From: Desulfolithobacter dissulfuricans
Lineage (GTDB): Bacteria; Desulfobacterota; Desulfobulbia; Desulfobulbales; Desulfobulbaceae
Length of the DNA stretch: 64,000 nt
Direction of reading: 5' to 3'
NCBI RefSeq assembly: GCF_025998535.1
Contig: NZ_AP024233.1
Location: 2,488,001-2,552,000 of the forward strand
Position 1 is the stretch's first letter. Each line of letters starts with the position of its first letter. A program made the translations under genes and the position numbers. The notes under the pieces were generated by a model, which ran no database searches, was not told the DNA's origin, and saw only the letters and a list, made by a program, of their open reading frames with translations. This document shows, in pieces, positions 1 through 64,000 of the stretch.

Positions 1-1
1 G

Positions 2-1090
2 GCCGTGGTTGCCGGCACCAGCGGGGAGAATGTCTTTCTCGATGTCGGTGCCAAGAGCGAAGGCGTGATCAGCGCCGCCGAGTTGCGCAACGAGGATGGC
101 GAGCTCACCGTCAAGCCCGGGGACACCCTGGCGGTCTTTCTCCTGGCCGTGCGCAACGGCGAGATGGTCTTCACCACCCGTATCGGTTCCGGTCAGGCCT
201 CGGTCCAGGAACTGGAGGATGCCTTTCATTCAGGGATCCCGGTGGAAGGCAGGGTCACCGGCGAGATCAAGGGCGGCTTCCAGGTCACGGTGGCGGGCCA
301 GCGGGGCTTCTGCCCCTATTCGCAGATGGATATCCGGCGGATCGAGAACCCGGATGAATACGTGGACAAGACTTTCTCTTTCAAGATCATCGAGTTCGGT
401 AACCGGGGCCGCAATATCATACTCTCGGCCCGGGCGGTCATGGAAGAGGAACGGGCCCGGCAGCGTGAAGCCCTTGAGCAGAGCCTGGAAGAGGGCATGC
501 AGGTTGAAGGGACGGTGTCGTCCATCCGCGAATTCGGCGCCTTTGTCGATATCGGCGGAGTGGATGGCCTGATCCCGATCTCCGAACTCGCCTGGGGGCA
601 GGTGGAGCGGGTCGAGGATATACTGGAGCAGGGCCAGAAGGTGCAGGTGGTGGTCAAGAAACTGGACTGGGAGCGCGACCGGATCTCACTGAGCCTCAAG
701 GAGACCCTGGAAAATCCCTGGGAGCGGGTGGAAGAGAAATATCCCGTCGGCTCGGTGCATGTGGGCCGGGTTTCCAGGCTGGCTAACTTCGGCGCCTTTA
801 TCTCCCTGGAACCCGGGGTGGACGGACTGCTGCACATCTCCAAGCTGGGAGCCGGACGGCGGATCAACCATCCGCGGGAGGTCCTGGAACCGGGCCAGGA
901 GATCACGGTCAAGATCGACGGTGTGGAACGGGAAAAACAGCGGATATCCCTGGTTCCGGAGGACTTTACCGACTCAGCCGGGACAGAGAAAAAAGAAAAA
1001 GAGTCCGGCCGGGAACCGTCTTTCCGGCCACAGGCCCCCGGCTCCATGGGGACGCTTGGCGACCTGCTCAAGGCGCAGCTGAAAAAATAG
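2..1090 (+). CDS. S1 RNA-binding domain protein (30S ribosomal protein S1-like), 5' partial
   Basis: The reading frame is open to the window edge, so the true start lies upstream. The visible part carries four S1-type OB folds: a partial one at about residues 1-60, then about 78-145, 163-230 and 245-315. The last two have the classic 'FGAFVDI' and 'NFGAFISL' strands followed by 'DGLIPISEL' and 'DGLLHISKL'. The tail is charged and low in complexity and ends in a Lys-rich stretch. Proteins of this layout bind single-stranded RNA and support translation initiation or mRNA handling. It may be a bona fide RpsA or a shorter four-repeat paralogue; the missing N-terminus prevents a decision. It converges on rlmB with 8 bases between the stops. 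Confidence 0.85.
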   Translation, partial: AVVAGTSGENVFLDVGAKSEGVISAAELRNEDGELTVKPGDTLAVFLLAVRNGEMVFTTRIGSGQASVQELEDAFHSGIPVEGRVTGEIKGGFQVTVAGQRGFCPYSQMDIRRIENPDEYVDKTFSFKIIEFGNRGRNIILSARAVMEEERARQREALEQSLEEGMQVEGTVSSIREFGAFVDIGGVDGLIPISELAWGQVERVEDILEQGQKVQVVVKKLDWERDRISLSLKETLENPWERVEEKYPVGSVHVGRVSRLANFGAFISLEPGVDGLLHISKLGAGRRINHPREVLEPGQEITVKIDGVEREKQRISLVPEDFTDSAGTEKKEKESGREPSFRPQAPGSMGTLGDLLKAQLKK

Positions 1091-1098
1091 AACCTGGA

Positions 1099-1911
1099 TC
1101 AACCGGCCCCCTCCTGCTGCCGCTTGATCTCGAACATGATGATTCCAGCGGCCACCGAGGCGTTGAGGGAATCGAAATCGCCGGCCATGGGAATGGTGAT
1201 CAGGTGATCGCACTCCTTCCGGACCAGAGGCCGGATTCCCTTGCCCTCGCTGCCGATCACCAGGGCGACCGGGCCGGTGCAGTCGGTCTCATAGATGGAG
1301 CCGGCCTCCGATCCGACCACGGCACCGTAGATCCACAGACCGCGCTCCTTGAGCAGGGCCAGGGTATCGCGCAGGTTACCCACCTGGGCGATCTGCAGAT
1401 GGGTCACGGCACCGGCCGAGGTCCGGGCCACGGTGCCGGACAGGGGCGCGGACCGGTCCCGGGTCAGGATGACCGAACCGAATCCGGCCGCCAGGGCGGA
1501 ACGGAGGATGGAGCCCAGGTTCCTCGGATCCTGGATGGAGTCGAGCACCAGGAGACGGGGCGAACTCTGCTCCTCAAGGGATGCCAGTAATCTCTCCAGC
1601 GGTACCAGGGTCGCCTGGGTCTGCCGGGCCACCACGCCCTGGTGGCGGCAGGACGGGGCAACCCCCAGCCGGTTTCGCTCGACAAAACGGAGTCGAACCC
1701 CCTGGCGTCGGGCCGTCTCGATGATGGCCTGGATCTTCGGCCCGCCCTTGCCCTTGACAACCAGGATCTCCTCGATGTTGCCCGGTGAACGCAGGGCTTC
1801 CTGGACCGCATTGAGTCCCCAGATACGTTCCTGGTCCACCTCCTGGGATTGCTGCTTTCCACCGCCCGGACCGGGCCCGCGCATCTTCTTTGCCGCTTTT
1901 CCTTTTACCAT
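1099..1911 (-). CDS. rlmB: 23S rRNA 2'-O-methyltransferase RlmB (SpoU/TrmH family)
   Basis: A 270-residue SPOUT methyltransferase expected to methylate the ribose of a 23S rRNA guanosine with S-adenosylmethionine. A basic N-terminal tail leads into the substrate-binding domain ('IWGLNAVQEAL', about residues 30-105). The C-terminal knotted domain has all three family motifs: 'LDSIQDPRNLGSILRSA', 'VIGSEGKGIRPLV' and 'IPMAGDFDSLNASVAAG'. The start overlaps the stop of gmk by one base (TGATG), so the two are probably translationally coupled. The assignment to RlmB over TrmH rests on length and the N-terminal domain; the methylated site is inferred from the family. Confidence 0.88.
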   Translation of the reverse strand: MVKGKAAKKMRGPGPGGGKQQSQEVDQERIWGLNAVQEALRSPGNIEEILVVKGKGGPKIQAIIETARRQGVRLRFVERNRLGVAPSCRHQGVVARQTQATLVPLERLLASLEEQSSPRLLVLDSIQDPRNLGSILRSALAAGFGSVILTRDRSAPLSGTVARTSAGAVTHLQIAQVGNLRDTLALLKERGLWIYGAVVGSEAGSIYETDCTGPVALVIGSEGKGIRPLVRKECDHLITIPMAGDFDSLNASVAAGIIMFEIKRQQEGAG

Positions 1912-2519
1912 CAGATGATACCGGGGACCTGGGTCCCGTCTATCCGCCGCCGTCGGCGGCTGCGCTCGGCAATGATAATAGCCCGCAGGCTTTCCACCGC
2001 CTCATCCAGCCGGTCGTTTATGACCAGATAATCATACTCCGACGCCGCCTCCATCTCGATCTCCGCATTCCTGAGCCGCAGGGCGATGGTCTCCTCGGTT
2101 TCCGTGCCCCGGCCCCGCAGCCTGCGGGCCAGTTCGTCCAGGGACGGGGGAGCGATGAACACCGTCACCGGCTCCGCGGTCCGGCGGATCTGCCGGGCCC
2201 CCTGGACATCGATATCCAGGACCACGTCCAGACCCTGTTCCAGCCGGGCCACGACCTCGTCCCGGCCGGTCCCGTAAAAATTGCCGTGGACCTCGGCCCA
2301 TTCCAGAAAACCCGACGGTTCCCGGTCCCGGATGGCGATAAACTGCTCCCGGGTAACGAAATGGTAGTCCCGGCCGTTTTCTTCTCCCGGCCGGGGCGGC
2401 CTGGTGGTATGGGAAACCGAAAAAACCAGCCCGGGCAGGTCGCCCATGACCTTTCTTAAAATGGTGGTTTTGCCGCAGCCCGAAGGCGCGGAAATGACAA
2501 GTATGAAGCCCTTACTCAT
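1911..2519 (-). CDS. gmk: guanylate kinase
   Basis: A 202-residue enzyme that phosphorylates GMP to GDP in purine nucleotide salvage and synthesis. The P-loop 'SAPSGCGKTT' is near residue 10, followed by the GMP-binding segments 'SHTTRPPRPGE', 'DYHFV', 'FLEWAEVHGNFYGT' and 'DIDVQGA'. The frame is open further upstream, but ATG at 2519 ('MSKGFILVIS') fits the family N-terminus; the extra 22 residues of the longer form do not resemble Gmk. This start overlaps the remA stop by 8 bases and the stop overlaps rlmB by one, giving a compact remA-gmk-rlmB run. Confidence 0.93.
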   Translation of the reverse strand: MSKGFILVISAPSGCGKTTILRKVMGDLPGLVFSVSHTTRPPRPGEENGRDYHFVTREQFIAIRDREPSGFLEWAEVHGNFYGTGRDEVVARLEQGLDVVLDIDVQGARQIRRTAEPVTVFIAPPSLDELARRLRGRGTETEETIALRLRNAEIEMEAASEYDYLVINDRLDEAVESLRAIIIAERSRRRRRIDGTQVPGII

Positions 2520-2814
2520 CGTTATTCTCCTGGAACCGGCCCAGGATCCGGACCGGGTTCTGTTGTTCGGCGGCCAGGGCGGCAAAACGCTGATTAATGG
2601 TTTCCGGCTGCACCGAAGAGAGCACCAGGTGGCCGGAATCGAGAATGATGATGGCCCGGGTCCGCCGTCCTTCGGTGACGTCGATGAGCTTTTTTTCCCG
2701 CCGGGCCTCTTCCTTGAGTTTGCGTATGGGCGAGGAGCCCGGGTTCACCACCGCCAGGATACGGCTTATCTTGACCGCATTGCCAAAACCGACATTTATG
2801 AGTCTTCCATCCAT
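2512..2814 (-). CDS. remA: RemA family regulator (DUF370)
   Basis: A 100-residue protein with the DUF370/RemA signature: 'LINVGFGNAVKISRILAVV' at the N-terminus, then 'GRRTRAIIILDSGHLVLSS'. In Bacillus, RemA is a DNA-binding activator of matrix genes that forms ring-like oligomers; its role in Gram-negatives is not established. It sits directly before gmk, a synteny common in Desulfobacterota and Firmicutes. The C-terminal tail of about 25 residues is less conserved. The 120 bases upstream hold repeated GTTGACA motifs. Confidence 0.85.
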   Translation of the reverse strand: MDGRLINVGFGNAVKISRILAVVNPGSSPIRKLKEEARREKKLIDVTEGRRTRAIIILDSGHLVLSSVQPETINQRFAALAAEQQNPVRILGRFQENNDE

Positions 2815-2827
2815 GATACAGCTTAAA

Positions 2828-2930
2828 GTTGACAGAGAACAGTTGACATACCGTTACCCTGCATGATCATTGTTGACATCTGATTTTGACCGACATCCAA
2901 ATAGATACGAGAAACTGTCAACCGTTGACA
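2828..2930. repeat. Four GTTGACA direct copies, one within a TGTCAA-CCG-TTGACA palindrome
   Basis: GTTGACA occurs at 2828-2834, 2842-2848, 2872-2878 and 2924-2930. The last copy is half of a perfect inverted repeat, TGTCAACCGTTGACA, at 2916-2930. The cluster fills the 121-base gap between the yicC stop and the remA start. It could be an operator array for remA-gmk-rlmB or simply repeated -35-like sequence; no matching -10 box was seen at ideal spacing. Confidence 0.4.
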
Positions 2931-2935
2931 CTCCG

Positions 2936-3832
2936 CTACTCGATATTCTGGATCTGTTCGCGCAGTTTCTCGATTTCGTTCTTCATCTCCACGCTGAGAT
3001 GGGCGATTTCGCTGTTGCTTATCTTGGAAGCCAGGGTATTGACCTCGCGCAGGAACTCCTGGAGGAGAAAATCCAGCCGCCGGCCCACCGGTTCATCAAG
3101 CTCAAGAAAATGGCGGAACTGGTCGATGTGACTGTGCAGCCTGACGGTTTCTTCGGTCACGTCGCACTTGTCGGCCATGATGGCGGTTTCCTGGGCCAGA
3201 CGCATGGGATCGATGTCCATGCTGCCCAGGAGCTTTTCTATCCGCTGCCGCAGTTCGTTCTGGCGCTGGAAGAGAATTTCAGGGATCTTCGCTTCAATGG
3301 TCTCCAGGATGCGGGCAAAACGGTCCAGGCGCCCGAGAAGCTCCTCCTTGAGGGCCTGCCCCTCGACGGAGCGCATCTGATCACACTCGGCAAGGGCCCT
3401 GGACAGGGCCTGCCGGGCCAACGGCCATTCCCGGTCCAGATCCGGTCTCTGCTCTTCCTGGGTGATCAGGTCCCGCAGGGTCAGCATGTGACTGAGGCCG
3501 ACCGGAGACCGGCCGTTGCCGTTGCTGAGGTCAAATTCCTCGCCGAGGCGGGCGAGACAGTCATAATACTGGCGGGCCAGATCCATGTTCACATTGAGCA
3601 CCGTCTCGCTCAAGGCTTCTCCCCGTACCTGGAGACTCACCTCCACCCGGCCCCTGTCCTGGTGACGGGCCACCAGTTTCTTGACCCGTTCTTCCAGGCC
3701 GGCAAAGGGCCGGGGCAACTGGACCCGCTGGTCCAGATAGCGATGGTTGACGGTCCGGACCTCGGCGATCCAGGTCCGGTCGTCCGCAGTGGTCTCACCG
3801 CGTCCGAAACCGGTCATACTTCGTGGCCGCAT
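2936..3832 (-). CDS. yicC: YicC/YloC family endoribonuclease
   Basis: A 298-residue protein starting 'MRPRSMTGFGRGE', the hallmark YicC N-terminus, with 'EVRTVNHRYLDQ' in the N-terminal domain (about 1-155). The C-terminal DUF1732 domain (about 210-298) shows 'MDIDPMRLAQETAIMADKCDVTEE', written here as two adjoining conserved pieces, and ends in 'SVEMKNEIEKLREQIQNIE'. YicC proteins are RNA endonucleases linked to sRNA turnover and stationary-phase survival. An AAGGA ribosome site precedes the ATG. It lies upstream of remA-gmk-rlmB in the same direction and probably belongs to that cluster. Confidence 0.9.
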   Translation of the reverse strand: MRPRSMTGFGRGETTADDRTWIAEVRTVNHRYLDQRVQLPRPFAGLEERVKKLVARHQDRGRVEVSLQVRGEALSETVLNVNMDLARQYYDCLARLGEEFDLSNGNGRSPVGLSHMLTLRDLITQEEQRPDLDREWPLARQALSRALAECDQMRSVEGQALKEELLGRLDRFARILETIEAKIPEILFQRQNELRQRIEKLLGSMDIDPMRLAQETAIMADKCDVTEETVRLHSHIDQFRHFLELDEPVGRRLDFLLQEFLREVNTLASKISNSEIAHLSVEMKNEIEKLREQIQNIE

Positions 3833-4000
3833 AATCGTTCCTTTTTCTGTTTGATTAGTGAAACGTTCAATTTAGGTGAAAAAAAGTTGCTGTCTCGCTG
3901 CCCGGAGCCGGTCTGGCAGCAGCGCTACCCTTTCGGTGCAGAGCAGTCGGACAGGAACAGGTTCCGATGGAGATACCCGCCGGACACCTCTGGAGCGGGC

Positions 4001-4030
4001 AATAAAAAAAGGCCTCCCGGAAGGGCGGCC
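4001..4030 (-). terminator. Rho-independent terminator downstream of the DUF3786 gene
   Basis: On the minus strand GGCCGCCC-TTCC-GGGAGGCC forms an 8-bp stem with one mismatch, followed directly by seven T residues. It lies about 105 bases past the stop at 4136 and would end the Pal/OmpH/DUF3786 transcripts. The rest of the 3833-4135 gap holds no convincing gene. Confidence 0.75.
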
Positions 4031-4135
4031 CGCTATCCCGGCGACAACCGGGTACAACAGCAGCATCGGCGGTCTACCCGGATTCCGTAACCATGGGCAG
4101 GGCAACCTCCATACCGTCAGGACCTGGAGCTCCGC

Positions 4136-4981
4136 CTAACCGGCTGCGGCCCGGTTCTGGCCGCTGTCCAGCTCGGCGATCCTGTCCGCCAGCCGTTCAG
4201 CCGCAAAAACCAGGGACTCAACATCGAGAAAGTCCAGGACATGGTGGTCGAAGAGTACCTTGACCTTGGCCTCGAAGCCATCTTCCGGCTCCTCGTCCCA
4301 GAACAGAAGGTAGTGGGGTACATGGGGCAGCACGAGAATAACCATGTTCACCGAACCGCTCTGTTCCCCCTCCCCGGGCTGGCCGCCAAGAAGGCTGCAG
4401 ATCCGGGCCAGGTCACCCGGCCGGCCGGCGAACCGGTCTGCCAGGCGATTTTCGCAATACGTTGCCAGGGTCCGAACCTTGGAGATGGTGTTGGGCAGGC
4501 TTTCCAGGCCGATCCAGGTGTTGTCCGGCTTTCTGCCCCCACCGTAGGCAACATAGTTGTAGAGCAGAATCTGATCCCTGGGATCGACCAGCTCGTCGCC
4601 GTCCATCAGGACCCGGTCCACCCCCAGCTCCACCCGCCGGCCAAGGTAGTCAAAGACCAGGCTGTCGGGCCGGGTCGCATCCCAGGATGCTCCCAGTCTT
4701 TCGGCCAGGGTGGAAAAATCCAGATCCCGAACCTTGGACTTGAGATGGGTTACCAGGGCCATGTCGCGTTCGTCCTGTCCCTTCTCCACCCGTTCCAGTC
4801 CTCCCCGGTCCCCGGCCGCGGCCCTGAACTCCTCCGGCAGGGAGGACGGATCCAGATAGGGACAGGTCGTGGGATCCAGCCCGCCCATGGTGACCGCGAC
4901 CGCAAAGGCCAGGCAGGCGGGATGGCCGCACTCACCACAGTTGGTGGCCGGGGTATACTTGAGAAATTCGTGCGGGGTCAT
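4136..4981 (-). CDS. Fe-S cluster domain plus DUF3786 protein
   Basis: A 281-residue protein. The N-terminus carries the four-cysteine pattern NCGECGHPAC followed by a fourth Cys ('TTCPYL'), the 4Fe-4S domain found in corrinoid Fe-S proteins and RnfB. The remaining 200 residues match DUF3786, with 'DQILLYNYVAYGGG' and 'LDFLDVESLVFAAERLADRI'. No catalytic residues are known for DUF3786; a role in redox or corrinoid metabolism is inferred only from the Fe-S domain. It starts 14 bases after ompH on the same strand, so the two are likely co-transcribed, and it ends before a good terminator. Confidence 0.75.
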   Translation of the reverse strand: MTPHEFLKYTPATNCGECGHPACLAFAVAVTMGGLDPTTCPYLDPSSLPEEFRAAAGDRGGLERVEKGQDERDMALVTHLKSKVRDLDFSTLAERLGASWDATRPDSLVFDYLGRRVELGVDRVLMDGDELVDPRDQILLYNYVAYGGGRKPDNTWIGLESLPNTISKVRTLATYCENRLADRFAGRPGDLARICSLLGGQPGEGEQSGSVNMVILVLPHVPHYLLFWDEEPEDGFEAKVKVLFDHHVLDFLDVESLVFAAERLADRIAELDSGQNRAAAG

Positions 4982-4995
4982 ACCGGGATGGCGGG

Positions 4996-5535
4996 TTATT
5001 TCTTCAGTTTCTTGTTCAGGGCCTGAATCGTATCCTTCGTCATATCGCTATCTTCCGAGTAGTAGAGCACTGCGTTCCTGGGCAGGACAATCGTATAGCC
5101 CTTCTGCCTGGCTACTTCCTCGACCACCTGTTCCAGCGTCTTGAGGATGGGACCGTATTTTTTCTCCCGCAGCCGTTTGAGTTCCATATTGGCGTCGTCC
5201 TGCTTGAGCTGGAGGTTACGCCGTTTTTTATTCAGTTCGATGACCTTTTCCTGTCTGATATCATCGCTCCAGACCGAGGATTTCTTTTCGATCTCCTTCT
5301 GCAGAGTCAGGAGTTCCTCCTCCTCCTGCCTGAACTGCTTCTGCAGCTCCTTGAGCTTCTCTTCCATGACACTCTGCGCTTCCTTGCCGGCATCGGAGGC
5401 CTGGAGTACCTTCTGGACGTTGACCACCCCGATCTTTGTCGCGGCCGCCTGAACCGCCTGCCCCGTCAACATGACCAGGGCCATGCCACATACCACTGCA
5501 ATCGCAACACCGTAAATCTTAGCTTGAATCTTCAT
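4996..5535 (-). CDS. OmpH/Skp family periplasmic chaperone
   Basis: A 179-residue secreted protein. A signal peptide spans residues 1-30 (hydrophobic 'VAIAVVCGMALVML', cleavage after AVQA), then 'TKIGVVNVQKVLQAS', the Skp beta-body start, and a long charged coiled coil at about 55-130. It ends with 'KGYTIVLPRNAVLYYSED', typical of OmpH. Skp-type trimers hold unfolded outer membrane proteins in the periplasm. ATG is preceded by AGGAG. The gene is now separated from pal, its natural upstream neighbour in envelope loci, by a group II intron inserted in the gap. Confidence 0.88.
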   Translation of the reverse strand: MKIQAKIYGVAIAVVCGMALVMLTGQAVQAAATKIGVVNVQKVLQASDAGKEAQSVMEEKLKELQKQFRQEEEELLTLQKEIEKKSSVWSDDIRQEKVIELNKKRRNLQLKQDDANMELKRLREKKYGPILKTLEQVVEEVARQKGYTIVLPRNAVLYYSEDSDMTKDTIQALNKKLKK

Positions 5536-5638
5536 TTATGCTCCTATGGCAAAAAAAAACCGTTCACCGCCAATCAATACCGGCGGCCCAAATCGAGTAG
5601 GGTGAGGCAAGTTAATTACGCTTGCCTCATCCCTCTCA

Positions 5639-5671
5639 CAGAACCGTACGTACGGGTCTCGTATACGGCTC
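5639..5671 (-). other. Group II intron domain V
   Basis: A 33-nt element starting GAGCCGTA and ending TACGGTTCTG. It folds as the canonical domain V: lower stem with the AGC catalytic triad, CG bulge, upper TACG/CGTA stem and a five-base loop. This is the most conserved part of the ribozyme core and confirms the intron call independently of the protein. Confidence 0.85.
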
Positions 5672-5685
5672 CTGTTTATTTTCCT

Positions 5686-6975
5686 TCATATTGAAACAGA
5701 GATTCCAGTAGATACAGCACCAAGATCAAAGAGACCCAAGCCCCGGTGTAAATATCCGTTGGGCAGGGCATAATGGCTCAAAGGACTTGCCGCATTGGCC
5801 CAGGAGTTCATTTTGATCGCATCAAACTTCCCCCTGTATCCAAGCTGCCTCAGCCTGCGGTGAAGCCGATTGGGCTTCTTCCACAATTTCAGCTGGATGG
5901 CTCGCAGTCTTCTCCGAATCCATCTCATCAGCCTTGAAAATTCTCCTGTGCAGTTCGCTATCCGGAAGTAGTTGGCAAATCCCCTCAAGAGCGGATTGAG
6001 ATCTGCAATCACTTTCTCAAGATTCACCGGGGAATTACGCCGGGTCATTGCCTTGACCTTTGCCTTGAAAGACTTAATCTTGCCTCGCTGGATTTGCGTA
6101 TACTGAGAGCATACGGATACTCCCAGAAAGTTTACGCCCCGACTGCTGTGGCAGATATGGGTCTTTTCACGGTTGACAGTCAGCAGCAATTCTCCTTCAA
6201 GATAGTGCCGTGCCTGCTCAAGAGCATTCTCGGCCGCTTTCTTTGATTGGCACAGAATCAGGATATCGTCCGCATAGCGGACTATTCGGTGGCCACGATT
6301 CTTCATGAATTGATCAAAAGAATCGAGATACACATTGGCTATCAGAGGGCTGATCACGCCGCCCTGTGGACTGCCGATCTCGCTAGCCGTAAATCCCGAA
6401 TCCGTCATTACACCGCTCTTCAGAAACTTCTCCAGGAGACCGAGGATACTCCCGTCCCTGATCCGGCGACGAAAGGCGCTGAGGATGAGATCATGGTCCA
6501 AGGTGTCAAAGCATTTGGACAGATCCATATCAACTACCCACTTTCGATCGTAGTCACGGATAAACATCGTCGCCTTGGATATCGCCTGATGACAACTGCG
6601 GCCTGGGCGATAGCCATAGCTCGACGGGTGGAAATCCCGATCGAATATCGGCAGGAGAATGTCGAGCAGTGCCTGCTGCACTACACGGTCACGGACTGCT
6701 GGAATACCGAGCAACCGAACTCCTCCGGTTGGCTTGGGTATCTCTACCCGGCGCACGGCCAGTGGCTGGTAACTCTTTTCCCACAGTTCCTTCAGGAGAC
6801 AGTCGATGTTGGCTTCGGCTGATGCGGCAAAGTCCTTGATGGACTGGCCGTCTATTCCGGCAGCTCCCTTCGCAGACCTCACCTTCCCAAACGCCTTGTG
6901 CAGAGCGTCCCTGCTCAGCATCCGGTCATACAGACTGTACCAAACGTCAACCATGCTCCTGTCCTGCGTCCCCAT
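5686..6975 (-). CDS. ltrA: Group II intron reverse transcriptase/maturase
   Basis: A 429-residue intron-encoded protein with the RT fingers-palm: 'SYGYRPGRSCHQAI', 'VVDMDLSKCFDTLDH', 'GSPQGGVISPLIANVYLD' and the catalytic 'YADD' at about 234-237. A maturase (X) domain follows ('RLMRWIRRRLRAIQLKLWKK'). No HNH endonuclease domain is seen after it, so it is of the En-minus type, which usually inserts at replication forks or near terminators. ATG at 6975 with GGAGGG just upstream is preferred over an in-frame TTG at 7014. The protein is intact, so the intron may still be mobile. Confidence 0.92.
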   Translation of the reverse strand: MGTQDRSMVDVWYSLYDRMLSRDALHKAFGKVRSAKGAAGIDGQSIKDFAASAEANIDCLLKELWEKSYQPLAVRRVEIPKPTGGVRLLGIPAVRDRVVQQALLDILLPIFDRDFHPSSYGYRPGRSCHQAISKATMFIRDYDRKWVVDMDLSKCFDTLDHDLILSAFRRRIRDGSILGLLEKFLKSGVMTDSGFTASEIGSPQGGVISPLIANVYLDSFDQFMKNRGHRIVRYADDILILCQSKKAAENALEQARHYLEGELLLTVNREKTHICHSSRGVNFLGVSVCSQYTQIQRGKIKSFKAKVKAMTRRNSPVNLEKVIADLNPLLRGFANYFRIANCTGEFSRLMRWIRRRLRAIQLKLWKKPNRLHRRLRQLGYRGKFDAIKMNSWANAASPLSHYALPNGYLHRGLGLFDLGAVSTGISVSI

Positions 6976-7824
6976 CCCTCCACTTCTGCCTGGAATCCCC
7001 GGGTCTTCACCCAAATGAGAGCGCCTTCTATCCCAATGGGCAATGTACGCTCAACTGTTCAGGTTACTCCGATGAACGGCCAAAATCAGCAGACGGCCTC
7101 TCACAGCATACCGCCGAAAATGTGCCCCGCCCCGTCGGGCAGCTTGTGTTCTGACTCCAGACCTCCATGATCTTCAGGGAACCTTCAAATAAACTTCATC
7201 CCTTCGCAACTGATACCGCTTTTGGCAAATACCAGCCCCTGTCAAACAACGCTGACAGGTCATCCCGGTTTTATCCTCCACGCTGTTACCAGGCTTCTCC
7301 GGCCGGGATTTCATCACTACTACGGAATCATCTGCCACCTCCCACCGCTTCGGTAGGCCTTGGATCTCTCCTTGAACCTTCCTTAACTCTCGTACTGCAA
7401 GTACGCTAGGAGGCTTCCCCGGTTAAGGCGAACTCCCGGTGAGCAATCCCATCCTCAATCACGCCAAAGGTCTGACCAGGTATCGGGCTTCACGCTATTG
7501 TGCACGCTTACCCACCTATGACGCCGAATCAGGTTCACTTACGCTATGTACCGCTCACTTCCTATCGCTTCCTTCAGACCCTGCCGTTGCCAGCAACGCC
7601 CTTGCGATTCGGATTGTCTTCCCCCTGGTCGGGGTGACGCCTGCGTTCCGCAGGCTGGGTTTGCCCGCCATGCCGGGCAAACACAAAACCGGGAAAGAGC
7701 AGGGCCCTTTCCCGTAAACTCATGGTTCTCGTACCAGCGCTACTACACCACCCGAAAGCACGCACATTCTTTCCCGGGTGATTTCAGCAAGGTGGTTACC
7801 CCGCGATCAGTCAGCATCCACCGG

Positions 7825-8352
7825 TCAGTCGACAATAACAAAGTCGTCCCGCCGGTTCTGGGCCCAGGACAGTTCGTCGTGACCGTAGAGGAGCAGTTTT
7901 TCCTCTCCCCAGCTGACTGTACTCATCCTGTCTGGAGAGACCCCGAGATTTTCCAGGTATTTCTTGGCGCTCTGAGCCCTTCTTTCCCCAAGGGCCAGGT
8001 TGTATTCCCTGGTTCCGCGCGGGTCACAGTTTCCTTCGATGCGGATCCTGATCTCGGGATTGGCCTTGAGAAAGTCGGCATTCTTTTCGATCCGCTCCAC
8101 CTGGTCCCCACGAATGGCCGATGAGTCGAAATCAAAATAAATCGGCAGCATGGGGGCCGATGTCCGGGCCTCCAGGATGGTATCCTCTGGTGACACCTCG
8201 GTCTCCAGGGGTTCTGCCGGCCCCATGGCCTCACTATCCATGGTTGCGGTCACTTCAGAACCTTTCTGGTTTTTACTGCCGCATCCACCCAGGACAAAGG
8301 CTGTGGATACCAGCAGAAGTACTGTCAGGAAAAACGTTTTACCGGTGCGCAT
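7825..8352 (-). CDS. pal: Peptidoglycan-associated lipoprotein Pal (OmpA family)
   Basis: A 175-residue lipoprotein. The signal sequence ends in the lipobox 'LGGC' (Cys at about 24). After a short linker, the OmpA-like domain begins 'IYFDFDSSAIRGDQ' and includes 'IEGNCDPRGTREYNLALGERRA', split here across its two conserved motifs, and 'VSWGEEKL'. Pal binds peptidoglycan and Tol proteins to hold the outer membrane to the wall. A longer frame exists upstream, but ATG at 8352 gives a clean signal peptide and has GGAGG eight bases before it. No tol genes are in view. The group II intron begins about 60 bases past its stop. Confidence 0.88.
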   Translation of the reverse strand: MRTGKTFFLTVLLLVSTAFVLGGCGSKNQKGSEVTATMDSEAMGPAEPLETEVSPEDTILEARTSAPMLPIYFDFDSSAIRGDQVERIEKNADFLKANPEIRIRIEGNCDPRGTREYNLALGERRAQSAKKYLENLGVSPDRMSTVSWGEEKLLLYGHDELSWAQNRRDDFVIVD

Positions 8353-8617
8353 GACACGGTCCTCCGCCACTCTATTTTTATGCACAGAAATATTCCCGGG
8401 GGCCGGTCCGGCTCCATGGCTGAGTCCAGTACAGGCCCCGCCGCCCGAATCGGGGAGAAATTCCCCTGGCGGGAGCCGGGATGCGATCCTGAAGAGCTCC
8501 CCTCCAGGACCTGTTTCACTCCCCCATAATGAACTGTCACCGCCCTTTTTTGTCAAGGATAATTCCCGGCTGAAAAACCCATAATTTCAACATTTTTTTC
8601 CCGGACAATGAAATCGC

Positions 8618-8646
8618 TTGCAAATCCATATCAGCCCATCTAAATT
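8618..8646 (+). promoter_or_regulatory. Candidate sigma-70 promoter for the glucan phosphorylase
   Basis: TTGCAA at 8618 and TAAATT at 8641 are separated by 17 bases. The predicted start of transcription, near 8653, lies downstream of an in-frame TTG at 8650, which favours GTG 8701 as the translation start. Confidence 0.4.
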
Positions 8647-8700
8647 TGATTGTTTCGTACACCTGGACATTTCAAAAAACTTCACACCCAAGCGGAAACC

Positions 8701-10896
8701 GTGACTCCAGAAAAAGCCATTACAATTCAGTCGGTCGAGGAACTGGTCTGCAAAAATCAGTTCGGTACCTTCTTCGGGGTACCCCAGGATGTGTTTGACC
8801 GGGTATGGAACAATCTCTGCGGGCCAGACGGTAACTCCGTGGTATATATCTCCATGGAAATCGGCGCCGATCCCGACACCTTCCATCCGGTGCTTGATTT
8901 TCTTCTGGAAAACGATTTCACCACCAGCGGCGACGACCAGACCAGGCATTTCATCAACAAATATCTCCACGGCCCGCGCAAGATTCCCAATTACAGCGGC
9001 GGACTCGGTGTCCTGGCCGGAGATACCCTGAAGAGCTTTGCCGACCTGCAGATACCGGTCCTGGCAGTGAGCCTGCTCTACCGGGAAGGCTATTTTTCCC
9101 AAATCGTCGATTTCAATGTCGGCCAGATCGACCAGGCGACCCACTGGTCTCCCGAACAAACCCCGACCCTGTTCCTCCTCCGGGACCCTGACGAGCCCGA
9201 AAAACCCCTGGAAATCCCGGTTCCCTTCTACAACGAGTATGACCAGCCGACCATGGCCCGGGCCCAGGTGTGGATGAAACTGGAGGCCGGGGAGGAGCTG
9301 GACTATTTCGTGCCCGAGTTCCTGCTTGATTACGCGGTGCCCTCTTCACCCCCCTGGGTCCAGGAAGCGGCCAAGCGGCTCTACAACGCCAAATCCACCA
9401 TCATGAAGGCCAACCAGCGGCGGCTGCTGGGCTCGGGTATCCTGCCGCTCATGGAACGACTCGGCTTCACCGCCCGGACCCTGCACCTGAACGAGCAGCA
9501 CGGGGTGGCCGTCACCCTGCACCTGATCCTGAGGGAGTTGGAACAACGTCTGGGGCCGGATTACCACCAGAAGATGAGCGACAGCGATATCCTGGCCGCC
9601 GCCGACCAGGTAGCCAAGCGGCTGGTCTACACCATTCACACCCCGGTCAAGGCCGGCCACGACCGGTTCTCCCGTGAACTCTACGCCGGGATCAGCCATT
9701 CCACCTGCCAGCGGATCCTCGACCTGCTGGCCCGGGATGAGCAGTCGCCAAACGAATACAACTTCACGGCCATGGCCATGCGGGTGAACCGGGCGGTCAA
9801 CAGTGTCAGCCGGCTGCACCGCGATGTAACCCGTCGGCAGTTCCCCGACTTTGCCGACAAGATCACAGCCATCACCAACGGTGTCCACCACCTGACCTGG
9901 ATTTCCGAGGAACGGGCCCGGGTCTTCGATGCCCAGCCAGGCCTGGAAGACTGGCGCGACGATCCCGGCTGTTTTGCCAAGGCCGCACTGGAAAATGATT
10001 CCGGATTCCGAAACAACCTCGCCCGGGCCTGGAAACGGGATAACCAGACCCTGGTGGACCATATCAACACCATGCTGGCCGAACACCGGATCCAGATGAC
10101 CACCACCTGGATCGACCCGCCCAACTACCTTTCCTACCTGCATGAAGAAGGTGTCCTGCAGCCCGGGGTGTTCACCATCGGCTTTGCCCGCCGGTTTTCC
10201 ACCTACAAGCGGGCCAACCTGATCTTTGATGACCTGTCCACCCTGGTGGATATTCTCATCAAGGGCCGGTACCGGATCAACTTCGTCTTTGCCGGCAAAG
10301 CCCACCCGCAAGATGAGCCGGGCAAGACCGTACTCAAGGTGATCCTCGACAACCAGAAGGATCTCTTTATCCGCAGCCAGGGTCTGGCCCGGCTGGTTTT
10401 CATTCCCGGCTATGATATGCACGTCGCCAAGATGATGGTCTCCGGGGTCCATGCCTGGCTCAACAACCCCAAACGGCCCCTGGAAGCCAGCGGCACCAGC
10501 GGTATGAAGGCGGCCATGAACGGCGTACCCAATATCTCGGTCATGGATGGCTGGTGGGTGGAGGGCTACCACGGGGGCGCCACGGGCTGGAAATTCGGCC
10601 ATGAGGGGCCCATCGACGAACAGAGCCTGAGCGAGAGTCCCGATGCCCTGCTCTACCGCGAGGACTCCCTGGCCTTCTACCGGCTCCTGCCGGAAATACT
10701 CGACATGTTCTATAACCGTCCAGACGAGTACCTGGACCGGGCCATCCAGAACCTGAAAAGAAATGTGCCCATCTTCAATACCCACAGAATGGCCGCTGAA
10801 TACGTGAAAAAATATAACCTCAGGCTCACCGACGAGACCGCAAATCGCATAGATCACTTCGCCAAGCTGTACCACAGTGATCCGGAAAACGGTTGA
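8701..10896 (+). CDS. glgP: alpha-glucan phosphorylase
   Basis: A roughly 730-residue GT35 enzyme that releases glucose-1-phosphate from glycogen or maltodextrin. It matches the shorter alpha-glucan phosphorylase family: 'NYSGGLGVLAGDTLKS' early on, 'LHLNEQHGVA', 'IGFARRFSTYKRANLI' and the pyridoxal-phosphate loop 'EASGTSGMKAAMNGVPN' whose Lys binds the cofactor. 'SVMDGWWVEGYHG' follows as usual. The frame is open to TTG 8650; GTG 8701 is chosen because of the upstream promoter. No strong ribosome site is visible for either, so the start is uncertain by 17 residues. No other glycogen genes are next to it. Confidence 0.9.
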   Translation: MTPEKAITIQSVEELVCKNQFGTFFGVPQDVFDRVWNNLCGPDGNSVVYISMEIGADPDTFHPVLDFLLENDFTTSGDDQTRHFINKYLHGPRKIPNYSGGLGVLAGDTLKSFADLQIPVLAVSLLYREGYFSQIVDFNVGQIDQATHWSPEQTPTLFLLRDPDEPEKPLEIPVPFYNEYDQPTMARAQVWMKLEAGEELDYFVPEFLLDYAVPSSPPWVQEAAKRLYNAKSTIMKANQRRLLGSGILPLMERLGFTARTLHLNEQHGVAVTLHLILRELEQRLGPDYHQKMSDSDILAAADQVAKRLVYTIHTPVKAGHDRFSRELYAGISHSTCQRILDLLARDEQSPNEYNFTAMAMRVNRAVNSVSRLHRDVTRRQFPDFADKITAITNGVHHLTWISEERARVFDAQPGLEDWRDDPGCFAKAALENDSGFRNNLARAWKRDNQTLVDHINTMLAEHRIQMTTTWIDPPNYLSYLHEEGVLQPGVFTIGFARRFSTYKRANLIFDDLSTLVDILIKGRYRINFVFAGKAHPQDEPGKTVLKVILDNQKDLFIRSQGLARLVFIPGYDMHVAKMMVSGVHAWLNNPKRPLEASGTSGMKAAMNGVPNISVMDGWWVEGYHGGATGWKFGHEGPIDEQSLSESPDALLYREDSLAFYRLLPEILDMFYNRPDEYLDRAIQNLKRNVPIFNTHRMAAEYVKKYNLRLTDETANRIDHFAKLYHSDPENG

Positions 10897-10966
10897 GCAG
10901 CCGACCAGACCACAGTACACTGTGGCCAGATAAGCCGGCAACAGTTACCCAGAAGGAGAATACATC

Positions 10967-11392
10967 ATGGCAAAAGCCCATATAAGCCCCAATAACGCGG
11001 CCAACAAAACCATTGACGCCATTGATCGTAAACGGGAAAAGGAACGGCGTTTCATGCTGCGCAAGGCCCGGGACAACGCCCATGAACTGGCGACAGCCCT
11101 GGTCCAGCGGCTCATCGATGAGCACATCATCGAGACCAACTCGGACCGGTCCATCCGGGAATCCATGGAGAAACAGCTCCAGTCGCTGATGGACATGGAT
11201 GAGTTTGACCTGCAGTTCAAGGTAGCGCCCATCCGGACCCTTACCCAGGACCCCAATTTCGTCACCCTCTGCATCACCCAGTACATCATCGAGGACCTGA
11301 TCGATCATCCCCATATCCAGGATATCTTCGGCGATGATCTCGATGTTTACCGGGCCGTGGACTCCATCCTGTCAAGAATCCGCCCCCGCTGA
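10967..11392 (+). CDS. Unknown 141-residue cytoplasmic protein
   Basis: I do not recognise this gene. It has a strong ribosome site (AGAAGGAG, 9 bases before ATG) and encodes a charged, largely helical protein. Residues 20-50 are rich in Arg, Lys and Glu ('DRKREKERRFMLRKARDN'); 'DEFDLQFKVAPIRTLTQDP' in the middle looks like a compact core, and the end is acidic with 'IEDLIDHPHIQDIFGDD'. No signal peptide, membrane segment or Cys cluster is present. It follows glgP by 70 bases in the same direction and may share its transcript. Confidence 0.7.
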   Translation: MAKAHISPNNAANKTIDAIDRKREKERRFMLRKARDNAHELATALVQRLIDEHIIETNSDRSIRESMEKQLQSLMDMDEFDLQFKVAPIRTLTQDPNFVTLCITQYIIEDLIDHPHIQDIFGDDLDVYRAVDSILSRIRPR

Positions 11393-11482
11393 CCCGGTCA
11401 GCGGACCCGCCGGGTGCCAGGGGCACCCGTCCTGGGCCAGCTGACCTGAAACCGTTTACTGTTCCGTTATTTTTAACTCCCC

Positions 11483-12772
11483 ATGCCCAGTCGCTCCCGG
11501 AACACGCCTCCCTCGCTTGTCTTTGCCAACAGCCGGGGTGAAATCCTCGATTACGACGGTCTGCAGATGGCCGGGGCCGCCGCAACCAGCTTTTACGCCC
11601 CGGAACCAGGCGACCTGATCCCGCTGCCCGAAGGGAGCGAACTCTTTGTCCTGCCGGGCCGAAGGCCGGTGGGCATCGAACCGGAGACCGGGGAGCCGGC
11701 CCTGCTCGACACCAATCCCTATGAACCCGGAGAGACGGTCCAGGCCGTGGCCGCCTTCATGGCCCCGGCCCACACGGCCATCTACACCGCGGCCTACCAG
11801 AGCACGGACAAGGCTCCGCTTTTGCCGCTCTTTGCCTACACCGCGGTGGGCTGGCGGGACGGACAGTTCTGGGTGGCGGCCTTTCGCAGCGACAGGGACC
11901 GAAGGCAGGACGCGGATCAGTTTGACCAGAAAACCATTAATCGCAAAACCAGAAAACTGCTCAGAACCCATCCGGACAACCGTCTTATCCAGCATCTCGG
12001 CAAATGCTGCCTGACCTATGGCTGCCCGGCGGCGCGCAACTATTTTCTCGGCCGCTGGGAAGCGCCCCTGCCCTGTTCACCGGTATGCAACGCCGCCTGC
12101 CTGGGCTGCATCTCCCTCCAGCCCTCGGGCTGCTGCCCGGCAACCCAGGATCGGATCAAGTTCACTCCCTCGCCGGCCGAGCTTGCTGAAATCGCGACTG
12201 CGCATCTGAACAAGGCACCCCGGCCCGTGGTCAGCTTCGGCCAGGGCTGTGAGGGGGAACCGCTGCTCCAGGCCGCCACCATGGAACAGGCCATTCGCAA
12301 AATCCGGGCCCGTACCGACCGGGGGACCATCAACCTCAACACCAACGCCAGCCTGCCGGACGCCGTGGCCAGGCTGGCCGAGGCCGGGCTCGATTCCATC
12401 CGCGTATCCATGAACTCGGCCCGGGAGGAATACCACAGCCGCTATTATCGCCCCAGAGGATTCGATTTCCAGGACGTCTGCTGCTCCATCACGGAAATGA
12501 AATCACGTGGCCGGCACGTGTCACTCAACTATTTCATCCTCCCCGGTTTCACCGACGATCCCGAGGAGTTCGAGGCCCTGTGCGAATTGATCGAAGAGCG
12601 GCGGCCTGATCTTATTCAGCTACGAAACCTCAACATGGATCCCGAGCATTACCTGCAAAGCATCGGCTTCACCCCCTCGGGGCCACCACTGGGCATCCGG
12701 CACTGGCGCGACGAACTGAGGCGCCGTTTTCCCTGGCTGCATCTGGGCTACTTCAATCCGCCGCTTCGCTGA
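11483..12772 (+). CDS. Radical SAM protein
   Basis: A 429-residue protein with the radical SAM cluster motif CNAACLGC (Cys at about 202, 206 and 209), preceded by an extra Cys at 198. A TIM-barrel follows: 'SFGQGCEGEPLL' (GGE-like strand), 'TINLNTNASLPD' and 'GLDSIRVSMNS'. The 200-residue N-terminal region contains further cysteines ('GKCCLTYGCPAARNYF') and could hold a substrate-binding or auxiliary element. The substrate is unknown. Its last 20 bases overlap the end of the convergent dus gene. Confidence 0.8.
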   Translation: MPSRSRNTPPSLVFANSRGEILDYDGLQMAGAAATSFYAPEPGDLIPLPEGSELFVLPGRRPVGIEPETGEPALLDTNPYEPGETVQAVAAFMAPAHTAIYTAAYQSTDKAPLLPLFAYTAVGWRDGQFWVAAFRSDRDRRQDADQFDQKTINRKTRKLLRTHPDNRLIQHLGKCCLTYGCPAARNYFLGRWEAPLPCSPVCNAACLGCISLQPSGCCPATQDRIKFTPSPAELAEIATAHLNKAPRPVVSFGQGCEGEPLLQAATMEQAIRKIRARTDRGTINLNTNASLPDAVARLAEAGLDSIRVSMNSAREEYHSRYYRPRGFDFQDVCCSITEMKSRGRHVSLNYFILPGFTDDPEEFEALCELIEERRPDLIQLRNLNMDPEHYLQSIGFTPSGPPLGIRHWRDELRRRFPWLHLGYFNPPLR

Positions 12773-13784
12773 GCAGTTCCGGACTGACCAGCCGCTCTCC
12801 CATCTCTTCCATACCCCGGGGATCGTTCTGCCGGAAAAACTGCTCGGCCCGGGAAATCGCCTCGGCAAAGGACGTGCTGGCCTGCACCGAGGTAGCCAAC
12901 AGATGGCCGAAACTGTAGTTGAGGGCGAAATAATGGGTGAACTCCTTGAGCCGACCCAGGCGCCGCTCCGGCCGGAACCGTTCCAGGAGCGCGGTGGCGA
13001 AATGGCTGTACATGGCCGGCAGGGTCATGGCCGGTCGGGGAAGATCCAGGCCATATATCTCCCGGGCCAGCTCGGCAAACAGCCACGGCTTCTGCGGCGC
13101 AGCCCGGCCGATCATCAGTCCGTCGGCCCCGCTCAGCTCCAGGCAGGCCCGGGCGTCCTCCACCGAAAAGATACCGCCGTTGGCTATCACCGGGATGTCC
13201 AGCCACTCCTTGACCCGACCGATCCATTCCCAACGCGGTTTGCGACAGAACTGTTCGCCCCGGAGCCGCGCATGGACGGTCAGGTAATCTATCCCCTCCC
13301 CGGCAAGCATCAGGCAGAAATCCCGCAGTCCACGTTCATCCAGGGTCTCGCCAAGACGGATCTTGGCCGACAGCACCAGTTCGGTATGGCGTCGAACCTC
13401 GCGGACCAGAGCCCGCACCCTGTCGGGTGCAGCCATGAGCGAACTGCCGCCCCCTGCCTGCCTGACCCGCGGCGCCGGACAGCCGAGATTGATGTCCACC
13501 CCGTCGGCCCCGAAACGATGGAGGGCCTCCAGGGCCGGCCCGGCCTCCTCCGGCCTGGTGATGAACAGCTGGTAGCACAGCGGGTTTTCCTGCCCGGTGC
13601 GGACGAGCCAGGGAGAAACCGTGGGATTTTCCACCGGCAGCCGCCTTGCGGAAAGCATTTCCGTGTACAGCAGGCCAACCCCGCCACACTCACACAACAG
13701 GGTGCGAAGAGCACTGTGTGTCAACCCGGCCATGGGAGCAAGGAGAAGGGGAGGATCAAATTTCAGGTCACGTATTTCGAGCAT
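12753..13784 (-). CDS. dus: tRNA-dihydrouridine synthase
   Basis: A 343-residue FMN enzyme that reduces uridines in tRNA D-loops. Diagnostic segments are 'LLLAPMAGLTHSALR', 'GVDINLGCPAPRV' with the catalytic Cys at about 102, 'GGGSSLM', 'YLTVHAR' and 'VIANGGIFSVEDA', followed by 'GADGLMIGRAA'. The C-terminal helical domain (about 245-320) contacts tRNA. The Dus subgroup cannot be fixed from sequence alone. It is transcribed divergently from the fur-type gene. Confidence 0.9.
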   Translation of the reverse strand: MLEIRDLKFDPPLLLAPMAGLTHSALRTLLCECGGVGLLYTEMLSARRLPVENPTVSPWLVRTGQENPLCYQLFITRPEEAGPALEALHRFGADGVDINLGCPAPRVRQAGGGSSLMAAPDRVRALVREVRRHTELVLSAKIRLGETLDERGLRDFCLMLAGEGIDYLTVHARLRGEQFCRKPRWEWIGRVKEWLDIPVIANGGIFSVEDARACLELSGADGLMIGRAAPQKPWLFAELAREIYGLDLPRPAMTLPAMYSHFATALLERFRPERRLGRLKEFTHYFALNYSFGHLLATSVQASTSFAEAISRAEQFFRQNDPRGMEEMGERLVSPELLSEAAD

Positions 13785-13833
13785 AATTGTTGTCCTGGAA
13801 GGAAAAAAAAGGTTGAACCAGAATTCATATTCA

Positions 13834-13861
13834 TTGACATTCTCTCAGACCTTCGTATAAT
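13834..13861 (+). promoter_or_regulatory. Sigma-70 promoter for the Fur/PerR gene
   Basis: A perfect TTGACA at 13834-13839 and a perfect TATAAT at 13856-13861 with a 16-base spacer. The start of transcription is expected near 13868, about 70 bases before the ATG at 13939. Confidence 0.8.
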
Positions 13862-13871
13862 GCACCACTGA

Positions 13872-13883
13872 GAATGATTATTC
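13872..13883. promoter_or_regulatory. Candidate Fur/PerR operator
   Basis: GAATGATTATTC is an inverted repeat (GAAT-4-ATTC) resembling part of a Fur or PerR box. It sits just after the predicted transcription start of the regulator gene, a position suited to autorepression. Confidence 0.45.
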
Positions 13884-13938
13884 AAACTATCCTTTTGAAA
13901 GCTATATCCAACAAACCTCAGAATATACTCAAGAGCCA

Positions 13939-14346
13939 ATGAATGCACCAGCAGGCATGATTCGCCTTACCACCCAGCGACAGATAATTCTGGAAGAACT
14001 CTCCAAAGTCACAAGCCATCCGACGGCGAGCGAACTCTACGACATGGTTCGCAAGCGGCTGCCGCGAATCGGCCTGGGCACGGTGTACCGTAACCTGGAA
14101 CTGATGGCGGAAAACGGTATGATCCTCAAGCTGGAGGTCGGTGGCACCCAAAAACGATTTGACGCCACCACGGACCCGCATTATCATATACGGTGTTCCT
14201 CCTGTGGCAAGGTGGATGATATCGATGTGCCGGTTATCAAGGATCTGGTGGATGCGGCCTGCGCCTCGTCTTCCTACCAGATCCTCGGCCATCACGTGGA
14301 GTTCACCGGGATCTGTCCAGCCTGCCAGAAAGCCGGTAACGACTGA
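13939..14346 (+). CDS. Fur/PerR family metalloregulator
   Basis: A 135-residue dimeric repressor. The winged-helix domain (about 10-80) has 'HPTASELYDMV' and the recognition helix 'LGTVYRNLELMAENG'. The metal/dimer domain has 'DPHYHIRCSSCGKVDDID' and 'CPAC' near the end, the two CxxC pairs that bind structural zinc. The His/Asp pattern suits either ferrous iron or peroxide sensing; the spacing around 'HYHIRC' leans to PerR. A strong promoter and a putative operator precede it, which suggests autoregulation. The octahaem cytochrome gene follows about 250 bases later but has its own signals. Confidence 0.88.
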   Translation: MNAPAGMIRLTTQRQIILEELSKVTSHPTASELYDMVRKRLPRIGLGTVYRNLELMAENGMILKLEVGGTQKRFDATTDPHYHIRCSSCGKVDDIDVPVIKDLVDAACASSSYQILGHHVEFTGICPACQKAGND

Positions 14347-14483
14347 AAAAGATATAAAAGATATCTGCTGAAAACAGGTACCGCTTCACGCAGCTGCTGT
14401 CTTTTCCAGCATCACCAGGGTGGAGACAGAACAGGGTATGTGTATCTGTTTTTTCACGATAAATCTGAAAGGCTGTCCTTTTC

Positions 14484-14497
14484 TTGACTCAGGTCAA
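14484..14497. promoter_or_regulatory. CRP/FNR-type (HcpR-like) activator site upstream of the octahaem cytochrome
   Basis: TTGACTCAGGTCAA is a perfect TTGAC-N4-GTCAA palindrome. A -10-like CATAAT lies at 14523-14528, which puts the palindrome centre at about -42 to -45, the class II activator position for CRP/FNR proteins. HcpR proteins of anaerobes are known to use similar sites; which regulator acts here is inference. Confidence 0.6.
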
Positions 14498-14599
14498 GGA
14501 TGGGATGGCCTTTTTTTTGGTACATAATTCCTGTTTTTTTTCCTGGAAACGATGTAGTTTTATGAATCATTTCCATCCATTTAAAAAAGGAGGTATCCC

Positions 14600-15886
14600 A
14601 TGAACAAAATGACCTATGCGTTACTGGGCGCGGCAGCAGGAGCGCTGCTGCTGTCCGGATCCGCACTGGCCGGTGACAGCTGTATCGACTGTCACACCAA
14701 AGTATCCCCCGGGATGGTTCAGGACTGGAAGGTCAGCATGCATGCTGACAACGATGTCACCTGTTCCACCTGCCACGGTGAGGATCACAAATCAGCTGCT
14801 GACTACAAGCTGGCCAAACTGCCGGACGAAAAAGTCTGTGCCGAGTGCCATCAGGAGCAGTACGACCAGTTTGCCAGGGGCAAGCACAACCACGGCTGGA
14901 CCTCTCTCAACGCCATCCCGGCGACCCACATGGCTCCCGATGAGCTGATCGAGGGTGGCCGCGGCTGCGGCGGCTGCCACAACATGGGCATCAAGACCGA
15001 GGCCCAGAAGGAAGAACAGCGCAAAAAGGGCTACCGCTACCAGAACAACTCCTGCGACGAGTGCCACACCCGTCATTCCTTTTCCAAGAAAGAGGCCCAG
15101 AATCCCCGCGCCTGCCAGCAGTGCCACATGGGTTATGACCATCCCCAGTGGGAGATGTGGTCCAGTTCCAAGCATGGTGAGCGCTATTTTGCCAAGGAGG
15201 CCGGATTTCTGCCTGAAGGCGCCGCCGCCCCCACCTGCCAGACCTGCCACATGCCCGACGGTGACCATGAAAACCGCACTGCCTGGGGTTTCCTCGGCGT
15301 CCGTCTGCCTCTGCCCGATGATCCGCAGGCTGCCGCAGACCGGGTGACCATTCTCAAGGCCCTCGGTGTCCTGGATCCGGAAACCGGCAAACCGACTCCG
15401 ATCCTCGATGCAGTCAAGGCCGTGGACATGGCCCGGCTCTCCCAGGAAGCCTGGCAGAAAGAGCGGGACAAGATGCTCAAAATCTGCGCCCAGTGCCATT
15501 CCGAGAGCTATGCCCGCGAGCAGCTGGAGATGGGTGACTCCATCATGACCAAGTCCGACCGGCTCATGGCCGAGGCCATCGAGACCGTGGCGGCCCTGTA
15601 CAAGGACGGCATCATCAAGAAGCCGGCTGGCTATCCACATAACTACCCGTTCCTGCTGACCTTCATGCATACCAACGGTGCGGCCTGGGATCAGGACCTG
15701 GACAAGCTGTCCTACATCGACCAGGTACTGTGCCAGATGTACATGAAGCATCGCATGCGGGCCTACCAGGGCTTCTTCCACGTCAACCCGGATTACGCCT
15801 ACTGGTACGGCTGGAACGAGCTGACAAAAGACCTGGGCGAGATCAAGGAACTGGCCAGAACCATGCGGGCAACCCATGGAAAATAA
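14600..15886 (+). CDS. Octahaem c-type cytochrome, hydroxylamine oxidoreductase (HAO)-like
   Basis: A 428-residue periplasmic protein: signal peptide 1-24 (cleavage after ALA), then exactly eight CxxCH haem sites at about 28, 55, 80, 123, 152, 172, 213 and 296. The wide gap before the eighth and a C-terminal helical region without haems match the HAO fold. In ammonia oxidisers HAO oxidises hydroxylamine; in anaerobes related proteins reduce nitrite or hydroxylamine to ammonium. Tyrosines at 399, 401 and 403 lie in the C-terminal region where HAO has its P460 cross-link, but whether one is equivalent cannot be judged here. GGAGG precedes the ATG, and an FNR-type site lies upstream. No quinol-oxidising partner gene is adjacent. 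Confidence 0.85.
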   Translation: MNKMTYALLGAAAGALLLSGSALAGDSCIDCHTKVSPGMVQDWKVSMHADNDVTCSTCHGEDHKSAADYKLAKLPDEKVCAECHQEQYDQFARGKHNHGWTSLNAIPATHMAPDELIEGGRGCGGCHNMGIKTEAQKEEQRKKGYRYQNNSCDECHTRHSFSKKEAQNPRACQQCHMGYDHPQWEMWSSSKHGERYFAKEAGFLPEGAAAPTCQTCHMPDGDHENRTAWGFLGVRLPLPDDPQAAADRVTILKALGVLDPETGKPTPILDAVKAVDMARLSQEAWQKERDKMLKICAQCHSESYAREQLEMGDSIMTKSDRLMAEAIETVAALYKDGIIKKPAGYPHNYPFLLTFMHTNGAAWDQDLDKLSYIDQVLCQMYMKHRMRAYQGFFHVNPDYAYWYGWNELTKDLGEIKELARTMRATHGK

Positions 15887-15920
15887 CGGGCCGATCTCCT
15901 GATCAGACCGCTTAAACGTC

Positions 15921-15953
15921 AAAGGCGGCAGTCCCTCTGGGGCTGCCGCCTTT
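15921..15953 (+). terminator. Rho-independent terminator of the octahaem cytochrome gene
   Basis: AAAGGCGGCAG and CTGCCGCCTTT form a long GC-rich stem around a short loop (about 14 pairs counting the inner CCC/GGG), followed by six T residues, 35 bases past the stop. Confidence 0.9.
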
Positions 15954-16022
15954 TTTGTTTGCTTATGGGGCGAATTTGATATCTCAGAGATTACACCGGC
16001 CGACAAGCGACCGGATGCACGG

Positions 16023-17237
16023 TCAGCTGAAAACCACCTGGCAGAACTTCCTTTTTCCCACCTTAAGCAGAACTTTCCCACGGGCAGGGATATTGGTATC
16101 CACCGACGTGACCTTGTCACCATCCACAGAAACCGCGTTCTGCTTGATCATCCGCCGTCCGTCTGAAGTGGATTTGACAAGTCCCGCTTCAAGCAGCAGC
16201 CTGGGCAGCCAGATCTCCTCCTCATCCACCTGCAGTCTGCATTCAGGAATCTCGTCTGGCAGCTCATGCTTCTTGAATACCTGATCAAAGTTCTTTTCCG
16301 CAGCAGCCGCCGCCTCGGGGTCATGAAAACGGGCGGTCAATTCACGTGCCAGCTGCATCTTGACGGCCTTTGGATGGATCCGGCCGGCCGCCATATCCTC
16401 TTTCAGGGCCTGAATCTCTTCGGTGGACAGGTCGGAGAGCAGCTCGTAATAGCGAAACATCAGCTCGTCGCTGATGGACATGATCTTGCCAAAGATATCA
16501 TCCGGGCTGTCGGTGATGCCGATATAGTTGCCGAGCGACTTGCTCATCTTGTTGACCCCGTCGAGCCCTTCAAGCAGCGGCATGGTCAGCACCACCTGGG
16601 GCTCCTGGCCCCGGCTGCGCTGCAGGTCCCTGCCCATGAGCAGGTTGAAGAGCTGATCCGTACCACCCAACTCCACGTCCGCTTCAAGGGCCACGGAGTC
16701 ATAACCCTGGATAAGGGGATAAAGAAATTCATGGATTGAAATGGGCCGGCCGCTTTCAAACCGTTTCTTGAAGTCATCCCGCTCCAGCATCCTGGCCACA
16801 GTGAGCTGCGAGGCCAGGCGGATCATGTCATAGGAAGAGAGCTCGCCGAGCCAGGTGGAGTTGAAGACCACCTTGGTCCGGGTGGGATCAAGGATCTTGA
16901 ACACCTGTTCCTTGTACGTTTCGGCATTGCGTTCCACGTCTTCCCTGGTCAGCGGCGGCCTGGTGTCGGACTTGCCGGTGGGATCGCCGATCAGGCCGGT
17001 GAAATCACCGATCAGGAAATAAACCTGGTGGCCAAGCTGCTGAAAATGGCGCAGCTTCTGCAGGAGCACCGTATGGCCGAGATGCAGATCAGGCGCCGTG
17101 GGATCAAAACCGGCCTTGATCTTGAGCGGCTGACCTGTTTCCACGGACCGGGTCAGTTTCTTCACCAGGTCGTCCCTGGAGATCAGGTCCACCGTACCTC
17201 GCTCGATGAGCGCTATCTGTTCTTCAACGGATTTCAT
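16023..17237 (-). CDS. tyrS: Tyrosyl-tRNA synthetase
   Basis: A 404-residue class I synthetase. The HIGH motif is 'HLGH' at about 52-55, the tyrosine pocket includes '[12 protein letters not shown]' and '[15 protein letters not shown]', and the second signature is 'KMSKS' near 230. A C-terminal S4 domain is present ('[25 protein letters not shown]', conserved in two parts). The layout is that of the TyrZ-like bacterial type. ATG at 17237 is preferred over an in-frame TTG three codons earlier. It follows rny by about 50 bases on the same strand, likely in one transcript. Confidence 0.95.
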
Positions 17238-17293
17238 ACCATTCAATCCAGCGTGGATTCTCCACCACTCCGGGCCCGCGCGGCACCAGGTGG

Positions 17294-18858
17294 TTATTTT
17301 GCGTATTCAACAGCCCGGGTTTCCCGGATAACCGTCACCCTGATCTGACCGGGATAGGTCAACTGTTCCTCAATCGATTTGGCGATATCGCGGCTCATGA
17401 GCGTTGCCTCCTCGTCGCGGATCTTGTGACTGTCGACGATGATGCGCAGATCACGCCCGGCCTGGATGGCGTAAGATTTCTCCACCCCGTCAAAGGCGTT
17501 GGCAATGGCCTCCAGGTCTTCGAGCCGTTTGACGTAGGACTGCAGCATCTCCTTGCGGGCCCCGGGCCGGGCGCCGGAGAGGGCGTCCGCCGACTGAACC
17601 AGCACATCGAGCACACTCCTGGGCGGCAGGTCCTCATGGTGGGCACCGATGGCATAGACGATATCATCGGCCTCGCCATATTTCTTGGCCAGGTCGCGGC
17701 CGATGATCGCGTGGGAGCCCTCGACCTCATGGTCCACGGCCTTGCCGATATCGTGCAGCAGTCCGGCCCGCTTGGCCTTCTTCACATCGAGGCCGAGCTC
17801 GGCGGCCATGACTCCGCAGAGAAAGGCCACCTCAAGGGAATGCTGCAGGATGTTCTGCCCATAGCTGGTCCGATACTTGAGGCGCCCGATCAGGTTGATC
17901 AGGTCCACATGCATCCCGTGCGCCCCGACATCAAAGGTCGCCTGTTCCCCTGCTTCCCGGATGGAGACTTCCAGCTCCTTGGTGACCTTGGCCACCACCT
18001 CCTCGATCCGGGCCGGATGGATCCGGCCATCGGATATCAGCTGCTCCAGGGCCAGCCGGGCAATCTCCCTCCGGATGGGATTGAAACCGGACAGAATAAC
18101 AGCCTCAGGCGTATCGTCAATGATAATATCAATTCCGGTGGCCGCTTCAATGGCTCGGATATTTCTCCCCTCCCGGCCGATGATGCGTCCCTTCATCTCA
18201 TCGTTTGGCAGCGGCACCATGGAAACGGTCTTGTCAGCCACATAGTCGCCGGCGTAGCGGGATATGGCCAGGGCGAGGATATTCTTGGCCCGCCGGTCGG
18301 CTTCCATCTTCATTTCGTTTTCAATCCGCACCAGCCGCTTGGCCGCGTCCATCCGGGCCTCGCTTTCAATGGACTCCATGAGGAGTTTCTTGGCCTCTTC
18401 CCGGTCAATTCCAGCGATTTTTTCCAGCTTGTAGCGCTGGGTGTCGATCAGTTCGTCCAGCTCTTTCTGCCGGTCGACCAGCTCTTTTTCCCGCTGCCGA
18501 CACTTCTCTTCCCGATCCTGGAGCTTGGATTCCCGCCGTTCCAGGGAGCGAAGCTCCTCCTGGACCTCATCGAGCTTGCGGTTGAGCCGCCGCTGCTCAT
18601 CCTTGAGTTCTCCCCGGCTGGCCTTGATCTCCCGCTCGGCCTCCTGCTTGATATGCAGGGCCTCTTCCTTGGCCTGGAGGATGGCCTCCTTCTTGATCCG
18701 CTCGGCCTCACCTATGGCATTTTCAATGATCTGCCGGCTCTGCGCCTCGACATTGGCCTGATTCCCCTCGACCAGTTTCTTGCGCAGCAGAAAACCGATA
18801 ACCGCGCCTGCAACCAGGCCTCCCCCAGAAAAAGCAGTATTGAGCCACTTAGTCCCAT
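17294..18858 (-). CDS. rny: Ribonuclease Y, frameshifted near the N-terminus as read
   Basis: RNase Y starts mRNA decay at the membrane. Intact parts: a long coiled coil (about residues 30-180), the KH domain ('[19 protein letters not shown]'), and the HD domain ('[10 protein letters not shown]', '[13 protein letters not shown]') to the C-terminus. The coding frame from 17294 stays open to 18874 but has no ATG, GTG or TTG before the coiled coil until 18379, well inside it. In the adjacent frame ATG 18858 starts '[12 protein letters not shown]', and adding one G to the G5 run at 18822-18826 joins it to '[16 protein letters not shown]', a perfect RNase Y membrane anchor; the repaired protein is 521 residues, normal for the family. 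So the read carries a one-base deletion, by assembly error or mutation. Confidence 0.85.
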
Positions 18859-19329
18859 ATGATACACCGTTATGTTATGCAGCGGATAGACCGAGCCCAG
18901 ACCTCCGGCCTGGCATGCTCAATCGGCTGCGGACAATAAAAGAAAGAGGATGGAAAGGAAGGAGTGAGAACCGGCGCGAATACGGACCGGACAGGATGAG
19001 GCCGTCTCAGACGGTGCCCCGGAGGCAGGTCGAAAGCCGTACCATACTGCTCATCATACAAACCTGTTCAGGTGACGGGCAAAAAGTTCATCTGGGCCAG
19101 CACCCGGAATGTACCCACGGACGAAAAAGCCCACTGGACGGGTTACGCATATATGGAAAACCTGATCGTATCAGAATTATCGTACAGTTACCGGACCTGC
19201 GTCCGCCTGTGTCACTCGCAACCATCCTGTTTCGTAAAAAAACCAGCGATGGCCGTATATATTTACAGCAGTCCCGCTGCTGACCGTATGTAAAAAATCC
19301 CCGCCCTGCCGTGTCAACAAAATGATTAA
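18859..19329. other. Gene-poor gap between rny and the 6S RNA candidate
   Basis: About 470 bases with no supportable gene on either strand. A small CAGCAG/CTGCTG hairpin lies near 19264-19282. In many proteobacteria a 5-formyltetrahydrofolate cyclo-ligase gene follows 6S RNA here; none is present. Confidence 0.5.
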
Positions 19330-19347
19330 ACCTAATGGCAATTAGGT
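19330..19347 (-). terminator. Terminator of the 6S RNA candidate
   Basis: On the minus strand ACCTAAT-TGCC-ATTAGGT is a perfect 7-bp hairpin followed by a T-rich run (TTAATCATTTT). Confidence 0.65.
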
Positions 19348-19490
19348 GGGCAATGCCATGCCTTGCGCAGGGAATCAGTGAAGATTTCCATTACAAGGCA
19401 GTGAGGCTGCCCTATCAATGAGTGTTTGGCTCAATACTTTGCTGATCACCAACAGCGCAGGGAAACTTTAACCTAGCTTTCTGTTTGCCT
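19330..19490 (-). ncRNA. ssrS: Candidate 6S RNA
   Basis: This non-coding stretch lies directly downstream of zapA on the same strand, the conserved place of ssrS in many proteobacteria. A consensus TATAAT (minus strand, 19498-19493) stands at the 5' end and a hairpin terminator at the 3' end, giving an RNA of about 155-160 nt. It contains 'CTGTTGGTGATCAGC', like the central region of E. coli 6S, and complementary arms typical of a long rod with a bulge. 6S RNA binds sigma-70 holoenzyme and dampens transcription in stationary phase. No covariance model was run; the call rests on position, signals and resemblance. Confidence 0.65.
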
Positions 19491-19492
19491 GT

Positions 19493-19498
19493 ATTATA
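19493..19498 (-). promoter_or_regulatory. -10 element of the 6S RNA candidate
   Basis: TATAAT on the minus strand, with a TTGCCT-like -35 about 16 bases upstream. It lies in the gap after the zapA stop (19545), so the RNA can be made independently of the zapAB transcript. Confidence 0.55.
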
Positions 19499-19544
19499 AG
19501 CAGAACTCAGGCAAAAGCAAAGAGTTATTTATCCATTGTCATTG

Positions 19545-19829
19545 TCACTCAATTCCGGAAGAGACCTTGTCTATGAGCTTGTCAATGGAACTTTCCTGGC
19601 TGCGCCGGAAGGCTTCGAATTCCTTTTCCAACTGCACGTAGCGTGCCGCTATCTGCAGGCAGCCAAGAACCAGTATCTTGCTCGACGGCACCGTGCTGCG
19701 GGAGGCCCCGTCCACGGATTCCAACTCTTCCCGGACCATCTCCACGACCCTGTCCACTTCTTCGGGCGAGGCATCACTGTAGAAGGTGAATTCCTGGCCA
19801 AACAGCGTGAAGCTGACAAGTCGTTCCAT
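19545..19829 (-). CDS. zapA: Cell division protein ZapA
   Basis: A 94-residue FtsZ-associated protein. It has the small N-terminal beta-alpha domain ('VSFTLFGQEFTFYSDASPEEV') and the C-terminal coiled coil ('KILVLGCLQIAARYVQLEKEF'), as in ZapA, which bundles FtsZ filaments at midcell. It follows the zapB-like gene by 15 bases. The candidate 6S RNA lies immediately downstream. Confidence 0.85.
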   Translation of the reverse strand: MERLVSFTLFGQEFTFYSDASPEEVDRVVEMVREELESVDGASRSTVPSSKILVLGCLQIAARYVQLEKEFEAFRRSQESSIDKLIDKVSSGIE

Positions 19830-19844
19830 GGAGCAGATCTATGC

Positions 19845-20177
19845 CTACTGTTCCTCGGCCCGAAAAAGCGAGCCCTGTACGCCGGCCTGGCCCTCGTCGC
19901 CGGATTCGTTGCCAGTCTCCACGTCTTCGCCGGCCGGCTCCTCATCCTGCTCGGACTCCCACCGGGCAATCCGGTCGATGAGCCCGCTGACCCGCTGACC
20001 GACCTCGGACCGCTCGGTCTGCAACTCTTCAATGGTGGCTTTCAGCTCGACGATTTCCGCGTCACGGTCACGCAGGGTATCCTCCAGCCGGAAGAAGCGC
20101 TCTTTCAGGTCATTGTATTTACTCAGCAGTTTATCAACAAACTGTTCCAGGCGAATAAGTTCCGCGTTATTCTCCAT
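19845..20177 (-). CDS. zapB: ZapB-like coiled-coil cell division protein
   Basis: A 110-residue protein starting 'MENNAELIRLEQFVDKLL' and forming one continuous coiled coil to about residue 80, followed by an acidic tail. ZapB proteins link ZapA-FtsZ to the chromosome terminus. ATG at 20177 has AGGAG eight bases upstream and is preferred over a longer frame. The assignment rests on the coiled coil and on the pairing with zapA; sequence conservation in this family is low. Confidence 0.7.
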   Translation of the reverse strand: MENNAELIRLEQFVDKLLSKYNDLKERFFRLEDTLRDRDAEIVELKATIEELQTERSEVGQRVSGLIDRIARWESEQDEEPAGEDVETGNESGDEGQAGVQGSLFRAEEQ

Positions 20178-20368
20178 GACATATGCTCCTGTGCGTACTG
20201 CCAGCCGCCCGGAACACACCAGACAACCAGCTGATTTTATAGTAAAACATATTCAATCTGTAACTATACAGAGGGTAGAGTGCAATGGCAAGTTTTTTAG
20301 GCCTCGATCAGCCGATTGGCCCGGGTTTTTTTACCAGTTGCCCTTTCCCCTCTCAGGATTCACGTTCC

Positions 20369-20854
20369 TCACATCCGACTGTAGCTCCAGGAGAGCGGAC
20401 GCCCGTTCTCATAGGGCATATGACCATGAAAGATACGCGGATCCCCATCAAAAACCAGGGGAATGAAGTAGCGGTCCCCCTCCCACATGGGCAGTGAAAG
20501 CAGTGAATCCACCGGATGCCAGGCCAGATCACCCTCCTCGTTGCGACTCGAAGGCTCGCCGGTAAAACCGGTAACCAGAAAGATAAACCCCAGCCAGTCC
20601 TGGCCGTCCGGACCAAACCCCGGCCAGTTCACCGTGCCGCGGAGAACCGCTTCTGTTACGACAATGCCTGCCTCCTCCCGGATCTCCCGCACCAGGCAGG
20701 AATAGACATCTTCCCCAGGTTCCAGCTTGCCGCCCAGACCATTATATTTGCCCAGATGATGGTCGTCGCTGCGGGCGGTACGGTGTACGAGCAGGGTATT
20801 GTTTCCATCGGGTGAGAGGATATAACCAAGGGTTCCAAGGATGGGTCTATACAT
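20369..20854 (-). CDS. Nudix hydrolase (MutT/8-oxo-dGTPase-like)
   Basis: A 161-residue Nudix enzyme. The Nudix box is complete: 'GGKLEPGED' followed by 'REIREEAG' with the metal-binding glutamates. The N-terminus 'MYRPILGTLGYIL' and the later 'WPGFGPDGQDWLGFIFLV' and 'GRPLSWSYSRM' resemble bacterial and eukaryotic MTH1-type 8-oxo-dGTP diphosphatases. ATG at 20854 has AAGGA upstream; longer forms are rejected. Substrate is inferred, not shown. Confidence 0.85.
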   Translation of the reverse strand: MYRPILGTLGYILSPDGNNTLLVHRTARSDDHHLGKYNGLGGKLEPGEDVYSCLVREIREEAGIVVTEAVLRGTVNWPGFGPDGQDWLGFIFLVTGFTGEPSSRNEEGDLAWHPVDSLLSLPMWEGDRYFIPLVFDGDPRIFHGHMPYENGRPLSWSYSRM

Positions 20855-21046
20855 ATTTTTCCTTTTTTTTCTTCGGTTACAAAGAAAGATCCCGCCGGAT
20901 GCCGGTCTTGTGACCTCGAAAACCGTACATCTTTGTTGCCACAAGGACGGGACAATATGCTACAATAGCAGAGCATCGACTTCAGAGGCAACACTCCACT
21001 TGCCCTGAACCCCTCGCCCCCATTTTTCGCTGGACAGATACGTACC

Positions 21047-22414
21047 GTGCTCCTGCAACGACTTTCCATAGCCGTTCTCTGTCTCTTCTGCGCCCTGACC
21101 GGTCTTCTCGCGGCCACGGCCATGGCCGCTGAACCCTTTCCCGTCTACCCGGCCATCAGAGACAACATCCGGTTCTGGGAAAAAGTGTACAGCCAATATT
21201 CCACCCGCCAGGGAATCCTCCACGACAAGGAGGACCTGACCCGAATCTACGACGTCATCGAGCTTGTTGACTGGCAGACGCCGGGCGCGGCACGAATCAA
21301 CCGGAAGATGATCAAAATGGCCCGCAAGCGCTACAAGGCCATCCTTGCTGACCTGGCGGCCGGAAAAAAACCGCTCACCAGGGAGGCCAGACGAGTCCGG
21401 GCCCTGTTTCCGGCCAGGACATCCCACAAGACCTTCCGTCGGGCCCGCAACAACATCCGGCTGCAGATCGGCCAGAAGGACCGTTTCCTCGAAGGGGTTA
21501 TCCGCTCCGGCGCCTACATGGGGACCATCAGGAAAATTCTTCGTGCCCACGGCCTGCCCCTGGAGATCGCCTACCTCCCGCACGTGGAATCCTCCTTTAA
21601 TCCCAAAGCCCACAGCAAGGCCGGAGCAGCCGGACTCTGGCAATTCACCCGGGCCACAGGCAAGAATTACCTGACCATCAACGAGGTCGTGGACGAACGC
21701 TACGATCCCGTTCTCTCCACAGTAGCGGCAGCCAGATTCCTTAAAAAAATCTATGCGGATCTGGAGGACTGGCCCCTGGCCCTGACCGCTTATAACTATG
21801 GACCTGCCGGGATGGCCCGGGCAAAGAAGCTCTATGGCAGCTATGAAAAAATCTTCTACAATCACAACGCCAGCCGGTTTCAGTTCGCCTCCCGCAACTT
21901 CTACTCCGAGTTTCTGGCCGCCATGCGGGTGGCCAGAAAGCTGGAAAAAGACCCGAGCGTCATCGTCGACCGACCCGAGGCTACCATAACCACCCGGCTG
22001 CCGGGTTACGCTCGGGCCAGTGACCTGCAACGTTATTTCCACCTCTCCCGGCAGGACTTCAGGCGGCTCAACCCGGCCCTGCGCCGTCCCGTGCTCGAGG
22101 GCAAAAAGTACGTGCCTGCCAAATACCTGCTCCGGCTGCCGGCGACCAAAAGAATCCGTCGACTGGTAGCCTCCATGCCCGGCAGCCTGTTCCACAGCCG
22201 GCAGATTCGTGACACCACCTACCGGGTCCGGCGTGGGGACACGGCCAGCGGGATCGCCAGGCGCTACCGGATCAGCCTCCGGGAACTCATCCGGGCCAAT
22301 AGCCTGGACCGAAAAGCCACCATCCGGGTCGGCCAGAAACTCAAGATCCCGGATCCGCACCGACGCGGAGGCAGAATCATCATCCTCAAGGACAGCGCCA
22401 AGCGAAAACCCTGA
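21047..22414 (+). CDS. MltD-like lytic transglycosylase with LysM
   Basis: A 455-residue periplasmic enzyme that cleaves peptidoglycan glycan strands. Signal peptide 1-27 (after AMA). The SLT domain (about 160-300) has the catalytic Glu at 181 in 'LPHVESSFNPKAHSKAGAAG' and continues 'LWQFTRATGKNY', 'AARFLKKIYADL' and 'LTAYNYGPAGMARA'. One LysM repeat near the C-terminus ('YRVRRGDTASGIARRYRIS') anchors it to the wall. It starts with GTG. No lipobox is visible, unlike E. coli MltD. It is divergent from the Nudix gene. Confidence 0.88.
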   Translation: MLLQRLSIAVLCLFCALTGLLAATAMAAEPFPVYPAIRDNIRFWEKVYSQYSTRQGILHDKEDLTRIYDVIELVDWQTPGAARINRKMIKMARKRYKAILADLAAGKKPLTREARRVRALFPARTSHKTFRRARNNIRLQIGQKDRFLEGVIRSGAYMGTIRKILRAHGLPLEIAYLPHVESSFNPKAHSKAGAAGLWQFTRATGKNYLTINEVVDERYDPVLSTVAAARFLKKIYADLEDWPLALTAYNYGPAGMARAKKLYGSYEKIFYNHNASRFQFASRNFYSEFLAAMRVARKLEKDPSVIVDRPEATITTRLPGYARASDLQRYFHLSRQDFRRLNPALRRPVLEGKKYVPAKYLLRLPATKRIRRLVASMPGSLFHSRQIRDTTYRVRRGDTASGIARRYRISLRELIRANSLDRKATIRVGQKLKIPDPHRRGGRIIILKDSAKRKP

Positions 22415-22561
22415 TTCCAACCCGGAGCGGATCCCCGGCAAGGCGATATTCTTCAGCGAGCCGGCCGCATATCCTACTTGCCTTTCTCCCGGCTTCCGGC
22501 GTACAATCAACATGTAACCTCTGGCAGCAGATGCTTTTTTTCCCACAAACGGAGCCTTTTC

Positions 22562-22924
22562 ATGGATATTTCAAAAACCATTGCCGAACTGAAAAAACGT
22601 CCTGATTTCACTGAAAACGTTGGCATGATCCTGATCCACAACGGAGTGGTGCGCAACTGGTCGCGCCAGGACCACCGCCGGGTCCAGGCCCTGGAGGTCC
22701 AGGTCAACCAGGAGCTCATTGAGGAGTTACGTCAGCAATATCTCAAAAAGCCTGGCATCTATGAAATAATTATCCAGGCCAGATCAGGAAGGTTTCAACC
22801 CGGGGATGACCTGCTCTTCATCATCGTTGCCGGGGACCTGCGCGAGCACATCAAGCCGGTGCTTTCCGAACTGCTGGACCGGGTCAAGGCCGAAGCGGTT
22901 AGCAAAAAGGAAATCACAGTGTAA
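22562..22924 (+). CDS. MoaE-like molybdopterin synthase large subunit
   Basis: A 120-residue protein resembling MoaE, which inserts sulfur carried by MoaD into cPMP to form molybdopterin. 'VGMILIHNGVVRNWSR' matches the MoaE start, 'RSGRFQPGDDLLFIIVAG' the 'HRxGxLxxGD' strand, and the end has Lys pairs ('AVSKKEITV') where MoaE places its catalytic lysines. The central helix is shorter or more divergent than usual. No moaD or other cofactor gene is adjacent. ATG 22562 is chosen over an upstream frame. Confidence 0.65.
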   Translation: MDISKTIAELKKRPDFTENVGMILIHNGVVRNWSRQDHRRVQALEVQVNQELIEELRQQYLKKPGIYEIIIQARSGRFQPGDDLLFIIVAGDLREHIKPVLSELLDRVKAEAVSKKEITV

Positions 22925-22930
22925 CTGTCT

Positions 22931-22965
22931 GTTGAAAAACGCAGCGAGCGCAGTAGTTTTTCAAC
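22931..22965. repeat. Inverted repeat, possible terminator or REP-like element
   Basis: GTTGAAAAAC and GTTTTTCAAC are perfect 10-base arms around a 15-base GC-rich loop (GCAGCGAGCG...). It begins 7 bases after the moaE-like stop. The T-rich second arm could serve as a weak terminator, or it may be a dispersed intergenic repeat. Confidence 0.6.
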
Positions 22966-23034
22966 GGTCTGGTGAACGCATGGAATCCCGGCCTGGCAAC
23001 ATGCCCCATGTCCCGGAACCGGGAGGAGCCGCCC

Positions 23035-23880
23035 ATGAACACAGCTGAAAAATTGATCAACAAATTCAATGAAATTAAAACGTTACCCCACATAGTTACC
23101 CGGCTTGCCGAACTGATAAACGACCCTGATTCCACCCTGCACGATTTCGAAGAGGTGATCCGGACCGATCCGGCCCTGGTGGCCCGGTTGCTGACCCTGG
23201 TCAACAGTTCCTACTACGGCCTGATGCGTAAGGTGGATTCCATCTCCCGGGCCGTGGCCCTGCTGGGGATGAAAAACCTGCACAATATCGCGGTCACCGA
23301 TGCCTTAAACGAGATGTTCCGCTCCACCCGGGATGACTCCGACGGCTTTTCCCCCTCCCGCCTCTGGCTCCATTGTGCCGGCACAGCCATCTGCAGCAAG
23401 ATGATCGCCGAACGCATCTTCTCCATCAACGGGGATGACGCCTATCTCTGCGGCATTCTCCACGACATCGGCCTGCTGGTGGAAAGCCAGGTGGCAACAG
23501 AAGAATTTCTTCAGGCTTACGAGGCCTGGGACGCCGAAACCTCCAGTATCATCATAGAGGAAAAAAGATGGTTGGGCACCGATCATGGTGTGATCGGCTA
23601 CCTGCTTGCCAGGAGCTGGCAGCTGCCCGAGCCGCTGGCCGAGGCGGTGCGGAATCATCACACCTTAGCTGATGATATCCAGCCCCGGTCCCTGCTGGGG
23701 ATCCTGCAGATGAGTCAGTACATCCTCGCCCAGCTCGATCTCACGGTGAAACCAGGGGAAACCATGCACCTGCCCCCTTCCCTGGCCACCCATATCCAGG
23801 AAAATGTCGAAGAATACCGTGTCCTGGCCGCCGACCTTCCCGAAGAGATCGAACGCATCCAGCAAATGTACAACCTGTGA
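23035..23880 (+). CDS. HDOD domain signalling protein
   Basis: A 281-residue protein that is essentially one HDOD domain: '[18 protein letters not shown]', '[18 protein letters not shown]', '[19 protein letters not shown]' and '[14 protein letters not shown]'. HDOD proteins are HD-related but usually lack nuclease activity and act in signalling. Here an 'HDIG'-like motif is retained. ATG at 23035 has GGAGGAG upstream. Ten bases separate it from the hybrid kinase, so the two probably act in one pathway. Confidence 0.87.
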
Positions 23881-23890
23881 GAGAGCGCCT

Positions 23891-26050
23891 ATGTCCCCCC
23901 AGCCCCTGTTTACCGATCTTGTCGACCCGGCTGCCGAGCTCGCGGAGCTGTGCCGTCACCTGGAACAGGAGATAGAAACGGTTCTCTTCCTCTGCCTGGC
24001 CCAGGACAACCGCCATGTCGCCACCAGGGGCTTTCCCCTGGAGCCGGACGTGGCAGCCGCCCTTATCGAACAGCAGGCCAGATACTCCTCCGAGTCCTCC
24101 TTTGCCCACGGGGAGCGGCCATTCTTCTTTCTTGCCATCCCGGACCTGAACACCTCGCTGCTGGGCACCCCGGCCCGACCTGAAGAAGGGGACCAGGATA
24201 ACCGGTGGCTGGCCACCTGTATCCGGCTGGCGGTCCAGCTTTTTCTCTCCCGGCTGGAAACCCGGGAGACACTCAGCCGCCTGCGGATCCAGAAAAAACA
24301 GTTTGAGCGTAAATTCGCGGTTCTGGAAAGCAAGTTCCAGGATATCATGGCCGAGAACGAACAGAACTATCTCAAGATCCAGGAACAGCAGCAAAGCTAC
24401 AACAAGACCCTGCAGTCGGAGATCCGCCGGCAGACCGCGGAGCTGCGCAAGGCAAAGATTGCCGCCGAGGCGGCCAATGTGGCCAAGAGCGAATTCCTTG
24501 CCGCCATGAGCCATGAGATCCGAACCCCCATGAACGGGGTCATCGGCTTCACCGACATGCTGCTCGACACCAACCTGGATCCGGAACAGGAAGAGTTCGC
24601 CCGGACCATCAAGCGCAGCGCCGAGGCCCTCCTCTCTCTGATTAACGATATCCTGGATTTCTCCAAGATCGAGGCCGGCAAGCTGGACCTGGAATGGATC
24701 GAGTTTGACCCGGAGATAACGGCCCAGGATGTCTGCGACCTCATCCGCCCCAGGGTAGCCACCAAGCCGGTGGAAGTTTTATGCCGGATCGACAGCCGCC
24801 TGCCGGCCAACGTGGTCGGCGACCCGGGACGGTTCCGCCAGGTTCTGATCAACCTGATGGGCAATGCGGCCAAGTTCACGGAAAAGGGCGAAATAGAACT
24901 GGCCATCAAGGTGGAGGAGGAGGGAGACGAGACCATCACCCTGCACACCACCATCCGTGATACCGGCATCGGTATTCCACCCGAAAAGCAGGAGAGCATC
25001 TTCGAGGCCTTCCGCCAGGCCGACGGTTCCACCACCCGGAAATTCGGCGGCACCGGTCTGGGCCTGTCCATCTGCCGCAAGATCGCCCAGCTCATGGGCG
25101 GTCATGTCTGGGTCGAAAGCGAGCCGGGCCAGGGGTCTGTCTTCCATTTCACCGCAGTCTTCAAAAAGGCTGCCAAACGGCAGGCCAAGACCTTCCGCAA
25201 GGTCTCCCTGGAGGGCAAACGGATCCTGGTGGTGGATGACAACCGCACCAACCTGAGCATTGTCTCCCACATACTGGAAGCCGGCGGGCTCCATGTCACG
25301 GCCCTGGACGAGTCCGCCCGGGTCGAGGAGGTAGTGGGCAAGGCCATTGCCGCCGGTACGCCATTTGACCTGGCGGTACTCGATATCCAGATGCCGGCCC
25401 CGGATGGATACACCCTGGCCCGCTGGTTCCGGGACCACAGCGAAACCGCCACCCTGCCCCTGCTCGCATACACCTCATCCACGGAACGCAACGCCAACCG
25501 GTGCCGGGAAGCCGGTTTTGACGCCTTTCTCACCAAACCGGTGCGAAGGGAAATACTCTTCCGGACCATTGAAAAACTGCTGGCCCGGGAAGAGACCCCC
25601 GATGCGGCCAAGAGACAGGACAAGCTCATCACCCAGTACTCGGTGCGCGAAGAGATGAAACAGTCGGTGCGGATCCTGCTCGCCGAGGACAACCTGGTCA
25701 ACCAGAAGCTGGCCACACTGATCCTGAGCAAGGCCGGCTACCAGGTGGAAGTGGCAGGAAACGGCCTTGAGGCGGTGGAGATGGTGAGCCAGGATCCGGA
25801 TCGGTTCGACCTCGTCCTCATGGATGTGCAGATGCCGGAAATGGATGGTCTGGAGGCCACCCGGGAAATACGACGGCGCGGGTTCACGGATCTGCCCATT
25901 GTGGCCATGACGGCCAATGCCATGAAAGGGGATAAGGAAAAATGCCTGGAGGCGGGCATGAACGATTATATTTCCAAGCCGATCAAGCGGGAGATCGTCT
26001 TTGAAATCATCGAAAAATGGCTCCTGAGCGAGCTTGGCCGGCGGGCATGA
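23891..26050 (+). CDS. Hybrid sensor histidine kinase with two receiver domains
   Basis: A 719-residue cytoplasmic kinase. Residues 1-125 form an unrecognised sensor region, followed by a coiled coil (about 130-200). HisKA: '[10 protein letters not shown]' with phospho-His 208. HATPase: '[10 protein letters not shown]', '[11 protein letters not shown]' and '[11 protein letters not shown]'. First receiver: 'VVDDNRTN' with Asp in '[10 protein letters not shown]'; second receiver: 'LAEDNLVNQ' with Asp in '[10 protein letters not shown]'. There is no HPt domain and no DNA-binding output. No membrane segment is seen. The stop overlaps the next start (ATGA), indicating coupling with the YihY-type gene. 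Confidence 0.93.
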
Positions 26051-27510
26051 AAGAAGACTGTTTTCCAGGCGCGAGCGGAGTCGGAACCAGAGAGAGACAA
26101 CCCCCTGAAGGCGGACTGCGCGCCTATGCCTTTGCCAGGGTCCAGGACGAATCCAGATTGAAGGCCTTGATGCGTACCATCCTGCGTATCCTCTTTATCG
26201 TGCGCGAGGAGTTTTTCCGGGCCAGAATCACCCTGCGGGCCTCGGCCCTCACCTATACCATCATCCTCTCCATGGTCCCCCTGCTGGCCATGAGCACCGC
26301 TGTGCTCAAGGGACTGGGCAGCGACAACCAGCTCAAGATCGCGGCCTACAAATTCATTGATCAGCTCGGACCCGGACCTGACGTAAACAACACCACTGCC
26401 GACAACGCCCCGGGTTACGAAACCGGGGAGGAAGTCGTGGTCGGCCAGGCCTCTGGCCAAGACATGATCACCCATCTGCACAACGCGGTGGACATGATCT
26501 TTGACTATGTGGACCGGACCAATTTCGCCGCCCTCGGAGCCTTTGGTATCGTCGGACTACTGCTGACTGTGATTCTCATGCTCAGCACGGTGGAAGACGC
26601 CATGAACGCCATCTGGCATTCCAGGAAGGGTCGGCCGCTGTTGCGCAAGGTCATGGATTATCTCGGCCTGCTCATTCTTTTGCCGATCTCCATCAATGTC
26701 GCCCTGGCCGGTGACGCCGTCCTCGAGAGCCCGCGGATGCTGGCCGCACTGCAGGCGGTGATTCATTCTGCCTGGGTGATCAAGGTTCTGCTCAAGCTGC
26801 TGCCCTTTCTCTTCGTCATCCTCAGCCTGATGATCATGTATCTCTTCTTCCCCACGGTCCGGGTCCAGACCTCGGCCGCCTTCAGTGGAGCGGTGTTTGC
26901 GGCCGTATTCTGGTTCATTGTTTTACGGATCTATATCGTTCTCCAGATCGGGGTGGCCAAATACAACGCCATCTACGGTTCCTTTGCCACCGTTCCCCTG
27001 CTACTCATCTGGATTTACCTGGGCTGGACCTTCATCCTCCTGGGGGCTACCCTGGCCTTTGCGGTCCAGAACCGCAACCGTTACCATCTTCCCGGACAGC
27101 ACCGTACGCCCCTGCAGAACCTGCAACTCTGCCTGGACATCCTCAAGATCATGTACGGTCATTTTTCCCAGGGCCAGCCGACCCCTCTGGACCGGTTAAT
27201 CCGGGAACTTGACCGCGAGCAGGAGGCGGACATCCAGCAATGTCTCGATCTGCTCCTGGCAGGACAACTTATCTACCGGGTTGAGGCCAATGACGATCCG
27301 ACACTGGTGCCGGCCAGTCCACCCCAGTCCTTCCGGGCAGTCGAACTGGTCCAGCTCGTTTTCGGGCGCCATGCCTCGCCCACGCCGGGCGGAGAGATTG
27401 CCGCCCGAGCCGTTCGGGCAGCAGAAGATACCATACGAGCGCTTGCCCACAAGCTCCTGACAACCACCCAAACAACCCGAAACGCCCATGCCGAACAAGA
27501 CGCCAGCTGA
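26047..27510 (+). CDS. YihY/BrkB family membrane protein
   Basis: A 487-residue inner membrane protein of the YihY (formerly BrkB) family, whose function is unsettled. After a 40-residue lead, the conserved '[21 protein letters not shown]' region opens, with the next hallmarks '[11 protein letters not shown]', '[18 protein letters not shown]' and '[18 protein letters not shown]'. About six membrane helices are visible up to residue 345. A soluble C-terminal part of about 140 residues ('[12 protein letters not shown]') looks like a winged-helix remnant. It starts in the stop of the kinase and its end overlaps the ParB-like gene by 23 bases. Confidence 0.85.
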
Positions 27511-29221
27511 AATCACCAAGATCCTTGGCAGCAACAACGTTATCCTCGTGGCCCCGGATGCCCACCAGGGCCGACAGACAGATAGTGGCTATATGGACCG
27601 ACTGGCCCGGGAACTGGCCACAAAGCTGCACTGCTACGGGATCATCAACTCCAAGTACAAAAAGAGCATTATCGATTTCACCAATGTGGAGGAGATCAAG
27701 AAACGAAAAAAAGTCACCGATGACTTCCTGCGCCAGCTCAAAACCTTCAAGGATGAGATACGGGGCAACAGCCTGCTGCCCATGGTTATCATCCTCCAGC
27801 AGGGAGAGGACAACCAGGAAGCGGACCTGCTGTTTGGCTATGGCCAGGGGGAGCGGGGCAACCGGCAGCGGCCACACCGACCCACCATGTCGCCCTCCCA
27901 GCTTGGCAAGATCCGGTTGGCCCTGGAGGACCAGGGGCTTTCCACCGAAGTGGCCCCTCTGGACTCACCCTGGTGTGGACGGGAGCCCCACAGCCTCAAC
28001 CAGCTGTTTCGCCAGAAGAATTACCTGGAAGGATTTTTTGACCCCGAAGTACGCTCTCTGATGATCGTCCTCAGGCCCGGGTTGCTTGACAGCCCGGAGG
28101 CAGCGAAAAGGACCGGCCAGTCCATGGCAGTGGCCCTGGGCGAACTGGTCCAGAACATGTCGCTGGTCCGGAAAATCGAGCTGGCCAACATCGACACCAT
28201 GAGCAGCCAGGACCTGCGGTTCATCTTCCGGATCAACCCGGCGGATCAGTATGACGACCTGCTGCGGGAATCCTACATCGAAGACCTGGCCACCTCTATC
28301 CGCCGTAACGGCCTTCTCCATCCCCTGGTCCTGCTGCAGAAACAGGATGGGCGTTACAAAATTCTCTGCGGCTTCCGCCGCTTCCAGGCCATAAAAAGGC
28401 TCAACTGGCAGTGGGTGGAGGCCAAAGTCTACCACGAAGAAGACTTCACCACCGAGGACTTCTTCAACATCTCACTGGCGGAAAACACCAAGCGACGAAA
28501 CCTCAATCCCATTGAAATCGGCAATTTTCTTGAATCCGCGGCCCAGGAAATGGGCCTGAACAACGCCCTGCTGGCCGAACAGTTCGGCGAGACCCTGGGT
28601 ATCGGCCGACCGGGACAGAAGGTCTCCCAGTCCACGGTACATAAATATCGCAAAGTGAACCAGATCCGGGTCCGCGGCGAATCACCGGAGATGATTTCGG
28701 ACGTGATCAACGACCGATTGCAGTTTTCCATAGCAGCCGAGATCCTGGCCCCGATCCAGAACAGTGCCGACCGCGACAGCCTCTACCTGGAGATCATCAA
28801 ACCCCTGGCACCCACCCGACCGCAGTTGCTGCAGATCATGAAGCTGCTCCAGGATATTGATCCGCGGCTGCACGAGGCCATCCACTCACCCCAGGTTCGT
28901 GAAGCCCTGGAACGGGCCACCAATGCCGAACAGAAGGCGGCAGCCTTTATTCGTGCCCTGCAGACCAGGGACCAGTCGGGCGTGGAGAAAAAGAAAAAAC
29001 AATTTGAACAGAAGGTGGCCCGGCTGAGAAAACAGCTCTTTGGCAAAAAGGCCGGCAAGCGGGATTTCAACATCACCGCCCCTTCCAGAATGGACAAGGG
29101 GGAATGCACCCTCCACATCCGCCTGAAAGACGGTCACCTCGAAGAGACTCTGACCCAGCTCCGCCAACTGCTCGAGGACCGGGACAAATTGACCGAGCTG
29201 GTCAACATGACCAGGAAATAG
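27488..29221 (+). CDS. ParB-like protein with an N-formylglutamate-amidohydrolase-like N-terminal domain
   Basis: A 577-residue two-part protein. The first 225 residues resemble the N-formylglutamate amidohydrolase fold: 'NNVILVAPDAHQGRQTDSGY' like the PHSG/TD motif, 'SIIDFTNVEEIKK' like VDxNR, a 'PWCGREPHSL' turn and 'VRSLMIVLRPGLLDSPE' like the EI/R strand. Residues 230-340 are a ParB N-domain ('SIRRNGLLHPLVLLQ', CTP-site 'GFRRFQA' near 295-301, 'NISLAENTKRRNLNPIE'), then an HTH with an insertion and a coiled-coil end. No parA is adjacent. Its last role may be regulatory, not partition; substrate and DNA site are unknown. The start overlaps the YihY gene. Confidence 0.8.
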   Translation: MPNKTPAEITKILGSNNVILVAPDAHQGRQTDSGYMDRLARELATKLHCYGIINSKYKKSIIDFTNVEEIKKRKKVTDDFLRQLKTFKDEIRGNSLLPMVIILQQGEDNQEADLLFGYGQGERGNRQRPHRPTMSPSQLGKIRLALEDQGLSTEVAPLDSPWCGREPHSLNQLFRQKNYLEGFFDPEVRSLMIVLRPGLLDSPEAAKRTGQSMAVALGELVQNMSLVRKIELANIDTMSSQDLRFIFRINPADQYDDLLRESYIEDLATSIRRNGLLHPLVLLQKQDGRYKILCGFRRFQAIKRLNWQWVEAKVYHEEDFTTEDFFNISLAENTKRRNLNPIEIGNFLESAAQEMGLNNALLAEQFGETLGIGRPGQKVSQSTVHKYRKVNQIRVRGESPEMISDVINDRLQFSIAAEILAPIQNSADRDSLYLEIIKPLAPTRPQLLQIMKLLQDIDPRLHEAIHSPQVREALERATNAEQKAAAFIRALQTRDQSGVEKKKKQFEQKVARLRKQLFGKKAGKRDFNITAPSRMDKGECTLHIRLKDGHLEETLTQLRQLLEDRDKLTELVNMTRK

Positions 29222-29256
29222 TCCTTCACCTCTTTCAGATCCGACAACCTGGAACC

Positions 29257-29862
29257 ATGAATTTTCGCATGCGAAAAACAGCACCCTCTCTTCTGATCTT
29301 CATCATTCTGTTCAGCGGAGGCTTCTCATGGGGCGGGGGAAACAGTGATCCCCTGACAGCGCCCCTCAGGGAGCTGGCTGACAAAGGCGACGGCGAAGCC
29401 GCTTTTGCCCTCGGACTCAGGTATGAGTATGGGGACGGTGTGGAAAGGGACCCGGAAGAGGCCATGTACTGGTTTTCCCGAGCCGGGGAGAGTAACGTCC
29501 CCGCGGCCTGGCTCTACCAGGGAATGAAATACCTCACGGGCAATGGAGTGGAGCAGGATCGGGCCCGAGCCGAACAGTATCTGCAAAAGGCCGCCCTGCA
29601 CGGCTGGCCCATGGCCCAGTTTCTCCTCGCCAACCTGTACCTGGAGGAAAACCGGGCCATGGAAGCCGCGATCTGGCTGGAGCTTGCCGCCGAGAACGGA
29701 TATCCCGGCGCCCGGGCCCAGCTCGAGGAGCTGCGCCAGACCAATCCCCTGGAACAAAGCATTGTTGCCAGACGGCTGGCCCGGGTCCGAGAGCTTATGA
29801 ACAGGAAGCGTCCAGCTCCCCGGAACCACCGAGCAGGTGATGGGCCTCTTCCAGCGCCCTGA
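29257..29862 (+). CDS. Sel1-repeat protein
   Basis: A 201-residue secreted or membrane-anchored protein: hydrophobic leader at residues 7-27, then three to four Sel1-like repeats ('GEAAFALGLRYEYGDGVERD', 'PAAWLYQGMKYLTGNGVEQD', 'PMAQFLLANLYLEEN'), which form TPR-like scaffolds for protein contacts. ATG 29257 is chosen to keep the leader at the N-terminus. The final 68 bases overlap the convergent aldo/keto reductase gene. Confidence 0.78.
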   Translation: MNFRMRKTAPSLLIFIILFSGGFSWGGGNSDPLTAPLRELADKGDGEAAFALGLRYEYGDGVERDPEEAMYWFSRAGESNVPAAWLYQGMKYLTGNGVEQDRARAEQYLQKAALHGWPMAQFLLANLYLEENRAMEAAIWLELAAENGYPGARAQLEELRQTNPLEQSIVARRLARVRELMNRKRPAPRNHRAGDGPLPAP

Positions 29863-30985
29863 CAAGATCGTCCACCTCCCAACCTGCCCCTGCGGCAATA
29901 TCCCGCCAGTCATAACTCCGGCACATGGAACCATTATTGCCCGCCACCCAGGGCATGTCACGGCCCAGTTTGCGGTACCTGGCGCGGGCAAAATCCACCA
30001 GGTTCCAGCCCCGGGCCAGGTTCCATAGCCAGAGGATAAAGGGGATATTGATATAGCCGGGGGTCTCCTCCCAGGAGGGAAATTTCTTCCACAGGGCGTC
30101 GGGCCGGGGCTGGCCGGTGGCTTCTTCCATGGCCCGGTGCCAGCGCCCGGCTATGTCGGTTATCAGGGATAGCTGGTCCAGTCGGGCAAGACCGTCCAGG
30201 TGGAGATCAAAATCCGTCGGCCGGGCCGCCCCGACACTGATGGTGTGGATTTCCGGTCGTCCCAGGCAGAAGAGGTCATTGAACTGCATGGGATGGAGAG
30301 GAGCCGACAGGCGGACAAGCAACGACGGTGGACTGTGAAGCATGCCGCCCTTGTCCGAAGGACTGATGATAAAGACCCCCATGTCCCGGTTCCTGGCGGC
30401 GCGCAGCACCGGGGAGTGGGCCTGGAGAATCATGTACCAGTGGAGATTGATGAAATCAAAGCCACCATCTTTTTCATGGCGCACGGCAGCCAGCTGGACC
30501 CCGGTGGAGCCATGGCCGGAAAACCCGACCCATCCGACCCGTCCCCGGCGCTGCAGTTCCCTGGCCGCCGCCAGGCAGCCCCCGGGCCTGCAAACCTGCC
30601 ACAGAGAATGGTAGTCGTTAAGACCATGGATGGCCAGCAGGTCCACCCGCTCCACCTGGAGTCGATCCAGGGAATCCAGCACATTGGCGGTAAACAGTTC
30701 CGGGTCATCTTCGGGCCGGACCTTGGTCTGGAGGATATAGCTGTCCCGGTCGATACCGGCCAGCACCCGGCCAAGCTGACGCTCCGCGGTCCCGTAGCCG
30801 CGGGCGGTCTCCAGGTGCGTTATCCCCGAATCCAGCGCCCGGTGAACGATACCTTCCAGCCTGTGCTGGCTTTCCAGGGGGATCTGGCCTGGATCCATGT
30901 CCTTCCAGGAATGCATGGAGCGCATGAGGCCGCAGGAGAGCACCGGCATCCGCAGTCCGGTCCTGCCAAAGCAGCGGTAGATCAT
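29795..30985 (-). CDS. Aldo/keto reductase family protein
   Basis: A 396-residue TIM-barrel oxidoreductase: 'RCFGRTGLRMPVLSCGLM', 'SGITHLETARGYGTAE' (catalytic Asp position replaced in context by Glu, Tyr kept), 'DSYILQTKVRP', 'VDLLAIHGLN' and 'VGFSGHGST'. The C-terminal 130 residues ('YINIPFILWLWNLARGWN') are an extra helical part and lack the Cys cluster seen in many related anaerobe enzymes. NAD(P)H-linked carbonyl reduction is expected; the substrate is unknown. It lies 48 bases after the ASKHA gene. Confidence 0.8.
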   Translation of the reverse strand: MIYRCFGRTGLRMPVLSCGLMRSMHSWKDMDPGQIPLESQHRLEGIVHRALDSGITHLETARGYGTAERQLGRVLAGIDRDSYILQTKVRPEDDPELFTANVLDSLDRLQVERVDLLAIHGLNDYHSLWQVCRPGGCLAAARELQRRGRVGWVGFSGHGSTGVQLAAVRHEKDGGFDFINLHWYMILQAHSPVLRAARNRDMGVFIISPSDKGGMLHSPPSLLVRLSAPLHPMQFNDLFCLGRPEIHTISVGAARPTDFDLHLDGLARLDQLSLITDIAGRWHRAMEEATGQPRPDALWKKFPSWEETPGYINIPFILWLWNLARGWNLVDFARARYRKLGRDMPWVAGNNGSMCRSYDWRDIAAGAGWEVDDLVRALEEAHHLLGGSGELDASCS

Positions 30986-31033
30986 GGGACAAGACTCCAG
31001 ACCATATTATCGCGCCTCTCCCCGGCCATACAT

Positions 31034-33001
31034 TCATCCTTCATGTTGCAGGTCCTGTCCAAACCCATTCCGGGCCGCGATGGATGAGGGAAAGAGCGAG
31101 AGGTCGGTGTGGGGCAGAAAGAGGGCGGCCACATATTCATCCTTGAAGCTGGGCACCTCGGAGAGTTCGAAGCTGGTCATCTTGCGCACCACCTCGACCA
31201 CGTCGCGGCGGATATGATTGGAAAGCGCGCTCATCCGGCAGCCCATGAGGGAACCATTGCCCACATAGACCACCTTGTCCACATCGATTTCTGGCAGCAG
31301 GCCGACGGTCATGGCAGAGTCGATATCAATGAAACTGCCAAAGGCCCCGGCCAGGACCACCTGTTCCAGATCAGCGACCCCGAGACCAACCTCCTGGAGC
31401 AGGGTCTTGACTCCGGCGAAAATGGCACCCTTGGCCCGCATAAAATTCTCAATATCCACTTCCGTCAGGACAATATCATGCTCCGCCCCTGATTCCTCCT
31501 GCCAGGCCAGGACAAACTCGTATCCGCTTCTGCCCTCGCGGATCCGTTCACAGTCACTGTCCCGTCGGTACTTGCCCCGCTGATCGATGACCCCGCGCTC
31601 AAAAAAGACCGCAATGATGTTGAGCAGCCCGGAACCGCATATTCCGATCGGCGGTTTACGCTCCAGGGTGGTGTTCATCGGCTCCCAGGTTTCGGGATGG
31701 ATACTGCAGTCGGTGATGGCTCCGGCAGCGGCGCGCATGCCGCAGCTGATCCCTCCGCCTTCAAAGGCAGGTCCGGCGGAGCAGGCGGTACAGACCAGCC
31801 ACTCGCGGCTGCCGATGACAATCTCAGCATTGGTGCCGATATCGATATACAGGGTCAGCTTCTCGGTCCGATACATGCCCGAGCCCATGACCCCGGCAAC
31901 AATATCTCCTCCCACCCAGCTGGAGATGGCCGGGTAGACCAGGGCCACGCTGTGGGCGGGAAGATGGAGCTCGAGATCCGTGGAACGTATCGGGGGAAAC
32001 AGCGCAGAAACAGGAACATAAGGAGAACGCCTGATATTGTTCGGTTCCAGACCCAGGAAGAGATGGGTCATCACCGTGTTGCCGGCCAGGGTGATGGAGG
32101 TGATCTCTTCGGCCTTGACCGCAGCCTGGGACAGAATCCGGTCAATGATACCGTTGATGGTTTTGGCCACGGCCCGGCGCATGGTTTCCAGGCCGTCATC
32201 CTTTTCACTATAGATAATGCGCGAAATCACATCTTCGCCATAGCTGATCTGACCGTTGTAATCCCCTGCCTCGGCCAGAACCTTGCCATGGTGGAGATCC
32301 ACCAGCTGACCGTACACTGTGGTGGTGCCGATATCCACGGCCAGGGCGAAGTTCCGGTTGACCCAGTTGCCGGGCTGGACATCAACGATAAAGGTTCTTC
32401 CCCCGGAGGACACCGGCCGGGCCACGGTCACGGTGACCCGGAAATCATCCTCACGCAGGACACGGCGCAGCTTACGCAGGGCCGGCAGGGTCACCATCAG
32501 ATGCCGTTCATTATACTGGTGGTTCATGCCGGTGACTACCCGGCCGGCATCGGCCATGTTGTCCACCGGACTTGGCCGGGGCAGCTCAAGGAAAAATTTT
32601 TCCACCGGTGGCTTGAAAATTCCGGCTTCCCGCAGCTCCTCGATATCAAAAAAACGCGCCGTGGCCCGGTGCCGCCTGGGCACGGTGGTGGTCAGCCCTC
32701 CCCGGCCAAGGCTGGAGGTGACCACAACCCGAACCCGGACATCACCATGCACGGTGGCGGTACAGGCCTGCCGTATCCCGGACCGGAGTTCCTCTGGAGA
32801 AAACTTCTCCGACATCCCGCCCTGGATCTCACCGTGTTCGACAGCCACTCTGCACTTGCCGCAGACGCCGCTGCCACCGCAGGAGGCATTAATATGGAGG
32901 CCTATCTTCTGGGCCGCCTCAAGAAGGGTTGTCCCCTCCTCCACCTGCACCTGCATCCCGGCGGGCAGAAACTCCACTGTGTACATCGGCCTGCTTGCCA
33001 T
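31034..33001 (-). CDS. ASKHA/DUF4445 protein with 2Fe-2S ferredoxin domain (RACE/RamA-like)
   Basis: A 655-residue protein. The N-terminal ferredoxin domain has 'CGGSGVCGKC' and a fourth Cys ('IRQACTA'), ligands for a 2Fe-2S cluster. The remainder is an ASKHA fold of the DUF4445 family: 'LAVDIGTTTVYGQLVDL', 'GDIVAGVMGSGMY', 'LYIDIGTNAEIVIG', 'GSGLLNIIAVFFERG' and 'VVLAGAFGSFIDID'. Relatives reductively activate corrinoid proteins of methyltransferase systems using ATP. No methyltransferase or corrinoid gene is adjacent, so the partner is elsewhere. ATG 33001 has AAGGAG upstream; a longer frame is rejected. Confidence 0.85.
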   Translation of the reverse strand: MASRPMYTVEFLPAGMQVQVEEGTTLLEAAQKIGLHINASCGGSGVCGKCRVAVEHGEIQGGMSEKFSPEELRSGIRQACTATVHGDVRVRVVVTSSLGRGGLTTTVPRRHRATARFFDIEELREAGIFKPPVEKFFLELPRPSPVDNMADAGRVVTGMNHQYNERHLMVTLPALRKLRRVLREDDFRVTVTVARPVSSGGRTFIVDVQPGNWVNRNFALAVDIGTTTVYGQLVDLHHGKVLAEAGDYNGQISYGEDVISRIIYSEKDDGLETMRRAVAKTINGIIDRILSQAAVKAEEITSITLAGNTVMTHLFLGLEPNNIRRSPYVPVSALFPPIRSTDLELHLPAHSVALVYPAISSWVGGDIVAGVMGSGMYRTEKLTLYIDIGTNAEIVIGSREWLVCTACSAGPAFEGGGISCGMRAAAGAITDCSIHPETWEPMNTTLERKPPIGICGSGLLNIIAVFFERGVIDQRGKYRRDSDCERIREGRSGYEFVLAWQEESGAEHDIVLTEVDIENFMRAKGAIFAGVKTLLQEVGLGVADLEQVVLAGAFGSFIDIDSAMTVGLLPEIDVDKVVYVGNGSLMGCRMSALSNHIRRDVVEVVRKMTSFELSEVPSFKDEYVAALFLPHTDLSLFPSSIAARNGFGQDLQHEG

Positions 33002-33354
33002 ACATGCTCTCCTTCCCTGCTTCCTGACGAAAAATACGATGGTCATGTTACCACCATTACCACACTGCTGGCAATTAACAGAAACAACCCCGACCATCTT
33101 TTTTCAGTCGCGGCGAGCTGGAACCTGATTGTGTTCCATCACCAGCCGGGAAGGCAGCGCCCCATGCCGTCAACCATCACCTGGACCAGGAACGTTGATA
33201 CACAGTTACGCCGGGAGCCCCCCAGTCCCTGGGTCATTTTTTCACACAGGAACCGGGGTGTTGGCTGTTGCCGGAAAAGGCGTCGACAGAGGAGGCATCC
33301 AGACTGGAAGACTGCCGGATGAGAACAGCGGAGATGAAGACGAGAGAGAAAAGG
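33002..33354. other. Gap between ureG and the ASKHA gene
   Basis: About 350 bases with no supportable gene. A CCCAG-TCC-CTGGG hairpin followed by TCATTTTTT lies near 33221-33242 and would terminate plus-strand transcription; no plus-strand gene feeds it. Confidence 0.4.
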
Positions 33355-33972
33355 TCAAGCACCGGCAAGCATGCCTTCACGTTCGATAAAGGCCAGAACT
33401 CCGTCCACGCCATCACCGCTTTTCAGGTTGGTAAAGAGAAAAGGACGCTCACCCCGCATTTTGGCGGCATCCTCCTCCATTACAGCCAGCGACGCGCCGA
33501 CCATGGGTGCCAGATCGATCTTATTGATGACCAGCAGATCGGAGCGGGTGATACCGGGACCGCCCTTGCGCGGGATTTTGTCTCCGGCGGCCACGTCAAT
33601 GACATAGATCGTCAGGTCAGCCAGTTCCGGGCTGAACGTGGCACTCAGGTTGTCACCACCCGACTCCACAAGAATCACATCCAGGTCGGGAAAACGCAGA
33701 CTCAGATCTTCCAGGGCGGCCAGGTTCATGGAGGCATCTTCCCGGATTGCCGTATGGGGACAGCCCCCGGTTTCCACGCCAACGATCCGCTCGGACTCCA
33801 GGGCCTGGTTGCGAATCAGGAACTGCGCATCTTCCCTGGTATAGATATCATTGGTAATGACCGCAATTTCATAGCGCTCCCTCATTCTGAGGCACAGAGC
33901 CTGGATCAGGGCGGTCTTGCCGGAACCGACCGGACCGCCGATACCGACCCGCAGAGGTGTCTTGTTCATCAT
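33355..33972 (-). CDS. ureG: Urease accessory GTPase UreG
   Basis: A 205-residue SIMIBI GTPase that supplies energy for nickel insertion into urease. P-loop '[18 protein letters not shown]', the metal-binding 'CPH' within '[18 protein letters not shown]', '[18 protein letters not shown]' and 'NKIDLAP' are all present. It ends the urease operon and starts 9 bases after ureF. Confidence 0.96.
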
Positions 33973-33981
33973 GTTCTCCTT

Positions 33982-34653
33982 TCAGGAACGGTAAAGTCTG
34001 GTGTACTGCATCTCATGACCACAGCAGGCCAGGGCCAGGGCGGGCATGGCCGAGCCGATGTCCTGCTCCTCAAATTCCAGTCCCCTGGCGACAACAGCGG
34101 GAATACGCCCGGCCAGGTCAAAGAGGATCCGCTGGCCTGCTGTCTGTCCCAGGGGAATTATCTTTATTCCGGCCAGGACCTGATTTTCCAGCCAGCTCCA
34201 TACATACCCGGCTGCGGCCTGACGTACCGGGATGTTCCAGGTAACAGCCGCCAGAGCATATCCGGCCAGCTGACACAGGGCAATGCTCTGGTGCCAGTCT
34301 GCTGCCCGGCCCACCTCCATCTGGCGCAACAGGGTGGCCAGGGCCCGGCCGCGATTCTGTTCTTCAAGCCGCAGCTCGCTGGTTTCCCGCCAGGCAAGCA
34401 GCTGCTCACTCCAGTGAACCAGCGCCTGTTTCTCTCCCTGTTCACAGGCAGCATACATACGGCGTAAAATGGGAATATCCACCCGGGACATGGCGTGTTC
34501 AAGCAGGTCTTCAAGCCAGTGCTGAAGATCCGCACGGTTCTGGATCCAGCCCGCCTCCACAGCCCACTCGATTCCCTGGGAATAGGAAAATCCGCCCGTG
34601 GGAAGGGAAGGACTGATCAGCTGAAACAGGCGCAGCAAAGCGGTATCATGCAT
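33982..34653 (-). CDS. ureF: Urease accessory protein UreF
   Basis: A 223-residue all-helical protein that works with UreD(H) and UreG to pass nickel to apo-urease. 'LLRLFQLISPSLPTGGFSYS' is the family start, followed by 'GIEWAVEAGWI' and a conserved C-terminal end 'HEMQYTRLYRS'. ATG at 34653 is chosen since it places the start within an 8-base overlap of ureE; ATGs at 34665 and 34689 are alternatives. Confidence 0.92.
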   Translation of the reverse strand: MHDTALLRLFQLISPSLPTGGFSYSQGIEWAVEAGWIQNRADLQHWLEDLLEHAMSRVDIPILRRMYAACEQGEKQALVHWSEQLLAWRETSELRLEEQNRGRALATLLRQMEVGRAADWHQSIALCQLAGYALAAVTWNIPVRQAAAGYVWSWLENQVLAGIKIIPLGQTAGQRILFDLAGRIPAVVARGLEFEEQDIGSAMPALALACCGHEMQYTRLYRS

Positions 34654-35098
34654 GGTGATGTCCATGGCCTTCAGAAGCGTAGGCTCCATGTTCCGGTTCA
34701 AAGGGCGCCAGCTCACGGGTGACCGTAAGTCCCAGTCCGCGCACCATTTCGTCCAGAACATGATCGTGGAGATAGCGCACCCATTGACGGTCTATCTGCA
34801 GGAAGACATGGCGATTCCCCAGATGGTAACAGGCTCTGGCCAGGTGCAGGGTATCATGGCACGAAACCTGCGATACTTCCTCGGGTGCCGCCAGGATGCG
34901 GACCACGCAGGAAGTGCTGTCATCCACGAGCAGGTCGCCACCGCGCAGCACCGTCCCCCTGGGCAGAAACAGTCCCGCCTCCTGGCCATTGTCAAGCTGC
35001 ACCCGCAGCCTGCTCTTGATCCGTTTTTCCCAGGGCAAAGTCAAGGTAAGGGCTTTCCGGCCCGGGTCACTGTCTGTTTTTCGAGTCAGGCAAATCAT
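34646..35098 (-). CDS. ureE: Urease accessory protein UreE
   Basis: A 150-residue nickel metallochaperone. An N-terminal beta domain ('LPWEKRIKSRLRVQLDNGQE') is followed by the metal-binding domain ('LHLARACYHLGNRHVFLQI' with the conserved HLGNRH). The C-terminus ends in a short His cluster ('EGHGHHHA') that binds extra nickel. It starts 2 bases after the ureC stop. Confidence 0.93.
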   Translation of the reverse strand: MICLTRKTDSDPGRKALTLTLPWEKRIKSRLRVQLDNGQEAGLFLPRGTVLRGGDLLVDDSTSCVVRILAAPEEVSQVSCHDTLHLARACYHLGNRHVFLQIDRQWVRYLHDHVLDEMVRGLGLTVTRELAPFEPEHGAYASEGHGHHHA

Positions 35099-35100
35099 GA

Positions 35101-36800
<1,700 letters not shown>

Positions 36801-36804
<4 letters not shown>

Positions 36805-37121
36805 TTCTCTTCCTCCAAAGGCCCCATGACCAGTCCCTGAAAACCGTATATCAGCCGATCACCGCCATAGGCCACCAGCTCCACCTCGCGGCTCTGCCCG
36901 GGCTCGAACCGCACCGCTGTTCCCGCCGGAATATTGAGCCGGAACCCACGGGTCGGTTCCCGGTCAAAAACAAGGGCCTCATTGGTCTCGTAAAAATGAT
37001 AATGGGAACCCACCTGGATGGGCCGGTCGCCGGTATTGGCCACGGCCAGCCGCAGAGTTTCCCTGCCCCCATTGAGTTCTATCTCTCCGTCCTGTGTAAC
37101 CACCTGTCCCGGAATCATCAT
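36801..37121 (-). CDS. ureB: Urease subunit beta
   Basis: A 106-residue structural subunit: '[20 protein letters not shown]', '[21 protein letters not shown]', '[19 protein letters not shown]' and '[10 protein letters not shown]' are all conserved (the second is cited in two adjoining parts). UreA, UreB and UreC are separate here, as in most bacteria. It overlaps ureC by 4 bases. Confidence 0.96.
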
Positions 37122-37135
37122 GATGCAGCCTCCTT

Positions 37136-37438
37136 TCAGACAATGGGATTGTGAACGGTTACCAGCTTGGTGCCATCGGCAAAGGTGGCCTCCACCTGCA
37201 CCTCGTCAATCATCTCGGCCACCCCTTCCATGACATCGTCACGGCCAAGGAGCGTCCGGCCGTAATCCATGAGCTCCGCCACAGAGCGCCCCTCTCTGGC
37301 CCCCTCCAGGATGGCGCCACTGATGTAGGCGACCGCCTCGGGATAGTTCAGCTTGAGTCCCCGCTCCCTGCGCCGCTCGGCCAGGAGTGCCGCGGTAAAC
37401 AGCAACAGCTTGTCTTTTTCTCTTGGTGTCAGTTCCAT
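37136..37438 (-). CDS. ureA: Urease subunit gamma
   Basis: A 100-residue subunit with '[20 protein letters not shown]', '[20 protein letters not shown]' and '[20 protein letters not shown]'. It forms the trimer core with UreB and UreC. Fourteen bases separate it from ureB. The 155 bases upstream, before ureD ends, hold no gene. Confidence 0.96.
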
Positions 37439-37593
37439 GATCGTGATTCCTGAACTTTTTGTTTTTTCAGAAAACCCTGTCCTCAGATCAGGGTCGGAGA
37501 TGAACGGCTTTGCAGTACAACAACGTGCTCATGCCCTGCGGGCTTCATTCAATACCAGCCCCTCTGGGTCGGTTTTTATTTTTCCAAAGGCTG

Positions 37594-38442
37594 CTACGTC
37601 GCCCAGATCCTTGGCAGACAGACCTTCCGGCCCAGAAGCGATGGACGGAGCCTCTCCCATATTCCAATAAAAAACCGTCGCGCCTCTTCGGTGGAATACC
37701 CCAGATACCTGGCAACCAGCACCCCATCAAGCAGAGTCATGCCCGTACAGGCTCCTTCCATTGTTTCCTGCTTTTTTCCCCGCAGGGATTCCAGCAGATC
37801 CTCTCCCACGCCGACCGCGAGCATGGTTGCCGTGACCGGCAGGGAACGAAGCCCTGGCCTGCGCTGCAGATCTTCCTTTCCTGCAACCCGGAGTTTCTCC
37901 AGGACAAGTGGCCTTCCGTCACGATACAGCTCGAGTCCGGCCAAAAGGGTTCCTGAGTGAAACTGCTCATCGATAACCGGACGCCCGAGACAAAGAATCT
38001 CCCAGCCCAGAAATTGCGCTGATCCCTGCAGATCTATCCGTGTCAGAAGCTCTGCCAGGGCTCCGGGAAAAACAATATTTTCCTGGGGCAGCCATTCCAG
38101 ACAACCGCCCTCAGCCACCTGGAACCGCTGCCTGACCCTGGCGGTGTTCAAGATCGACCGGTACAGCTTGGTTGCCCCGGGCGTGGTGAGCAGGGCCGCA
38201 CCGCCACTTTCCACCTTGACCCGAAGATCCAGAACGTCACCCCCGACCACCCCGCCGGGCGGATGAAGAATATATGTATGACAGACCCCATCTTCCGGAT
38301 AAAAAGGCCTCTGCACGGTCAGGGGACCGAGACGGCGGGTTCGGCACAGCTCGGTACGGCCCGGGCCAGGCCCGTAGGTCAGCTCAAGCCGGGCCTGCCA
38401 ACCCGTTTCAACTCTCTTTTCTGCCAGCACAGGAACGCTCAC
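37594..38442 (-). CDS. ureD: Urease accessory protein UreD (UreH)
   Basis: A 282-residue scaffold protein of the nickel-insertion complex. 'GWQARLELTYGPGPGRTELC', 'GPLTVQRPFYPEDGVCHTYI' and 'LHPPGGVVGGDVLDL' are family signatures; 'TTPGATKLYRS' and 'WLPQENIVFPGA' follow. It starts one base after the urtE stop, linking the transporter and enzyme parts of the locus. Confidence 0.94.
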   Translation of the reverse strand: MSVPVLAEKRVETGWQARLELTYGPGPGRTELCRTRRLGPLTVQRPFYPEDGVCHTYILHPPGGVVGGDVLDLRVKVESGGAALLTTPGATKLYRSILNTARVRQRFQVAEGGCLEWLPQENIVFPGALAELLTRIDLQGSAQFLGWEILCLGRPVIDEQFHSGTLLAGLELYRDGRPLVLEKLRVAGKEDLQRRPGLRSLPVTATMLAVGVGEDLLESLRGKKQETMEGACTGMTLLDGVLVARYLGYSTEEARRFFIGIWERLRPSLLGRKVCLPRIWAT

Positions 38443-38443
38443 C

Positions 38444-39139
38444 TCACACCGTCAGGTAGTCACGGACCAGGTCATCGGTCAGATCATCCAGATGCCCCCG
38501 GGCCATGACCCGGCCCCGGTCCATGATGAAAAACCGGTCCGCCACCTGACGGACAAAGGGCAGTTTCTGCTCGACGAGCAGGACCGTCATCCCGGCCTCA
38601 CGCTGCAGTCGACGAATGATTTCACCTATTTCGTGGACTATGTTGGGCTGGATACCCTCGGTGGGTTCATCAAGGATGAGCAGGCTCGGTTCCAGGACCA
38701 GGGCCCGGCCAATGGCCAGCTGCTGCTGCTGGCCGCCGGAGAGGTCGCCGCCGCGCCGTCCGAGCATCTCGGCCAGGACCGGGAAGAGCTCAAAGACCAG
38801 CTCAGGAATCTTTTTCCGCTTTCGCCGACCGGTATTCAGGCCAATACGTAGATTCTCCTCCACCGTGAGCAGGGGAAATATCTGCCGTCCCTGGGGTACG
38901 TAGCCTATCCCCAGCCCGGCCCGCTCTTCTGCCGCCAGTCTGACAATATCCTGCCCGTTGAAAACGATCTGGCCGGATCGCACGGGTACAAGCCCCATGA
39001 TGCAGCCGAGCGTGGTGGTTTTGCCTACCCCGTTTCGGCCCATCAGACAGGTGCATCTGCCCTGCTCCACCTCCAGATCCACATCCCACAGGATATGGCT
39101 TTCGCCGTAATACTGGTTGAGATGTTCAATGGTCAGCAT
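38444..39139 (-). CDS. urtE: Urea ABC transporter ATPase UrtE
   Basis: A 231-residue LivF-type ATPase: Walker A 'GRNGVGKTT', signature 'LSGGQQQQLAIGRAL', Walker B 'LLILDEPTEGIQP'. 'YGESHILWDVDLEVEQG' and 'TEGIQPNIV' are typical of UrtE. With UrtD it drives high-affinity urea import. It starts 2 bases after urtD. Confidence 0.95.
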   Translation of the reverse strand: MLTIEHLNQYYGESHILWDVDLEVEQGRCTCLMGRNGVGKTTTLGCIMGLVPVRSGQIVFNGQDIVRLAAEERAGLGIGYVPQGRQIFPLLTVEENLRIGLNTGRRKRKKIPELVFELFPVLAEMLGRRGGDLSGGQQQQLAIGRALVLEPSLLILDEPTEGIQPNIVHEIGEIIRRLQREAGMTVLLVEQKLPFVRQVADRFFIMDRGRVMARGHLDDLTDDLVRDYLTV

Positions 39140-39141
39140 GA

Positions 39142-39972
39142 TTATTCCCCCAGGTAGACTTCGATGACCCGCTCATTGTTCTGGACCTCGTCCATGGTTC
39201 CTTCGGCCAGCACACTGCCCTGATGCAGCACGGTCACCTTCCCGGCAATGGAACGGATAAAGTCCATGTCGTGCTCCACTACCACCACGCTCCGGGTTCC
39301 GGCCAGGGAGGTCAGCAGTTCACCGGTACGCTCCATTTCCTGCTGGGTCATACCGGCAACAGGTTCATCCACCAGCAGCAGCAGGGGATTCTGCATGAGC
39401 AGCATGCCGATTTCCAGCCATTGCTTCTGGCCGTGGGAAAGCGATCCGGCCCGGTGGTGGACATGCTCCGTGAGGCCGATGATGCCCAGGACCTCGTCGA
39501 GCTGGTCCTGCTGCTCCGCGCTGAGACCGGAGGTGAGCAGTGGCCAGATGGTCCGTTCTCCGGCCGCTGCCAGTTCGAGATTTTCATAGACCGTGTGGTG
39601 TTCAAACACCGTTGGTTTCTGGAACTTGCGGCCGATACCGGCACTGGCTATCTCTGGCTCGCTCATCTTGAGCAGATTGAGCTGCTGCCCGAACCAGACC
39701 GAACCGGTATCCGGCCTTGTCTTGCCGGTGATGATATCCATCATGGTGGTCTTGCCGGCCCCGTTGGGCCCAATGATGCAGCGCAGCTCTCCGGCCTCGA
39801 TATAGAGATTCAGATCATTGATGGCCTTGAAGCCGTCAAAACTGACCGTGATATTTTCAAGATAGAGGATGATGCCATGGCTCAGGTCCAGGTCCGGCGG
39901 CACATCAGGCACCAGGAAGTCAAAGACCTGGTCCCGGCGCATGTAGTTTCGCATCGCGTCCAGTACAGTCAT
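39142..39972 (-). CDS. urtD: Urea ABC transporter ATPase UrtD
   Basis: A 276-residue LivG-type ATPase. Walker A 'GPNGAGKTTMMDIITGKTRP', 'GRKFQKPTVFEHHTVYEN', an LSHGQKQWLEIG signature and Walker B 'LLLVDEPVAGMT' match UrtD. A 25-residue lead precedes the ATPase core. It overlaps urtC by 4 bases. Confidence 0.95.
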   Translation of the reverse strand: MTVLDAMRNYMRRDQVFDFLVPDVPPDLDLSHGIILYLENITVSFDGFKAINDLNLYIEAGELRCIIGPNGAGKTTMMDIITGKTRPDTGSVWFGQQLNLLKMSEPEIASAGIGRKFQKPTVFEHHTVYENLELAAAGERTIWPLLTSGLSAEQQDQLDEVLGIIGLTEHVHHRAGSLSHGQKQWLEIGMLLMQNPLLLLVDEPVAGMTQQEMERTGELLTSLAGTRSVVVVEHDMDFIRSIAGKVTVLHQGSVLAEGTMDEVQNNERVIEVYLGE

Positions 39973-41057
39973 CCGTTCACCTCTTTTTTACGAACCAGAC
40001 CAGCAATCCCGCGGGGCAGAAACAGGGTGACCAGGACAAAAAGCGCCCCCAGAGCAAAGAGCCAGGCATCAGGCATGGCCCCGGTCAGCCAGGTTTTGGC
40101 ATAGTTGACCAGTAAGGCACCCACCACCGCTCCATACAGGGTTGCCCGGCCACCCACGGCTACCCAGATAACCATTTCGATGGAAAAAAGCGGGGCAAAC
40201 TCACCAGGGTTGATGATGCCCACCTGGGGCACATAGAGGGCCCCGGCGATACCGGCCAGCACGGCGGAAAAGGCAAAAATCACCAGTTTGAACCGCTCAA
40301 CCCGGTAGCCGATGAAACGGGCCCGGTCTTCTGCATCCCGAATGGCAGTGCATAATCTTCCCAGCCTTGAGGAAACGATCCAGCGACAGCTGAGATATCC
40401 GGCACCAAGAGCAATGGCCGTAACAACAAAAAGCGCCGCCCTGGTGGTGTCCGCCTGGAGGGAAAATCCCAGGATATCCTTGAAATCGGTCAGGCCGTTG
40501 TTGCCGCCAAATCCCATCTCGTTACGGAAAAAGGCCAGCATCAGGGCATAGGTGAGGGCCTGGGTCATGATGGACAGGTAGACTCCGGTGACCCGGGAGC
40601 GGAAGGCGAGAAAACCAAAAACAAGCGCCAGCAGCCCCGGCACCAGCACCACCATGAGCATGGCAAAGGGAAACCAGTTGAAACCATGCCAGAACCAGGG
40701 CAGCTCCTGCCAGTTGAGAAAGACCATGAAATCAGGCAGCAGTGGATGCCCGTACACACCGCGAGGGCCTATCTGACGCATGAGGTACATGCCCATGGCA
40801 TAGCCGCCAAGGGCGAAAAAGGCACCATGCCCGAGGCTGAGAATCCCCAGATATCCCCAGACCAGATCCATGGCAATGGCCAGCAGACCGTAGCAGAGAT
40901 ACTTGCCAAGGAGTGTCATGGTATAGGTGGACACATGCAGAGCGCTGGAACTGTCTACACCCAGGTTGAGCAGTGGCACCAGCACGGCTGTGGACAGGAG
41001 GAGAACAAAAAAAATCTGTCCCGGCCGGTCCTGTAGGAAAAAAGAACGTGCTTGCAT
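39969..41057 (-). CDS. urtC: Urea ABC transporter permease UrtC
   Basis: A 362-residue LivM-type permease with eight to ten membrane segments: 'YTMTLLGKYLCYGLLAIAMD', 'LVWGYLGILSLGHGAFFALG', 'SIMTQALTYALMLAFFRNEM' and the cytoplasmic EAA-like 'AIRDAEDRARFIGYRVERFK'. The 'GFGGNNGLTDFKDILG' loop is typical of UrtC. It begins 6 bases after the repaired stop of urtB. Confidence 0.94.
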   Translation of the reverse strand: MQARSFFLQDRPGQIFFVLLLSTAVLVPLLNLGVDSSSALHVSTYTMTLLGKYLCYGLLAIAMDLVWGYLGILSLGHGAFFALGGYAMGMYLMRQIGPRGVYGHPLLPDFMVFLNWQELPWFWHGFNWFPFAMLMVVLVPGLLALVFGFLAFRSRVTGVYLSIMTQALTYALMLAFFRNEMGFGGNNGLTDFKDILGFSLQADTTRAALFVVTAIALGAGYLSCRWIVSSRLGRLCTAIRDAEDRARFIGYRVERFKLVIFAFSAVLAGIAGALYVPQVGIINPGEFAPLFSIEMVIWVAVGGRATLYGAVVGALLVNYAKTWLTGAMPDAWLFALGALFVLVTLFLPRGIAGLVRKKEVNG

Positions 41058-41063
41058 GACATA

Positions 41064-42697
41064 TTACCCCGCAGCGCGGCCCTTCTGGGGAACAGTCCCT
41101 GGGGCCGTTTCTGGATAAAGAGAATAATGAAGACCAGGATCAGTATCTTTGCCAGTACGGCACCGGCCCACGGTTCGAGAAACTTGTTGGCCACCCCCAG
41201 GGAAAGCCCACCCACAAGTGTGCCCCAGAGGTTGCCCACCCCGCCGAAGACCACCACCATGAACGAGTCAATGATATAGGCCTGGCCGAGATTGGGCCCG
41301 ACATTGGTCAACTGACTCAAGGCCACACCGGCAATGCCGGCAATACCGGAACCCAGGCCAAAGGTGAGCGCGTCCACCCGGGCCGCCCGGACCCCCATGG
41401 CCATGGCCATGGCCCGGTTCTGGGCTACGGCCCGGACCTGCAGGCCCAGAGAGGTCTTCTTGAGGATGAGAAAAAGCACCGCGAAGACCAGCATGGAAAA
41501 ACCCAGGATGGTCAGCCGGTTCACGGTCAGTGACAGCACGCTGTTGATCTGCAGGGAGCCGGACATCCAGGCCGGAGTCTCCACCGAACGGTTCAGGGGT
41601 GAAAAGATGGTGCGCACGGTCTGCTGCAGAATCAAACTGATACCAAAGGTCGCGAGCAGGGTTTCCAGTGGCCGGCCATAAAGAAAACGGATCACACTCT
41701 TTTCGATCACAATGCCGACCAGACCCGAGACAATAAAGGCTGCCGGAATGGCAAGCAGGACAGCCAGACCGATGGAATGGGGCATGAGCTGCTGCATCAC
41801 CCAGGTAGTATAGGCACCAAGCATGATCAGTTCTCCATGCGCCATGTTGATCACCCCGATCACCCCGAAGGTGATGGCCAGGCCGATGGCGGCCAGCACC
41901 AGGACCGATCCGAGGCTGAGCCCGAAGAACATGGTCTCCAGCAGCCGGAAAAATGAAACCCTGGCCTCTATCCGATCCAGGGCCGCCTGCGCCTTTTTCC
42001 TGAGTTCCTCATTATCAGAGACCTGTATCACCTGCCGGATCGCATTGGCGGCTGCAGGGTTCAGGGTGGAGCCGAGGCGTTCCAGGGCCTTGAGCTGGAG
42101 AGACGGGTCCTTTGCCTTAAGGTCCACCAGCGCCACGGCGATTGCCAGAGCTTTGCGCACCCGGGAGTCCGCCTCCCCGGCCAGCCGCTCCCGCAGTACT
42201 CCGGCAAGGGCTGGCTGCGGATTGGCCAGCATCCTTGTTACTGCGGCCAGACGCCTGTCCGGATCGGAATGGGTGAGATCCATACTGGCCAGCACTGACT
42301 TGATCTGTGTGCGCAGACTGTTGTTAATGGTAATTTTCTTGAGCGCCCGTTTCTTCACCGTGCCCAGGGACTGGCCGCTGATCACATCGGTGATGTGATA
42401 TTTGCGTCCATCTTTTTCCCCCTGGACAAGAACGCCATCCTTTTTTGTGTAATAGAGGTTGCCCTCAAGCAGCATCTTAAGAATTTTTTCAGCCTTATCG
42501 CTGCCGCTTATCCCGAGCTTTTCAATGCCCTCGGCCTTAGCCTGGAAACTCTGCTGCCTGAGCAGAACGATTGCTTCGTCAAGGCCTGCGTTCTCGGAGG
42601 CGGCAAGACACGGCAGGACCGCAAACGCTGCAAGCAGCAACACGGCAACAAACAGCCTCAAGGCGTATCCGCTGTATGGAAACGGGTAACAGTTCAT
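41064..42697 (-). CDS. urtB: Urea ABC transporter permease UrtB, frameshifted at its last codons as read
   Basis: A LivH-type permease with the long periplasmic N-terminal extension usual in proteobacterial UrtB: signal peptide, then HEAT-like helices to about residue 245. The permease half has 'GVIGVINMAHGELIMLGAYT', 'RPLETLLATFGISLILQQ' and 'FGGVGNLWGTLVGGLSLG'. As read, the frame runs 103 bases into urtC with an unrelated tail. Adding one C to the C4 run (plus strand G4 at 41087-41090) gives the expected ending 'RPQGLFPQKGRAAG' and a stop at 41064, 6 bases before urtC and 544 residues long. I annotate that form; the deletion is either an assembly error or a real mutation. ATG 42697 is preferred over TTG 42730. 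Confidence 0.88.
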
Positions 42698-42743
42698 CTC
42701 GACCCCTGGGGTATCCTCTCCCAAAATCAAACAGTACAGAAAG

Positions 42744-42770
42744 ACGGGGGCGGCAGAAGACCGCCCCCGT
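42744..42770 (-). terminator. Hairpin between urtA and urtB (partial terminator or mRNA stabiliser)
   Basis: ACGGGGGCGG and CCGCCCCCGT form a perfect 10-bp stem with a 7-base loop. No T run follows. Such hairpins after binding-protein genes usually protect the upstream mRNA so the binding protein is made in excess over the permease. Confidence 0.7.
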
Positions 42771-42788
42771 TACAGCTGGCCGGTCAGA

Positions 42789-44075
42789 TTATTTCTGTCC
42801 CGAACATTTGCCGGTTTTCACGTTGTAGTTGCCGCAGGCAAGGGGCTTGCGCCAGTCAGAGATAATATCTCTGGAGCCTTCCAGGTAATCCGACCAGGCA
42901 TCACCCACCACACTGCCGGGGGTCTGCCAGACGACCTCGAACTGGCCATCACCCTGGATCTCACCGATCAGAACCGGCTTGGTGATGTGATGGTTGGGCA
43001 TCATGGCCGCATATCCACCGGAAAGATTGGGTACGGTCACGCCGATAATGGCTTCCTGCACCGCATCAGGATCGGTAGTCCCGGCCTTTTTCACTGCCTC
43101 GACCCACATGTTGAAGCCAATATAATGAGCCTCCATGGGATCATTGGTCACCCGTTTGTCACTCTTGATGAACTTCTGCCAGTTCTCGATAAAGGCATCG
43201 TTGATCTCAGTATCCACACTCATGAAGTAGTTCCAGGCAGCCAGGTGCCCGACCAGGGGTTTGGTATCAATACCGGAAAGCTCCTCTTCACCGACCGAGA
43301 AGGCCACAACCGGAATATTGTCAGCCGTTACACCCTGATTCCCCAGTTCCTTGTAAAAAGGAACGTTGGCATCGCCATTGATGGTGGAGACAACCGCTGT
43401 TTTCTTGCCCTGAGAGCCGAACTTCTTGATCTCGGCCACAATAGACTGCCAGTCGGAATGACCAAAGGGGGTATAGTTGATCATGATATCTTCCGCAGCC
43501 ACTCCCTTGGATTTGAGGTACGCCTCAAGAATCTTGTTGGTGGTCCGGGGATAGACATAATCGGTACCGGCCAGGACCCAACGCTCAACCCCCAGCTCGT
43601 TCATCAGGTAATCAACCGCCGGAATAGCCTGCTGGTTCGGCGCCGCGCCGGTATAAAAGACGTTTTTCGAGGATTCTTCACCCTCGTACTGGACCGGGTA
43701 GAAAAGCAGACCATTGAGCTCCTCAAAAACCGGCAGCACCGATTTGCGCGATACCGAGGTCCAGCAGCCAAAAACAGCGGCCACTTTCTCTTTTTCCAGA
43801 AGCTCGCGCGCCTTTTCGGCAAAGAGCGGCCAGTTGGAGGCGGGATCAACCACAACAGGCTCCAGCTTCTTGCCCAGCAGCCCGCCTTTCTTGTTCTGCT
43901 CATCAATGAGCATGAGCATGGTGTCCTTAAGGGTGGTTTCACTGATGGCCATGGTGCCGGACAGCGAATGGAGCACCCCGACCTTGATGGTATCAGCAGC
44001 CTGGGCCACAGAGCCCAGAAGACTTCCCGCCAGCATGGCACAACCGGCGGCAACGGTAAGCAGTTTGTTCTTCAT
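42789..44075 (-). CDS. urtA: Urea ABC transporter substrate-binding protein UrtA
   Basis: A 428-residue periplasmic protein of the LivJ/AmiC type. Signal peptide 1-27 (after AQA), then 'TIKVGVLHSLSGTMAISETT', 'VVDPASNWPLFAEKARELL', 'FGCWTSVSRKSVLPVFEELN' and 'LFYPVQYEGEESSKNVFYTG', all typical of urea-binding UrtA. AGGAGG precedes the ATG. An upstream open frame exists but would bury the signal peptide. It heads the locus and has a sigma-54-like promoter. Confidence 0.95.
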   Translation of the reverse strand: MKNKLLTVAAGCAMLAGSLLGSVAQAADTIKVGVLHSLSGTMAISETTLKDTMLMLIDEQNKKGGLLGKKLEPVVVDPASNWPLFAEKARELLEKEKVAAVFGCWTSVSRKSVLPVFEELNGLLFYPVQYEGEESSKNVFYTGAAPNQQAIPAVDYLMNELGVERWVLAGTDYVYPRTTNKILEAYLKSKGVAAEDIMINYTPFGHSDWQSIVAEIKKFGSQGKKTAVVSTINGDANVPFYKELGNQGVTADNIPVVAFSVGEEELSGIDTKPLVGHLAAWNYFMSVDTEINDAFIENWQKFIKSDKRVTNDPMEAHYIGFNMWVEAVKKAGTTDPDAVQEAIIGVTVPNLSGGYAAMMPNHHITKPVLIGEIQGDGQFEVVWQTPGSVVGDAWSDYLEGSRDIISDWRKPLACGNYNVKTGKCSGQK

Positions 44076-44159
44076 AACTCTTGTACCTCCTTGTTCTGGT
44101 TTGTTTATATTCCTGCCCCGAACAACCGGTTTCAGGCATTGTGCTTCAGCCACAATGAC

Positions 44160-44175
44160 TCCAAAAGATGTGCCA
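44160..44175 (-). promoter_or_regulatory. Sigma-54-like promoter upstream of urtA
   Basis: On the minus strand TGGCACATCTTTTGGA matches the -24/-12 consensus TGGCACGNNNNTTGCA at nearly all fixed positions with correct spacing; the -12 element reads TTGG instead of TTGC. The predicted start is about 73 bases before urtA. Nitrogen control of urea uptake through NtrC fits, but no enhancer site was identified. Confidence 0.5.
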
Positions 44176-44463
44176 GGAGGTAATTCTTTGATTCGCATCA
44201 AGCCTTTTCCCTGTTTATACGAAGAGAATAATGATCCTGTTTTATTTCGACAAAAATGAACAACAGCGTACACACATATACATTTTCGTGAAAACGACAG
44301 ACAAAAACGTTCATTGTCTAACAATTTTGTGCAAAAAATTAAGGATCGATTGCCAGGTGGAAAACTGAAATGCGATATCAGAAAAGTTCAGCAGGGCAAC
44401 CGGGGGAAACAGGAAAATTTAGCGTGAGAAGTAGCGGGAACGGGAGATTAAACGTGGCAAAGA

Positions 44464-44520
44464 ATCATACCGTATCAAATCAAATCAGATCAGATCAGAT
44501 CAAATGATATGATATCAAAT
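44464..44520 (+). repeat. Composite AT-rich repeat, copy A
   Basis: Contains ATCATACCGTATCAA, then AAATCAAATCAGATCA with two more GATCA units, then GATATGATATCA. These three blocks recur, with small changes, at 53801-53842 and 54958-55020. It lies about 270 bases upstream of the helicase gene. See the island finding. Confidence 0.7.
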
Positions 44521-44786
44521 TCAGAGTAATTCACCCGGAATCACCCATACAGATGTCCCGGGAACATGCGCGCTAATCCGTTAGGCTGGTTACCTCTTGC
44601 CACAGATCACCGATACGGAGCGAGCGCTGTGTTTTCAGTTGTCCCACCGCATATTTGATACCAAAAAGGAGAATTTCTCTTTTACGATGTACTTTTATGG
44701 TACAATCCAACAAAAACAGGCAGTAAGCACATCTGTCACTCTTCGCTTCCGCCGACATAACATTACCACAAAACTCGTCCTCCGTT

Positions 44787-47700
44787 ATGATTAAGCCTGG
44801 CTTATATGAACAACTGATCACCGAAGCACTGCAGGAAGAATTAGACCAGCTCCATTCCCGGTTCGAGATTATTCAATCCCGGATTGACGCAGGAGAAAGC
44901 CACTCCGTTCTTGCACAATTCATGGAGAAATTCCTGGAAAGTCTTCTCTCGCAGGCAAAAGGTCCGAACAAGATCAATGCGCAAATAGAAATATGCAATA
45001 AGCTCATAAGGCTGGCTGCCAGGGAACTGGAAAACATTTCTGACGGCTGGCCGCAGATCAGGCAAAGTGGAAAACGTCTGCTGCAGATACATGACCCGGC
45101 TTTTGCCAGACACCCGAAACCTGAAACGCCCCTGTCTGTCTCCTCGTTACTCACAGCCACATCAGGCGACCCGACCCTGGTTTCACAGCTCAAGCAGGAG
45201 ATCCTCCACGCCGACCATGTTGACATACTGGTATCTTTTATAAAATGGAGCGGAATCCGGATTATCAAGGACGAACTGGAAGAGGTAACCAGGCAGGGAA
45301 GACTGCGCATCATCACAACATCCTACCTTGGCGCCACAGACCTGAAGGCCATTGAGTACCTGCTCCAGCTTCCAAATACCGAAGTCAGGGTCTCCTTTGA
45401 CACCAAACGAACCAGGCTCCATGCCAAGGCCTATATTTTTCACCGCGCGAGCGGCTTTGGCACCAGCTATATCGGGTCATCAAATATTTCCAATCCCGCA
45501 ATGACCGACGGTCTGGAATGGAATGTGAAAGTATGCCAGTACGAGTCAGAACATCTCTGGGAAAAAATCAACGCCACCTTTGAGACCTACCAGTTATCCA
45601 AAGATTTTGACCTGATTTCCCTTGCAGACCTGCCCCGGCTCGATGATGCCCTGAGCCGTGAAAAAAAGGGTTCCCCTGCCCCGGAAGAACATCTGGCATT
45701 TTTTGACATTACCCCCTACCCCTTTCAGCAGGAAATTCTCGACAAATTAGAAGCAGAAAGGACCCTGCACAACAGGACAAAAAATCTTGTTGTAGCGGCA
45801 ACAGGAACAGGCAAAACCGTGATTGCGGCGTTTGATTTCAAGCGATTTTCCGCCAATACCAACGCTGCCCGCCTGCTTTTCGTTGCCCATCGGGAAGAAA
45901 TCCTCACCCAGGCACGGGCTGTATTCCGAAATATTTTACGGGATGAAAACTTTGGAGAGTTGTGGGTGGGCAACCATACGCCGCGCCACAAAGAGCAGCT
46001 CTTTGTCTCTGTGCAGACCTTTCACCGCCAGGAACTCTGGAACCAGCTTGATCCTGATTTTTACGACTTTATTATTATCGATGAATTCCACCATGCCGCA
46101 GCGTCCAGCTACGAAAAACTGACTGATTACTTTTCACCGAAAATTTTACTTGGCCTGACCGCCACCCCTGAACGGGCCGACGGAAAGGACATCCTCAAAT
46201 ATTTCGATGGCCATATCAGCGCCGAAATCAGGCTACCCGACGCGATCAACCGCAAACTCCTCTCCCCTTTCCAATATTTCTGCATAACCGACCGGGTTGA
46301 TTATTCGCAGGTAACCTGGCGCCGGGGAGGATATGACAAAAAAGAGTTGGAGGCATTGCTTGTCACCGGAGATGACATGCGGGCCAGGCTGATCATAAAC
46401 AAGGCCAGGGAACTGCTCCTTGACGTGTCCCAGACGCGCGGACTCTGCTTTTGCGTCTCAAAAGAACATGCAGAGTACATGGCCGGGCAATTTACCAAGC
46501 ATTGCATTCCCGCCCTGGCGCTCACCACGGACACACCGGACCACGAACGAAAACATGCCGTCCGGCAACTGAAAAACAGGGAAATCAACTTCCTCTGTGT
46601 TGTTGATCTGTTTAATGAAGGGGTGGATATCCCGGAAATAGACACGGTCATGTTCCTGCGCCCCACGGAAAGCCTTACCGTGTTTCTCCAGCAGTTAGGC
46701 CGTGGCTTGCGGCTCTGCGAGGGAAAAGACTGTTTGACGGTTCTTGATTTCATTGGCCAGGCCCATCAAAAATTTAACTTTGAAATCAGATTTCGGGCCC
46801 TGCTTGGCCAGACTGCCCGAAAAATTGAAGACGAGGTGGAATCGTCCTTTCCATCACTCCCGTCCGGATGCGTGATCGAGATGGAAAAGGAGGCGCAACG
46901 CTATATTCTGGAAAATATCAAAAAGGCCCTCACCCATGCCAACAAAAATCAAATTGTCAGCCGCATTGCCTCCTTTACCAATGACACAGGTCTTCCCCTC
47001 ACCCTTGAGAACTTTCTCGAACATCACGGCCTGGATCTTGACGACATTTACAAGAAAGCTTCCTGGGCAAGACTTTGCGCCCTGGCCGGCGAGAGAAGCG
47101 ATTTTCACGACCCGGATGAAATAATCCTGAGCAAGGGCCTGCGCCGGTTCTGCCACAACAACTCCGCGCCACAACTCAACAAGCTCTTGTCATTTTTGCA
47201 GGACAAGCAGACCGAATTTGCATGGACCAGCCTGCCCGATGAAACCCGGCTCTTACTGACAATGTTCTGCTTTTCTATCTGGAACAACAGACCACCCGGA
47301 CAAAGCTTGGAAGAAAACATCACTGCCTTGAAAAAAAACCCGGTGCTCTTTGCGGAAGCCATCCAGTTGATCCGATTGCTGCTCAAAAAAGCAGACACCC
47401 TGGTGCATGAAACTTCCCTGCCATTCCCCTGCTCTCTGTCTGTCCATGCCTGTTATACCAGGGACGAAATTTTATCTGGCCTTGGTTTCCTCACTTTTGA
47501 GCACAGGGTCAATGTCCGGGAAGGAGTAAAATATCTTTCTGAAATCAAAACCGATGTGTTTTTCATCACCCTCAACAAGACAGAAAAGGATTATTCTCCA
47601 ACCACGATGTATAAAGATTTTGCCCTGGACGAGACCACCTTTCACTGGCAGTCCCAAAGCACGACCAGTGATACCTCGCCAACAGGCCAGCGGTATATCA

Positions 47701-47903
47701 ACCACCGAAGACTTGGGAACCATATCCTTCTGTTTGTCAGGGAACACAAAAAGATAAACGGCCTGGCCTGCCCCTATTCCTTTCTCGGGCCGGCCACCTA
47801 TGACAGCCACACTGGCAGCAAACCCATGTCAATCATCTGGAAACTGCACTATCCAATGCCGGGTAAACTTGTCAGAACAACAGCACGCCTGGCGGTGGCC
47901 TGA
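44787..47903 (+). CDS. PLD nuclease-SF2 helicase-DUF3427 protein
   Basis: A 1038-residue multidomain protein. Residues 130-260 are a phospholipase-D-like domain with HxK ('LHAKAYIF', His212/Lys214) and the following 'SYIGSSNIS'. An SF2 helicase core comes next: Walker A 'ATGTGKT' at 338-344, 'IIDEFHH' at 430-436, 'GLTATPERADG' near 456, and motifs V/VI 'LFNEGVDIPEIDTVMFLRPT', 'QQLGRGLRL'. The last 330 residues match DUF3427 ('FFITLNKTEKDYSPTTMYKD', 'TGQRYINHRRLGNHILLFVR'). Proteins of this layout act on DNA and often lie in defence loci; function is not established. A single HxK motif implies PLD dimerisation. The Nudix gene follows after 2 bases. Confidence 0.88.
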   Translation: MIKPGLYEQLITEALQEELDQLHSRFEIIQSRIDAGESHSVLAQFMEKFLESLLSQAKGPNKINAQIEICNKLIRLAARELENISDGWPQIRQSGKRLLQIHDPAFARHPKPETPLSVSSLLTATSGDPTLVSQLKQEILHADHVDILVSFIKWSGIRIIKDELEEVTRQGRLRIITTSYLGATDLKAIEYLLQLPNTEVRVSFDTKRTRLHAKAYIFHRASGFGTSYIGSSNISNPAMTDGLEWNVKVCQYESEHLWEKINATFETYQLSKDFDLISLADLPRLDDALSREKKGSPAPEEHLAFFDITPYPFQQEILDKLEAERTLHNRTKNLVVAATGTGKTVIAAFDFKRFSANTNAARLLFVAHREEILTQARAVFRNILRDENFGELWVGNHTPRHKEQLFVSVQTFHRQELWNQLDPDFYDFIIIDEFHHAAASSYEKLTDYFSPKILLGLTATPERADGKDILKYFDGHISAEIRLPDAINRKLLSPFQYFCITDRVDYSQVTWRRGGYDKKELEALLVTGDDMRARLIINKARELLLDVSQTRGLCFCVSKEHAEYMAGQFTKHCIPALALTTDTPDHERKHAVRQLKNREINFLCVVDLFNEGVDIPEIDTVMFLRPTESLTVFLQQLGRGLRLCEGKDCLTVLDFIGQAHQKFNFEIRFRALLGQTARKIEDEVESSFPSLPSGCVIEMEKEAQRYILENIKKALTHANKNQIVSRIASFTNDTGLPLTLENFLEHHGLDLDDIYKKASWARLCALAGERSDFHDPDEIILSKGLRRFCHNNSAPQLNKLLSFLQDKQTEFAWTSLPDETRLLLTMFCFSIWNNRPPGQSLEENITALKKNPVLFAEAIQLIRLLLKKADTLVHETSLPFPCSLSVHACYTRDEILSGLGFLTFEHRVNVREGVKYLSEIKTDVFFITLNKTEKDYSPTTMYKDFALDETTFHWQSQSTTSDTSPTGQRYINHRRLGNHILLFVREHKKINGLACPYSFLGPATYDSHTGSKPMSIIWKLHYPMPGKLVRTTARLAVA

Positions 47904-47905
47904 TC

Positions 47906-48328
47906 ATGACACAGGCAAGACCCAAAATCATCGATGTTGCAGCCGGTGTTTTTGCGAAAGATAACCAGGTGCTGGTTGCCCGCCGCGCCAAGGGACAGCA
48001 CCTTGCAGGAAAATGGGAATTTCCCGGCGGCAAGATTGAGCATGGAGAGACACCGGAAGAATGTCTGTGCCGCGAATTCAAGGAAGAGTTTGATGTGACG
48101 ATTACGGTTGGAGAATATGTGGCCGAGAGTATCCACAAGTATCCAGACAAAAATATCCGACTCCTGGCCTATTACGTTACCTTGATTTCCGGCAATTTTA
48201 CGCTCAAGGTCCACGACGCGATCAAGTGGGTGGAAATTAAACATCTCTTACAAATAAATCTGGCTGAGGCTGATATTCCCATTGCTGCTGTTCTGGAGCA
48301 ACAGGAAAATCAACCGGTCCAGCCATAG
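47906..48328 (+). CDS. Nudix hydrolase, MutT/NudG-like
   Basis: A 140-residue Nudix enzyme. 'GKWEFPGGKIEHGETPEE' and 'REFKEEFDV' form the Nudix box, though the usual REL/EE-G ending is E-EF-D. 'VGEYVAESIHKYPDKNIRLL' and 'ADIPIAAVL' near the end resemble MutT and especially NudG, which hydrolyses oxidised or C5-modified (d)CTP. It starts 2 bases after the helicase stop and must be co-translated with it. A role in clearing modified nucleotides alongside the helicase is inferred. Confidence 0.85.
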   Translation: MTQARPKIIDVAAGVFAKDNQVLVARRAKGQHLAGKWEFPGGKIEHGETPEECLCREFKEEFDVTITVGEYVAESIHKYPDKNIRLLAYYVTLISGNFTLKVHDAIKWVEIKHLLQINLAEADIPIAAVLEQQENQPVQP

Positions 48329-48555
48329 CCTGCAACAGTGATAGCCAGTAAGTGGACAAGCGATTTTTCCAAACGCATTTCCTCAGAAAACCGTTGCGCT
48401 GCAACCTTTTTGAACGAGTACAAAAAAAATACTTGATTATTCAATAAGTTACACATAACAACCCATTGAAAAACTCTTCTTTTCCCGCAAAGTAATTGAA
48501 CCCATCGGTTAATCGGCTAAAATGCCGAAAAGAGCTATCATACAAAGAAGTTCCG

Positions 48556-48766
48556 ATGGCCATAGGCAAACGCAACAAGCCAGAACAGAAACCGCTCTGA
48601 ATAGCGGCCAGCGATCTGCCACCCAGGAGCGGACATCCTTTTTATACCCGCCTCAACCGGCTTCTCGAGAAAGACGGTTTCGACGCCTGGCTGGAAGAAA
48701 AATGCGCTCCATACTTTGCCAAAGGCGGACGTCCTTCCATTCTTCCAGGTGTTTATTTCCGGATGC
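48556..48766 (+). pseudogene. IS1182-like transposase, N-terminal remnant
   Basis: Reads MAIGKRNKPEQKPL, an in-frame TGA where the family has Trp, then 'IAASDLPPRSGHPFYTRLN', 'LLEKDGFDAWLEEKCAPYF' and 'GRPSILPGVYFRML', the usual IS1182-type N-terminus. It is broken at 48766 by the IS21-family element; the reading continues at 51413. Confidence 0.7.
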
Positions 48767-48786
48767 TGTTAATGACACTCCATATA

Positions 48787-48893
48787 GAGCCACTTCATGA
48801 TCACCTTAATCGGGCCACCCGATGATCGCCGTAATGGAGCCACCCCGTGATCATCATAATCGAGCCAGCCGGTGATCAGGTTAATCGAGCCAC
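48787..48893 (+). repeat. Four tandem 25-bp repeats at the IS21 left end
   Basis: Units of the form GAGCCACCC-GTGATCACC-TTAATC recur every 25 bases from 48787, and at least one more reversed copy lies near the right end (51370-51398). IS21 transposases bind such internal multiple repeats. Confidence 0.75.
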
Positions 48894-48982
48894 TTTACCG
48901 GTCGTAACCGGTTCTCGGACTCCCTGACAATCTGGTATATCTCCGTGGAACAGAGCACAATCGTTTCCAGGGAGGTGTACCA

Positions 48983-50560
48983 ATGGCCAACAGGAGGTTC
49001 GAGATGTTCCAATACCGTCAGATCCTTGCCTACATGCGCTCCGGCCAGTCGGATCGCCAGATTGCCAAAGCCGGTCTCATGGGACGAGCCAAAGCTTCGG
49101 AATTCCGTCGTATCGCAACGGAAAAGGGCTGGCTCTCCCCAAAGAGGCCTTTGCCGGATGACCACACCCTGGCTGCAGTTCTCAAGCGTCCCCGGCGCCC
49201 TGCTTCAGGTTCCATTCTGGCGCCCTACCACGAGAAGATCAAGTCTTGGCACAGGCAGGGAATCTCCGGCACCACCATTCATCAGGCACTGGTACGCGAT
49301 CATGGTTTTTCCGGCAGTTATTCAGCGGTACGCCGGTACCTGCAGCAGCTGAAGAATGACTCGCCAGAGGCCACGGTCATGCTCGACTTCAAGCCGGGCG
49401 AGGTGGCCCAGGTCGACTTCGGCAAGGGGCCGAAAATCACGGATACGACCACCGGCGAGGTGTTTTCCACCTGGTTCTTTGTCATGACCCTGGCCTTCAG
49501 CCGGCATCAGTATGCCGTGATCGTCAGGGACCAAAAAATACAGACCTGGCTTGGCTGTCACCGACGGGCCTTTGAATTCTTCGGCGGTATCCCGAAAAAG
49601 GTGGTGGTCGACAACCTGAAGTCCGCCATCACCAGGGCATGCTGGCGGGATCCCAGGATCCAGCGTTCCTATGCTGAACTGGCCGAAGGCTATGGTTTCC
49701 TGGTCTCGCCCTGTCCGCCCAACGAGCCAAGGAAAAAAGGCAGGGTCGAGGCCGGAGTCAAGTATATCAAGCGCAGCTTCCTGCCTTTACGCCGATTCAG
49801 AAGCCTTGGTGATGCCAACCGCCAACTGCGCGAATGGATCATGGAGAGCGCCGGCAACCGTGTCCATGGCACTACCAGGCAGAAGCCGCTTTCCCTCTTT
49901 GCAGAAGCGGAAAAACACCTGCTCAAGCCCCTGCCGGCCAAGGTGCCGGAGCTGGCGGTCTGGTCTGCACACAAGCTGCATGGCAACTGTCATCTGCAGT
50001 TTGAAAAATGCTTTTACTCGGCACCCTACAGGCTGGTCCGCAAACAGCTCTGGGTCAAGGCCACGGAAACGACCGTCAAGATCTTTCACGATCACGAACT
50101 GGTGGCGGTTCATCCCCGGAAACACAGGCCCGGCGAGAAATCGACCATCATCGGTCACCTGCCGCCCGATGCCGTGGCCTACCTGATGCGTGACCCGCAA
50201 TGGTGCCTCAGGCAGGCTGGTGTAACAGGCCCCAACTGTTTACGTCTCATCGAGTCTCTTTTCGCTCACCGAGTCCTGGACAATCTCAGGGCTGCCCAGG
50301 GAGTCATCGGCCTTGCCGGGAAGTATGGTCAGGTCCGCCTGGAAGCCGCCTGTCGGCGTGCTCTTTTCTTTGACAGTCCAAAGTACATCACGGTCAAGAC
50401 CATCCTGGCAAAGGGGCTCGATCAACTGCCCGACGATCCCGTTCCCACACCCCTGCCGGCAACCTATACCGGCAAAGGACGTTTTCAAAGAACATGCTCG
50501 AGAGTGGTCACAACCTCTTCGTCCAAGGAGGACTCGATATGCATCCCATGCCCGAACTGA
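48983..50560 (+). CDS. istA: IS21 family transposase IstA
   Basis: A 525-residue DDE transposase. An N-terminal HTH ('YRQILAYMRSGQSDRQIAKA') is followed by the catalytic core with Asp145 ('EVAQVDFGKGP'), Asp210 ('KKVVVDNLKSAI') and Glu256 ('KKGRVEAGVKYIK'). A C-terminal beta-barrel and tail complete it. GGGAGG lies before ATG 48983. The end overlaps istB by 22 bases. Confidence 0.95.
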   Translation: MANRRFEMFQYRQILAYMRSGQSDRQIAKAGLMGRAKASEFRRIATEKGWLSPKRPLPDDHTLAAVLKRPRRPASGSILAPYHEKIKSWHRQGISGTTIHQALVRDHGFSGSYSAVRRYLQQLKNDSPEATVMLDFKPGEVAQVDFGKGPKITDTTTGEVFSTWFFVMTLAFSRHQYAVIVRDQKIQTWLGCHRRAFEFFGGIPKKVVVDNLKSAITRACWRDPRIQRSYAELAEGYGFLVSPCPPNEPRKKGRVEAGVKYIKRSFLPLRRFRSLGDANRQLREWIMESAGNRVHGTTRQKPLSLFAEAEKHLLKPLPAKVPELAVWSAHKLHGNCHLQFEKCFYSAPYRLVRKQLWVKATETTVKIFHDHELVAVHPRKHRPGEKSTIIGHLPPDAVAYLMRDPQWCLRQAGVTGPNCLRLIESLFAHRVLDNLRAAQGVIGLAGKYGQVRLEAACRRALFFDSPKYITVKTILAKGLDQLPDDPVPTPLPATYTGKGRFQRTCSRVVTTSSSKEDSICIPCPN

Positions 50561-51324
50561 TCCCCATGCTCAAGCAGCTGCGCCTCTCCGGGATCATGGA
50601 TTCCCTGGAGATCCGGAACCGGCAGGCGATCGATGAAAAAATGGCCTATACCGACTTCCTCGCCCTCCTTATCCAGGACGAGGTGGCGCGCCGTACGCAA
50701 CGAAAATTCGACATGCGGATCAGGCGCGCCGGGTTCCGCAATCAGAAAACCCTGGAGGATTTCGACTTTTCCTTCAATCCCGCCATCAACAAGGCCCAGG
50801 TAATGGACCTGGCCACCTGCCGTTTCATGGAGGAAAAGGCCTGTGTCCTGATCGTGGGCCCCTGCGGCACCGGAAAGAGTCACATCGCCCAGGCACTCGG
50901 CCATTGCGCCATCCGGCTGGGTCGTGATGTTGTCTTCACGACCCAGACAAAACTGCTCGGTCAGCTCCAGGCCGCCCGGGCCACCAACACTTACGACCGG
51001 CGCCTGAATACCCTGGCCAAGGTCGACCTGCTGATCATCGACGATTTTGGACTCAAGCCTCTCCGCACACCCCAGGACGAGGATATCCACGACCTGATCG
51101 GCGAACGGTATGAACGACGTTCGACCATCATCACCAGTAACCTGGATCTGTCCGAATGGCGTGACGCCTTTCCCAACAAACTGCTGGGTGCAGCCACCAT
51201 CGACCGCATACGCCATGGCGCCTATTGCGTGGTCCTCGATGGCAAAAGTTACCGGACCACAAAACCACTGCCAAAACCCCAAAAAAAGGAGGTGGAAAAA
51301 ACAGAAAAATCGTCTAAAAATTAA
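50539..51324 (+). CDS. istB: IS21 family helper ATPase IstB
   Basis: A 261-residue AAA+ protein related to DnaC that assembles on DNA and stimulates IstA. Walker A 'GPCGTGKSH' at about 107-115, Walker B 'VDLLIIDDFG', sensor-like 'STIITSNLDLSEW' and the arginine in 'ATIDRIRHGA'. AAGGAGG is 8 bases before ATG 50539, preferred over an earlier in-frame start. The tail is Lys-rich. Confidence 0.95.
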   Translation: MHPMPELIPMLKQLRLSGIMDSLEIRNRQAIDEKMAYTDFLALLIQDEVARRTQRKFDMRIRRAGFRNQKTLEDFDFSFNPAINKAQVMDLATCRFMEEKACVLIVGPCGTGKSHIAQALGHCAIRLGRDVVFTTQTKLLGQLQAARATNTYDRRLNTLAKVDLLIIDDFGLKPLRTPQDEDIHDLIGERYERRSTIITSNLDLSEWRDAFPNKLLGAATIDRIRHGAYCVVLDGKSYRTTKPLPKPQKKEVEKTEKSSKN

Positions 51325-51407
51325 CCACGTTCGAGAGCCCAAAATGACCACCTGAAAGTGGCCTCATTAACCCGATCATGGATGGCTCCATTAGGTGATC
51401 ATTAACA

Positions 51408-51529
51408 GATGCTCTTTGTCGGTTACCTTCGAAGGGTTCCAGTCCGAGCGGTCCATTGCCTGGCATTGCGCCGACCGGATGTCTCTGAAAGAGTTTCTCG
51501 GCTATCAGCTGCATGAAAAGCCCCCCTGA
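51408..51529 (+). pseudogene. IS1182-like transposase, middle remnant after the IS21 insertion
   Basis: Continues the host transposase as MLFVGYL, then, after a one-base frame change, 'FEGFQSERSIAWHCADRMSL' and 'KEFLGYQLHEKPP', the conserved segment after 'YFRML' in IS1182-type transposases, ending in TGA at 51527-51529. Confidence 0.7.
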
Positions 51530-51539
51530 TCAGTCCAGT

Positions 51540-51768
51540 TCACGGTTCCTGAACGAGAGAACAAACAGTGGCGGCGCTGACATGGAGCCCAGGTTGCCTG
51601 CCGTGAGTTTCTCAAGAATCGTCACCGTTCCCGTGGCAAGGTGGCAAGCGCCTTGGCCGACTCCGATCCGAACTGGCGGAGCGCAGCTTTGCCCTGTCCG
51701 GCTGTGATGACGGAGCCGGTCAACGGATGATCTCCCTGGCCGGGGTAGGTGTTTTCAACGGACTGTTA
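51540..51768 (+). pseudogene. Probable IS1182-like transposase C-terminal remnant
   Basis: Short stretches in two frames ('NRHRSRGKVASALAD', then 'ELAERSFALSGCDDGAGQRM') resemble the C-terminal 'RGKxxxxxRxxxxERSFAHxCxTGG' region of these transposases. The central catalytic part is missing, so the old element had already lost an internal segment. Identification is tentative. Confidence 0.45.
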
Positions 51769-51847
51769 AGATATACAGCGCAGTGTATGGATCACAATCG
51801 CGCCTCACAATCTCTATCGCACAGCGTATGCCAACAAAAATGTTTCT

Positions 51848-52015
51848 GATTACCATCAATCTTCAGCATTGAAGTCGGTGTCGACCTCCCTTGTTTCACG
51901 GGACGCCATAAACCCGTCCCTGGGGGCTTGACTGTGGCCATCCAGGCCACAGAAACCCGTGAAACAAGGGAGGCCGACACCTTCATCCATCGGTGGCTGA
52001 ATTTCAGTGGTAATC
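51848..52015. repeat. Large nested inverted repeat (MITE- or REP-like)
   Basis: The core arms at 51878-51902 and 51956-51980 are 25 bases with one mismatch (GTGTCGACCTCCC... against ...GGGAGGCCGACAC). Outside them, TTCAGC/GCTGAA and GATTACC/GGTAATC extend the pairing to 51848-52015. An inner hairpin CTGTGGCC/GGCCACAG fills the loop. No coding capacity. Confidence 0.75.
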
Positions 52016-52165
52016 ACAAAAATGTTTGATTCCGTTCCGTTTTCGCAGGAAGCAGTGAAGATACGAAGAAAATTTAACGAGACAGCAGATAAAAGCTTCA
52101 ATATTGAAAGCTAACAGACAGATATGCTGCCACTCCCGGCACTGCCGGAAAGGAGCTTTTTCAAG

Positions 52166-52771
52166 ATGCTCGGGCACCAGCAAAACACCCCTGATTTCTA
52201 CCACACCCATGCCCGGAAATACTTTGAACAAACCCGGGCCATTGATTCATCCCGGTTTCTTGGAGTGCTCGCACACAGGCTGCCCAAAGGGGCCACTGTC
52301 CTGGACATTGGCTGCGGTTCCGGGCGTGATCTTCTCTATCTGAAAAACAGTGGGTTTTGCGCAACAGGATTGGAACGTTCTGCAAAGCTTGCCGAACTTG
52401 CCCGCAAGTTTTCCGGTTGTCCTGTTATTGAGGGTGACTTTACCTGTTATGATTTTTCCAGTCTCCGGTGCGATGCGCTTGTCCTTGTCGGCGCCCTGGT
52501 GCATCTGCAGAAGCCGGAACTCGGCCCGGTACTTGGCCGGATCAGCCAGGCTCTGGAACAGGATGGCCTCATCTATCTTTCCCTGAAACATGGCAATGGA
52601 CAATACAGGAACGATGATGGCCGCATCTTTACCCTCTGGCAGCATGAAGAGCTGGAAAAAATTTTTACTGGGTGCGGGTTTGTCAATCTCGATTTTTCCA
52701 GGAACAGATCTGCAATGAACCCGCACGATACCTGGCTGGGGTATCTGCTGCAGAAACAGGATACCATGTAA
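52166..52771 (+). CDS. Class I SAM-dependent methyltransferase
   Basis: A 201-residue enzyme with the Rossmann SAM motif 'VLDIGCGSGRDLLYLKNSG', 'GLERSAKL', 'IEGDFTCYDF' and 'LVGALVHLQK'. It lacks the (D/N)PPY motif of DNA N-methyltransferases and the PC motif of C5-methyltransferases, so a small-molecule or protein substrate is more likely than DNA. AAAGGAG precedes ATG 52166. The HNH nuclease gene starts 2 bases after its stop, so they are translated together. Confidence 0.82.
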   Translation: MLGHQQNTPDFYHTHARKYFEQTRAIDSSRFLGVLAHRLPKGATVLDIGCGSGRDLLYLKNSGFCATGLERSAKLAELARKFSGCPVIEGDFTCYDFSSLRCDALVLVGALVHLQKPELGPVLGRISQALEQDGLIYLSLKHGNGQYRNDDGRIFTLWQHEELEKIFTGCGFVNLDFSRNRSAMNPHDTWLGYLLQKQDTM

Positions 52772-52772
52772 A

Positions 52773-53762
52773 ATGACCGGAAAACTTGCCCATTACCTGC
52801 AATCATTATCCACCCTGCGGACCGACAAAAACAGAAACCGGTGGTCAGCCGCCACCTGTTTCAGGGCGCCGCACAAATCTTTCCTGCTCCTGTCTATTTT
52901 CGATCTGATTGCGTCAGGGTCGATTACAGAAAATTTCATCGAACCGTCGTTTGAGCTGGCAGAGACGTTTGCAGGCTACTGGTCGCTGGTAATGGCACCT
53001 GGAACATCCGGTTCCATGTCGTATCCATTTTATCATCTTGGCACCTCCGGGTTCTGGCATCTCCAGCCCCAACCTGGTTTCTCGCATAAAAGAGGACGAA
53101 CCATCAGCTCGGTAAAACGACTGCGAGAGCTCTACCTTGGCGCACGGTTTGATGACGATCTCTTCCATCTGCTGATCATGGAAGAGTCCCGGGAGATACT
53201 GCGCAAGATCCTGATCACAACTTTTTTTGCGCCAGAGGTACAACCTGTCGTGACCAGGCAGGGTCTCATAAACCGTGATGCCGCACAGTACAGTGCCCAC
53301 CTGTTAGCTGCAGCAGAACCGATGCCAGCCTATGTCACAGCCAGTGAGACGGATGAACAAACCAGATGCAGGGTTCGTGACCAGGGATTCCGCAGGGCCA
53401 TTGTCACGCTCTATGAACACCGCTGCGCCATGTGCGGCATCCGCATGCGAACCCCGGAAGGGCACACCATTGTGGAAGCCGCCCACATTGTCCCGTGGAG
53501 CCGGAGCCACAATGACAGGCCCCAGAACGGCATGGCCCTGTGCCGGCTGTGCCACTGGTCTTTTGACAAAGGGTTAATGGGCGTTGGCAAAGAATATGAA
53601 GTGTTGATTTCGCCGGCAGTACGCCGGAACAATAACTTTCCCGGCCACATGGAAACCTTATCCGGCCGAGGTATATTCAAACCAGGTGATGCAACCTTCT
53701 GGCCGGACCAGGAATACCTGCAAATACATAGAAAAGAGCGATTCAGAAGGATATCTCACTGA
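52773..53762 (+). CDS. HNH restriction endonuclease with probable phosphorothioate-DNA-binding (SBD) domain
   Basis: A 329-residue nuclease. The N-terminal region 'RAPHKSFLLLSIFDLIASG', then 'SYPFYHLGTSGFWHLQP', follows the APHKPLLLL/PFWRL pattern of the sulfur-binding domain in phosphorothioate-dependent enzymes. The C-terminal HNH fold has 'CAMCG' (218/221), 'EAAHIVPWSRSHNDRPQNGM' with His238 and the HN pair, and 'CRLCHWSFDKG'. Such proteins cut DNA carrying Dnd-type sulfur marks. No dnd genes are in view, so it would attack incoming modified DNA. Domain call is from motif resemblance. Confidence 0.8.
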   Translation: MTGKLAHYLQSLSTLRTDKNRNRWSAATCFRAPHKSFLLLSIFDLIASGSITENFIEPSFELAETFAGYWSLVMAPGTSGSMSYPFYHLGTSGFWHLQPQPGFSHKRGRTISSVKRLRELYLGARFDDDLFHLLIMEESREILRKILITTFFAPEVQPVVTRQGLINRDAAQYSAHLLAAAEPMPAYVTASETDEQTRCRVRDQGFRRAIVTLYEHRCAMCGIRMRTPEGHTIVEAAHIVPWSRSHNDRPQNGMALCRLCHWSFDKGLMGVGKEYEVLISPAVRRNNNFPGHMETLSGRGIFKPGDATFWPDQEYLQIHRKERFRRISH

Positions 53763-53800
53763 CAATTTCCGGGAGGGTATATTTATTTTACATTCCGTAT

Positions 53801-53842
53801 TAAATCAAACCAGATCATGCGATATGATATCATACCATATTA
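53801..53842 (+). repeat. Composite AT-rich repeat, copy B
   Basis: TAAATCAAACCAGATCATGC followed by GATATGATATCATACCATAT. It lies in the 240-base gap between the HNH nuclease gene and the 3' end of the ribbon-helix-helix gene. Shares its blocks with copies A (44464) and C (54958). The remainder of the gap holds no gene. Confidence 0.7.
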
Positions 53843-54002
53843 CATACGCAATCTCCTTCAATCGCGGCCTCAACCACTGGTTCCGGTGCCTGCTCCCTGC
53901 CGGTTATGTGACCGCCGTACCGATAGAAAATCAATTTACCTGATCTGAACATTCAATGAGTTGCTTACTTTATTCTGCGCTTGTTCAGATCAGGGTATCC
54001 TT

Positions 54003-54302
54003 TCAACTGGTCAGCTTCACAATTTCATCTTCAATTTCCTGCGTGAGCCGTTCCAGGATAAAGGAGTTCATACTGTATGGGGTATGATCGGCAATATATT
54101 TCAGCTTCATATAGAGTGGCTCCGGGATCCTGAGGGGAATATTCTTTTTGACATCTTCCCGAATATGCGGCTCATCCCAGGGATAAACCGTATCGGTAGT
54201 GGTTTTGGACGTGCCGGCACCTGCAGCAAAGGCATCAAGATCGATCTCTTTTTTCCTTGCCGGGGTTGAACGGAGCGGAGTTTTCTTTTTATCAGCCACC
54301 AT
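54003..54302 (-). CDS. Small ribbon-helix-helix DNA-binding protein, ParA partner
   Basis: A 99-residue protein. A basic, Thr/Lys-rich N-terminal half, including 'RSTPARKKEIDLDAF', leads to a C-terminal ribbon-helix-helix fold: 'KNIPLRIPEPLYMKLKYIAD' (strand and first helix), then 'YSMNSFILERLTQEIEDEI'. This form is usual for centromere-binding partners of ParA-type ATPases and for autorepressors. The start overlaps the ParA stop by 11 bases. It probably binds the composite repeats nearby. A long disordered N-terminus fits a ParA-stimulating tail. Confidence 0.75.
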   Translation of the reverse strand: MVADKKKTPLRSTPARKKEIDLDAFAAGAGTSKTTTDTVYPWDEPHIREDVKKNIPLRIPEPLYMKLKYIADHTPYSMNSFILERLTQEIEDEIVKLTS

Positions 54303-54942
54303 ACACCTCTTCAAATAACTGGTTCATTTCTTGAGCCGCTTTCTTGTCCTGTTTCCGTTCAACAACGGATAAACCGTCCCGGGCAGACTTGCGAAAAGCG
54401 ATACGGTCGCGGATAAGCGACTCTGCCAGGGACAGGTGCTGAAAATCTTCTGCCCTGAAAAAATCCCTGGCCTCCTGGTCCTCATGGACTGCAGGATTGG
54501 TGGATACCCTGTTCAGAACTATAAAGACCTGCAGATTTTCATTTAAGCTCCGGGCCATCTCCACCAGATCATCCATTTGCTTGATCGTCCAGATATCAAA
54601 CTGGAACGGCTGCACAGGAATATAGGCCCGGTCACAGACACCGAGGGAATAACGCAGCTCCATGGAATCGCGTCCACCGGCATCGATAATGATTTCATCG
54701 TAGCGCCCGGCCAGGTCACGGATCTGCGACGCCAGGCCCTTGCCGAATTTCTGTACGCAGGCAACCCTGGGTTCAACTTCTGTATCCTCCCGGACCGTAG
54801 CCCAGAAAGACGCTGTTCCCTGGCGATCTGTATCCAGCAATAGCACATCTTTTCCCTGCAGGGCCAACATGGCCGCCACATTAGTTGCCAGGGTCGTTTT
54901 ACCTGTACCTCCTTTTTCGCCACCAAAGAGTACCACACTCAT
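54292..54942 (-). CDS. ParA-family partition ATPase
   Basis: A 216-residue ATPase with the deviant Walker A 'GEKGGTGKTTLATNVAAML', 'VLLLDTDRQGTASFW' (A') and Walker B-like 'YDEIIIDAGGRDS'. It lacks the N-terminal HTH of P1-type ParA, so it is the short type that works with a small RHH partner. The 'KSARDGLSVVE' end is typical. ATG 54942 is preferred over the TTG six codons earlier. Copy C of the composite repeat lies just before it and is a likely operator and centromere site. Confidence 0.88.
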   Translation of the reverse strand: MSVVLFGGEKGGTGKTTLATNVAAMLALQGKDVLLLDTDRQGTASFWATVREDTEVEPRVACVQKFGKGLASQIRDLAGRYDEIIIDAGGRDSMELRYSLGVCDRAYIPVQPFQFDIWTIKQMDDLVEMARSLNENLQVFIVLNRVSTNPAVHEDQEARDFFRAEDFQHLSLAESLIRDRIAFRKSARDGLSVVERKQDKKAAQEMNQLFEEVYGG

Positions 54943-54957
54943 AAAATCATCCCGTTT

Positions 54958-55020
54958 CAAATAATATCATACCATATCAACCCAAACCAGGTTATACGAT
55001 ATAATATCATATATCATAAA
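54958..55020 (+). repeat. Composite AT-rich repeat, copy C
   Basis: AATATCATACCATATCAA, then AAACCAGGTTATACGATA and TAATATCATATATCATAAAC. It covers the promoter region of the ParA gene. Blocks match copies A and B: 14 bases identical to B (ATATCATACCATAT) and one mismatch in 15 to A (ATCATACCATATCAA). Confidence 0.7.
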
Positions 55021-55241
55021 CAATGCAACCTGAGATAAAAAAAGCTATCCCGGAAGGAGGAGGCAGCAGGAAATCTGGCATGATGTATTCCTGAAATCCC
55101 CCCTCCCTTCAGTCCGTCCATCTAAAGCGTTCCAGGTTCATTTTCACCTTTCATGGAACTCCCTGCTGTCATATAATTGTACTATAAGGAGCTCCGGCCA
55201 AAATGAACCGGCAAGGTTCGGACATACAAGGAGGATGCCCA

Positions 55242-55727
55242 GTGGATAAGAGTCAATACGGACGACGAGACAGGTTAGTGCAGGAAAAACGCCATGATAC
55301 GTACAAAGAAAACAAAAAATGGGCGGAACCGACCTCCTGTACAGAATGCCATGCCGTGTACATTGAAGGCCGCTGGACCTGGAATGATCTCCCCCCTGAG
55401 GCCAACGAGGTGATCTGTCCCGCCTGTCAACGTATCGCCGAAAACTACCCGGCAGGTTACCTGGAGCTGAAGGGATCCTTTTTCAAGAAGCACCAGGAGG
55501 AAATGCTCAACCTCATCCATAATGAGGAAAAGCTGGAAAAGGGTGAGCACCCCCTGGAAAGAATCATGGCAATAACCAGGGAAAATGAGCACACCCTGAT
55601 AACGACTACCGGCGTTCATATTGCCCGCCGCATCGGCGAGGCAATCTCCCGTGCTTACCAGGGCGACCTCTCGTTCACCTATGGCGACGGTGAAAAAAGC
55701 ATCCGCGTATTGTGGGACCGTCCCTGA
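55242..55727 (+). CDS. BCAM0308-family zinc-ribbon protein
   Basis: A 161-residue protein of unknown function. A zinc-ribbon is formed by 'CTECHAVYIEGRW' and 'VICPACQRIAENYPAGYLEL'. The following 'HPLERIMAITREN', 'LITTTGVHIARRIGEAISRA' and 'YQGDLSFTYGDGEKSIRV' match the BCAM0308 family found in many anaerobes and Burkholderiales. GTG 55242 with AAGGAGG eight bases before it is the start; the upstream frame is not used. It may be an RNA- or protein-binding factor; nothing more can be said. Confidence 0.72.
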   Translation: MDKSQYGRRDRLVQEKRHDTYKENKKWAEPTSCTECHAVYIEGRWTWNDLPPEANEVICPACQRIAENYPAGYLELKGSFFKKHQEEMLNLIHNEEKLEKGEHPLERIMAITRENEHTLITTTGVHIARRIGEAISRAYQGDLSFTYGDGEKSIRVLWDRP

Positions 55728-55926
55728 AACAGATAGGGCAAGCCGGTTTGCCGGAAGACACGGAAAAATGACACTCCCACAATAAGCCCGCATGGTTTGC
55801 GAGTGACCTGGTCAAGATAAAGTGGGCCTTTTTTCAAGCGACCATTCTCCTCCGCCACTTTGCGGCAAATAGTATCGGCCCCAGATAGCCCGGCAGGGCG
55901 TGTCCCTCCCCTGCCGCCTGCTGCCC

Positions 55927-56019
55927 TTATTCCGTTTTGTGCCAGCAGGCATCTATGCAGACCTGGTTCCTCTCTTCGTCGGAACCGATACGGATGCCGA
56001 TGCGGTCAGTCCTGTTCAT
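55927..56019 (-). CDS. Possible 30-residue small ORF overlapping the gemA end
   Basis: ATG at 56019 lies inside the last codons of the GemA-like gene and is preceded by AGAGGAAA, a fair ribosome site. It encodes a polar peptide starting 'MNRTDRIGIRIGSDEERNQV' with two Cys and a C-terminal 'ACWHKTE'. The overlap and site suggest coupling; it could also be chance. Confidence 0.3.
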   Translation of the reverse strand: MNRTDRIGIRIGSDEERNQVCIDACWHKTE

Positions 56020-56416
56020 GACTTTCCTCTGTTGCCCTGTCCTCCCGGCTGTGCTTGAGGATATTCTTCAGCGACTCGATGACCTTGCTGGCCTCCTTTT
56101 TAGTCAATGCATCGATTCTAAACTTCCTGTAATACTTGTTCAAAAAATTGCTGAAATGGCGCTCATCCCAACCAAGCTCGGCAACAAGATGCCGGATGAA
56201 CAGTTTCTGCCTGAAGGTGAGGCCATGCCGGTTGAGCCGGTAATATCCGCTCCGGGCAAAGTAGCGCATCAAACGCCTGAACCCTTTCTCGTCCAGATCT
56301 TTTGCTGAACGTACACCGGTCTCACGCTCCAGGATATCCCGGTACTCGTCATCGGACAGACCGAGCTCCCGCTTGACAATATGAATTACGGCAAGCTTTT
56401 TTCTATCCAGTGCCAT
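56006..56416 (-). CDS. GemA/Gp16-like (DUF1018) protein
   Basis: A 136-residue helical protein: 'KLAVIHIVKRELGLSDDEYR' and 'DILERETGVRSAKDLDEKGF' match the DUF1018 family named for Mu GemA, a regulator that alters host supercoiling. 'LTFRQKLFIRHLVAELGWDE' follows as usual. No other phage gene is near, so it is either a phage remnant or a family used by the host. AGGAG precedes ATG 56416. Confidence 0.78.
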   Translation of the reverse strand: MALDRKKLAVIHIVKRELGLSDDEYRDILERETGVRSAKDLDEKGFRRLMRYFARSGYYRLNRHGLTFRQKLFIRHLVAELGWDERHFSNFLNKYYRKFRIDALTKKEASKVIESLKNILKHSREDRATEESHEQD

Positions 56417-56455
56417 AACTGTGGCTCCTGTTCTCTTCGTATGGCAAACCGCAGA

Positions 56456-56965
56456 TCAGTCCCTTTTCCTGCATTTTTTCATAATTTCCCGCATAAAAAC
56501 GGGCAGGTCCCCCGGCACCCTGGAGGTGATCAGGTTGCCGTCCACCACCACCGCCTGATCTTTATAGTCGGCCCCTCCACTTTTCAGCTCTTCCGCCATC
56601 CCCCTGTAGCAAGTGACACGCCGTCCGGCAAGCACTCCGGCCGAGACAAGTATCTGGGGTCCATGGCAGATGGCGGCAACAGTCTTGTTCTCTGAGAAAA
56701 AATGACGGACAAGGGCAAGCAGTCTCTCATTTTCTCTCAGTTTTGCCGGGGCCTTGCCGCCGGGCAGGATGAGCAGGTCATAGGAAGACGGATCAATCTC
56801 GTCCAGGGATTTTTTTGCAGTGACTTTATACCCATGTTTGCCGGTGATGGTCCCAGCCCTGATGGAGGCGATATCGACATCAATATTTTCCTCAAGAAGT
56901 CGGTACCAGGGCACCAGCAGTTCGGTATCTTCAAACATGTCTCCACTGATGATGAGTACTTTCAT
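56456..56965 (-). CDS. DJ-1/PfpI family protein
   Basis: A 169-residue flavodoxin-like protein. 'KVLIISGDMFEDTELLVPWY' with the conserved Glu, 'YDLLILPGGKAPAKLRENE' and the nucleophile elbow 'AAICHGPQIL' with Cys100. Family members include glyoxalases, deglycases and proteases of the PfpI type. 'RGMAEELKSGGADYKDQAVV' and 'VDGNLITSRVPGDLPVFMRE' are like YhbO. ATG 56965 has GGAGCAAGGG before it. Confidence 0.88.
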   Translation of the reverse strand: MKVLIISGDMFEDTELLVPWYRLLEENIDVDIASIRAGTITGKHGYKVTAKKSLDEIDPSSYDLLILPGGKAPAKLRENERLLALVRHFFSENKTVAAICHGPQILVSAGVLAGRRVTCYRGMAEELKSGGADYKDQAVVVDGNLITSRVPGDLPVFMREIMKKCRKRD

Positions 56966-57109
56966 GGTCCCTTGCTCCAGTACTTTTTTCTGAATTGAGC
57001 GAATGTAACCCGTCCCATCTCCTGCCTGCTCCATGGCCCCACTGTCGATGTCTTTTGGACAGAGCCTGATCGTTTTTTTCAGTATTGATGATCCATTGCC
57101 TTCAGCGGT

Positions 57110-57883
57110 TCACCCGGGGTCTTTCTCTTTCCCTGGTAATGGTCTGTGAAACACGGCCTTGATTGTCTCAATGGGCAGGGGAAAGACAATGGTTGTCGCA
57201 TTCTCATTGGAGATATCACTCAGGGTCTGCAGGTACCTGAGCTGCAGGGCCTGTGGATTCTGGGCAATGACGTTTGCCGCAGCCAGGAGCTTTTCAGATG
57301 CCTGCAGTTCCCCTTCGGCATGGATGATCTTTGCCCGCCGTTCCCGCTCCGCTTCGGCCTGCTTGGCAATGGCCCGGATCATGTTTTCATTGAGATCCAC
57401 ATGCTTCATCTCGACGTTGGTCACCTTGATCCCCCATGCGTCCGACTGTTTGTCGATTATCTGCTGGAGATCGGCATTCATTTTTTCCCTTTCCGATAGC
57501 ATCTCGTCGAGCTCATGCTGGCCCAGCACCGAGCGCAGAGTGGTCTGGGCAAGCTGACTGGTGGCATTGTAATAATCCTCCACCTGGATAATTGCCTTTT
57601 CCGGATCGACCACCCGAAAATAGAGGACCGCATTGACCCGAACTGTAACATTATCCCGGGAGATCACATCCTGGCTTGGCACATCCATGGTGATCACCCG
57701 CAGATCCACCCGCCGCATCTGCTGGATCCCAGGGATAACCAATCTCAACCCCGGCTTTTTCACCGTCTGAAAACGGCCAAGGAAAAAGACCACCAGCCGT
57801 TGATATTCTACGACAATCTTCAACGAAAGGGCTATCAAGGCAAAGACCAGGGCGATTGGAAAGGCTACGTATGCAATTGTCAT
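57110..57883 (-). CDS. Slipin (stomatin/SPFH domain protein)
   Basis: A 257-residue membrane-associated scaffold: one N-terminal membrane segment, then the SPFH domain ('[20 protein letters not shown]', '[20 protein letters not shown]', '[11 protein letters not shown]') and a coiled coil ('[20 protein letters not shown]'). Slipins are partnered by NfeD proteases that cleave them. It starts one base after the NfeD stop, with its ribosome site (AAGGAGG) inside the end of nfeD. Confidence 0.93.
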
Positions 57884-57884
57884 A

Positions 57885-59333
57885 TCACTCCACCTCCTTT
57901 AAAGGTTCCACGGATAGTTGCAGGCCTTCCTGAGCGAGGATCCTGACCTTTTCTCCCTTTTTCATGGGAGTCGTACTGCGAGCCTGCCAGGATTCACCAA
58001 GGACCCAGACCCGTCCATTTTCTGTAAAATCGTCCATAACCACACCAACCGCATCGAGCATTCGCTCCTCGCCGGTTGTCACCCTCCTGCTTCGCATGGT
58101 CAGCAGCTTGCCCATAAGCCAGAGGATGCAGCCAAAAGAGACCAGGGCAGTGCCTCCGATCAGCAGCAGAGAAATCTGCTGTCCCTTTTCATCCATCAGA
58201 ATGACAGAACCAAAGACAAAGGCGGTCAGACCGCCTATACCCAGGACGCCGAAGCTTGGAGTAAGGGCCTCACCAACCATAAAGGAAAGGCCAAGAAGGA
58301 CGAGAGCAAATCCGGCGTAATTGACCGGGAGTACCTGGAAGGCATACAGGGCCAGGAGCAGTGCGGACCCTCCCACAACCCCGGGCAGGATATATCCCGG
58401 GTTGGCCAGCTCGAAAATGAGACCATAAATACCAAGAAGCATGAGGATATAGGCGATATTGGGATCGCCAATTACCATCAGCAGCCTGGTTCGCCAGTCT
58501 TTCTCTACATGAACAAGACGGAGATTGCCTGTATCCAACAGTTGACGGCCTGACTCCAGTACCACCTCCCGGCCATTGAGCTGGGCGAGCAGGTCTGCAA
58601 CACTTTCTGCCATCAGGTCAATAACCCCCAGGCGCAAGGCTTCTTCCGCGCTTATACTCACCGCCTCCCTGACCGCTCTGGCAGCCCACTCCCTGTTCCT
58701 GCCGTGTCTTTCCGCAAGAGATGTGATATAGGCCTCGGCGTCATTCACTATCTTCTGGTCAAGGGTAGTTCCCTGCGTTTTCTGATTCTTCTCCCCTTCC
58801 GTGTCATCCCGAGGCCCGCGTTCTTTCTCCATACCCGGCAGGGTGATGATACGCACCGGGGTCGCGGCACCAAGATTTGTGGCCGGGGCCATGGCCGCCA
58901 CATGGCTTGCATACAGAATATAGGTACCGGCACTGGCCGCCCGTGCGCCGGCCGGGGCGACATACGTCACCACCGGCACCGGGGAGGCCAGGATATTCTT
59001 GATGATTTCCCGCATGGCAAGGTCAAGTCCGCCCGGGGTGTCAAGCTGAAGGATAAAGAGCCGGGCCCTGGCACTTGCGGCCTTTTCAAGGCCACGTCCC
59101 ACAAAATCGCTGACACCGGGACCGATGGCTCCCTTGACTTCAAGAACAAAGGCGGTTGGCTCACTCTCTGCGCTCCATCCGCTTGTTACAGGATACTGGG
59201 CAAAGAGAGCCATGGTGAGCAAGGCGGGAAAGAAAACAGCTCTCAGGGCATGTTTTAAACGCGCGGCTGAAAAGATAATCAGCAACTGAGCTGTGGTGAA
59301 ATAATGTCTCATCATGGGAGGCCTGTGTTTCAT
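57885..59333 (-). CDS. NfeD-family membrane serine protease
   Basis: A 482-residue protein with a ClpP-like protease domain (about 60-270): '[20 protein letters not shown]', the Ser nucleophile at about 134 in '[15 protein letters not shown]', and 'NLGAATPV'. Four or five membrane helices follow and a soluble OB fold ends it ('[20 protein letters not shown]'). The family cleaves the C-terminal tail of stomatin-like partners; the slipin gene is next. A hydrophobic leader near residue 30-45 serves as signal. Start between 59333 and 59315 is uncertain. Confidence 0.9.
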
Positions 59334-59374
59334 TTATGATTGTCTTTTCATCCCTATCCCCTCTTCCCTGCTCA

Positions 59375-60640
59375 TCAGCCCAGGAGACGGACCAGAAAAA
59401 GGCTCAACAGGGGAAAATAGGTGATAATGACCAGGGTGAGCATCAACAGGGCAAGGAAGGGCATGGTTGCGCTGTAGAGCTGAATCACCGGCCGTTCAAA
59501 GCGGTAGCTGGCCAGAAAGAGGTTGAGTCCCACCGGCGGCGTACAGTAGCCGATCTGCAGGTTGGTCAGGAAGATTATGCCAAGGTGGATCAGGTCGACA
59601 TCGTAGCCCCTGGCAATGGGGACAATGAGCGGGACCACCAGCACCAGGGCGGAAAAGATATCCAGCATCGAGCCGACAACCAGCAGGAAGATGTTCAGCA
59701 GCAGAAGAAAGGTGTACTTGCTGGATATATACTGGCGGATAAGTTCAAACAGCCGCATGGGCACCTCCTGGTCCACCAGGAAGTTGGTCGCGGCCATGGA
59801 TGCGGCGAGGATCACCAGGATACCGCCAAAGAGCATCATGGACTTTACCATGAGCCGAGGCAGTTGCTGCAGGTCGATATCCCGGTACAGAAAGACCTCG
59901 ACCACCAGCACATAGAGGGCGGTTATAGCTGCCGCCTCTCCGGCCACCAGGAAACCACCGTAAATTCCTCCAAGAACAATAACAGGCAGGGGCAGTTCCC
60001 AGGCAGCCTCTTTCAGGCCGGCGAGTATTGCCAGGCCGGTTATCCGTTTCTGCTGCTCCCTCTTGCGAGGGTTCTTGTACATGGAGTAGGCCACCAGCAG
60101 GGTGAGCATAAAGATCCCCGGCACGATACCGGCCAGAAACAGGTGGTCGATCCGGGTCTCGGCAATGACGCCGTACAGGATCAGCGGCAGACTGGGCGGG
60201 AACAGCAGACCGAGACTGCCGGACGAGGTAATCAGGCCCAGAGAAAATTTTTCCGAGTACCGGTCCCTGATAAGTGCTGGAAACAGCAGACCGCCCAGGG
60301 CAAAGATGGTCACCCCTGAGGCGCCGGTGAAGGCGGTAAAGACCGCGCAGACCAGCAGCGAGACAACGGCCAGCCCGCCGGGCAGCCATCCCAGCAGAAG
60401 GTGGGACAGCCTGAGCAGACGTTTGGGCGTGCCGCTTTCGGACAGGATGGTACCGGCAAAGATAAACAGGGGCAGGGCAAGTAAAAGTGGAGTATCCGCC
60501 AGGCGTGACATCTCAATGATCACCACCGAGATGTCGATATCCACACTGGAAAACGAGAGCAGGGCCACACCTGCTATCACAATAAATAACGGACTGCCCA
60601 GCAGAGCCAGAACCAGAGTGAGCAGCTTGAGACCGTTCAC
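59375..60640 (-). CDS. dctM: TRAP transporter large permease (DctM)
   Basis: A 421-residue membrane subunit with about 12 helices that couples sodium entry to solute uptake: 'LALPLFIFAGTILSESGTPK', 'FTGASGVTIFALGGLLFP', 'ITSSGSLGLLFPPSLPLILY' and 'QIGYCTPPVGLNLFLASY' are DctM signatures. It overlaps the small permease by 4 bases. Together with DctQ, DctP and the TatT gene it forms a whole transporter. Confidence 0.93.
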   Translation of the reverse strand: MNGLKLLTLVLALLGSPLFIVIAGVALLSFSSVDIDISVVIIEMSRLADTPLLLALPLFIFAGTILSESGTPKRLLRLSHLLLGWLPGGLAVVSLLVCAVFTAFTGASGVTIFALGGLLFPALIRDRYSEKFSLGLITSSGSLGLLFPPSLPLILYGVIAETRIDHLFLAGIVPGIFMLTLLVAYSMYKNPRKREQQKRITGLAILAGLKEAAWELPLPVIVLGGIYGGFLVAGEAAAITALYVLVVEVFLYRDIDLQQLPRLMVKSMMLFGGILVILAASMAATNFLVDQEVPMRLFELIRQYISSKYTFLLLLNIFLLVVGSMLDIFSALVLVVPLIVPIARGYDVDLIHLGIIFLTNLQIGYCTPPVGLNLFLASYRFERPVIQLYSATMPFLALLMLTLVIITYFPLLSLFLVRLLG

Positions 60641-61164
60641 GGTCCACTTCCTGCTTCGTTGCCCCGGGAGGATTGGGAGGCAAGTAGCCGGATATCAGCT
60701 GCAATTGCCAGGAGAAAGTGTATGGTGATCAGCCCAAAGGCCGTGGGGAAAATCAGGTTCCAGATCCAGGAGGGGACGGTCAGCAGGGGGTAGCTGCCAA
60801 AGAGCACCTCGTTGCGGACAAAGATGACCGCCGCCCAGGTAAGGACTGCGGCGACAAGGGAGGAAAAGAGGTCAATAACCAGCCCTATCCATGGTTTTAC
60901 CTGCTCCGGCGCCAGGTAGCCAACCACATCAATGGCAATATGCTTTTTTTCCCTGGTTGCCACCACTGCACCGAGCATGCCGCACCACAGGACGAGGTAA
61001 CGCAGCAGCGGGTCGGCCCAGAGCAGACCGCTTGAAAAGAATGTGCGCAGGCCGATCTGCAGGCAGGCAAGCACGATCATCGCCACAAGCAGCAGGCAGA
61101 GCAGGCCGTCTATCAGCCGCTTTTCAAAGGTCAAAATCTGACGGGCAACCTGTCTGTGGCTCAT
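60637..61164 (-). CDS. dctQ: TRAP transporter small permease (DctQ)
   Basis: A 175-residue protein with four membrane helices; 'WADPLLRYLVLWCGMLGAVV' and 'ATREKKHIAIDVVGYL' are the family core. It pairs with DctM. Its end overlaps dctM by 4 bases. No fusion of the two permeases is seen. Confidence 0.9.
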   Translation of the reverse strand: MSHRQVARQILTFEKRLIDGLLCLLLVAMIVLACLQIGLRTFFSSGLLWADPLLRYLVLWCGMLGAVVATREKKHIAIDVVGYLAPEQVKPWIGLVIDLFSSLVAAVLTWAAVIFVRNEVLFGSYPLLTVPSWIWNLIFPTAFGLITIHFLLAIAADIRLLASQSSRGNEAGSGP

Positions 61165-61213
61165 GGGATACTTCCGGCTCAGTTTATGAGGTCTTGTGGT
61201 ATCCTGCTTCCCT

Positions 61214-62242
61214 CTATTTTCTCTTATAGGCCTGGTTCCTGTAGTCGTCCAGCAGTTTCATGGTTGTCTTATAGATTTGCGGACTGAAGGCTGTGCCCTG
61301 CACCCGCTGTACCGTTTCTTCGCGCATATTGCGCAGATCTTCAACATCTCCCGGATCAGGAAGGACCATGGAGATCCCGTTATCCTGTAACACCTGCCTG
61401 GAGTCGCTGTTGCTTTTTCTGGTATCGGTGATGAGCAGGCTGAAATGCTTTCTAGCTGTTTCCTTGATCATCGACCGATAGGATTCAGGCAGCCTGGCAA
61501 ATCTTTTACGATCCAGCAACAGGCAACCATAGGCGTAGGCAAAGGGAATGTCCGAGATATATTTTGTTTTGGTGAACCACTGCAGGACAATGGCGCCGTA
61601 CAGGGAATTAAAGACCGTTTCCACCATGCCGGTCTGCAGGGAGGTGAGCACATCGGGAATGCCCAGGGGCAGCGGAGTGATACCCAGGGTTTCAAGATAG
61701 GCTATACTGACGGGATCACCTTCCGGGGCCCATATCTTGCTCTTTTTCAGCTCGCTCAGAGTGGATACCGGCGAAATGGACATGGAGTAGACAAACCCCA
61801 CCTCGGTCATGGCAATGAGTTCCAGGCCCTTCGCGGCAAAGGCCTTGCTGAAAAAGGGCCAAAGCCCCTCCATCACATGATCGACCTCCTCGTAGGAACG
61901 AAAGAGAAAGGGAATACCCATGACTCGGAAATCCGGCACCACGGTGCCGATGCCGGTCATGGTAAAGCCGCCGCCATGCAGCTGGCCTATCCGCATTTTA
62001 CGGTACATGGCCCGGTCATCTCCCATGATACCGCCAGGGTATACCTTGAACCCCACCTCACCGTTACTCTTCTCCTCGACCTCTGCAGCGAAATCGTGAA
62101 ACCGCTTGGTCCAGATACTGCCTTCCGGAGCAATGGTCGCCACCTTGAACAGATATTTGGTTCTGGCCTGCGCCTGGCTGCAGATAAGCAGAGCACAGAA
62201 CAGAAAGGCCAGCAGTTGGAAATTTCGCTTACAGCAATACAC
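61214..62242 (-). CDS. dctP: TRAP transporter solute-binding protein (DctP)
   Basis: A 342-residue periplasmic protein: signal peptide 1-26 (after AQA), then 'FKVATIAPEGSIWTKRFHDF', 'FKVYPGGIMGDDRAMYRKMR', 'VMGIPFLFRSYEEVDHVMEG' and 'VLTSLQTGMVETVFNSLYGA'. These place it in the DctP family associated with TatT. The ligand is not predictable. AGGAGG precedes the ATG. Confidence 0.93.
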   Translation of the reverse strand: MYCCKRNFQLLAFLFCALLICSQAQARTKYLFKVATIAPEGSIWTKRFHDFAAEVEEKSNGEVGFKVYPGGIMGDDRAMYRKMRIGQLHGGGFTMTGIGTVVPDFRVMGIPFLFRSYEEVDHVMEGLWPFFSKAFAAKGLELIAMTEVGFVYSMSISPVSTLSELKKSKIWAPEGDPVSIAYLETLGITPLPLGIPDVLTSLQTGMVETVFNSLYGAIVLQWFTKTKYISDIPFAYAYGCLLLDRKRFARLPESYRSMIKETARKHFSLLITDTRKSNSDSRQVLQDNGISMVLPDPGDVEDLRNMREETVQRVQGTAFSPQIYKTTMKLLDDYRNQAYKRK

Positions 62243-62251
62243 GGTTCCCTC

Positions 62252-63109
62252 CTAAAAAAACTGGTCTGTCTGGTCGAGCAGCCTGGCTGCATTCCGTTTG
62301 GCCACCTGATTGGCAAGGGCAATATCCGGCTGGCTTTCCAGGGGAAAGTCAAGTACCTCCTGCAGCAAATCGACAAAAAGCTCACGGTCAAAGGCCATCC
62401 GGGCGTAGGTTTGGGCATAGAGAACAAGGGCCGGAAGAAACTGCCTGTTGCTGATGGCAAGGGCCTGTTCAAAATGGCGGCGGCTTGCCTCGGGTTTTCC
62501 CCCGAGAAGCGGCGGTTTGGAACCATAATATGCGCCAAGAAAGAGATGGGCAGCGCCGTAGTAGCAGGTCTCGTCCAGTTCAAGAACCCGCAGCATGATC
62601 TGCTCCACCCGGACCAGCTGCGCCAGGGATTCCGGTGACCCTTCCTGATGGCGAATCCATGTCGCCCAGCCGTTACCGGCCCAGAACAGCAGGTCTACGT
62701 CACCCCTGTCCAGATCGGTCAGGGTCTGCTGCAGGTCGGATAAGGGCAGAGTGCAGACTCTCTGAAGATCATCACTGTTCCACAGCAGAGACAGGCCGTA
62801 CAACCTGGCCTTGATGCTTACCGTGGCTGCCCGGTCCGGTTTGCTGCAGGCATCAAGGGCGGCGGCATAACCGGTAAAGGCCTGGGTGGCTGTTATCAGC
62901 AGTTTTTTGTCATTGGGGGCGGATGCGACCATGCTGTCAATCATCAGCAGGAAGGCGGGCGTTCCCTCACAGACAAGGTCAATATCCGTCTGGCGCTGCA
63001 GGTTGGCCACTGTCGGACGCATGAGCGAACCGATCACCATCCTGGCGCAGCCGCTCAGGATGGGAAAAAGAGCGAGAAGAACGATTATCCGTAAATATCG
63101 AATTATCAT
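62252..63109 (-). CDS. TatT-family TRAP-associated lipoprotein
   Basis: A 285-residue helical-repeat lipoprotein: lipobox 'LSGC' with Cys at about 22, then TPR-like helices with 'TATQAFTGYAAALDACSKPD' and 'CYYGAAHLFLGAYYGSKPPL' and 'LGGKPEASRRHFEQAL'. It matches TatT (Tp0956 of Treponema), which binds the DctP protein and perhaps carries hydrophobic ligands. ATG 63109 is chosen to keep the lipobox. It is the first gene of the TRAP cluster, 10 bases before dctP. Confidence 0.85.
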   Translation of the reverse strand: MIIRYLRIIVLLALFPILSGCARMVIGSLMRPTVANLQRQTDIDLVCEGTPAFLLMIDSMVASAPNDKKLLITATQAFTGYAAALDACSKPDRAATVSIKARLYGLSLLWNSDDLQRVCTLPLSDLQQTLTDLDRGDVDLLFWAGNGWATWIRHQEGSPESLAQLVRVEQIMLRVLELDETCYYGAAHLFLGAYYGSKPPLLGGKPEASRRHFEQALAISNRQFLPALVLYAQTYARMAFDRELFVDLLQEVLDFPLESQPDIALANQVAKRNAARLLDQTDQFF

Positions 63110-63536
63110 ATAAAATTTTATCAGCCGCAGAGCATGCTTGTCAAGATAAGTCAGCAAAAGGCCGTGAAAATGGCAACGTTATCATTAAATCATGCCCATG
63201 GAGAAACGGAACTTTCATTTATTCGGCAGTCGCAGAGTAAGGAGTTCGACAGGCAGGGAATTACTCCCTTTGATCTCAAGACCCGCTACCCAAATTCGGG
63301 AAAACCGGGAGACAACAAATCAGGAATATTAACCTTTATTCATGAGTCAGGTTAGTCTCCCCAGAACTACCTCCGATGCAGCATCACATTTTCACGGCCT
63401 TTTTCATTTCCCAAGTGGCTGGTTCGCCAGTTTCCCCCTCCACTGCCAACCATACCAGCGCCATGGCGATGCTCAAGAACAAGGCGGATATCCGGGGCAT
63501 GAAGAAGCTACCTGGTCACACAGTAAAAGTTGGTAT
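63110..63536. other. Gap between the TRAP cluster and the M28 peptidase
   Basis: About 430 bases with no supportable gene. A plus-strand frame at 63376-63606 is open but has no ribosome site and no recognisable product. Confidence 0.4.
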
Positions 63537-64000
63537 TCACTCCTGTCCAGCGAGATCCTCAATGGTGCGGGCAAGACCGGTCACCACCCGGGCCAGCCGT
63601 TCATAGTCGAGTTTTTCTGGAGTGTCCGCAGGGGTATGATAGGGGGCATAGCGATAAAAAGCGGTATCGGTGACCATGATGGCAGGATAGCCTTCCTTCC
63701 AGAAGGACGAATGATCGGACCAACCGACCCCGGTGATAAAACTGATAAAACTCGGCACCGCTATACCCTGGGATGGGAAAGAGGCATGACGACGAAATGA
63801 GCCGATGGCCCGGCGGACAAGGTGGTGTGAGCGGAGATTGCCGACAAAACCTATGAAATTTGCAGTGTCAGGATAAAAGAGGGAAAGAGGAAATGGGTAC
63901 TGCTGGCTGCCGGGCTCGTCACGATAATAGCCCATGGTCTCCAGGGAAAGCATGGCCACGATCTTTTCCTGCCGCTTACGGGTCCTGGCCGCATAGTGGC
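63537..64000 (-). CDS. M28 family metallopeptidase, 5' partial
   Basis: The C-terminal 154 residues of a zinc aminopeptidase-like protein; the frame is open to the window end, so the start is outside. 'VAMLSLETMGYY' is the M28 strand with the Glu/Asp zinc position, and 'VGWSDHSSFWKEGYPAIMVT' followed by 'HTPADTPEKLDYERLARVV' gives the final zinc His and the substrate loop. Probably cleaves N-terminal residues from peptides. Any secretion signal would be upstream. Confidence 0.82.
   Translation of the reverse strand, partial: HYAARTRKRQEKIVAMLSLETMGYYRDEPGSQQYPFPLSLFYPDTANFIGFVGNLRSHHLVRRAIGSFRRHASFPSQGIAVPSFISFITGVGWSDHSSFWKEGYPAIMVTDTAFYRYAPYHTPADTPEKLDYERLARVVTGLARTIEDLAGQE

Follow-up and report, generated by a model that had tools for sequence, protein, structure and literature searches.

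A long-form relative of the Type IV restriction enzyme SauUSI and its abutting Nudix hydrolase in Desulfolithobacter dissulfuricans

One study names SauUSI, a Type IV restriction enzyme that requires ATP and acts on 5mC/5hmC DNA, as a major obstacle to the transfer of genes into Staphylococcus aureus, and the published structure and biochemistry of the enzyme are, in the relevant parts of that study, those of a single protein, in which a coupler region is described and the flipped cytosine is modelled as being held by D858 (PMC7913695). The Nudix hydrolase NudG (Orf135) of Escherichia coli is reported, in the passage concerned, to prefer 5-methyl-dCTP over CTP (PMC5158307). A neighbour relation between SauUSI-type and Nudix genes is already in print, a MutT being placed beside SauUSI homologues of Streptococcus in a figure legend (PMC7641849) and a PADLOC pair of RM type IV and PDC-S07 being included in a co-localisation count for Streptococcus suis (PMC12813430). 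The pertinent passages of these two papers contain neither the S. aureus sauUSI locus, nor a cross-phylum survey, nor a mechanism, and our literature search found no mechanism for the pairing. At the S. aureus locus itself, the SauUSI gene (7clg match over 953/953 aa) begins 1 nt after a Nudix gene, the product of which is, in a second S. aureus record, identical to PDB 5x1x (130/130 aa). Here, a corresponding gene pair is described from a 64,000-nt stretch of the D. dissulfuricans genome (NZ_AP024233.1, positions 2,488,001 to 2,552,000), hereafter the window.

The gene pair and its SauUSI-type product

The original prediction of a PLD-helicase-DUF3427 gene followed after 2 bases by a Nudix gene was borne out exactly by the ORF coordinates (Table 1), and the proposed joining of a PLD domain, an SF2 motor and DUF3427 was corroborated by Pfam matches to PLDc_2 (2.8e-07), ResIII (9.2e-39), Helicase_C (2.3e-15) and DUF3427 (4e-23); PLD nuclease, SF2 ATPase and C-terminal target domain are all present in one chain. 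Adjacency is kept in the two nearest pairs, to which both proteins are 56-71% identical; as synonymous sites are saturated in these comparisons, dN/dS was set aside, and the statement retained is that both proteins are conserved. Promoter and terminator scans were not clearly above shuffles, and no flanking window gene that was tested turned up again in the surroundings of four relatives.

Table 1. Features of the gene pair (window coordinates)
Feature	Coordinates	Strand	Basis
PLD-SF2-DUF3427 gene	44787..47903	+	1038 aa ORF
Putatively helical N-terminal extension, residues 1-96	44787..45074	+	Aligned across long-form family
PLD nuclease domain, residues 97-288	45075..45650	+	PLDc_2; predicted-model matches
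Catalytic HxK motif, H212 and K214	45420..45428	+	Alignment
SF2 helicase-like ATPase/translocase, ~residues 302-668	45690..46790	+	ResIII, Helicase_C, alignment to 7clg
Putative coupler region, ~residues 669-861	46791..47369	+	Position between ATPase and SRA, relative to SauUSI
Target recognition domain of predicted SRA fold, residues 862-1034, at the end of Pfam DUF3427	47370..47888	+	Predicted model
D944 codon	47616..47618	+	Equivalent of SauUSI D858
Nudix hydrolase gene, MutT/NudG-like group	47906..48328	+	140 aa; NUDIX, NUDIX_4; PDC-S07; NudG structure 2rrk
Nudix box, residues 42-64, catalytic RE-x2-EE	48029..48097	+	Sequence

Judged by its sequence, the 1038-aa protein is related to SauUSI and represents the long form of the family, matching 7clg (SauUSI) in phmmer (4.5e-90) and the PADLOC model mREase_IV PDLC03659 (751 bits), and it is predicted to be an enzyme which probably cuts DNA bearing modified cytosines. 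Its first 96 residues have no counterpart among the PDB matches listed, which begin at approximately residue 97. Structure prediction for residues 1-290 (pLDDT 93.6) yielded a PLD-domain model similar to 7clg_B (Z 22.0), BfiI (18.4) and NucT (17.1), and the catalytic H and K of this domain are invariant across the alignment (98/98 rows). The acidic residue of the SauUSI H(X)K(X)4E motif, E126, is not conserved, its place being taken by H219 in the window protein; as this position is variable in the long form and is also occupied by R, D or K in SauUSI-like rows, it is not taken as defining the wider family.

Structure prediction had been suggested as a check for a modified-base pocket in the DUF3427 region, and the C-terminal end is indeed predicted to adopt an SRA base-flipping fold. 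The domain model (pLDDT 89.7) matches SauUSI residues 787-953 (Z 14.0, 143 aligned, rmsd 4.5) and next SUVH5/6, AspBHI, AbaSI, LpnPI, MspJI and PvuRts1I, and the base-reading Asp (D944) is invariant in 98/98 alignment rows.

The Nudix protein

The product of the second gene scores above the cut-off for Pfam NUDIX (4.9e-19) and reaches 163.8 bits on PADLOC PDC-S07. The Nudix box motif is GX5EX7REUXEEXGU; R56, E57, E60 and E61 are invariant (13/13), and the final Gly is replaced by Asp63 in the window protein. The earlier suggestion that this protein resembles NudG holds in part: it matches the NudG structure 2rrk (5.9e-22), but attains 111.5 bits on the NudG model (NCBIfam PRK10546), below the cut-off of 156 and compared with 267.9 for E. 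coli NudG itself, and it passes the general MutT model (NCBIfam TIGR00586; 101.6 bits against a cut-off of 97.9), on which E. coli MutT itself scores 229.9. By these profile scores, the window Nudix lies between NudG and MutT.

Two candidate signatures were rejected. Asp at NudG position 118 is present in the window Nudix and in 45/45 partners, yet also in 25/26 non-partner relatives, and was therefore discarded as a sign of cytosine specificity. PDC-S07 was discarded as a sign of defence because the model also scores E. coli NudG (147 bits) and MutT (131 bits). Its breadth probably explains why PDC-S07 is reported, in the part of the survey concerned, in 99% of Enterobacter genomes (PMC12851794).

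Recurrence of the pairing among homologues

Of 99 full-length homologues of the large protein, 41 possess an abutting same-strand Nudix gene where approximately 0.3 would be expected, located upstream in 29 and downstream in 12 cases with gaps of -101 to +18 nt, while 49 are without an abutting Nudix and 9 are undecided. An even sample of the phylum gave 12 such pairs among 16 full-length carriers, the window included. Across 1.13 Mb of flanking sequence, 7 Nudix matches were non-abutting, and a single neighbouring match, of 14 bits, came from 49 loci of other SF2 helicases. The pairing of Nudix and SauUSI-type genes is not a product of chance, and the recurrent association that the original prediction anticipated in other genomes was thus found. 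Since the partner proteins fall in several Nudix lineages of the tree, the pairing probably arose more than once. In L. plantarum and L. fermentum, a MazG-like NTP pyrophosphohydrolase, unrelated to Nudix, is encoded directly 3' of the gene for the SauUSI homologue; the MazG model gave one further match at homologue loci, more than 2.5 kb off (L074).

The gene family is accessory (19/395 phylum genomes). Among the named plasmid homologues viewed, 10/15 are without an abutting Nudix, and of the 80 loci from a SauUSI-clade scan of viral contigs only 3 were strong relatives, all of them lacking a Nudix gene. Extension of the pairing to other 5mC-dependent enzymes was rejected, as no Nudix gene was present in 11 phylum neighbourhoods of McrBC, which also reads 5mC (a count leaving out G103, whose match was under the cut-off), or around five SAD_SRA regions, each fetched with 8-14 kb. 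Genes for m5C methylases are not depleted in carriers (4/16, one of the four being a weak match, versus 106/379 others; Fisher p = 1), and the window's own genome carries none. In a scan of 53/66 neighbour ORFs around Nudix-less homologues, no MazG, dCTP deaminase or similar was among the 25 most frequent of 70 Pfam families.

Possible roles of the Nudix partner and comparison with known systems

We tentatively propose, at somewhat less than an even chance, that the two genes constitute a Type IV unit in which the Nudix enzyme hydrolyses 5-modified dCTP so that host DNA escapes the cell's own nuclease. The SRA domain of the large protein would find 5-methyl- or 5-hydroxymethylcytosine, the SF2 motor would translocate and a dimeric PLD nuclease would cut, a mechanism demonstrated in print for SauUSI and extended to the window protein from homology and predicted fold. 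A cell with such an enzyme and no protecting methylase must exclude modified cytosine from its own DNA; once salvaged and incorporated, modified nucleotides that arise by damage or are set free when modified DNA of phages or plasmids is degraded could make the chromosome a target, and the Nudix enzyme, through its putative hydrolysis of 5-modified dCTP, would clean the pool as a form of self-protection replacing methylation. In its favour we counted the conserved catalytic and base-reading residues, the predicted SRA fold, the coupling at 41/99 homologues, the S. aureus pair, the MazG-like neighbours and the NudG preference; against it, the 49/99 homologues without Nudix, the McrBC neighbourhoods without Nudix, the missed NudG cut-off and the undepleted methylase genes.

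It is possible, with less confidence, that SauUSI-type restriction is natively two-component, the Nudix protein (and a MazG-like protein in some lactobacilli) giving immunity instead of a DNA methylase; with 5-modified dCTP kept from host DNA, modified cytosine would stay a reliable foreign mark. We know of no earlier restriction system with protection at the nucleotide-precursor level, and such a two-component system, if real, would be the first, as far as known. Were the operon partner to set when and against what SauUSI safely acts, it would represent an overlooked second component of a Type IV enzyme; the proposal would, if true, also provide a function for a Nudix group now only termed a "phage defence candidate", and its prediction is addressable with two solved proteins, 7clg and 5x1x.

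It is rather doubtful, if still worth weighing, that the genes are coupled because the Nudix protein has a different substrate, be it 8-oxo-dGTP, damaged cytosine nucleotides, a dinucleotide or the 5' end of RNA, or because it binds or regulates the restriction enzyme. Passing the general MutT cut-off is consistent with such a role, as are the diverse lineages of the partners, the failure of all eight other partners examined to reach the NudG cut-off, and the best PDB match by E-value, 3ees, annotated as a "probable pyrophosphohydrolase" and which we take to be an RNA pyrophosphohydrolase. Against it, the position of E. coli MutT Asn119, a residue with a role in MutT, is occupied by Asp in the window Nudix and in 45/45 partners. 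E. coli possesses its own NudG, so activity of a SauUSI clone in that host is no test of pool cleaning; nevertheless, that one SauUSI polypeptide is enough for activity both in vitro and when cloned in E. coli, as stated in the relevant part of PMC3874153, means that cutting needs no partner.

It is unlikely that the Nudix enzyme instead starves phages, destroying the hydroxymethyl-dCTP of T-even-like phages and thereby forcing plain-cytosine DNA or slower replication while the restriction enzyme cuts residual modified DNA, a scheme close to the original prediction. The substrate class would be the same as for pool cleaning, and the accessory distribution of the family, the non-recurrence of the flanking genes tested around four relatives and the inclusion of the Nudix model among PADLOC's defence candidates accord with it; removal of the modification would, however, disarm against the same phage a restriction enzyme needing modified DNA, and the defence label is unspecific, its model also scoring E. 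coli NudG and MutT. The earlier model of defence against modified DNA is thus supported as regards a SauUSI-family protein with a predicted SRA fold and a recurrent Nudix association, whereas its phage-directed limiting of modified dNTPs is possible, and cleaning of the host pool fits at least as well. It is highly improbable that the genes came to lie together by chance as operons were packed in accessory islands, with no functional coupling: roughly half of the homologues are without Nudix, but the excess of abutting genes, the scarcity of Nudix matches in the flanks and at other SF2 helicase loci, repeated recruitment and the occurrence of both gene orders all speak against it.

With respect to known systems, the window protein shares with SauUSI (7clg) the PLD-SF2-coupler-SRA order, the H/K catalytic residues and the base-reading Asp and Trp, at about one-third identity over the shared core, and differs in its approximately 96 additional N-terminal residues. 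Both genes have an abutting Nudix gene, located downstream in the window and upstream at the S. aureus locus. Like 5x1x ("Mutator mutT protein"), the window Nudix is MutT/NudG-like, matches PDC-S07 and carries Asp at NudG position 118, yet it occupies another branch of the Nudix tree; like E. coli NudG, it is a Nudix-family protein with this Asp, but R72 and R77 of NudG are not kept. The pairs noted in the cited passages for S. suis (PMC12813430) and Streptococcus (PMC7641849) display the same neighbour relation as that of the window.

Family assignment and genomic setting of the gene pair

The two genes lie where they were originally predicted, with a stop-to-start gap of two bases, and each of the PLD, SF2 helicase and DUF3427 domains ascribed to the larger product was matched in Pfam. 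The urea-transporter genes upstream run in the opposite direction, and an IS21 element, preceded by a small ORF, lies downstream. Further downstream, a small methyltransferase gene and, 1 nt after it, an HNH nuclease gene may form another defence or modification pair.

Features of the window at and around the restriction-Nudix gene pair
Feature	Position (nt)	Strand	Content
Large gene, PLD-SF2-DUF3427	44787-47903	+	1038 aa; Pfam ResIII, Helicase_C, PLDc_2, DUF3427
Helical N-terminal extension of its product	44787-45074		~96 residues
Nudix gene	47906-48328	+	140 aa; Pfam NUDIX
Small ORF	48522-48800		92 aa; without Pfam match
IS21 element	48983-51324	+	istA and istB, overlapping ORFs
Methyltransferase and HNH nuclease genes	52124-53762	+	PADLOC mad2 (54 bits); PDLC04132 (86 bits)

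The closest solved relative of the 1038-aa protein is SauUSI of Staphylococcus aureus (PDB 7clg; phmmer, 4.5e-90), which is described in two papers as cleaving 5mC and 5hmC DNA in an ATP-dependent manner, with translocation and an SRA domain (PMC7913695, PMC3874153). PADLOC places the protein among methyl-directed Type IV restriction enzymes (751 bits), and it is one more member of an already known family. Residues were compared in an alignment of 98 rows of the long form, which carries additional N-terminal residues (97 homologues and the window protein), plus eight SauUSI-like proteins. All 98 long-form rows have H212 and K214 of the PLD domain and D944 of the SRA domain (SauUSI D858), and 97 have W954 (SauUSI W868); F926 and I927, checked in the window protein itself, agree with the SauUSI pocket. 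Unlike SauUSI, the window protein lacks the acidic residue of the H(X)K(X)4E motif (H219 in its place), a position which also varies among the SauUSI-like rows.

The predicted structure of residues 862-1034 (pLDDT 89.7) matched the SauUSI target domain (Z 14.0 over 143 residues, rmsd 4.5), followed by the SRA domains of SUVH6, SUVH5, AspBHI, AbaSI, LpnPI, MspJI, PvuRts1I, ScoMcrA and UHRF1/2 (Z 9.5 to ~7), every one a modified-DNA reader. The PUA/SRA-like pocket sought in the DUF3427 region is therefore supported at the level of fold prediction. From residue 97 onwards, the predicted N-terminal segment (residues 1-290, pLDDT 93.6) matched the PLD domain of SauUSI (Z 22.0) as well as BfiI (18.4); the preceding helical extension aligns across the long form and is without counterpart in the SauUSI match.

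Recurrence of the Nudix neighbour

Among 395 genomes drawn evenly from the Desulfobacterota, 19 carried DUF3427, three of them as fragments only, which were left out. An abutting same-strand Nudix gene was found in 12 of the 16 full-length carriers, window included (10 upstream, 2 downstream), and none in the remaining four. The wider survey covered 99 full-length homologues besides that of the window, of which 15 came from the phylum sample, two were nearer relatives, 80 were the best of 589 genome_contigs relatives and two lay on viral contigs; the other 32 of 34 viral loci matched in the helicase only and were left out. A Nudix gene abuts 41 of the 99, lying upstream in 29 and downstream in 12, with gaps of -101 to +18 nt, against ~0.3 abutting same-strand matches expected from flank density, and 49 have none, nine being undecidable at contig ends; since the homologues are related, the 41 are not independent events. 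The association thus recurs in other genomes. The 1.13 Mb of flanks held seven other Nudix matches, four of which exceed 100 bits and lie within ~2.2 kb, and the surroundings of 49 other SF2 helicase loci yielded a single Nudix match, at 14 bits. On a tree of the 98 rows, Nudix presence and absence require at least 16 changes, and gene order among pairs requires three.

The arrangement extends to SauUSI itself. The record named Staphylococcus phage SA 1306 Kay (55.6 kb), which is probably host DNA, encodes a 953-aa protein that matches 7clg over 953/953 residues (2065.7 bits) and starts 1 nt past the stop of a Nudix ORF. The same arrangement occurs in S. aureus NZ_CP077890.1, where the restriction ORF is broken and the Nudix protein, WP_000755954.1, annotated as a (deoxy)nucleoside triphosphate pyrophosphohydrolase, is identical over 130/130 residues to the solved structure 5x1x ('Mutator mutT protein'); SauUSI and its neighbour therefore both have solved structures.

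A Nudix gene accompanied 5 of the 15 named plasmid homologues viewed. Of the SauUSI-like plasmid genes other than that of S. aureus, those of L. plantarum, L. curvatus, Hymenobacter canadensis and L. fermentum have an upstream Nudix gene; none was seen at those of Neotabrizicola, Paracoccus, Rhodobacter, Spiroplasma, Fusobacterium and Aeromonas. It was also missing from the four long-form plasmid homologues inspected out of eight listed, and from a phage-labelled record. The Lactiplantibacillus plantarum and Limosilactobacillus fermentum loci each carry two unrelated nucleotide hydrolases, a MazG-like pyrophosphohydrolase (PF12643) lying directly downstream of the SauUSI homologue (L227:5790-6110 and L235:5503-5814).

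Relationships of the Nudix partners

Against the NudG model (cut-off 156) the window Nudix scored 111.5 bits, and against the MutT model TIGR00586 (cut-off 97.9) 101.6 bits; among eight further partners, the S. aureus one included, none reached the NudG cut-off and one the MutT cut-off (L102). An Asp at the position of E. coli NudG D118 (MutT N119) occurs in all 45 Nudix proteins abutting or near homologues, and also in 25 of 26 relatives encoded elsewhere, making it a family trait. PADLOC PDC-S07 (PDLC04899) scores E. coli NudG at 147 bits and MutT at 131 bits (L177:1491-1898 and L178:1045-1434), which means that housekeeping genes may be among the PDC-S07 counts in print.

The tree of 74 Nudix domains (138 columns) has many weak forks and places the E. 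coli rows on long branches. A single group of 34 rows in it (95/85) contains 29 of the 30 upstream partners, including that of S. aureus. The 13 downstream partners are spread over five positions: one shared with the window, one within Paenibacillaceae, one a Flavonifractor-Monoglobus group, and two with a single partner each (L088, L075). A Nudix of the upstream-partner clade also lies between HipA-like and DUF2726/zinc-ribbon genes in a 15-kb stretch devoid of SauUSI (L217:5730-8495).

The window Nudix grouped with those of the two nearest pairs (100/99), relative to which synonymous sites are saturated and both proteins remain conserved and adjacent. Its nearest non-partner relative, the only one in this group, is an in-frame fusion with a methyltransferase domain (L218:2491-3543). 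None of nine flanking window genes was found in stretches around four relatives (one only 4 kb), which fits movement of the pair as a unit.

Proposed function and relation to known systems

Beyond the family, domains, predicted fold and Nudix association computed here, we infer a substrate and purpose for the Nudix enzyme. A modification-dependent restriction enzyme has no methylase guarding the host, its safety resting on a host without the mark. Shredding of modified DNA sets modified nucleotides free, which, if salvaged, would bring the mark into the chromosome; an adjoining Nudix enzyme, presumed to hydrolyze 5-modified dCTP, would close this salvage loop. NudG is listed as preferring 5-methyl-dCTP (table in PMC5158307). 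Both E. coli and mammals are noted to have 5-methyl-dCTP hydrolases, and human DCTPP1, which belongs to the MazG-like superfamily, is cited for this activity (PMC10742078). Starvation of phage by the Nudix enzyme would involve the same chemistry but would oppose its partner, whose action depends on modified DNA, and we consider it less likely. Weighing against host protection are the numerous homologues that lack a Nudix gene and the McrBC neighbourhoods, where the pattern is not seen.

The pairing itself is not new, as a figure legend identifies the small proteins adjoining Streptococcus SauUSI homologues as MutT homologues (PMC7641849) and PDC-S07 is reported to co-localize with type IV RM in 23/23 occurrences in S. 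suis (PMC12813430). In the parts available of the literature on SauUSI, DUF3427, PDC-S07, Nudix/MutT beside type IV restriction and modified-dCTP hydrolases, we found no mechanism proposed for the pairing and no paper joining SauUSI and its Nudix neighbour in one. The neighbour relation of this two-gene unit was thus known before; its range is widened here to several phyla and to SauUSI, the founding enzyme.
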